Shown: positions 1-24,938 of the stretch, piece after piece
Position numbering within the stretch: position 1 is the stretch's first letter
Layout: every line of letters starts with the position of its first letter
Made by a program: the position numbers and the translations under genes
The notes under the pieces: generated by a model
Databases searched by the model: none
Told to the model about the DNA's origin: nothing
What the model saw: the letters and a program-made list of their open reading frames with translations, nothing else
Virus record (IMG/VR): IMGVR_UViG_3300035145_001554
Location: 1-24,938 of that record
From: a virus
Length of the DNA stretch: 24,938 bases
Strand: one strand, 5' to 3'

Positions 1-144
1 CATCTCCGCACGCTCAGGGGGCAACGCATCAATCTGCTCCTCGGTTAACGCACATGCTAACTCGCCCTTGTCAAACTTCAGATCGCTCGTCCACGGGATT
101 CCGAAGTTCGCGTCTATCTCATCAGCATAGGTTATCTTAGGCAT
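1..144 (-). CDS. Hypothetical protein, 3' end cut off by window
   Basis: An open frame of 48 codons starts at the ATG at 144 and runs off the left edge, so the C terminus is missing. The visible N terminus starts MPKITYADEIDANFGIPW and is acidic. No family was recognised. Its start overlaps the last 8 nt of the upstream nuclease gene, as is usual in this operon, so it is probably co-translated as the last visible gene of the minus-strand transcript. Confidence 0.6.
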   Translation of the reverse strand, partial: MPKITYADEIDANFGIPWTSDLKFDKGELACALTEEQIDALPPERAEM

Positions 145-574
145 TGAATCCCTCCACTACTTTACATTGCTCCGGGTAAACCCGAAAAACAGGCTCTATA
201 TCCTGCGAATCGCGAGTGGCAGTTGTGCGACCACCCCACTCAAATTTATAATCCTTACTGAAGTCCCAGGTGTGATAGCACAACTCATCCGAACATCTGA
301 AAATAAGATTAAATTTTCTCCTAGAAGTATCATGTAATAACTTGGCCGCCTCGATCTTCTTGTACGAAATCATAAACGGATACTGCCCATACCTTATATT
401 CAAGCACTTTAACTCCGCCCAACTATACCGATCACCGCATTGAATAAGGTAATCAATCTTCCACTTAATTGGGTTCAGCTTGTGAAAACAACAACCCCAT
501 TGCTTCGATAAAAAAGCCTCCACCTTACGCTCATTCGCAAGGTCAGTCTGACTTTCATACCTGGTGCGAATCAT
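137..574 (-). CDS. Putative PD-(D/E)XK-fold nuclease
   Basis: A 145-aa protein with the spacing of a PD-(D/E)XK nuclease core: a helix with Glu19, Asp41 in 'KIDYLI', then Glu54-Leu-Lys56 in 'WAELKCL', followed by an aromatic stretch and a helix around residues 68-78. In this fold the Asp and Glu bind the metal ion and the Lys helps cleavage. Phage members act as Holliday junction resolvases, repair nucleases or host-DNA nucleases, and which applies here cannot be told. I chose the ATG at 574 because it overlaps the preceding stop as ATGA; an in-frame ATG at 628 would add 18 residues, several of them arginine. It is the penultimate gene visible in the left minus operon. The fold call is by motif reading only. 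Confidence 0.6.
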   Translation of the reverse strand: MIRTRYESQTDLANERKVEAFLSKQWGCCFHKLNPIKWKIDYLIQCGDRYSWAELKCLNIRYGQYPFMISYKKIEAAKLLHDTSRRKFNLIFRCSDELCYHTWDFSKDYKFEWGGRTTATRDSQDIEPVFRVYPEQCKVVEGFNA

Positions 575-819
575 CCCCTCGCTAATATCTCCAATCCGAT
601 CACGATCGCGTCTTCGAGCGTTTGGCACGGGATTTCTTCTTTACCGATTGCCCATCCCTCCTGATCCGTTCCAATGTCTCTTGGTCGAATTTCGAGCATG
701 GGGGTCCCAAATCTCTCAAGTCGCACCGTGGTAATTCTTGTGCTGATTCGGGTATCGCTCTTCCGTACTTTATCCAAAAGATCGGATGACAACCCGCTTT
801 TACTCTTTGGCTCATCCAT
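571..819 (-). CDS. Hypothetical protein (82 aa)
   Basis: A small soluble protein of no recognised family. The N-terminal half is rich in Arg, Ser and Thr; the C-terminal half ('EGWAIGKEEIPC...', then a hydrophobic helix) looks like a small folded alpha/beta domain. The start at 819 overlaps the end of the 45-aa coiled-coil gene, and its stop overlaps the start of the nuclease gene as ATGA, so it is translationally coupled on both sides. A GAAGG purine run lies directly against the ATG. A competing frame starting at 815 was judged a shadow because its product lacks a plausible fold. Confidence 0.6.
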   Translation of the reverse strand: MDEPKSKSGLSSDLLDKVRKSDTRISTRITTVRLERFGTPMLEIRPRDIGTDQEGWAIGKEEIPCQTLEDAIVIGLEILARG

Positions 820-949
820 CCTTCTTTTCCGCGAGTTGCTTCTTTAACTCAGCAATCTCTTCGCGTAACTCCTGGTTCGCCTTGATTAAGCGAGCCACCC
901 ATTGTGGCCAACTCTCTAACTTTTCGCCCGTTGGTTTATATACATTCAT
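812..949 (-). CDS. Small coiled-coil protein (45 aa)
   Basis: A 45-codon gene starting MNVYKPTGEKLESWPQWV, followed by a helix of about 25 residues with heptad-like Leu/Ile spacing and alternating Glu and Lys (residues 20-44), typical of a short coiled coil that dimerises. A purine-rich AGGAAGAAG Shine-Dalgarno sequence precedes the ATG at 949. The start overlaps the end of the upstream acidic-tailed gene and the stop overlaps the next start. Function unknown; a small adaptor or inhibitor is possible but unsupported. Confidence 0.6.
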   Translation of the reverse strand: MNVYKPTGEKLESWPQWVARLIKANQELREEIAELKKQLAEKKDG

Positions 950-1133
950 CTTCTTCCTCCTCATCCTCGAACTCTATCTCAAACTCGAACTCCACTACCT
1001 GACGCTCCAGCCAATCGTTAATCCCGAGCATTACTGCCTTAGCGATACCTATCTCATCCAAGTCGCATTCCGCGTCCCAGCGATTTAGGAAGACCTTAGT
1101 CTCGTGTATTATTTGGTCCTTTGCGTCTTGCAT
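936..1133 (-). CDS. Hypothetical protein with very acidic C terminus (65 aa)
   Basis: The first 45 residues look helical ('HETKVFLNRWDAECDLDEIG', then 'AVMLGINDWLERQV'); the last 18 are almost all Glu and Asp mixed with Phe. Such acidic tails occur in DNA-mimic and ssDNA-binding-like phage proteins, but no family was recognised, so that is only a suggestion. It sits inside the overlapping minus-strand operon (start inside the upstream gene, end inside the downstream one). Confidence 0.6.
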   Translation of the reverse strand: MQDAKDQIIHETKVFLNRWDAECDLDEIGIAKAVMLGINDWLERQVVEFEFEIEFEDEEEEDECI

Positions 1134-1371
1134 AATTCATATAATCAGAAACCGTTGCTCCGAGTGGCATCTGTCTCGACTTCGTGGATCGTGTGACCAG
1201 CGGGTTGCCATACTTGTCTCTGAGGGATCTCCCCTTGGAGTCGCGGTAGGTGCGGATAAGTTCCGTGTTTCCCCAAAATTTGTGCCACCCTTCATTAACT
1301 TCCTCATAAGTCGGCCAATTACTAAAGAAGTATGTCCAATCCGATACCTCGAAATGTTCATTATCCATCAT
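1096..1371 (-). CDS. Hypothetical protein (91 aa)
   Basis: The protein is rich in aromatic residues (Trp, Tyr, Phe) in its first 45 residues and basic towards the end. No family was recognised and no transmembrane segment is seen. The ATG at 1371 overlaps the upstream 36-aa gene's stop as ATGA; a second ATG follows directly at 1368. The overlap rather than a clear Shine-Dalgarno sequence suggests re-initiation by terminating ribosomes. Confidence 0.55.
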   Translation of the reverse strand: MMDNEHFEVSDWTYFFSNWPTYEEVNEGWHKFWGNTELIRTYRDSKGRSLRDKYGNPLVTRSTKSRQMPLGATVSDYMNYARRKGPNNTRD

Positions 1372-1478
1372 TGTAAAAACGAACCACTCTCCCCGCCGAG
1401 TGTCGCGGTGGTGTCATGTATCTGTTTTCCAGGCGCGGTAATACCGCCCACCGAAGAGTAGCTCTTAAAGTTGTTCAT
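1368..1478 (-). CDS. Micro-gene (36 aa)
   Basis: A 36-codon frame fills the space between the HTH gene and the 91-aa gene exactly. Its ATG at 1478 overlaps the HTH gene's TGA (TGATG) and its own TGA overlaps the next ATG (ATGA). The product is Gly/Thr/Ser-rich and polar with no recognised motif. The support is the double overlap, which is the junction style of every other gene in this operon, rather than the protein sequence. Confidence 0.5.
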   Translation of the reverse strand: MNNFKSYSSVGGITAPGKQIHDTTATLGGESGSFLQ

Positions 1479-1903
1479 CAAACAATCTCCCACATACCAT
1501 TGCCCGCGTCTTTCACACGCATCTCATCCCCTATGTAATACTTACCGGGCTTGCACCTAACCTTACCATGTGTCCCGTCACGAAACTCAATCAGTCGTAA
1601 AAACTTATTCGAGGGGATGCCATATACCCGTGCCATGCGTCTCTCGCCCTCCTCGACCACCACAACCTTAGGCTTCTTCGCCTCCTCGATCATAGCGTCC
1701 ACTTCTGCGATCTCCTCCGCAATAACGCTCTCTCCCTCCATCTCCTTCAATCGCTCAACCATTTTCCGCGATATCCGATTACCATGAACACAGGTACGCA
1801 TGGTACTTCTCTTAATTCCCATCATCCCCGCAAATTCATCCCTACTAATCCCATGCTTCTTTAAAATCCGCATGCACTCTTTACCTGTCATCTTTTCCGC
1901 CAT
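1478..1903 (-). CDS. Helix-turn-helix regulator, XRE-like N terminus
   Basis: A 141-aa protein. Residues about 8-50 form a Cro/CI-type helix-turn-helix: 'ILKKHGISRDEFAGMMGIKR' matches the first helices and turn, followed by a recognition-helix segment and 'ISRKMVERLKE'. A linker rich in Glu, Val and Lys leads to a C-terminal beta-rich segment ending 'GKYYIGDEMRVKDAGNGMWEIV'-like, which was not assigned. The start at 1903 (MAEKM) was preferred to an upstream ATG at 1969 that would run through the promoter region and add a non-conserved hydrophobic leader. It is first in the left operon and divergent from the gene at 1963, so it may control both transcripts. A role in the lysogeny switch is possible, but this is inference. 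Confidence 0.7.
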   Translation of the reverse strand: MAEKMTGKECMRILKKHGISRDEFAGMMGIKRSTMRTCVHGNRISRKMVERLKEMEGESVIAEEIAEVDAMIEEAKKPKVVVVEEGERRMARVYGIPSNKFLRLIEFRDGTHGKVRCKPGKYYIGDEMRVKDAGNGMWEIV

Positions 1904-1962
1904 TCGTACCCTTTTGTAGTTTTTTGTAGCCTGTGCAAGCAAAATAATATAAAAAACGCTAC
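1904..1962. promoter_or_regulatory. Divergent control region with tandem decamer
   Basis: This 59-bp space separates the HTH gene (minus) from the gene at 1963 (plus). It holds two adjacent 10-bp boxes, CTTTTGTAGT and TTTTTGTAGC (1911-1930), one helical turn apart, then a TAATAT (1945-1950) that could be a plus-strand -10 element with a weak TTTTGT 17 bp upstream. If so, the plus transcript would begin only a few bases before the ATG at 1963, which lacks a Shine-Dalgarno sequence. Similar decamers lie in other control regions of the window. Confidence 0.45.
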
Positions 1963-2505
1963 ATGCCACGAGGAATACCCAAAAAGCTCAAACCCTTTGA
2001 TGCTAAATTAAAGGACAAAGTAATCACTTCTGCGGCACGAATAGCCGCTAGACAATCAACTCCAAAGCAAGAGGCAAAGAATATGGAACTATCCGTTAAA
2101 CAAGAAGAAGACAGACTACGAATACACAACGCTCTGAAATACGGAATGAAGATGACAGAGCAACAATTCCTCTCAGAAGTACAAAAGAAGCTCCAGCACA
2201 TGGTCGCAGACTCCCTAAACGATCTCCACGATTCCATAGAGCAAATACCACCTCAGAATAAAGCCTATGCCGTGGGTATGCTCTTCGATAAACTTATGAC
2301 CATCTCCGGCAGACCCACAAACATCACCGCATCTGCCAATGTCAAACTAGGTTCCTCCGATATGTCCCCCGATCAGGTACGAGATATCCTCAAAAAAGGC
2401 GTAAAGAACCTACCCAAAGACGCATCCACAGAGAAAGTAATCGATATAGAAGACGCAGAAACCACAGAAACACATGAGGAAGTCGATTCTAGGCCCACAG
2501 ATTAA
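1963..2505 (+). CDS. Possible terminase small subunit-like protein
   Basis: A 180-aa soluble, charged, mostly helical protein. Residues about 100-118 ('KAYAVGMLFDKLMTISGRPT') resemble the helix-plus-'GxPT' segment found in many phage small-terminase-like and DNA-packaging regulator proteins; the N terminus is basic and the C terminus acidic. Small terminase subunits bind the packaging start site and load DNA to the large subunit. The downstream overlapping HNH gene fits, since HNH endonucleases often sit beside packaging genes. Against it, no large-terminase gene is nearby in the window. No Shine-Dalgarno sequence precedes the ATG, and leaderless translation is possible. Another DNA-binding role is equally open. 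Confidence 0.4.
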   Translation: MPRGIPKKLKPFDAKLKDKVITSAARIAARQSTPKQEAKNMELSVKQEEDRLRIHNALKYGMKMTEQQFLSEVQKKLQHMVADSLNDLHDSIEQIPPQNKAYAVGMLFDKLMTISGRPTNITASANVKLGSSDMSPDQVRDILKKGVKNLPKDASTEKVIDIEDAETTETHEEVDSRPTD

Positions 2506-3082
2506 AGCTCTCCGCCTACAGGGACTCTCATACAAAGACATACAAAATACCCTCAACTGCTCAATAGGCACAATCTCGTACCACCTCGGTAAAGGACAGA
2601 AGGAAAAAACTAAGCAAAGACGCAAGAATGTATCACGCCCAACATATCTCCATGTAAAACGGGTAAACTGCTTCCATAACAGAAAACCAAAAACCCAGCG
2701 TAAACTAAACCCCACCACTTCCTATACACACAGACAAATGTCCAAAGCAATTTCAGCGAAAGCATCTAAGTTCCAAAAGAATGCCGCATTCAATTACAAG
2801 GATGTACACGCAAAATATGGTGACCACTTTCAATGCGCCCTCACAGGACGACCACTCTCCTGGAATAAACCACAGGAATACGAGTACGACCACATACTCC
2901 CCATTGCCCGTGGAGGAACCGCATGCCTCGATAATCTGCAAATCGTATGCACAGACGCAAATCGTGCAAAGAATGACCTCACAGAAGAGGAGTTCCTCGA
3001 TCTCTGCAAAGAAGTCGTCTTAAACGCGGGTTACAAGGTATGGAAGCCCTCAGGGTCGTACCACTCCAATAAACACCTCTAA
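2474..3082 (+). CDS. HNH endonuclease with N-terminal HTH
   Basis: A 202-aa protein. Residues about 8-38 ('IKALRLQGLSYKDIQNTLNC') form a resolvase-type helix-turn-helix that would target DNA. The middle is basic (Lys/Arg-rich, 40-80). Residues 121-175 form an HNH core: 'CALTGRPLSW', then 'YDHILPIARGG' with Asp139-His140, Asn154 in 'LDNLQIVC', and Asn163 in 'DANRAKND', followed by a terminal helix. HNH enzymes cut one or both DNA strands with a metal ion; phage examples are homing endonucleases or partners of the terminase. The gene overlaps the upstream gene by 32 nt. It could be a free-standing homing enzyme, but the overlap with a possible small terminase gene favours a packaging role. Confidence 0.82.
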   Translation: MRKSILGPQIKALRLQGLSYKDIQNTLNCSIGTISYHLGKGQKEKTKQRRKNVSRPTYLHVKRVNCFHNRKPKTQRKLNPTTSYTHRQMSKAISAKASKFQKNAAFNYKDVHAKYGDHFQCALTGRPLSWNKPQEYEYDHILPIARGGTACLDNLQIVCTDANRAKNDLTEEEFLDLCKEVVLNAGYKVWKPSGSYHSNKHL

Positions 3083-3129
3083 CAGGCTACACGAGGCTAC
3101 GGAGATCGAGGATCGATCCGAATGTGCAA

Positions 3130-3161
3130 CACAGAAGCACAGAAACACAGAAACAAAGAAA
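3130..3161 (+). repeat. Four 8-bp tandem repeats
   Basis: CACAGAAG, CACAGAAA, CACAGAAA and CAAAGAAA follow one another without a gap just downstream of the HNH gene. A perfect middle pair and single changes in the outer two suggest repeat expansion or a multi-copy binding site. Confidence 0.8.
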
Positions 3162-3320
3162 CGCATTAGAATATAAACAACGCCTCCAACCACATCACGC
3201 TGGGGGAGCTTATGGCGAAAAAAGTTGTGGGGGGTGTGATGATAATACAGAAAAACGCGGACGCACGCACGCACCCCCGCCCCCCCGCCTGGACGCGAAG
3301 ATTTAAACGCGCGGATCGCG

Positions 3321-3364
3321 AGCAATAGATTCTTAGTCTATTGCTAAACCGCTTAGATAAGCGG
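3321..3364. other. Two adjacent hairpins
   Basis: AGCAATAGA (3321-3329) and TCTATTGCT (3337-3345) form a perfect 9-bp inverted repeat around TTCTTAG. Three bases later CCGCTTAGATAAGCGG (3349-3364) forms a second stem of 6-7 bp. Neither is followed by a T-run on the plus strand, so they are not typical terminators. They may be binding sites or structural elements of an origin or packaging site. Confidence 0.7.
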
Positions 3365-3440
3365 GAAACGGGGAACCGGTGCGGGAAAAGCGGGGACCGT
3401 GGGCCGCGATTGCCGGGGAAACGGGGAACGGGGAAACGGT
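3361..3440 (+). repeat. Purine-rich GGGGAAACG repeat block
   Basis: About seven imperfect copies of G(3-4)A(2-3)(C)CG follow one another on the plus strand, the clearest being CGGGGAAACG, GGGGAACG and GGGGAAACGG at 3412-3440. A perfect 12-bp inverted match lies at 3582-3593. The strong strand asymmetry is unlike the neighbouring coding DNA. An origin or packaging element is possible. Confidence 0.65.
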
Positions 3441-3730
3441 GGCGGCGTTCGTATCAACATATCATGATGCGTTGATGCGTTGCGTGAACTGAAAAAACAT
3501 TTGTCCGGGTAGAAATGAATCACAACGCGGTCCCGGTTTTCCCTGTTTGCGCTATTGCAAGGTTATTGCATTTACGGTTCGCGTTTCCCCGTTGCGGCGG
3601 TCCCGGCTGGTCCGCGTTTTGCGTTTCCCGGTACGGTCCTAAGCGCTTGCCAATGTGCAATGAAATTGCAAGCTGGCCGCGTACCGCGTACCGCGTAGGG
3701 TAGTGTTTAAGCGGTATTTATTGCAATGTG

Positions 3731-3750
3731 TCTTTTGTGTTCTTTTGTGT
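3731..3750 (+). promoter_or_regulatory. Perfect tandem decamer, possible operator
   Basis: TCTTTTGTGT is repeated twice without a gap, so the copies face the same side of the DNA helix. A TTGACT (3751-3756) follows at once and could be a -35 element for the plus-strand operon that begins at 3786, though no good -10 lies at 16-18 bp. The same decamer occurs upstream of the integrase (13392-13401, minus) and near-copies precede the RHH gene. Confidence 0.45.
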
Positions 3751-3785
3751 TTGACTAGGGTATTTTAATATGCGATGGTGCGGTC

Positions 3786-3935
3786 ATGACATATTATATT
3801 TACAAAAGAAAATCCGGGGGGGCCGTCTATTTAGTAGAGTGGCAATTTGACCAAAGCCGGGCGAACGAACGGGCAAAGGTATTAAGAGAAAATTTAGGGC
3901 CACGCGGCTTTGATATCATTATTCGGGCAATCTAA
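3786..3935 (+). CDS. Hypothetical small protein (49 aa)
   Basis: The frame begins MTYYIYKRKSGGAVYLVEW, a likely beta-hairpin, then an Arg/Lys/Glu helix and a short C-terminal strand, so a compact alpha/beta mini-protein is plausible. It is the first gene after the non-coding region and 21 bp before the next gene. No strong Shine-Dalgarno sequence is visible. Family unknown; the support is its position and protein-like composition. Confidence 0.5.
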   Translation: MTYYIYKRKSGGAVYLVEWQFDQSRANERAKVLRENLGPRGFDIIIRAI

Positions 3936-3956
3936 TAACAAAACAAAAGGTAAAAA

Positions 3957-4145
3957 ATGAAAACAATCACTCAAACATTACGGCGCGGTTACTCAATCGC
4001 GAAAACCAAAGAGCAATTTGATCGCGTCAAACATTGGCAAGACAAGATCAGTAAAAAGATAGCAAGTTGCCATGAGATGCTGGATGAATGCGATCGATTG
4101 GACCGCGAGTTTGATCGCGTTGCAAAACGCATGGGATTGAAGTGA
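3957..4145 (+). CDS. Hypothetical helical protein (62 aa)
   Basis: A charged, almost wholly helical protein (Lys/Arg/Asp/Glu-rich) with a Cys-x(6)-Cys pair in its second half ('SCHEMLDEC'). An AAAAGG-type ribosome-binding site lies upstream of the ATG. The TGA at 4143-4145 is one base from the start of the GP88-like gene, so the two are probably co-translated and may work together. No family was recognised. Confidence 0.6.
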   Translation: MKTITQTLRRGYSIAKTKEQFDRVKHWQDKISKKIASCHEMLDECDRLDREFDRVAKRMGLK

Positions 4146-4146
4146 T

Positions 4147-5088
4147 ATGAAAACAATTGAAGCTCCTAAACTATCCACTCCGGGCAAAATTGACTTGGCC
4201 CGGTTAGCGCTTGCTAATGACTTGGCTGGCTTGTCTAAACTTGTTGCGGCTATTCCTGGGGACCCGGCAAAGGCTGGCACAACGAAGTTTTATGCGGTCC
4301 GTTTCCTGGAGTGGTTTGCGGACCAAAGCGGGCCAGCCCGGTTTTCTGTATTTATGGAAACAGGGAACAGCAAGTTACCGTTTTATGCATTTTCTAGTTT
4401 ACCCGGTTTCGATTGCCCAGGTGCTGGTGCATGTTTGTACGGCGAGGGAAACAAACACAACGCGGCAAACTTCGGGAAAGGCTGGTGTTATTCTTTTACG
4501 GCCTGGCGTTATCCGGCGGCGTTTTTCAGACAATTGCAAAACAGCATTTTGCTACGGTCCCAGGCTGGCCGGGCATTTATTGCTGACAAATTCAATCAAA
4601 TTCCAACGGGCAAAACGGTCCGGCTTTATGTAGACGGTGACTTTCCCAGCCTAGATATTTTGCAGTATTGGATGGATTTATGCAAAACCAGGCCGGATCT
4701 TTCCTTGTATGGCTATTCAAAAAGCTGGGAAATATTCCTGGCGCTGGACCGTACCGGGTACGCATGGCCTGAGAATTACAAATTGAATTTGTCCGGCGGT
4801 TCCCGGTACGGCGGCGTTTTATGGATTGAACGCATGGAACGGTTACCCATTACTCGCGGGCAATTCCTCGCGGTTCCTGTAGACCGTAAATATATTAAAG
4901 CCAGGAGCTACCAGGATAAAACGCGGCCAATGTCGAATGAATACCGGGCAGATGTACGCCAGGCCATGCGTGCGGCTGGCATTCAAAAAGGTTTTGCTTG
5001 TCCGGGCAATTGTGGCAATTGCTTGCCAAAGGGTTTGCATGCATGCGGTTCCCTTCCTGGACCTATTGCAATTGGCATTCACAACTAA
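4147..5088 (+). CDS. GP88-like phage/plasmid cysteine-rich protein
   Basis: A 313-aa protein matching by eye the 'gene product 88' family first named from mycobacteriophages. Visible landmarks: Cys90-Pro-Gly-Ala-x-x-Cys96, then Cys114-Tyr115 and Tyr122-Pro123; 'RLYVDGDFPS' at 159-168; 'LYGYSKSW' at 187-194; and a C-terminal cluster Cys285-x3-Cys289-x2-Cys292-x7-Cys300. The cysteine set suggests a bound zinc or iron-sulfur cluster, which is inference. The biochemical function of the family is, to my knowledge, unknown. It is by far the largest gene of the plus-strand accessory operon, one base after the 62-aa gene. The sequence from 3500 to 5100 is rich in CGGTCC, CCGG and GCGTTTCC words, unlike most of the window, which may mark a separately acquired segment. 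Confidence 0.65.
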   Translation: MKTIEAPKLSTPGKIDLARLALANDLAGLSKLVAAIPGDPAKAGTTKFYAVRFLEWFADQSGPARFSVFMETGNSKLPFYAFSSLPGFDCPGAGACLYGEGNKHNAANFGKGWCYSFTAWRYPAAFFRQLQNSILLRSQAGRAFIADKFNQIPTGKTVRLYVDGDFPSLDILQYWMDLCKTRPDLSLYGYSKSWEIFLALDRTGYAWPENYKLNLSGGSRYGGVLWIERMERLPITRGQFLAVPVDRKYIKARSYQDKTRPMSNEYRADVRQAMRAAGIQKGFACPGNCGNCLPKGLHACGSLPGPIAIGIHN

Positions 5089-5107
5089 ACCAAGTAAAGA
5101 AAAACGC

Positions 5108-5266
5108 ATGAACAAAGAGAAAGCGCGAGAATTACTAGGGCAATTGATTGCCATAAGAGAACAGATAGAACGCATGGCAGAAAATGGCTTTTCCTGGGAC
5201 CGTATGGCAGAGATTAAGGAAAACCTAAATATAGCCATAATTGATTTGGAAAACGCGCTAGACTAA
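5108..5266 (+). CDS. Hypothetical helical protein (52 aa)
   Basis: A small acidic protein of two predicted amphipathic helices starting MNKEKARELLGQL, with a coiled-coil-like Leu/Ile pattern. The ATG at 5108 lies 19 bp after the GP88-like gene, with a weak AAAGAAA purine tract before it. A longer in-frame extension to 4937 lies inside the GP88-like gene and was rejected as the start. No family was recognised. Confidence 0.6.
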   Translation: MNKEKARELLGQLIAIREQIERMAENGFSWDRMAEIKENLNIAIIDLENALD

Positions 5267-5277
5267 GCGGGCCGCAC

Positions 5278-5298
5278 ATGCGAGAAACGCGCATTTTT
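5278..5298 (+). terminator. Weak hairpin plus T-run
   Basis: ATGCG (5278-5282) pairs with CGCAT (5290-5294) around a 7-nt loop and runs into five T residues. The stem is only 5 bp, so this would be a leaky terminator or attenuator between the GP88 group and the following small genes. Confidence 0.3.
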
Positions 5299-5327
5299 AC
5301 AATCCTACAAACTACAAAGAGAGACAA

Positions 5328-5432
5328 ATGGACACTATCATACACGAATTAATCACAATACTTTGGACCCCGTACGCGCTGGCTGGCGCTTGGTTGCTAT
5401 TCCAGCACATAAGAGAAAGGGGGGCCAAGTGA
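5328..5432 (+). CDS. Small membrane protein (34 aa)
   Basis: The 34-codon gene starts MDTIIHELITILWTPYALAG and has one hydrophobic segment (about residues 4-26), ending in a basic tail ('HIRERGAK'). The basic end suggests the C terminus faces the cytoplasm. An AAAGAGAG ribosome-binding site precedes it, and its TGA overlaps the GTG of the next gene. Function unknown; small phage membrane proteins include holin-like, superinfection-exclusion and regulatory peptides. Confidence 0.5.
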   Translation: MDTIIHELITILWTPYALAGAWLLFQHIRERGAK

Positions 5433-5611
5433 AGCACGCCAGCGAGATATTTCCGCCCGCGCTCGCGGAGCTTTTCAAGCTCGCGGAGAGGGGCAAAGCA
5501 CGGAACCCAAGGACAAGAGAAACGCGCAAAGGTGATCGCGTAGTGGGTGATCGTGAAACGATCCGCGTAGTGCGTAAACGCGCAAGGCAAACAGAATTAC
5601 AATTCAACTAA
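5429..5611 (+). CDS. Basic hypothetical protein with GTG start (60 aa)
   Basis: I chose GTG at 5429 because a GAGAAAGGGGGG tract lies just upstream and the GTG overlaps the previous stop (GTGA). The only in-frame ATG, at 5363, lies inside the membrane-protein gene. The product begins with a helix 'ASEIFPPALAELFKLAERGK' and then is very rich in Arg and Lys, as in nucleic-acid-binding tails. No family was recognised. Confidence 0.5.
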   Translation: MKHASEIFPPALAELFKLAERGKARNPRTRETRKGDRVVGDRETIRVVRKRARQTELQFN

Positions 5612-5634
5612 ATACAAAGGAGAAAGATAGAGAT

Positions 5635-6015
5635 ATGAAAAAACTAACCATTAACCTAACAGACAAACAACATTGCATGATCTCGCGAATCGCTAAAGGT
5701 GATAAGAGAAAAGTAGAAGATTTGATTTACCTAGCGCTTGCGGGTGGATTCGAGTTTATGTTCTGCGAGACTCCTTTGCATATCGAGAAAGTGGAATCCG
5801 ATTATACGGATGCGGAGAGAATACAGATTGCGAAGAATAAGAAACTTGAAGCCACAAAAGGTTGGGATGACTTAACTTATGAGGAGCAAAGTAAACGCGG
5901 GTATGAACATGTTTGTGGAATAATGGCAAATTTTCCCATCAAGGATGACTTCATGCCTGGATTCGCAAAATCTCTTGAGAGAAACGCGACTGAAGGATTA
6001 AAGGAGAACGCATAA
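5635..6015 (+). CDS. Hypothetical protein (126 aa)
   Basis: The protein starts MKKLTINLTDKQHCMISRIA, which resembles the strand-plus-helix of a ribbon-helix-helix or similar small DNA-binding domain, followed by 'KVEDLIYLALAGGFEFMF' that would fit the second helix. The remainder is acidic and helical with no recognised motif. A strong AAGGAG site precedes the ATG. It opens the coupled run of small genes ending at 7067. The RHH reading is tentative. Confidence 0.6.
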   Translation: MKKLTINLTDKQHCMISRIAKGDKRKVEDLIYLALAGGFEFMFCETPLHIEKVESDYTDAERIQIAKNKKLEATKGWDDLTYEEQSKRGYEHVCGIMANFPIKDDFMPGFAKSLERNATEGLKENA

Positions 6016-6016
6016 C

Positions 6017-6376
6017 ATGGAAACAACAGAAGAGAAACGCGCCACATTCACGCCAGGACCTTGGCATTATACCCTTGCTGATGAAACTAGTTCAGGCGGG
6101 GTTTATGGGAACGAGAAATGCGTTTGCGATATCATACCCAAGGAATTGCAAGTAGCTTACGATTGCGAAGAAGTAGAAATTGCAAACGCCAACGCGCGAT
6201 TGATCGCGGCGGCTCCTGAGCTATTGGAGCAATGCAAGCTATTCGAGAAAGTGTTGAAAGCGATTGGCGATATGGGTTACAGAGATGAGATCGAGGGTTT
6301 AGACTTAGTTAAATGGCTTATGAGAACAACGGAACTCCGCGAGGTTCTCGCCAAGGTAGAGGGGGGTGAAGGATGA
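6017..6376 (+). CDS. Conserved phage hypothetical protein, 'TPGPW...NARLIAAAPELL' type
   Basis: A 119-aa protein of a type often seen in tailed phages: the N terminus carries 'TFTPGPWHY', and the middle carries 'ANANARLIAAAPELLEQCK' (about residues 57-76), followed by helices. Its role is not known. An AAAGGAG site lies upstream of the ATG at 6017. The stop overlaps the next ATG (ATGA at 6373-6376). The family is identified by recall of the two signature segments only. Confidence 0.7.
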   Translation: METTEEKRATFTPGPWHYTLADETSSGGVYGNEKCVCDIIPKELQVAYDCEEVEIANANARLIAAAPELLEQCKLFEKVLKAIGDMGYRDEIEGLDLVKWLMRTTELREVLAKVEGGEG

Positions 6377-6588
6377 GCGAAGAGAAACCTATGACTGAAC
6401 ACGACAAACAGGATGTAATTCGCGTGCTTACCCTTTTAAAAGAATGGTCTGTGATTGACGACATAATTTCTGATTGGAAAAAAGTAGACGATATGGACGC
6501 ACAACTTGGTTACGCTTTGTTTGTTCGCGAAGAGGTAAATGATTTGATTGCGAAACTAGAAGGAGAAACCAATGGCGAAACAAACTGA
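6373..6588 (+). CDS. Hypothetical protein (71 aa)
   Basis: An acidic helical protein with no recognised motif. The ATG overlaps the previous stop, and a GGTGAAGG ribosome-binding site lies inside the upstream gene, so translation is coupled. The last 17 nt overlap the start of the next gene. Confidence 0.6.
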   Translation: MSEEKPMTEHDKQDVIRVLTLLKEWSVIDDIISDWKKVDDMDAQLGYALFVREEVNDLIAKLEGETNGETN

Positions 6589-6697
6589 CAACGACATGGT
6601 TCCGCGTATCGCGCTTGGGCTGGCCATCTTCGTGGCCATGCGTTTCGCGCCCAAGGTGATCGAGTGGTGGAACAAGAGAAAGGAGAAAACGATATGA
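6572..6697 (+). CDS. Small membrane protein (41 aa)
   Basis: The 41-codon gene has a polar N terminus, one hydrophobic helix (about residues 13-27, 'IALGLAIFVAMRF') and a strongly basic end, suggesting a cytoplasmic C terminus. A GAAGGAG site precedes the ATG. The stop is the TGA of an ATGA overlap, and the final residues RKEKTI are encoded by the ribosome-binding site of the next gene. Function unknown. Confidence 0.55.
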   Translation: MAKQTDNDMVPRIALGLAIFVAMRFAPKVIEWWNKRKEKTI

Positions 6698-6834
6698 GTA
6701 CATCTCAAGAAAATACCGATTTGGATTACGAATTATGCGATCTCTTAGGTGTTTGTATGGATGAACTAGACGAATTGCCCGTTCAAGATTTATTTGATCT
6801 TAGGGATTTAATAAGAAAGGAGAAAACGATATGA
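6694..6834 (+). CDS. Acidic hypothetical protein (46 aa)
   Basis: A 46-codon acidic, Leu-rich protein ('ELCDLLGVCMDELDELP') with two Cys residues and a C terminus RKEKTI identical to that of the preceding membrane protein. That shared ending comes from a duplicated 22-bp ribosome-binding/start cassette (6677-6698 and 6814-6835). The start overlaps the previous stop, and its stop overlaps the next start. Function unknown. Confidence 0.55.
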   Translation: MSTSQENTDLDYELCDLLGVCMDELDELPVQDLFDLRDLIRKEKTI

Positions 6835-7067
6835 GCGAAAACAAAATGGAACTTTGGGCGAAGCAAGCAAAGGAGTGGAAACCTATGGAGCCTTGCGAAG
6901 AATTAAAGAAAGCGATTGAAGCGGTGAAACTACATAAAGAACCTGGGCATCCTATTCCGGGTAAGATTGTGCGAGCATACGCTCAAAAATTCGGAGTTGA
7001 TGCTGACTTAATTATGCTAGGGATAAGCGATACCTTCCCTTGGGGGAAATCCGAATCAGCCCCGTAG
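6831..7067 (+). CDS. Hypothetical protein (78 aa)
   Basis: A helical soluble protein with no recognised family. The ATG lies at the second copy of the duplicated ribosome-binding cassette and overlaps the previous stop. It is the last gene of the plus-strand operon; a TAG at 7065-7067 is followed within 70 bp by a strong terminator. Confidence 0.6.
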   Translation: MSENKMELWAKQAKEWKPMEPCEELKKAIEAVKLHKEPGHPIPGKIVRAYAQKFGVDADLIMLGISDTFPWGKSESAP

Positions 7068-7075
7068 ACCCACCT

Positions 7076-7129
7076 AAAAAGCGTTTTGATTTGAGATCAC
7101 GCAATTATCGACACAAACAATCAAAACGC
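7076..7129 (-). terminator. Terminator for the minus-strand replication operon
   Basis: GCGTTTTGATT (7081-7091) and AATCAAAACGC (7119-7129) form a perfect 11-bp inverted repeat with a 27-nt loop. Read on the minus strand the stem is followed by five T residues (7076-7080), as expected for a terminator downstream of the DnaB gene. The long loop makes it less typical. Confidence 0.55.
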
Positions 7130-7134
7130 CTTTT

Positions 7135-7167
7135 AAGCCCCTTCTTGGAGACGAGAGGGGGCTTTTT
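7135..7167 (+). terminator. Rho-independent terminator of the plus-strand operon
   Basis: AAGCCCC (7135-7141) pairs with GGGGCTT (7158-7164) and the stem extends inward to about 11 bp, with an 8-nt loop and a T-run (7163-7167) after the GC-rich stem. It closes the plus-strand operon ending at 7067 and faces the minus-strand DnaB gene. Confidence 0.8.
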
Positions 7168-7183
7168 GTGTCCTTATGTAGTC

Positions 7184-8458
7184 TCACCAGGGCGACTGAC
7201 TCACTTTTCCATCATTCAAGGTAGGAGAAACCGCGAGGGTGAATCGTCCAACGGATGGATGGAAGTCAAAGTTCGTTGCCATGCTTTCCCCGTTCCTGTT
7301 CTTCGCGACATTGAAATGGATTTCTCGCTTATCGTAGTCTGTCCCATCATCGGAACGCGAAAGGAGAAACACGCAGTCCGCGTCTTGCTCGATGGACCCA
7401 CTCTCGCGCAGATCGGAGATCACGGGTTTCCTGTTCTGCGTTTCCAAGGCTCTATTCAATTGGCTAAGTGCGAGAATCGGTACACCCAGCTCCATCGCGG
7501 TCTGCTTCAAGACGCGAGAAATGTAGCTCACCTCTTGCACGCGGGAGTCATGTCCAGGTGCGGAGAGGAGTTGCAAGTAGTCAATTACCGCAAGACCTAC
7601 CCTACCCTGTATCACCTCTTGGGCGAGAAAGGCGCGGAATGAGTCCACCGTGGCCGAGCTATCATCCTTGAAGGTAATAGGCCATGACTTCATGCGGTTC
7701 TTTGTACCTTCCAGCTTCTTGCGGTCCTCCGCAGAAAGGTCACCCTCTTTGCGCGGGCGGGCAACCCCACTATCATGGGAAAGCAACCGCCCGGCACATT
7801 CCGCCGCACCCATCTCCAGCGATGCATACGCTACCCTCAATCCATGACGGGCAATCCCATAGGCGAGTTGTACCGCAAACGCAGACTTCCCTACTCCAGG
7901 GCGAGCCGCTAAGACATACAACGCACCTGGGCGGAAGCCACCTCCGAGAATGAGATCCAGCTTATTGAATCCCGTACTCACCGCAGAGGAGTCACCCGCA
8001 TCCACCCTGAGAAACTCCGAGTATGCTTCGTTCCCCGCGGAACCGCACTTCACTTGTCCTCTTCCCTTGGAGATGGACTTGGCAACGCGGGTAGTGAAAC
8101 TACCAGCCACATCTTCCGCACTCTTACCTTCTTTGATCTCATCCTGAGCATAGAGAATTGCTTTCTCCACGGAACGGAGGTTCCGGCTCTCGATCAGGTG
8201 ATCGATATATCGATCTATTGATCCGCCGCCATGCTTCTCCGCAATGGATACAGCATCGGTAGCTATGCTAGGCTCATGGATAGCGATATCGATTTCATTA
8301 CAGGGTGTATGCTTTCCAACGAGGTCGAATATCTTTTGGTGCGTAGGATTTACGAAGTCCTCATCCGTGAGACGCTCAAGAGCGAGGGCGGAGCATTGTC
8401 CGCTCTCATCTCTGAGACATCCAGCGAGGACTGCTTGTTCGGCAATATGGAAATCCAT
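7184..8458 (-). CDS. dnaB: Replicative DNA helicase, DnaB family
   Basis: A 424-aa ring helicase that unwinds DNA at the replication fork using ATP. The N-terminal helical domain (residues 1-100) is followed by a linker and a RecA-like domain from about 155. Walker A is 'ARPGVGKS' (185-192) and Walker B is 'LAVIDYLQLL' with Asp293; 'LSQLNR' (331-336) and 'LRESGSIEQDAD' (350-361) are also typical of DnaB. The length is slightly below that of bacterial DnaB (about 460-470). I chose the ATG at 8458 because it overlaps the loader gene's TGA (TGATG) and because 'MDFHIAEQAVLAGCL' is the usual family start; an upstream ATG at 8521 is less likely. It is the last gene of the replication operon. Confidence 0.95.
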   Translation of the reverse strand: MDFHIAEQAVLAGCLRDESGQCSALALERLTDEDFVNPTHQKIFDLVGKHTPCNEIDIAIHEPSIATDAVSIAEKHGGGSIDRYIDHLIESRNLRSVEKAILYAQDEIKEGKSAEDVAGSFTTRVAKSISKGRGQVKCGSAGNEAYSEFLRVDAGDSSAVSTGFNKLDLILGGGFRPGALYVLAARPGVGKSAFAVQLAYGIARHGLRVAYASLEMGAAECAGRLLSHDSGVARPRKEGDLSAEDRKKLEGTKNRMKSWPITFKDDSSATVDSFRAFLAQEVIQGRVGLAVIDYLQLLSAPGHDSRVQEVSYISRVLKQTAMELGVPILALSQLNRALETQNRKPVISDLRESGSIEQDADCVFLLSRSDDGTDYDKREIHFNVAKNRNGESMATNFDFHPSVGRFTLAVSPTLNDGKVSQSPW

Positions 8459-8949
8459 CAGATAACTTTTACTCCTTGATGTATTTGTTTCTTCGCACCC
8501 TCGAACTTCGATGGTAGCCAACTACGACATGCGTTCCGATAGGTTGCTATCCAATCAGCGTAAACTTTTCCTCCACCAATCGCCCAATCCATGAACGCGG
8601 CCACCGCTTTCTCGTGGTCGAGTCCATGCGCCTCGGATATCTCCCGTGGTGGGTCAAAGTCTTCGGGTATTTGCTTTGCTCTTTTTTTCTTAGAATTATC
8701 AGGAGTCTTTTTTAAAGACGACTTTTCCACAATTTGCGAAGACGGACTATTGTTAGGAGTAAAATTGTTAAATTTTACGACTACTTCGCGTGTGCGCGCG
8801 AGGGCTTGCCACAAATCCTCCACAATATATCCACAAATTGTGGAAGATGGGGTCTGTCCATATACTTCACAATACTCTTCTAAGATTGCATGATGCTTCT
8901 CAGGTAAGCGTACCCGAAGCTCTTTAGTTTTAGTATCTTTCTTCGCCAT
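8458..8949 (-). CDS. Helicase loader/replication initiator-like protein with RHH N terminus
   Basis: A 163-aa protein directly before DnaB, and coupled to it. Residues about 9-50 ('ELRVRLPEKHHAILEEYCEV...') look like a ribbon-helix-helix DNA-binding domain. Residues 60-100 form a polar linker rich in Asn, Ser and Lys. Residues 114-146 carry 'FMDWAI...YADWIATYRNACRSWL', which resembles the C-terminal 'F..YW...DW..tWrnW' segment of phage replication proteins such as O- and DnaT-like primosome proteins. The likely role is to bind the origin and bring DnaB to it. The gene contains an iteron array (8723-8843), as lambda O does. The loader role is inferred from the C-terminal motif and gene order. 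Confidence 0.6.
   Translation of the reverse strand: MAKKDTKTKELRVRLPEKHHAILEEYCEVYGQTPSSTICGYIVEDLWQALARTREVVVKFNNFTPNNSPSSQIVEKSSLKKTPDNSKKKRAKQIPEDFDPPREISEAHGLDHEKAVAAFMDWAIGGGKVYADWIATYRNACRSWLPSKFEGAKKQIHQGVKVI
8723..8843. repeat. CCACAA iterons and DnaA-box-like site; candidate origin
   Basis: CCACAA occurs at 8809-8814, 8820-8825 and 8831-8836, exactly 11 bp apart. The last copy is part of the palindrome CCACAAATTGTGG (8831-8843). TTTTCCACA (8723-8731) fits the DnaA-box consensus TTWTNCACA, and AT-rich DNA (8755-8780) lies between. Because 11 is not a multiple of three, the periodicity cannot come from a protein repeat. The layout resembles the lambda origin inside gene O. Confidence 0.5.
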
Positions 8950-8953
8950 ATTA

Positions 8954-9067
8954 TTAGTTTCCTCCGCATCCCATCATGGCTGAAAAGATAGCTAATAAGA
9001 GCCAAATAAAGCACCCAACTGCGGTCACAAATAACCCAGCCAATAGTATCAATTCTATAATTCTCAT
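8954..9067 (-). CDS. Small membrane protein (37 aa)
   Basis: A 37-codon gene starting MRIIELILLAGLFVTAVGCF, with one long hydrophobic helix (about residues 4-32) and a short tail 'MMGCGGN'. The ATG overlaps the RuvC-like gene's TGA (ATGA), and a stop lies 5 bp before the loader gene, so it fills the gap precisely. It is odd as a membrane peptide in a replication operon. Attachment of replication to the membrane is one possibility, but nothing in the sequence proves it. Confidence 0.55.
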   Translation of the reverse strand: MRIIELILLAGLFVTAVGCFIWLLLAIFSAMMGCGGN

Positions 9068-9519
9068 CTCACTAAATGATGCCTCAGAATGAGTATCGCA
9101 TCTGCTGTTTTGAGAGTTAATCCTTTGATATTGGGGAAGAATTGCTTGGCTTGATTCATCAATGCTTTTTTACGCTTGCCGGAGGTTAGTCCACTTAGCC
9201 CACTCAGTCCCTTCTGCCACTCCTGTGGACGCACAAGTGTGAACGGGATCTCCGCCATACGCATCACGCCTTGAAGGAAACCATAGCTGGCCCCTAGCTT
9301 AAAGCTCGTGGAACTAGGTATCATCTTCCCCGCAAAGGGAGGTACTAGCTCGATGACCGCTTCTATCTCTGTAACATCGGGGTGGTCCTTCAAGTCCTGG
9401 ATATGCTCTACGAACTCGAAGTCCTCATCGAGGGTATGCAAGTTGATGGTATGTAATCCGTTCCAAGCAATCGCGTATCCTCCCGACTTACCGGGATCAA
9501 TTGCTATTGTCAGCTTCAT
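9064..9519 (-). CDS. RuvC-like Holliday junction resolvase
   Basis: A 151-aa RNase H-fold nuclease of the RuvC type. The first strand carries 'IAIDPGKSGGYAI' with Asp8; the second acidic residue is Glu57 in 'AVIELVP'; a C-terminal 'LKTADAILI' gives Asp140. 'VRPQEWQK' is common in phage RuvC-like proteins. Such enzymes cut four-way junctions made during recombination and before packaging. The ATG at 9519 has a GAGGAGG ribosome-binding site at good spacing; the ATG at 9537 overlaps that site and would add six residues. The gene overlaps both neighbours, and pairs functionally with the RecE-like nuclease and SSB in the same operon. Confidence 0.8.
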   Translation of the reverse strand: MKLTIAIDPGKSGGYAIAWNGLHTINLHTLDEDFEFVEHIQDLKDHPDVTEIEAVIELVPPFAGKMIPSSTSFKLGASYGFLQGVMRMAEIPFTLVRPQEWQKGLSGLSGLTSGKRKKALMNQAKQFFPNIKGLTLKTADAILILRHHLVR

Positions 9520-9715
9520 CCCCACAATCCTCCTCAAAGGTGATCACCACATCAGGGTCCGCCACGCAGTCCAGGTTCTCACCTTTGAGATGAGCCACGA
9601 TCTGCTGGAGCAAGCTATGCATCATAAACATAACATGCTCTTTGTTGTCTTCCCCGCCTTTGCTCAATGCGTCTGCATTAAGACACAATATTTTTTCCAT
9701 GTTTTCTATACTCAT
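9497..9715 (-). CDS. Hypothetical acidic protein (72 aa)
   Basis: Helical N-terminal half ('MHSLLQQIVAHLKGENLD') and an acidic, Asp/Glu-rich C terminus. No family was recognised. The ATG follows the RecE-like gene's TAA immediately, and the last 23 nt overlap the start of the RuvC-like gene and hold its GAGGAGG ribosome-binding site. Its place between two recombination nucleases suggests an accessory role, which is only inference. Confidence 0.6.
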   Translation of the reverse strand: MSIENMEKILCLNADALSKGGEDNKEHVMFMMHSLLQQIVAHLKGENLDCVADPDVVITFEEDCGDEADNSN

Positions 9716-10711
9716 TTAAGCCGCCTCCTTTTGAGATTTCTTTGCGTTATCCATCTTCACCGCCTTCGCGAAGTCTGCGATTTCGTACAGCTTGCGATTC
9801 CCAAGGTAAGTGAAGTTGAGTTTGTAGTCTCTTAGCATCCGATACACATAGGTACGACTTACATCGAAGTGCTTCGCCATATCTTTGATGCATAACTTGT
9901 CTGCCTTGATTGATGACTTCCTCTCCACATCAAGCGGAACCACATTATCCGCATAGCCGGGGAAGTAATTACTTTGTGTACACTCAGCCCATATTCTGCA
10001 CGCCTTGTACATAGCATTTGTCTGTGATTCTATCTCAGATGTATTAATACTATATGCCGCCGTGAGATACGGTGCTTTCTTCTCTACTGCTAAGAATATA
10101 AACTCGGTAGGTTTCTCGCCAGCTAGGCGAAGTCCTTCGAGATACCATGCACATTGGAACGCATAACCATAGGTTCTTACGCTCTTAGAAAATCCACGAG
10201 CAGATGCATCAACTGTGCTTTTTAAATCAATCACCACACCCGCACCGGGCAGATATAAGTCAGGGCGTACCTTGCACTTCGCGCCTTCGCACTCAAAGTA
10301 TGCAGTTCCCTCAATCACCGCATCCTGTTCCGCCAGGTACTGCTTTAAGATTGGATGATCCAAGGCAGAGGATGCCATATCGCATACATATTCATATTCG
10401 GATTCCTCAAGCCATTTTATATGAGGCTCTTCCGCTTGCATCTCTGCGAATATTTCCTTGTAGGCGTTACATCTTGGACCCTTGCCACCAAGCTGTGCTG
10501 GCTTTACCGCAAACTCGGATTCAAACCTAGCTGGCTCAAGTGTAGCAGTATGAAACGCATCCCCGATTATAAGTGCGGGGGTAGCGGGAGATGGATTCTC
10601 GCGGTCATGCTTCACCTTCGCTGGGCATGTGGTGAGGAGGTTCCACGCAGTCGAGCGAGATAACTCGCTCGACCCGTGGTACGCTTCGTTCGGAATGTCG
10701 CGGACTAACAT
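9716..10711 (-). CDS. RecE/exonuclease VIII-like PD-(D/E)XK nuclease with C-terminal HTH
   Basis: A 331-aa protein. Residues 1-255 form a RecB/RecE-type nuclease: 'GDAFH' (50-54) is motif I, Glu134 follows, Asp151 lies in 'VRPDLYL', Asp162-Leu-Lys164 in 'VVIDLKST' is the catalytic centre, and Gln186-x3-Tyr190 is the QxxxY motif. RecE-like enzymes resect double-strand ends for single-strand annealing. Residues about 272-322 ('IKDMAKHFDVSRTYVYRMLR', then 'YLGNRKLYEIADFAKAV') form a MerR/excisionase-type helix-turn-helix, an unusual addition that could target or regulate. The gene overlaps the upstream DnaA-like gene by 7 nt. No annealing protein was recognised nearby. Confidence 0.82.
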   Translation of the reverse strand: MLVRDIPNEAYHGSSELSRSTAWNLLTTCPAKVKHDRENPSPATPALIIGDAFHTATLEPARFESEFAVKPAQLGGKGPRCNAYKEIFAEMQAEEPHIKWLEESEYEYVCDMASSALDHPILKQYLAEQDAVIEGTAYFECEGAKCKVRPDLYLPGAGVVIDLKSTVDASARGFSKSVRTYGYAFQCAWYLEGLRLAGEKPTEFIFLAVEKKAPYLTAAYSINTSEIESQTNAMYKACRIWAECTQSNYFPGYADNVVPLDVERKSSIKADKLCIKDMAKHFDVSRTYVYRMLRDYKLNFTYLGNRKLYEIADFAKAVKMDNAKKSQKEAA

Positions 10712-11007
10712 ATTACTGCGTTCTTTTTAAGTGCGGGATACTCGTCCTCGATACCTTCCAGCATCGCACGAATTTCGGGATCGCATTCACGCCACTCCTT
10801 GATGCGGCGAACCGCATGAGTCACATTTGTATGATCGCGGTCAAACTTCTTGCCCACTTCCATACGGGTAAGCCCGGAGCAATAGGAATAAAACATCGCG
10901 ATTTGCCGAGCTAATGCGATCTTCCTCAGACGGCATCGGGAATTTAACTGCTGTAAAGTTACTCCCATATTTTCCGCCACCACTTTTTTGATTTTCCCAA
11001 CCGTCAT
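10705..11007 (-). CDS. Stand-alone DnaA domain IV-like DNA-binding protein
   Basis: A 100-aa protein resembling only the C-terminal DNA-binding domain of DnaA. It has 'RKIALARQIAMFYSY' (28-42), corresponding to the basic loop and helix, 'GLTRMEVGKKF', and then 'DRDHTNVTHAVRRI' (56-69), the signature that reads the DnaA box. The AAA+ ATPase part is absent, with no sign of frameshift, so it is a free DNA-binding domain. It may bind DnaA boxes in the phage origin or compete with host DnaA. The start overlaps the upstream stop as TGATG. Confidence 0.82.
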   Translation of the reverse strand: MTVGKIKKVVAENMGVTLQQLNSRCRLRKIALARQIAMFYSYCSGLTRMEVGKKFDRDHTNVTHAVRRIKEWRECDPEIRAMLEGIEDEYPALKKNAVIC

Positions 11008-11258
11008 CAGTCTTCCTCCTTCTTTATCTCGACAGGAAGAGTTGTCCGTTGGACTTCTTTGCCATTCATAATTTTAGTACTGATACCAGCGGAACTCGTT
11101 AACTCCAAATCAGGGCATGCGAAATGCACTTTCCTTGGGTCACCACCATCCTTTAGATAAGAGTGTACAAAATGAGTGATGTCTAACATGTCATCTATGC
11201 TCTGCTTTGCCTTCTTAAACTTGTATATAGAAGGAAGAGTATGTACTTCTAGTTGCAT
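11007..11258 (-). CDS. Hypothetical protein (83 aa)
   Basis: A soluble alpha/beta protein with no recognised motif. The start overlaps the SSB gene's stop (TGATG) with a GAGGAGG-type site inside the SSB acidic-tail codons; the stop overlaps the DnaA-like gene's start in the same manner. It is part of the replication operon by position. Confidence 0.65.
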   Translation of the reverse strand: MQLEVHTLPSIYKFKKAKQSIDDMLDITHFVHSYLKDGGDPRKVHFACPDLELTSSAGISTKIMNGKEVQRTTLPVEIKKEED

Positions 11259-11824
11259 CAGAATGGTTCCTCCTCGTCTTCCTCTTGTACAGGTTCTTGT
11301 ACAGCGGTTTCCTCGAAGGGATCTCCACCACTATAGAGTGCCGCCAGGTTAACCTTGAGGTTCTTCACCGCCTCATTGATCTCATCCGCACGCTTCTTGT
11401 GTGGCTTCGGGGTCATCGCATAAGTGGTTTCCAACTTCTCACCACTCTTGGTAATAGAGATGTCGTACTTCCTTGGGTCACCCCACTCCTCATCCTTAGC
11501 CAAGGTAACTAGCTCACGCTTCAACCCAGCCTGAGTAAGTTCAAGAATCTGAATGCGTGATTCCTTGTAGTTCCATACCAACATAGCGATAAACTCCTTT
11601 GGCTTCTCCTCGAAGTTACGGGGTGGAGCCTCATCTACCTTCCAGCGGAATGGACGGCGGGAACCATCATCGTTATTTGCCCAACCAAGCATGCCTTGAA
11701 TCACGCCTCCATCATCGCCACTTCCAACGATACGGAACTGATTCGCACCAGCTTGTAGCTTCATATAATTACCGCCCGAATCGCCGGACGATTTAACTTC
11801 TTGTATTCCATCTAAGAATCCCAT
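11258..11824 (-). CDS. ssb: Phage single-stranded DNA-binding protein
   Basis: A 188-aa protein that resembles phage ssDNA-binding proteins of the non-OB-SSB-named, gp32-like environmental group: an N-terminal 'NYMKLQAGANQFRIVG', an aromatic-rich beta region ('RPFRWKVDE', 'MLVWNYKESRIQILEL'), 'EWGDPRKYDISITKSGE', 'YAMTPKPHK', and an acidic C terminus ending DEEEPF. The acidic tail in such proteins contacts replication and repair partners. It is the first gene of the replication operon, with an AAGGAG site 11 nt before the ATG, and is divergent from the RHH regulator. The assignment rests on these motifs and on position. Confidence 0.75.
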   Translation of the reverse strand: MGFLDGIQEVKSSGDSGGNYMKLQAGANQFRIVGSGDDGGVIQGMLGWANNDDGSRRPFRWKVDEAPPRNFEEKPKEFIAMLVWNYKESRIQILELTQAGLKRELVTLAKDEEWGDPRKYDISITKSGEKLETTYAMTPKPHKKRADEINEAVKNLKVNLAALYSGGDPFEETAVQEPVQEEDEEEPF

Positions 11825-11840
11825 GTGTTATTTTCTCCTT

Positions 11841-11870
11841 GTATTTGTGTGTTTTTGTGTGTTTTAGTGT
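11841..11870 (+). promoter_or_regulatory. Three tandem decamers between SSB and RHH genes
   Basis: GTATTTGTGT, GTTTTTGTGT and GTTTTAGTGT lie end to end in the 53-bp space between the divergent SSB and RHH genes. Ten-bp spacing is typical of sites bound cooperatively by ribbon-helix-helix dimers, so the adjacent RHH protein may bind here and control both itself and the replication operon (inference). Confidence 0.5.
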
Positions 11871-11877
11871 TGGCACT

Positions 11878-12075
11878 ATGCCAAAAAAAGAAGGACTTAC
11901 CCAACCTGTGAATATCAGGTACAGCAAGTATGTGCGTGAGCGCGTTAAGCAGATTGCTCAAGAGACGGGACTGATGCAGTCTCAGGTCTTTGACTATGTT
12001 CTAATCGGCGCGTTAGAAGCTCTTGAAGGCGAACAAGGTCTTCAGTTGCCTGTGAAGCTGAAAGTAGACCGATAA
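11878..12075 (+). CDS. Ribbon-helix-helix regulator (65 aa)
   Basis: Residues about 10-52 fit a CopG/Arc-type ribbon-helix-helix fold: the strand 'PVNIRYS', helix 'KYVRERVKQIAQETGL', turn 'MQSQ' and helix 'VFDYVLIGALEAL'. Such proteins dimerise through the strand, which sits in the major groove. The start at 11878 (MPKKEG) was preferred over an in-frame ATG at 11839 that lies in the operator-like repeats. No antitoxin partner (toxin) is adjacent. The 3' half overlaps a possible antisense gene (11945-12196). It is likely an autoregulated repressor acting on the divergent promoters. Confidence 0.75.
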   Translation: MPKKEGLTQPVNIRYSKYVRERVKQIAQETGLMQSQVFDYVLIGALEALEGEQGLQLPVKLKVDR

Positions 12076-12196
12076 GGTCTTCGCATACTTGTCTCATTGG
12101 AAGTTTCGTTGGAACTTCTGCGTGAATCTCTATGTCCGTTTCTCCGCATCCACCATGCAAGAACCGCACGCCGCAATTACTTATTAATGTAGTCAT
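11945..12196 (-). CDS. Possible small gene antisense to the RHH gene (83 aa)
   Basis: This frame fills the gap between the RHH and integrase genes on the minus strand, in the direction of integrase and SSB. The C-terminal half ('LPMRQVCEDLIGLLSAS', 'LVRLQELLTRRLE') looks like a real Leu-rich helix, but that part is antisense to the RHH coding sequence. No good ribosome-binding site is seen. It could be a chance frame; I rate it uncertain. Confidence 0.3.
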   Translation of the reverse strand: MTTLISNCGVRFLHGGCGETDIEIHAEVPTKLPMRQVCEDLIGLLSASQATEDLVRLQELLTRRLEHSQRPETASVPSLEQSA

Positions 12197-12263
12197 TAGT
12201 GTATCTTTGTAGTTTATAACTTTGGTTTTTTTTGTGTTTAGTTATTGGGCAATTGAAAATGTA

Positions 12264-13268
12264 TTAGAAGCTAGGTGCTATCCTGGGGTTACCAACATAT
12301 ACCCTCTGTGTCATCTCCACGCTTGAGTGGCCAAGCGCACGGCTCGCCACAAAAGCATTGTTCCCATTACTCCTCATCACCCTATGCCCGCAATACTTGC
12401 GCAAACGATGCACGGGTCTGAGGTCCACCACTCCGCATACATCCCGTAGGAACTGCGGAAATTCTCTTGTAATCCTATCTTCCTGTACAGGCACAATCAG
12501 TTCACCATCATGCCCACCATGTGAGAACAACTTATCCCACCATGCCGGATCGACAGGCCGATCTTGCCACTTGCCACCGCTCTTGGGCGAATGGATGCGG
12601 ATAAGTTTATTACCATCAAAATCTTCCATCAAGTCACCCCACCTGGCGCGCTTGATCTCACTACTGCGTAATCCAAACCCGTACGCTAATGCGTACATAC
12701 GCCACATCATCGGATCGTTTACGATCAGCCGCTCGCAGTTCTCCACGATACGCTCCAACTCCTGACGACTAGGATCAAACTGCTTCACCTTGATACCTTG
12801 CAAAGGTAACGCCACCCAATTCGCGAATGGGCGGGTATCAATGTTTTGACTGCGATAGAACATGATCCAGCGCTTGCTGAACATGCTACGAGCCAACCGC
12901 ACATCGTTCGCGTTATGCGTACATACATACCACTCCGCGATACAGCGGTTCGATATCGAACCCGCGAAATGGCGTATGTCGCACTTTGCGGGGTCGATGC
13001 CAGCACGCTCCAAGATGCGGCGCATAGCCACCACATTCTTGCGCTTGGTATCGTCCTTCGGGTTACCCGCACTTAGCTTAGATGTTTCGTAAGTCCAAAA
13101 CAACTGATCGATCAAGGGCCAATCGGGCTTAGTAAGTTCAGCGACCACATCATCGTAGTCATGCGTTATTAATTTAACGCCGTTGGGCAAGTCGGCGTGA
13201 ATCGGGGTATTCGCATTTAACATCCGAGACTTGGTATCGATAGGGGTACTTTGGGTCAATATATTCAT
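12264..13268 (-). CDS. int: Tyrosine recombinase (phage integrase)
   Basis: A 334-aa integrase that cuts and rejoins attP and attB. The N-terminal SAM-like/arm part (1-170) is followed by the catalytic domain. Visible active-site residues: Arg201 in 'GFGLRSSEI', a Lys (229 or 233) in 'SPKSGGK', His287-x-x-Arg290 in 'HRLRK', His314 in 'LGHSS', and Tyr324 in 'TQRVYVG'. All the catalytic positions are present, so it should be active. The start is taken at 13268; a second ATG at 13223 is possible, and neither has a strong ribosome-binding site. The likely attachment core lies just upstream (13305-13344). Confidence 0.9.
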   Translation of the reverse strand: MNILTQSTPIDTKSRMLNANTPIHADLPNGVKLITHDYDDVVAELTKPDWPLIDQLFWTYETSKLSAGNPKDDTKRKNVVAMRRILERAGIDPAKCDIRHFAGSISNRCIAEWYVCTHNANDVRLARSMFSKRWIMFYRSQNIDTRPFANWVALPLQGIKVKQFDPSRQELERIVENCERLIVNDPMMWRMYALAYGFGLRSSEIKRARWGDLMEDFDGNKLIRIHSPKSGGKWQDRPVDPAWWDKLFSHGGHDGELIVPVQEDRITREFPQFLRDVCGVVDLRPVHRLRKYCGHRVMRSNGNNAFVASRALGHSSVEMTQRVYVGNPRIAPSF

Positions 13269-13304
13269 AGTGCGTAATGGTTTTATTCATCACGATCCAC
13301 TATC

Positions 13305-13344
13305 GATTAAGAGTCTCCTGCTCTACCAACTGAGCTACGCCGGC
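13305..13344 (-). other. 5' half of a tRNA-Lys(CTT) gene; probable attP core
   Basis: On the minus strand, 40 bp match a tRNA 5' half: acceptor 5' strand GCCGGCG, TA, D arm (GCTC-AGTTGGTA-GAGC), A, anticodon stem GGAGA and the loop CTCTTAA with anticodon CTT, then TC. After that the sequence cannot complete the anticodon stem (TCTCC expected, TCGAT seen), and no matching acceptor 3' strand is present, so it is not a working tRNA. Beside the integrase it is best read as the attP core identical to a host tRNA-Lys gene. Confidence 0.7.
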
Positions 13345-13433
13345 ATTTAGTTGAATCTTTATCGACCGAGGATCGATGAGATGCACCAAAAACACAAAAG
13401 ACATTCGTGTCAACTATTAACAAAAAAAAGTGC

Positions 13434-13458
13434 AAAAAAAAGCGGGGTTTCCCCCGCT
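13434..13458 (-). terminator. Rho-independent terminator of the structural operon
   Basis: On the minus strand AGCGGGG and CCCCGCT form a perfect 7-bp stem closed by a GAAA tetraloop (13441-13458), followed by seven T residues. It lies 64 bp after the 902-aa gene and ends the long structural transcript before it would reach the tRNA fragment and the integrase. Confidence 0.9.
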
Positions 13459-13521
13459 AATACAAAGAAAGATAGTATGAATACTATCAGACTATGAAGC
13501 TACTTCGCGTTTTGCGTTTTG

Positions 13522-16230
13522 TCAATCTTCGAGCAGACCAGCCTGTAGGAGGTAAGCATTTATGCGAGTGTTTACTTGCTTTGGAACCTTCGGTCCCATC
13601 TCTAGTAACATCGCCATAAACTTTGGATCTTCCATTGCTTTGGTAAGTACGCTTTGCACCTTTAATGCTGGTACTTTCTCGATAGTTTTTTGTGCCATCT
13701 TAGAGAAAGCACTTTGTGCAATTAGAGTAGTGCCACCCATCATTTGCCCGACTGCGGAATTTGCACCTACCTTAGAACCAATGACTCTAGCTAGGAGATT
13801 AACAACTCCATCGCCTGTGGTAATAATTGTGTTTAATTTTGCGGGATCGGTAGCCGCTTCCTCGAATATACGAGCTTTGCGACCAATGTGGGCTAGGTTA
13901 GTAAGTTGCTCAGGGGTTACAAGTTTTGATGAAAGAAGGTTTTGGCGTAATGTTTTATCGCCCACCTTGGAACTAAGTAGTTCCTCAAGCTGTTTACCGC
14001 TAATCAATCCATCCAGGTCACCCCCTTTAATTGTGGCTTTACTTAAAAGCGTATCAAATACTTCATGCCTTAATCCTTCTAACGCTTCGGGACTCTTGGC
14101 ACGCTTTACCATATTAGTTAAGTCGCGAAATGCTTCCACCTGGAACTTAGATTCAAAAGCGTTATTAACTACATTCCTTAGCCCGCCTTTTTTACCTTTA
14201 TCAAGTATTTGACCAGCGATACTTCTTTGTGTGGCAAACCCTTGTCCATCCTTCGCCGTCTTTTGCAATATCCCAGCAAGACGAACTTGTTGGTCCATAT
14301 TAGTAATATCATCAAGAAGTCCAACTTCGCGAAGTGTTTGCGGATTATTTTTAATAAGTTCTGCAAGTTTGCGTGGATTTACTTGCCCGGTCTGTGGATC
14401 TATAACTCTAGCGGCTCCAGCTTGAATAAAGTTCTTCTGAGTTTTTGCTAATACCGCACTTGCTTCGCTACTCTCAGTAGCACGCCTCATCGCTTGTATA
14501 TTCAATGCTCGCTGTGTATCACTTGCCGCACCTATGCCCTTCTCTAAAGCAAGTTCCGGCTCAACCTCCCTGATTCCCTTAATAAGTTTTGTGTTGAAGC
14601 GCTCATTTAAGTTGCGACTGAAATCGCGAGCTATGGTAGCAGTCTCATCGGTAACCGTCATCAAGTCATCAAGCATAGCATCTGCGATCTCATTCATTCT
14701 GCGTGCCTCTCCAAACTTCATCTTGGCTTTGGCTTCACGCCCCATTTCCAATGCACGGCTTCTAGCTCGGAAAAGATCTTTTGCAGATATTGGTGAAGGT
14801 TTTTCTATCGGCCTCGGAGTCGGTTGTAAGTCTGATTGTCTTTGAAAGTATGGTTCTGCGTCTTTGCCTACCTTTTCATTTCTTCTTAGTCTATTTACAA
14901 AAGCCTCAATTGGTGCGGGTAATTTTTCTTCCGGGAGCATTTCTGCTTTTATTGCATCAGTCTTTTTTATAGTACTCATGCCAAGGTTAGGAATAGTTAC
15001 AGACTTATCCACTTCACTCCACAATTGTGTCTCTGTTTGGCGAGCTTTCTTTAACTCATCATCTAATATTCTGCGTGCTTCGCGGGACGCGGCAACGGCA
15101 TCATCAGAGTTTTTATTCAATACTTTTGCAACTGCTTCCCCCACCCTAGACTCTGCATTATCTACACGAGATTGCATACGCTTAGTAAACATATCCAAGC
15201 GAATACGAGCGGCCTCCTTAACCATCTCAGGGTTACCGCTATTCTGCATTTTACGGATCTTGCGGTTAAATGCTTCTGTGGTTTTTTTGTTTTGATTCTT
15301 GATGGCAGTCTTAGCTTCATCTCCCGCATCTGCGATAAGTTTGTTATCCATTGCGGTGAATGTCTTTCTTGCTAATTCATCTGATGTAACTTGTGCGGTT
15401 CTGCCCGGACCCTCTGCATCTCTTAGTTGTTTTGCAATACCTGAAATCTGTTCATCGGTAATACCTGGGTTCTGCTCTCTTAATATTTCTGATACTTTTT
15501 GAGATGCGGCACGCTCGCGACCTGACGGTGAAAATGTATCTGCAAATTGTTTAGCCTTCTCGATTGGCTTTCTTGCTAACGCTAATGGGCTAAGTAATCC
15601 TCCGACTACCTCGCTGGCAGTTCCTACATATTCGTTACCAGGTGCTACATCTTCTGCGATCATACGAGCTTGTCCCGCACCATAAGCAGAAGCTCCCTCA
15701 ATTGCGGCCATCTGCCCTGGGTTTCGAGCGGTGGATTTTACCATTTCAGATGCTACAGACTTTACTGCGGACTTACCCGGAGGGGACTGCATCAATGCTT
15801 GTGCGGGAGATAAACGACCCGCCATACTGAAAACAGGAGCGGCCATACCTGTTACTTGCCCAGCAGTTCTTCCGCCACGGGCTAATGCTCTTTGATCTTC
15901 GGGTAAATCCTTTTCATCGGTGTACCCCATATTACCAGCGGCAAGCAGTCTGCGTATTGACTCACTACCTCCAAATGGGGCTTCTGTACCAAGTCCGACT
16001 GCACTCAGCCCCGCATTTACGAGATCAACAGGCGCACCAAAGGTATCAGCTAAAAAGCCTGTATTAAATCCTTTAGCAACTGCACCCGCTTTATCTAAGT
16101 CAGAAGATCGGCGAGGTGTGTATTTGGCACTTATTTCATTTACGGTTTTTTGCTGTTCCGCTGGTGATAATTCGCTAAACGAATCATCAAACTCGACAAT
16201 ACCTACCCCATCTATCTCTACTTTAATCAT
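13522..16230 (-). CDS. Large internal virion (ejection) protein, T7 gp16-like in position
   Basis: A 902-aa protein, last in the structural operon. The N terminus ('IKVEIDGVGIVEFDDSFSEL') resembles the short beta motif that starts many podovirus internal virion proteins. Residues 45-240 are Ala/Gly-rich with small hydrophobic stretches ('GAPVDLVNAGLSAVGLG'); from about 220 the protein is long, helical and charged. Such proteins are stored in the capsid and ejected to form a channel across the cell envelope. No lytic transglycosylase motif was identified, unlike T7 gp16. The ATG overlaps the upstream TAA (TAATG). The function is inferred from size, order and composition. Confidence 0.65.
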   Translation of the reverse strand: MIKVEIDGVGIVEFDDSFSELSPAEQQKTVNEISAKYTPRRSSDLDKAGAVAKGFNTGFLADTFGAPVDLVNAGLSAVGLGTEAPFGGSESIRRLLAAGNMGYTDEKDLPEDQRALARGGRTAGQVTGMAAPVFSMAGRLSPAQALMQSPPGKSAVKSVASEMVKSTARNPGQMAAIEGASAYGAGQARMIAEDVAPGNEYVGTASEVVGGLLSPLALARKPIEKAKQFADTFSPSGRERAASQKVSEILREQNPGITDEQISGIAKQLRDAEGPGRTAQVTSDELARKTFTAMDNKLIADAGDEAKTAIKNQNKKTTEAFNRKIRKMQNSGNPEMVKEAARIRLDMFTKRMQSRVDNAESRVGEAVAKVLNKNSDDAVAASREARRILDDELKKARQTETQLWSEVDKSVTIPNLGMSTIKKTDAIKAEMLPEEKLPAPIEAFVNRLRRNEKVGKDAEPYFQRQSDLQPTPRPIEKPSPISAKDLFRARSRALEMGREAKAKMKFGEARRMNEIADAMLDDLMTVTDETATIARDFSRNLNERFNTKLIKGIREVEPELALEKGIGAASDTQRALNIQAMRRATESSEASAVLAKTQKNFIQAGAARVIDPQTGQVNPRKLAELIKNNPQTLREVGLLDDITNMDQQVRLAGILQKTAKDGQGFATQRSIAGQILDKGKKGGLRNVVNNAFESKFQVEAFRDLTNMVKRAKSPEALEGLRHEVFDTLLSKATIKGGDLDGLISGKQLEELLSSKVGDKTLRQNLLSSKLVTPEQLTNLAHIGRKARIFEEAATDPAKLNTIITTGDGVVNLLARVIGSKVGANSAVGQMMGGTTLIAQSAFSKMAQKTIEKVPALKVQSVLTKAMEDPKFMAMLLEMGPKVPKQVNTRINAYLLQAGLLED

Positions 16231-17624
16231 TATTTTATAATCCTAAATCCAACATTCGTAGATGTTTTACCCGTGATTGCGTCACCAACATCAGAGTCTT
16301 GCTCGTTATTTTTTAATGCTGTTTCCAATCCAAAAATTATTTTAGGAAGCAAGTTTGCTTGTTCCTTAGCGTCCTGGTAATAATTAGTTTTGCTGTTGCC
16401 CGATTGAACCGTAGATGCCGCTTCCTTTAGCCTATTTCTTAAAATTGGTAGTAATGCTTCAATTTTTGTGCGGCCTTTTTGGTCATTATCACCTCTTTGT
16501 GGTAATATTTTTTCTAGAGTTTTGAGCGTGTAAACAGATGGTCTTGATGATAACTGCGCAACCATTGCTGGTCTAAGTAATGCGTTTAAAGACTCTACGC
16601 GCTGTCCTTCTGTTGCAGTCTCAGGTGTTAATTCAGCACCAAAAAAGCCACCGATATTGCCAACGGTGTTAAAAAAAGCGCCAGCTATGTCCCCTTGAAA
16701 TGCATCACCAAAATTCATATTAGAAAACTGAGTGACCATTGGATCATCCTTGTTCGCCTGTATTCCCGCAGAAAATGTATTTAACAAGTTTTGTCTCTCC
16801 AATAATCCTTGCTCCAACTCTTTGCGTTCTGCTTCGAGTATTTTTAAGTTAGCCTCCTTCGTTTTAAGATCCACATCACTTGATGCTCTTAATTGATCTA
16901 GCTTCTCTGCATTGATGGCTAGTGCAGATTGAGCCTGTGCAACATCTAAAGCATATTTGGTTAAGTCTTTTTGATGTAAATCAGCAAACACGCTATTAGT
17001 ATTACGCTTTTGAGTTACTTCTTCTTGAGTTCTAGCGAGCGATGCCTTGGCTTGTTCTAGTTCTGTTTGGAGTCGTTCTTCATTAACGCCTAACTCGTTT
17101 TGTTTTAGTTGCTTCTCAATGTCAGCTACAGCAAGTTGATTATCTCTCAGACGATTAAGTAAACCAAGGCCTTCAGTCTCAAGAGTGCTACGAAGTAGAC
17201 GATTTTCTTCATCCGCCTTTTTGAATCTATTCTCAAACTCTAAGTTTTGTATCTGCGCTTGCTTATAGCGTTGATCTAACCCTTTCGTGGCTTGTCTATC
17301 ACGCATTGCAAGCTCGCCCGCTAAACCCTGGAGATCGGACATACTCATGTCTCCTTTTTGGAATTTCTCAATGCGAGACATATTCTTTTTATCTGAATCC
17401 TCGTTCCCGGACATAGTGAGATTTTGCATATATGTTGGAAGCATTGCCTCGATTTCACCCTCTAGCTTCGCCCGCTTCTCCTTATTAAGCTGATACTTCT
17501 CTATCGCACCGCCGATAGCATTCCCAAACGCCTGGTTCGCCCTAGCCTGTGCCTCCCCGGCCCGTTGGATTGGTGAGAAATCGACTCGCATGAGTCCCGC
17601 CTGTACTGTGTCTCCTATTGCCAT
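16230..17624 (-). CDS. Coiled-coil internal virion protein, T7 gp15-like in position
   Basis: A 464-aa protein. Residues about 110-290 are a long coiled coil with regular Leu spacing and many Gln/Glu/Lys, flanked by a helical N terminus and a region with Gly/Phe ('GAFFNTVGNIGGFFGAE') near 300-320 that may touch membrane. This fits the middle-sized internal core proteins of podoviruses. The start at 17624 has no Shine-Dalgarno sequence; it lies 4 nt after a TAA (17629-17631) that ends the 35-codon frame continuing from the amber stop of the upstream gene, so translation here may depend on that read-through frame. Confidence 0.6.
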   Translation of the reverse strand: MAIGDTVQAGLMRVDFSPIQRAGEAQARANQAFGNAIGGAIEKYQLNKEKRAKLEGEIEAMLPTYMQNLTMSGNEDSDKKNMSRIEKFQKGDMSMSDLQGLAGELAMRDRQATKGLDQRYKQAQIQNLEFENRFKKADEENRLLRSTLETEGLGLLNRLRDNQLAVADIEKQLKQNELGVNEERLQTELEQAKASLARTQEEVTQKRNTNSVFADLHQKDLTKYALDVAQAQSALAINAEKLDQLRASSDVDLKTKEANLKILEAERKELEQGLLERQNLLNTFSAGIQANKDDPMVTQFSNMNFGDAFQGDIAGAFFNTVGNIGGFFGAELTPETATEGQRVESLNALLRPAMVAQLSSRPSVYTLKTLEKILPQRGDNDQKGRTKIEALLPILRNRLKEAASTVQSGNSKTNYYQDAKEQANLLPKIIFGLETALKNNEQDSDVGDAITGKTSTNVGFRIIK

Positions 17625-17628
17625 GATA

Positions 17629-17736
17629 TTAAAATAATTTGTAACCGTCTGACATCATAGTGTTTCCACCACCGCCTCGATATGTGCTTATCCCTTGTCC
17701 GAAATTATGGTTTTGATTAACTCCTGATTGTCCCAG
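17629..17736 (-). other. In-frame extension after the amber stop of the 359-aa gene
   Basis: After the TAG at 17737-17739 the same frame stays open for 35 codons (starting LGQSGVNQNHNFGQG and continuing through four Gly) and ends with TAA at 17629, just before the next ATG at 17624. No ordinary start codon lies in the frame except ATG-ATG nine codons from its end. It may be a read-through tail or a decayed C terminus. Confidence 0.5.
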
Positions 17737-18816
17737 CTAACCACCAAAGATTCCACCGATTGCTGAACCTAATCCGCTTAATAATCCACCAGCCGCTCCA
17801 CCAGCCGCCTGTTCCTTGGCCGCATATGTGTTTGCCAGGTAGTTCGCTCGGTTCGCATATTCTTGCATACCGATATTTACTCCGGCATCGGGATTGATAC
17901 GGGTGACTGATTCCTGTGGCATTCCGAACAGGGCGGCTCGTTGGCCATACCCTTGCTGTACGAAGTTCTGCCCTCCACTAGTGAGTCGAAGTGGATCGTA
18001 TGAGGTTGCTTGGTTTAGCCTAGAAGCATACCCGCCAAGTGCTGATGCTTGGTTGCGATTTTGATTTATAATATCCCGCAAGTAATCCTCACGGCTCATC
18101 GCCTCGGCCGCAATGCCCACATTGTCCATATCCCGACCACGAGCGACTAATCCCTCGCGGGCAGACTGAGTGGCCCTGCGTCTCATTTCGGGCGATAGAT
18201 CGGTAATCTGAGCCTCGCGATATGCTTGATCGGCCAACTCGTTTGCTTGGCTCACACGGGCTTGCATGAGTGGATCGGATGCTCGTACTGCGGCAGTAGC
18301 ATCTGCACCATAAAGATTTAACAAACCGATATCGGATTCTGCCTGACGGCCAGCCATCTCTGTGCCAAACTCTTGGGACCGCATGGCCTGTTGCTCCGCA
18401 AGCTGTGCCATCGGATCGGCGGCTCGCTGGGCTAGGCTTATTTGTAGGTCCTGATAAAGAGGATCGTATGTTAGACGAGTTGCCAACAGATCATCCTGTA
18501 AGTCGGGGTCAGCCATTGCTTTGACATAATCACGAGCCGATCTACCCACATCGAACTTTTCGAGTGTTGGGGGCTTTTTCCCACCTCCAAAAAGTTTTTG
18601 GATGAAGTAAGATTTTACTCCCGAAGAGTTTACAGGCACACCCGCTCCACCCTTGCTTTTTAAGAGTTTTGCTTCCTTGTCGTTGATATACGCAACCTCT
18701 TCGCCTTCGGGGGCGGCCATGTTTAGTAAGGTAGCCGCTTGCTTGAGTGGATCATTGTGTGAAAAAGATGCAACGCCCTTTGGCTCCCTGTGATATAATT
18801 TATCGAGTATGTCCAT
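17737..18816 (-). CDS. Internal virion protein, T7 gp14-like in position
   Basis: A 359-aa mostly helical protein, rich in Ala, Gln and Arg, with a long central helix-rich part (120-290) and a Gly-rich C-terminal end ('AAGGLLSGLGSAIGGIFGG') that looks membrane-active. Its small size and place before the 464- and 902-aa proteins fit the smallest of the three ejection proteins. No clear Shine-Dalgarno sequence precedes the ATG, which lies 18 nt after the previous TAA. The frame ends at an amber TAG, after which 35 open codons follow (17629-17736), so a longer form of 394 or 395 residues is possible if the TAG is read. Confidence 0.6.
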   Translation of the reverse strand: MDILDKLYHREPKGVASFSHNDPLKQAATLLNMAAPEGEEVAYINDKEAKLLKSKGGAGVPVNSSGVKSYFIQKLFGGGKKPPTLEKFDVGRSARDYVKAMADPDLQDDLLATRLTYDPLYQDLQISLAQRAADPMAQLAEQQAMRSQEFGTEMAGRQAESDIGLLNLYGADATAAVRASDPLMQARVSQANELADQAYREAQITDLSPEMRRRATQSAREGLVARGRDMDNVGIAAEAMSREDYLRDIINQNRNQASALGGYASRLNQATSYDPLRLTSGGQNFVQQGYGQRAALFGMPQESVTRINPDAGVNIGMQEYANRANYLANTYAAKEQAAGGAAGGLLSGLGSAIGGIFGG

Positions 18817-18834
18817 AGTTCTTGAATTTAATTT

Positions 18835-19620
18835 TTAACCTAGTGCTATAACTCTAATGTGTGTATTTGCGGTCCCCCAACTTACCAATGCTTGAGAATC
18901 ATCAAAGTAAGACCCTCCAAGACGAATATCTAAAGAAGATGAAGATAAATTTTGAACTGTACAATTTCTGTGATAACTCGTGATATTATTAGCATCTAAT
19001 TGGTAAACGGTATGCATCAAAACACTATTAGAACCTAAGCTATTAGTAGCCACATATACAGTTACCGATTTAGGTAATACACCTAAAGTGTGTGAAAAGG
19101 TAAGAGTTGTATTATTGGCTAAAGAAGTCGGGGAACTTTGATTATCTTGAGCTACCCAGCTTGAATCCCATACAGAGATACCACTACTTCCTACTTCTGC
19201 ATCCACATACGCCTTAATGCTTTCTGATGTAGCCAATGAAGTAGCAGAGGCTGTAGCCATCGTATCATCATCTATTATCGCTACATTAGTGGGGGTTGCG
19301 GTACTGCCTGTTGTGTTTCCGATAACTGAGCTTGCGGCGACATTTTGAATCTTATCATAAGTTACCGCATCATCCTTTATATGGTTAGTCCCGACTGCTC
19401 TATTAGCGTCTACCGATGCATCAGAGGATAACTCGTTTGAGCCTATTCCATTGCTTGGTACTTTTAAGTATCCACCCACAGCATCGACTTGTATGGTTGA
19501 GCCGTCTGCGGTTTCGTTTGCGGTTGTTATAAATCTCGCATCATTGGCGATGTCCATTAGTTTGTCGGCTGTCACCTGGTCGCCCGATGTGAAAGTTTGT
19601 CCTGTCTGTAATACTGCCAT
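18835..19620 (-). CDS. Tail fibre-like protein (261 aa)
   Basis: The protein has features of trimeric phage fibres: an N terminus 'LQTGQTFTSGDQVTADKL', Ser/Thr/Gly/Asn-rich beta repeats, a linker 'SLATSESIKAYVDAEVG' often seen just before a fibre knob, and a beta-rich C-terminal domain (about 150-261) ending 'HIRVIALG'. It probably binds the host surface or another fibre. A strong AAGGAG site lies before the ATG at 19620. Partner and receptor cannot be told from sequence. Confidence 0.65.
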   Translation of the reverse strand: MAVLQTGQTFTSGDQVTADKLMDIANDARFITTANETADGSTIQVDAVGGYLKVPSNGIGSNELSSDASVDANRAVGTNHIKDDAVTYDKIQNVAASSVIGNTTGSTATPTNVAIIDDDTMATASATSLATSESIKAYVDAEVGSSGISVWDSSWVAQDNQSSPTSLANNTTLTFSHTLGVLPKSVTVYVATNSLGSNSVLMHTVYQLDANNITSYHRNCTVQNLSSSSLDIRLGGSYFDDSQALVSWGTANTHIRVIALG

Positions 19621-19632
19621 AATTTATTCTCC

Positions 19633-22077
19633 TTATGAAATTGATGTGGTTGATCGGTTGCTGATTCTTGCGTCTATCTTGGTAGCCCGAAGATATGGAC
19701 GGCCTATGGATGGTTGGAAGTCTGCCTGTATTCCGAAGCCCTTCTTATTTACGCGAAGGCGTAGGGAGGCTTCCTCGGAGTCGGGTAATGTATTGCCTAG
19801 TAGGCTAGAGATTGCTGTGCTTGTGCTTACCGAGTCAGGATCTTCTGTGACGAATTGAATATTACCATCAGTCTGAGAACTGTTTGATTTTACATGAAGC
19901 TCTGCACGGCTGAATGTTTTACGATCCATTGAATCGGCATCGTATTGTCGGGTGGTTAGCTGACTGATTACAGGGATGGTTGAGGAACTAGATTGACCCG
20001 CTGTAATTGATACAACATCGCCTCCCTCATTGCCATCTATCTTATGCACCCCGCCCTCCTCGGTTGTCAGATACAGAGCATTCTGCGCACCCTCACGGGC
20101 AACAAGTAAGTCGCGAATGGCGAAGTCCTCGGAGTTGACTGAGTCAATACTCTCAAATCCACCATTGATAAAATTGTAAACCAATATGGTGTTTAGCTTA
20201 GTCGCGTTACCAGCACCTGGTGATGAGTCTAATGGGACGGCCAACCAATAACGGGAGTTGAAATATACGCCTGTTGAAAGATGAGCATAGTCCTGATTGA
20301 TCCGATCAATAAAAGGCTGAATGGTTTCAGATAATGGTGTGCCTGTTCCGCGCAAATTGTATTCATCTAAAAACTGAATTTGATATATCCCTTGATCCGA
20401 TAAGAACATTATTTGATTCGCTACTTGGACGATTGACTTTCTTGCCGATGCCCCGATCTCTGTGGTTACCACATTGGTGGATACATCGGAAAGAGATCCA
20501 CTCACGCCTGTCATTAGGTGGATGGATTTGCGGTTAAATACCACTATCGAATCCTGTGTAAATCCTTTCAGTCCAACCAGGTAATCGCTCTGCCCGGCAC
20601 TAGCTCGGAACTGATTACCGATGCGGTCATAGGTATTTTCATCAAAAATATCTGATGCGATTAATTCGTCCCGAATATTCCGATCACTCGGAGATACATC
20701 AGAGGTGTACCAATAAGGAACCCAAAGTCTACGCTGGTGGAACTCTCCCCACGGGGCAGATGGCATATAAATAAATCCTTTACCGATGGCTAATTGCCTA
20801 GACACGGTTATGGATTTACCCGTCACATTTTCCACGCCTAAGTTAAAGGTGAATTGCGTGGAACTAGGAGTCGATGTTACCACTACCTCTTTCCCAAGGT
20901 ATAGATCAATCGGTGTAGTTGCATCACGAATAACTATCTGATCGCCCTCGGTTAGATTATGGCCCGATCCTATGTTCATTGTAACCACACCATCGGTTGC
21001 GCTTACATTCGTATCGGTTAAATAAACAGGTGCTGTATAAGTGCCATTTGATACCCTCGTAAAATCTTCAAAGTATTCTACTGTTGCTCCCGATACATTG
21101 AAGGTAGCAGTTTGAGAATCTGCCATCTCCACGGTAAACTGCGTGGCAGTTGGAGCAGATACGATCTGATAGCAATCATTCGGATTAGTTGTCCAACCTC
21201 CAAGGTTAGTCAGCGTGACAAAGTCACCTACTACCCGCCCATGATTCGTGGATGTATTTACGGTAATCACCTGACCCGATTGGGAGGCGGAGGATATACT
21301 GATTTGATTAAGTGATGGGCTTGCAGAAAGTGCGGTCTTACCTTCGCGGAAGATAAACATTTTATCGAATCCCTGAGACATACCCACAGGGGCATCCACC
21401 GTCTCCCCGCCACCCTCGTATCGGCATTTAAATAAGGCTGTGTCTTTTAGCCTGACAATCACACAAAGATTATTTGTAGCGGAAAAAATAAAGTCGTCCG
21501 AATTGGATGAGGCATCGCTGTAAACCGCTGATCCATACACCGCATTTACCCCATCATCATTAAGGGTAAAATCCAATTCTGTTACGATTGAGTTACCAGC
21601 CGTACAGACTGATGCATTAGGTGCAGAACTGCCTTGGAGAGAACCCGAAAATGTTGCATCAATCCCAGCATTGGCGAATGTGATAGTCTTTGTGGTGAAG
21701 TTTACGGTCGATAATGCGTGAGTGCCGTCAACGGATGCATCGATATTTTTTACGGTTATATTATCACCTGGAATGAATGATAAACTAGGAGTGTCATTGA
21801 GAACTATTGAAACCACTCCCGATGAGCGGGATGCGGATTGAACGATGTACGGAAGCAGAATTGAGTCTGCACCTGATGTGATTGATCCGAATAAAGTCGA
21901 TAATCCTTTTCGAGGTTGCCATGTGCCATCATCGTTCATTCGACCATTCTTCGACAGGGCTACCTCACCAGGCTTCAACTGATTGGGCCGCAGACGCGCA
22001 TTCATCCGCAGAAAGAAGGTGTCCCCTTCAGTCACAAATGGATCGTCTAGTTTGCCGTAACTGCGGTATCTGCTCAT
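19633..22077 (-). CDS. Large tail structural protein, nozzle/hub-like
   Basis: An 814-aa beta-rich protein. The N terminus ('FLRMNARLRPNQLKPGEVALSK...GRMNDDGTWQPRKGL') and a C-terminal region about 440-700 with 'IVVFNRKSIHLMTGV', 'FLSDQGIYQI' and 'LYLTTEEGGVHKID' resemble beta-propeller tail nozzle/tubular proteins of podoviruses, which plug or lengthen the tail tube. Three related beta domains are inserted (about residues 86-135, 264-318 and 358-413), the latter two with 'NHGRVVGDFVTL...ATQFTVEM' and 'GHNLTEGDQIVI...STQFTFNL'. The start overlaps the upstream TGA (ATGA), and the gene lacks its own Shine-Dalgarno sequence. The function is by analogy. Confidence 0.6.
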   Translation of the reverse strand: MSRYRSYGKLDDPFVTEGDTFFLRMNARLRPNQLKPGEVALSKNGRMNDDGTWQPRKGLSTLFGSITSGADSILLPYIVQSASRSSGVVSIVLNDTPSLSFIPGDNITVKNIDASVDGTHALSTVNFTTKTITFANAGIDATFSGSLQGSSAPNASVCTAGNSIVTELDFTLNDDGVNAVYGSAVYSDASSNSDDFIFSATNNLCVIVRLKDTALFKCRYEGGGETVDAPVGMSQGFDKMFIFREGKTALSASPSLNQISISSASQSGQVITVNTSTNHGRVVGDFVTLTNLGGWTTNPNDCYQIVSAPTATQFTVEMADSQTATFNVSGATVEYFEDFTRVSNGTYTAPVYLTDTNVSATDGVVTMNIGSGHNLTEGDQIVIRDATTPIDLYLGKEVVVTSTPSSTQFTFNLGVENVTGKSITVSRQLAIGKGFIYMPSAPWGEFHQRRLWVPYWYTSDVSPSDRNIRDELIASDIFDENTYDRIGNQFRASAGQSDYLVGLKGFTQDSIVVFNRKSIHLMTGVSGSLSDVSTNVVTTEIGASARKSIVQVANQIMFLSDQGIYQIQFLDEYNLRGTGTPLSETIQPFIDRINQDYAHLSTGVYFNSRYWLAVPLDSSPGAGNATKLNTILVYNFINGGFESIDSVNSEDFAIRDLLVAREGAQNALYLTTEEGGVHKIDGNEGGDVVSITAGQSSSSTIPVISQLTTRQYDADSMDRKTFSRAELHVKSNSSQTDGNIQFVTEDPDSVSTSTAISSLLGNTLPDSEEASLRLRVNKKGFGIQADFQPSIGRPYLRATKIDARISNRSTTSIS

Positions 22078-24611
22078 AGAAGTGCGGGTATTAGCTTGGA
22101 GTTCTTAGACACGCCATCGAGTTTGGCGTTTGCGTTCATAGCTGTGTCGATCTGTGGTGCGATGTACTGCACGAGTTCTCCGGCATCCAATGTCATGGGT
22201 AGGTCGCCTGTTTCAGCGTGTAGGATAGAAGTTCCGTTATCGCGGTATATCCTAGCACCTGAGATAACTAAAGCAGTAGTACCTGTGTTCTGTAACTTAA
22301 TGTCCACAACAGCGGTATTTACCCGGTAGTTCATCGCATCGATAGCGGTCATAGCTCCGAACCAATTCTCGATCCCTGTCGATGTAGTGGATTGGTACAC
22401 ATAGAACGCATAAAGTTCGCGAGCATCAGCGGAACCATCACCATCGCTAATGTCTATCTGTACATTCGGATAGTCGGCGGTGAGGGTGCTTATGTTAGAA
22501 CCATCGATACCATTGCCGTTATAAACGGTGTCCGCTTGTTGGTCCGCTCTGAACGATATACCAGCAGTTGTTGCGACACCAAAGGCTTCGTATGCAAGGA
22601 ACGCTTCAGCACCAGCTTGGCAAGTAAGGCGTAGTCTTATATTATCGTTAGCGGCGATCTGCGTGGTTGTGTATGTACCACTATCACTAACCTTTGTTCC
22701 AGCCGTGCCTGTGACTACCTGATTAACGACCTCAGCGTCCTTAGTCACATTATAAAGCTGTAGTGTACTACCCGCTTCGATGTTTGTCACAGACCACGGA
22801 AGAATGATATTAGTGCCGTTTGCATCGGTATATTGACCAAGAACACTAGCTCCGTTGGATAAGGTGATTGTGCCTGTGGTAGTTAAATCACCCGTGAATG
22901 TAGTCGCTTTAATCGTGATGGTTGTACCGCTGATCGCAAACGCGCTAGAAGCAGTTGCATCGATAACCAAATCATAAGAACCAAGGTCAATTTCATTTCC
23001 TGATCGGGCTACGATTGTAGCACCTTCTCCAGCGTAGTTGTCGGTGAGGTAAGACTTCGCTCTGTCGTAGAACTTAGCGGAGTTTTCTATTTCTGTGTAA
23101 GCGTCTACAATAGTTTTGTCGGACTGCGTAATAGTAAGATCATCAAACAATACCCAACTTACTTGTAGTTCACCTAGTCCTTTAAGAGCTTGAGATGAGG
23201 AGGACAAAGAATGTCCGTATGAGCAGAACTTAAATGTGAAGTCGTCTGCGTTTGTATTGGAGTCTGAACGGCGGTCTACACGATAGAAGTTACCGAAGTT
23301 AGCGGTGTCCCAATCGGAGTAAGCTGGACCTCTATTATCAGTACTACTGAAACCCCAATAACCATTTGAGCGAATGTGCATACCATAGATTGTAGCCGCG
23401 TCTGCATCATTTGAATTATACTCGTGAATTTGTACTCCTGTCAGGACTTCAAACTTTGCTATATCACCGCTTGCATCTGAAGTTTTATTATAGACCTCAG
23501 AAGTGCTGTAATCGTAAACCATGTCGCCATTGGCATTTGGAGACCCTCTAGTAATAGGTGAATTACCTACAGCAGTATACCCATTGGTGGTGTCCTTAGA
23601 TTTACTTTTAAGGAATACTGCGTTCTTGGCGTATGAAGATGGATTGTCTTCCAAATATAACTTAACACCCTCAAGAGCCGTTCCACTTGCGTCTTTAATA
23701 TTAAATGAGACTTCCTTCTTAATTATGACTACACCACGCTGACCTGTATTGCCTCTAGTATTGCGCCACATCTTAACAACATCAGTCCCTGTTGCGGAGT
23801 TTATGACTTCGTACTCACGATGACCGTATCCATTCATCCCATCTGAACCAATATCGTAGTCGTTAATATTCTGTGACACATCAAACTCTCGTAGTGTATG
23901 AAAAGTAATTTGACCAGCACCGGAAGTGTTATTGATAACCTCTCCAATAGAAGAGTTGGCAAACTTATATGTACCGTTGAAAGCCGGAAGCAAAATTGCG
24001 ACCCCGTCAAATGTACCATCAAACGATCCGTTGCTATTACCGAAGGGATTACGCCACTCAAGACCACCCGTAATACCTCGCCAAGTTGTACCGATGACAT
24101 CGAGGTTATACGAGCCTGTGCATGGCCTTGCGGTAAGTATTACACCGCCTCTACCCACGAAAGATTCCGAAGTTCCGCCTCCTGAAATAATAGCGTCCGC
24201 TGGATGCCAATTAGAAATCCTAGCACCTGTAAAGATTAAGCCTGTGCTTTTAGAATTAGTCGATGTGCCTCTAGTTGAATTGGTTCTAGTAGTGCCGTAA
24301 TAATAAAACGCCGGGTTCGCCGCACTACCATCTATTGACATCGCGGTTGATGCAGTACTATTAGTTAGACCTGTATTCGTGTGATGTAGAATCAATATCT
24401 CCGTATCAGGATCGTGGTACAAAGTACCTCTAATGCTAACACGAGTAGTGGCATCTATCTCATAAACATTTAAATGATTTTCATTTACATAATGAGTAAC
24501 ACCCGTCATTCCGATCAAGCCACTCAGATCGTTTTCTGTAGTGCCTGATGAAAGCTCTAGTACATTACGATTACCCGAAGAATGGGTGGATGCTGTATAG
24601 GTCCAGGTCAT
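22074..24611 (-). CDS. Large tail/receptor-binding structural protein (845 aa)
   Basis: A Gly/Ser/Thr/Asn-rich beta protein with no signal peptide. An N-terminal half with beta-helix-like repeats ('NLDVIGTTWRGITGGLEWRN', 'FDGVAILLPAFNG') is followed by a 'VSFNIKDASGTALEGVKLYL' segment (about 300-320), which resembles a carboxypeptidase-regulatory/Ig-like module, and by further Thr-rich beta domains ('ATTFTGDLTTTGTITLSNGA'). Such a composition is typical of tail spikes, fibres or adhesins. It overlaps both neighbours (TAATG upstream and ATGA downstream), so all are made together. No enzyme active site was recognised. Confidence 0.6.
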   Translation of the reverse strand: MTWTYTASTHSSGNRNVLELSSGTTENDLSGLIGMTGVTHYVNENHLNVYEIDATTRVSIRGTLYHDPDTEILILHHTNTGLTNSTASTAMSIDGSAANPAFYYYGTTRTNSTRGTSTNSKSTGLIFTGARISNWHPADAIISGGGTSESFVGRGGVILTARPCTGSYNLDVIGTTWRGITGGLEWRNPFGNSNGSFDGTFDGVAILLPAFNGTYKFANSSIGEVINNTSGAGQITFHTLREFDVSQNINDYDIGSDGMNGYGHREYEVINSATGTDVVKMWRNTRGNTGQRGVVIIKKEVSFNIKDASGTALEGVKLYLEDNPSSYAKNAVFLKSKSKDTTNGYTAVGNSPITRGSPNANGDMVYDYSTSEVYNKTSDASGDIAKFEVLTGVQIHEYNSNDADAATIYGMHIRSNGYWGFSSTDNRGPAYSDWDTANFGNFYRVDRRSDSNTNADDFTFKFCSYGHSLSSSSQALKGLGELQVSWVLFDDLTITQSDKTIVDAYTEIENSAKFYDRAKSYLTDNYAGEGATIVARSGNEIDLGSYDLVIDATASSAFAISGTTITIKATTFTGDLTTTGTITLSNGASVLGQYTDANGTNIILPWSVTNIEAGSTLQLYNVTKDAEVVNQVVTGTAGTKVSDSGTYTTTQIAANDNIRLRLTCQAGAEAFLAYEAFGVATTAGISFRADQQADTVYNGNGIDGSNISTLTADYPNVQIDISDGDGSADARELYAFYVYQSTTSTGIENWFGAMTAIDAMNYRVNTAVVDIKLQNTGTTALVISGARIYRDNGTSILHAETGDLPMTLDAGELVQYIAPQIDTAMNANAKLDGVSKNSKLIPALL

Positions 24612-24938
24612 TATGCGTAATCCTTAGTAATCGACTCCAGGTTTCCGTTTGAGTCGTAAGTAATTGTCGTTGTCAACTCGGTCACGCTAGACCCATCTGC
24701 CACTACTATTTGAGTGAGCAAACCGTCTGTGTATGTAAATGACTTCGTTTGAACCAAATTTGTTTTAGACGAAGTTGACCAAGTTGATATACCCGTAACG
24801 ACTCCATTTGTGTAGGTTGTCTCCGAGTAACTATCTACAGGCGAACTACCTCCCCCACCGCCACCGTTGGACTCAAGGGAGGTAACACGCGAAGATAGGG
24901 AACTTAATTCAGTCCCTACCTTCGCGCCAATTTGTCCG
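24611..24938 (-). CDS. Partial tail fibre-like protein, 5' end outside window
   Basis: The frame is open from the right edge to the TAA at 24611-24613, giving 109 codons and the C terminus only. It begins with a short coiled coil ('VGTELSSLSSRVTSLES'), then a six-Gly linker, then Thr/Ser/Tyr-rich beta repeats ('FTYTDGLLTQIVV', 'ITYDSNGNLESITKDYA') like those of fibre or YD-type repeat proteins. The coiled coil plus Gly linker suggests a trimeric fibre. Its stop overlaps the next start (TAATG). Confidence 0.7.
   Translation of the reverse strand, partial: GQIGAKVGTELSSLSSRVTSLESNGGGGGGSSPVDSYSETTYTNGVVTGISTWSTSSKTNLVQTKSFTYTDGLLTQIVVADGSSVTELTTTITYDSNGNLESITKDYA

Follow-up and report, generated by a model that had tools for sequence, protein, structure and literature searches.

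A tRNA-Lys(CTT) 5' half beside a marine phage integrase, a probable attachment site with proposed promoter exchange in Opitutales

Introduction

The predominance of the 3' half of tRNA genes in the attachment sites of integrating elements is usually explained by the need to retain the host promoter. The arrangement with the 5' half is rare and already known: in the Islander catalogue, 159 of 3,919 islands bear a 5' tDNA fragment and 3,760 a 3' fragment (PMC4383910). The stretch analysed here (the window) is a linear IMG/VR viral contig of 24,938 bases from a marine phage, likely incomplete, which shares with the 5'-fragment islands the combination of a tyrosine integrase, a tRNA target and a 5' tRNA fragment (PMC4383910). 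Those islands were mapped in the integrated state, whereas the present phage is seen solely in its free form, and its relatives use either half.

The cyanophages P-SSP7 and S-TIP37 are likewise marine and feature an integrase gene (int) beside a 39-bp attP whose sequence is fully identical to the first half of the tRNA-Leu gene of the host, and their host isolates are without intact prophages (PMC8776855). As T7-like cyanophages integrate transiently without lysogeny (PMC8776855), such a site does not prove lysogeny. The cyanophage target is a cyanobacterial tRNA-Leu with attP located downstream of int, while in the window attP lies upstream of int, between the candidate promoter and the gene.

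Archaeal integrases of the pTN3 type also use the 5' half; integration detaches the rebuilt tRNA from its native promoter and places its expression under that of the integrase (PMC8371274, PMC5495485), a usage described in a review as seldom met in bacteria (PMC8371274). The pTN3 att site is inside int, which is split on integration, in contrast to the window, where int is wholly downstream. In ICEKp1, transcription of the integrated int from the host tRNA promoter was measured, the free form using another promoter (PMC13023037); there the host tRNA retains its own promoter, whereas we infer the use of a phage promoter here. A further likeness is found in the tRNA-dependent lysogeny of actinobacteriophages, in which a tyrosine integrase inserts into tRNA-Lys and the lysogen needs phage DNA for the tRNA; these phages complement the destroyed host gene with a complete tRNA, unlike the window phage, which would supply a half from which the gene is rebuilt (PMC10865867).

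The tRNA half and its host gene

The first-pass annotation, made from the letters alone, had matched 40 bp beside the integrase to a tRNA-Lys(CTT) from its 5' end through the anticodon loop, with divergence inside the 3' strand of the anticodon stem, and both statements were confirmed. The reverse complement of 13305-13344 is GCCGGCGTAGCTCAGTTGGTAGAGCAGGAGACTCTTAATC, the minus strand reading from 13344 to 13305, and it runs from the tRNA 5' end past the anticodon loop to the second base of the 3' anticodon-stem strand. The left limit of identity falls exactly on tRNA nucleotide 1 and the right limit on nucleotide 40, after which the host tRNA reads TTTTGGTCG or TCTTGGTCG and the window GATAGTGG; 5' of nucleotide 1, no stretch is common to window and hosts. 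A chance origin of the half is excluded on comparative grounds, because the 40-mer is exact and in tRNA register, and 12 further phage contigs have the half next to int. ARAGORN detected no complete tRNA in the window, and none above the Rfam cut-off was present in the window and 12 related records (13 tested).

When about 85,000 species genomes were scanned, the 40-mer turned up in no more than five assemblies, whose titles name Opitutales, Opitutia or Verrucomicrobia, and the same five alone carried it among 273 genomes of the host order. In all five it constitutes nucleotides 1-40 of an intact tRNA-Lys(CTT) gene, so the search suggested with the annotation did uncover host genes, with identity confined to the 5' half. 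Each of the five hosts possesses a single tRNA with the 7-nt anticodon loop CTCTTAA, and three of them additionally show a match with the loop CTTTTAA, presumably tRNA-Lys(TTT). Since some hosts thus have a probable tRNA-Lys(TTT) too, loss of the CTT gene may be non-lethal. The match gives an otherwise unassigned group of viral contigs a host assignment, namely marine Opitutales (Verrucomicrobiota).

Integrase and candidate promoter

The integrase ATG is 36 bp downstream of the tRNA half, and both have the same direction of transcription (Table 1). The protein scores 35.5 bits against Phage_integrase PF00589 (cut-off 27.1) and is of full length with its catalytic motifs kept, R201, H287, R290, H314 and Y324 being invariant in the alignment of 15 relatives; a tblastn comparison with annotated phages returned no match at the limit used. 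On the other side of the half, an intrinsic terminator divides the upstream gene from the unit of promoter, attP and int. In most relatives a similar terminator is found upstream of attP, followed by a TTGAC box, the box being present in both half types.

The TTGACA pointed out by the annotation at 13413-13408 (minus strand) is present. Its partner TTTGGT is a poor -10 box, and the pair was absent from the list of the consensus scanner, so that the phage promoter is treated as a candidate, weak by consensus. Host tRNA-Lys genes show TTGACC followed by -10 boxes that are poor as well, such as TAATTT or TACTTT, and for this reason the poor phage -10 is no strong objection.

Table 1. Coordinates of the features discussed; positions refer to the window unless a related contig is named
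Feature	Positions	Strand	Description and basis
Tyrosine recombinase (integrase), 334 aa	12264..13268	-	PF00589, phrog_1, phrog_216, alignment of relatives
attP region	13305..13344	-	Nucleotides 1-40 of host tRNA-Lys(CTT); exact match to five Opitutales genes and phage relatives
Stretch common to 5'-half and 3'-half relatives	13305..13313	-	CTCTTAATC; comparison of attP types
Candidate promoter	13385..13413	-	TTGACA, 17 nt, TTTGGT; sequence and comparison
Intrinsic terminator	13441..13458	-	AGCGGGG GAAA CCCCGCT and T run
Ribbon-helix-helix-like protein, window	11878-12075	+	Beside int
Ribbon-helix-helix-like protein, L031	13793-14035	-	Beside int
Ribbon-helix-helix-like protein, L034	1459-1662	+	Beside int
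Possible repressor, 163 aa	1478-1969	-	Weak PHROG hits
DnaA-domain protein, 100 aa	10705-11007	-	PF08299
DnaB-like helicase	7184-8521

Predicted junctions and exchange of promoters

Recombination was carried out in silico by cutting phage and host sequences in the anticodon loop, rejoining the sides and submitting each junction to ARAGORN. The phage left side joined to the host 3' half resulted in a tRNA-Lys(CTT) for all five hosts, and the host left side joined to the integrase side formed no tRNA. As the tRNA can be rebuilt only with the phage 5' half, the rebuilt gene would be preceded by phage DNA. Two earlier proposals, that insertion leaves the host 3' half joined to a phage-supplied 5' half and that the phage provides the upstream DNA of the rebuilt tRNA, are therefore both supported by the anatomy of the site.

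The position of the exchange was approached through the relatives that carry the opposite half. Since the two attP types overlap at CTCTTAATC only, crossover is placed in or at the anticodon loop, and CTCTTAA is likely the overlap region.

The phage layout comprises terminator, candidate promoter, tRNA 5' half and int in a single direction, and on the proposed mechanism the candidate promoter would serve int in the free phage. The integrase would exchange strands in the loop CTCTTAA of the tRNA-Lys(CTT) gene, of which the marine Opitutales hosts have one copy, giving one junction in which the phage 5' half and the host 3' half form an intact tRNA downstream of the phage promoter region, and another in which the host promoter, followed by the 5' half from the host, reads into int. 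Insertion would thereby swap promoters, the phage promoter taking the tRNA and int falling behind the host tRNA promoter. It is very probable that tRNA-Lys(CTT) of marine Opitutales is the integration target of this phage, that 13305-13344 forms the phage part of the attachment site, and that insertion entails such a promoter swap.

Relatives carrying the 5' half

In total, 13 contigs bear the 5' half including the window, the other 12 being divided into five with the exact half and seven with a one-base stem variant. Among the exact ones, L002-L004 encode integrases with 74-82% identity to that of the window, and L031 and L034, contigs of 36-37 kb, have more distant integrases. The variant GAAGA is shared by L115, L120, L123-L126 and L133. 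Three lineages, the window group, L031 and the L034 group, have unlike DNA 5' of nucleotide 1. Identity that starts at nucleotide 1 in three lineages with different upstream DNA is as expected if tRNA function, rather than a captured segment, were under selection.

In L034 and the seven variant contigs, a conserved short ORF is located upstream of the tRNA half (MSN...NLEF...GRRSSVGRAxDS in most; that of L115 begins MTN). It extends into the 5' half, where the anticodon loop provides TAA as its stop codon, and its start is reused for int in L117.

Relatives carrying the 3' half, an altered half or none

At the equivalent place, L127, L137, L147 and L148 feature CTCTTAATCTTTTGGTCGTGGGTTCGAATCCCTCCGCCGGTACCA, which agrees with host L028 and represents the 3' half of the very tRNA gene whose 5' half the window carries. 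In a further 27 contigs, the 3' half belongs to a sister tRNA-Lys(CTT) that differs in its acceptor stem and is intact in seven of the 273 genomes of the same order. The 3' halves terminate at CCA, and in both types the half lies upstream of int in the same place and orientation. In L147 and L148 no stop codon interrupts the int frame across the tRNA 3' half upstream, and attP may thus be inside the int gene, like that of pTN3 or SSV.

The closest integrases outside the window group, those of L096, L097 and L136, are accompanied by an altered site, GAGCAGTAGACAATCAATCTTTTGG or CAACCAA, and by a degenerated start of the tRNA half, suggesting that the site has decayed or been retargeted. Both the tRNA half and the integrase N-terminus are missing from L117, L138-L142, L145, L150 and L180, in which int begins shortly after the TTGAC promoter. 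The comparison of L117 with L034 looks like a deletion that fused the short upstream ORF in frame to int.

Switching of halves within one integrase family

The 5' and 3' types were interleaved in the integrase trees. L127, which is of the 3' type, clustered with the 5'-type clade of L034 and L031 and apart from the window group, with support of 99/92 to 100/97. With these topologies at least one switch of half is certain, and two switches are favoured. A single clade of all 5'-half types was disfavoured, appearing in 0% of bootstrap trees and giving a borderline AU p value of 0.042.

It seems likely that one integrase family, acting on the same tRNA-Lys(CTT) anticodon loop, has switched the half that it carries, possibly twice, and has kept the order of promoter, attP and int. 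If so, the choice of half is an evolvable trait and not set by the integrase, and a 5'-type phage takes over the transcription of a single-copy host tRNA. No description of half switching inside one integrase family was found; an earlier report is possible, the classic survey of tRNA sublocations being outside the scope of this work. A family with either half and closely comparable layouts constitutes a natural experiment on the 3'-half rule, in which promoter strength, integrase control and lysogen fitness can be compared between the two types.

Alternative explanations

Integration might be only transient here, without stable lysogeny, in the manner of the T7-like cyanophages. This alternative involves the same att site and junctions as the preferred explanation and differs in outcome, in that the rebuilt tRNA would matter only while the host briefly survives. 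It agrees with the result of the search proposed for prophages bounded by attL and attR, which revealed none in the 273 genomes of the host order, where bins are incomplete, or in the viral contigs. No close integrase was encoded in the five host genomes or the 273 (best match 31% identity), and a scan of the viral contigs uncovered no complete tRNA-Lys(CTT) with such flanks. A structural-protein search identified one phage contig in a host bin (G255:C497, 28.5 kb, 70% identity), which has neither int nor tRNA half and hence gives no junctions; phage-related contigs in host bins were without int and att. However, prophages are often lost from metagenome bins, and most of the host genomes are of this kind. 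Two points argue for a longer association: the exact conservation of the whole tRNA half, which suggests selection for a working tRNA, and a 163-aa protein encoded in the window, possibly a lysogeny repressor, which has weak matches among the transcriptional regulators and repressors of PHROG. Purely transient integration is accordingly regarded as a real but tentative possibility.

The tRNA half could also be the relic of an earlier target, with the phage now using another site or none. The family does contain members for which this would be apt, namely the contigs lacking attP together with the integrase N-terminus and the three with an altered site. In the window, however, the half matches extant hosts perfectly over 40 nt and the integrase retains its full length and conserved catalytic motifs, which makes a relic improbable. 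Still less credible, and indeed very improbable, is tRNA-dependent lysogeny, in which a host tRNA destroyed by integration is replaced by a complete one from the phage. The route is known from phages at tRNA-Lys sites (PMC10865867), but the stretch shared with the host is 40 nt long and rebuilds the tRNA, instead of being a short core of about 10 bp, and the 13 records tested offer no complete tRNA at or above the Rfam cut-off.

Neighbouring genes

A small conserved ribbon-helix-helix-like protein adjoins int on the opposite strand in the window, L031 and L034, and is a candidate regulator or excisionase; Pfam and PHROG searches with the window protein gave no hit. The window further encodes a phage protein with a DnaA C-terminal origin-binding domain (61 bits), and the gene for a DnaB-like helicase is located near it.
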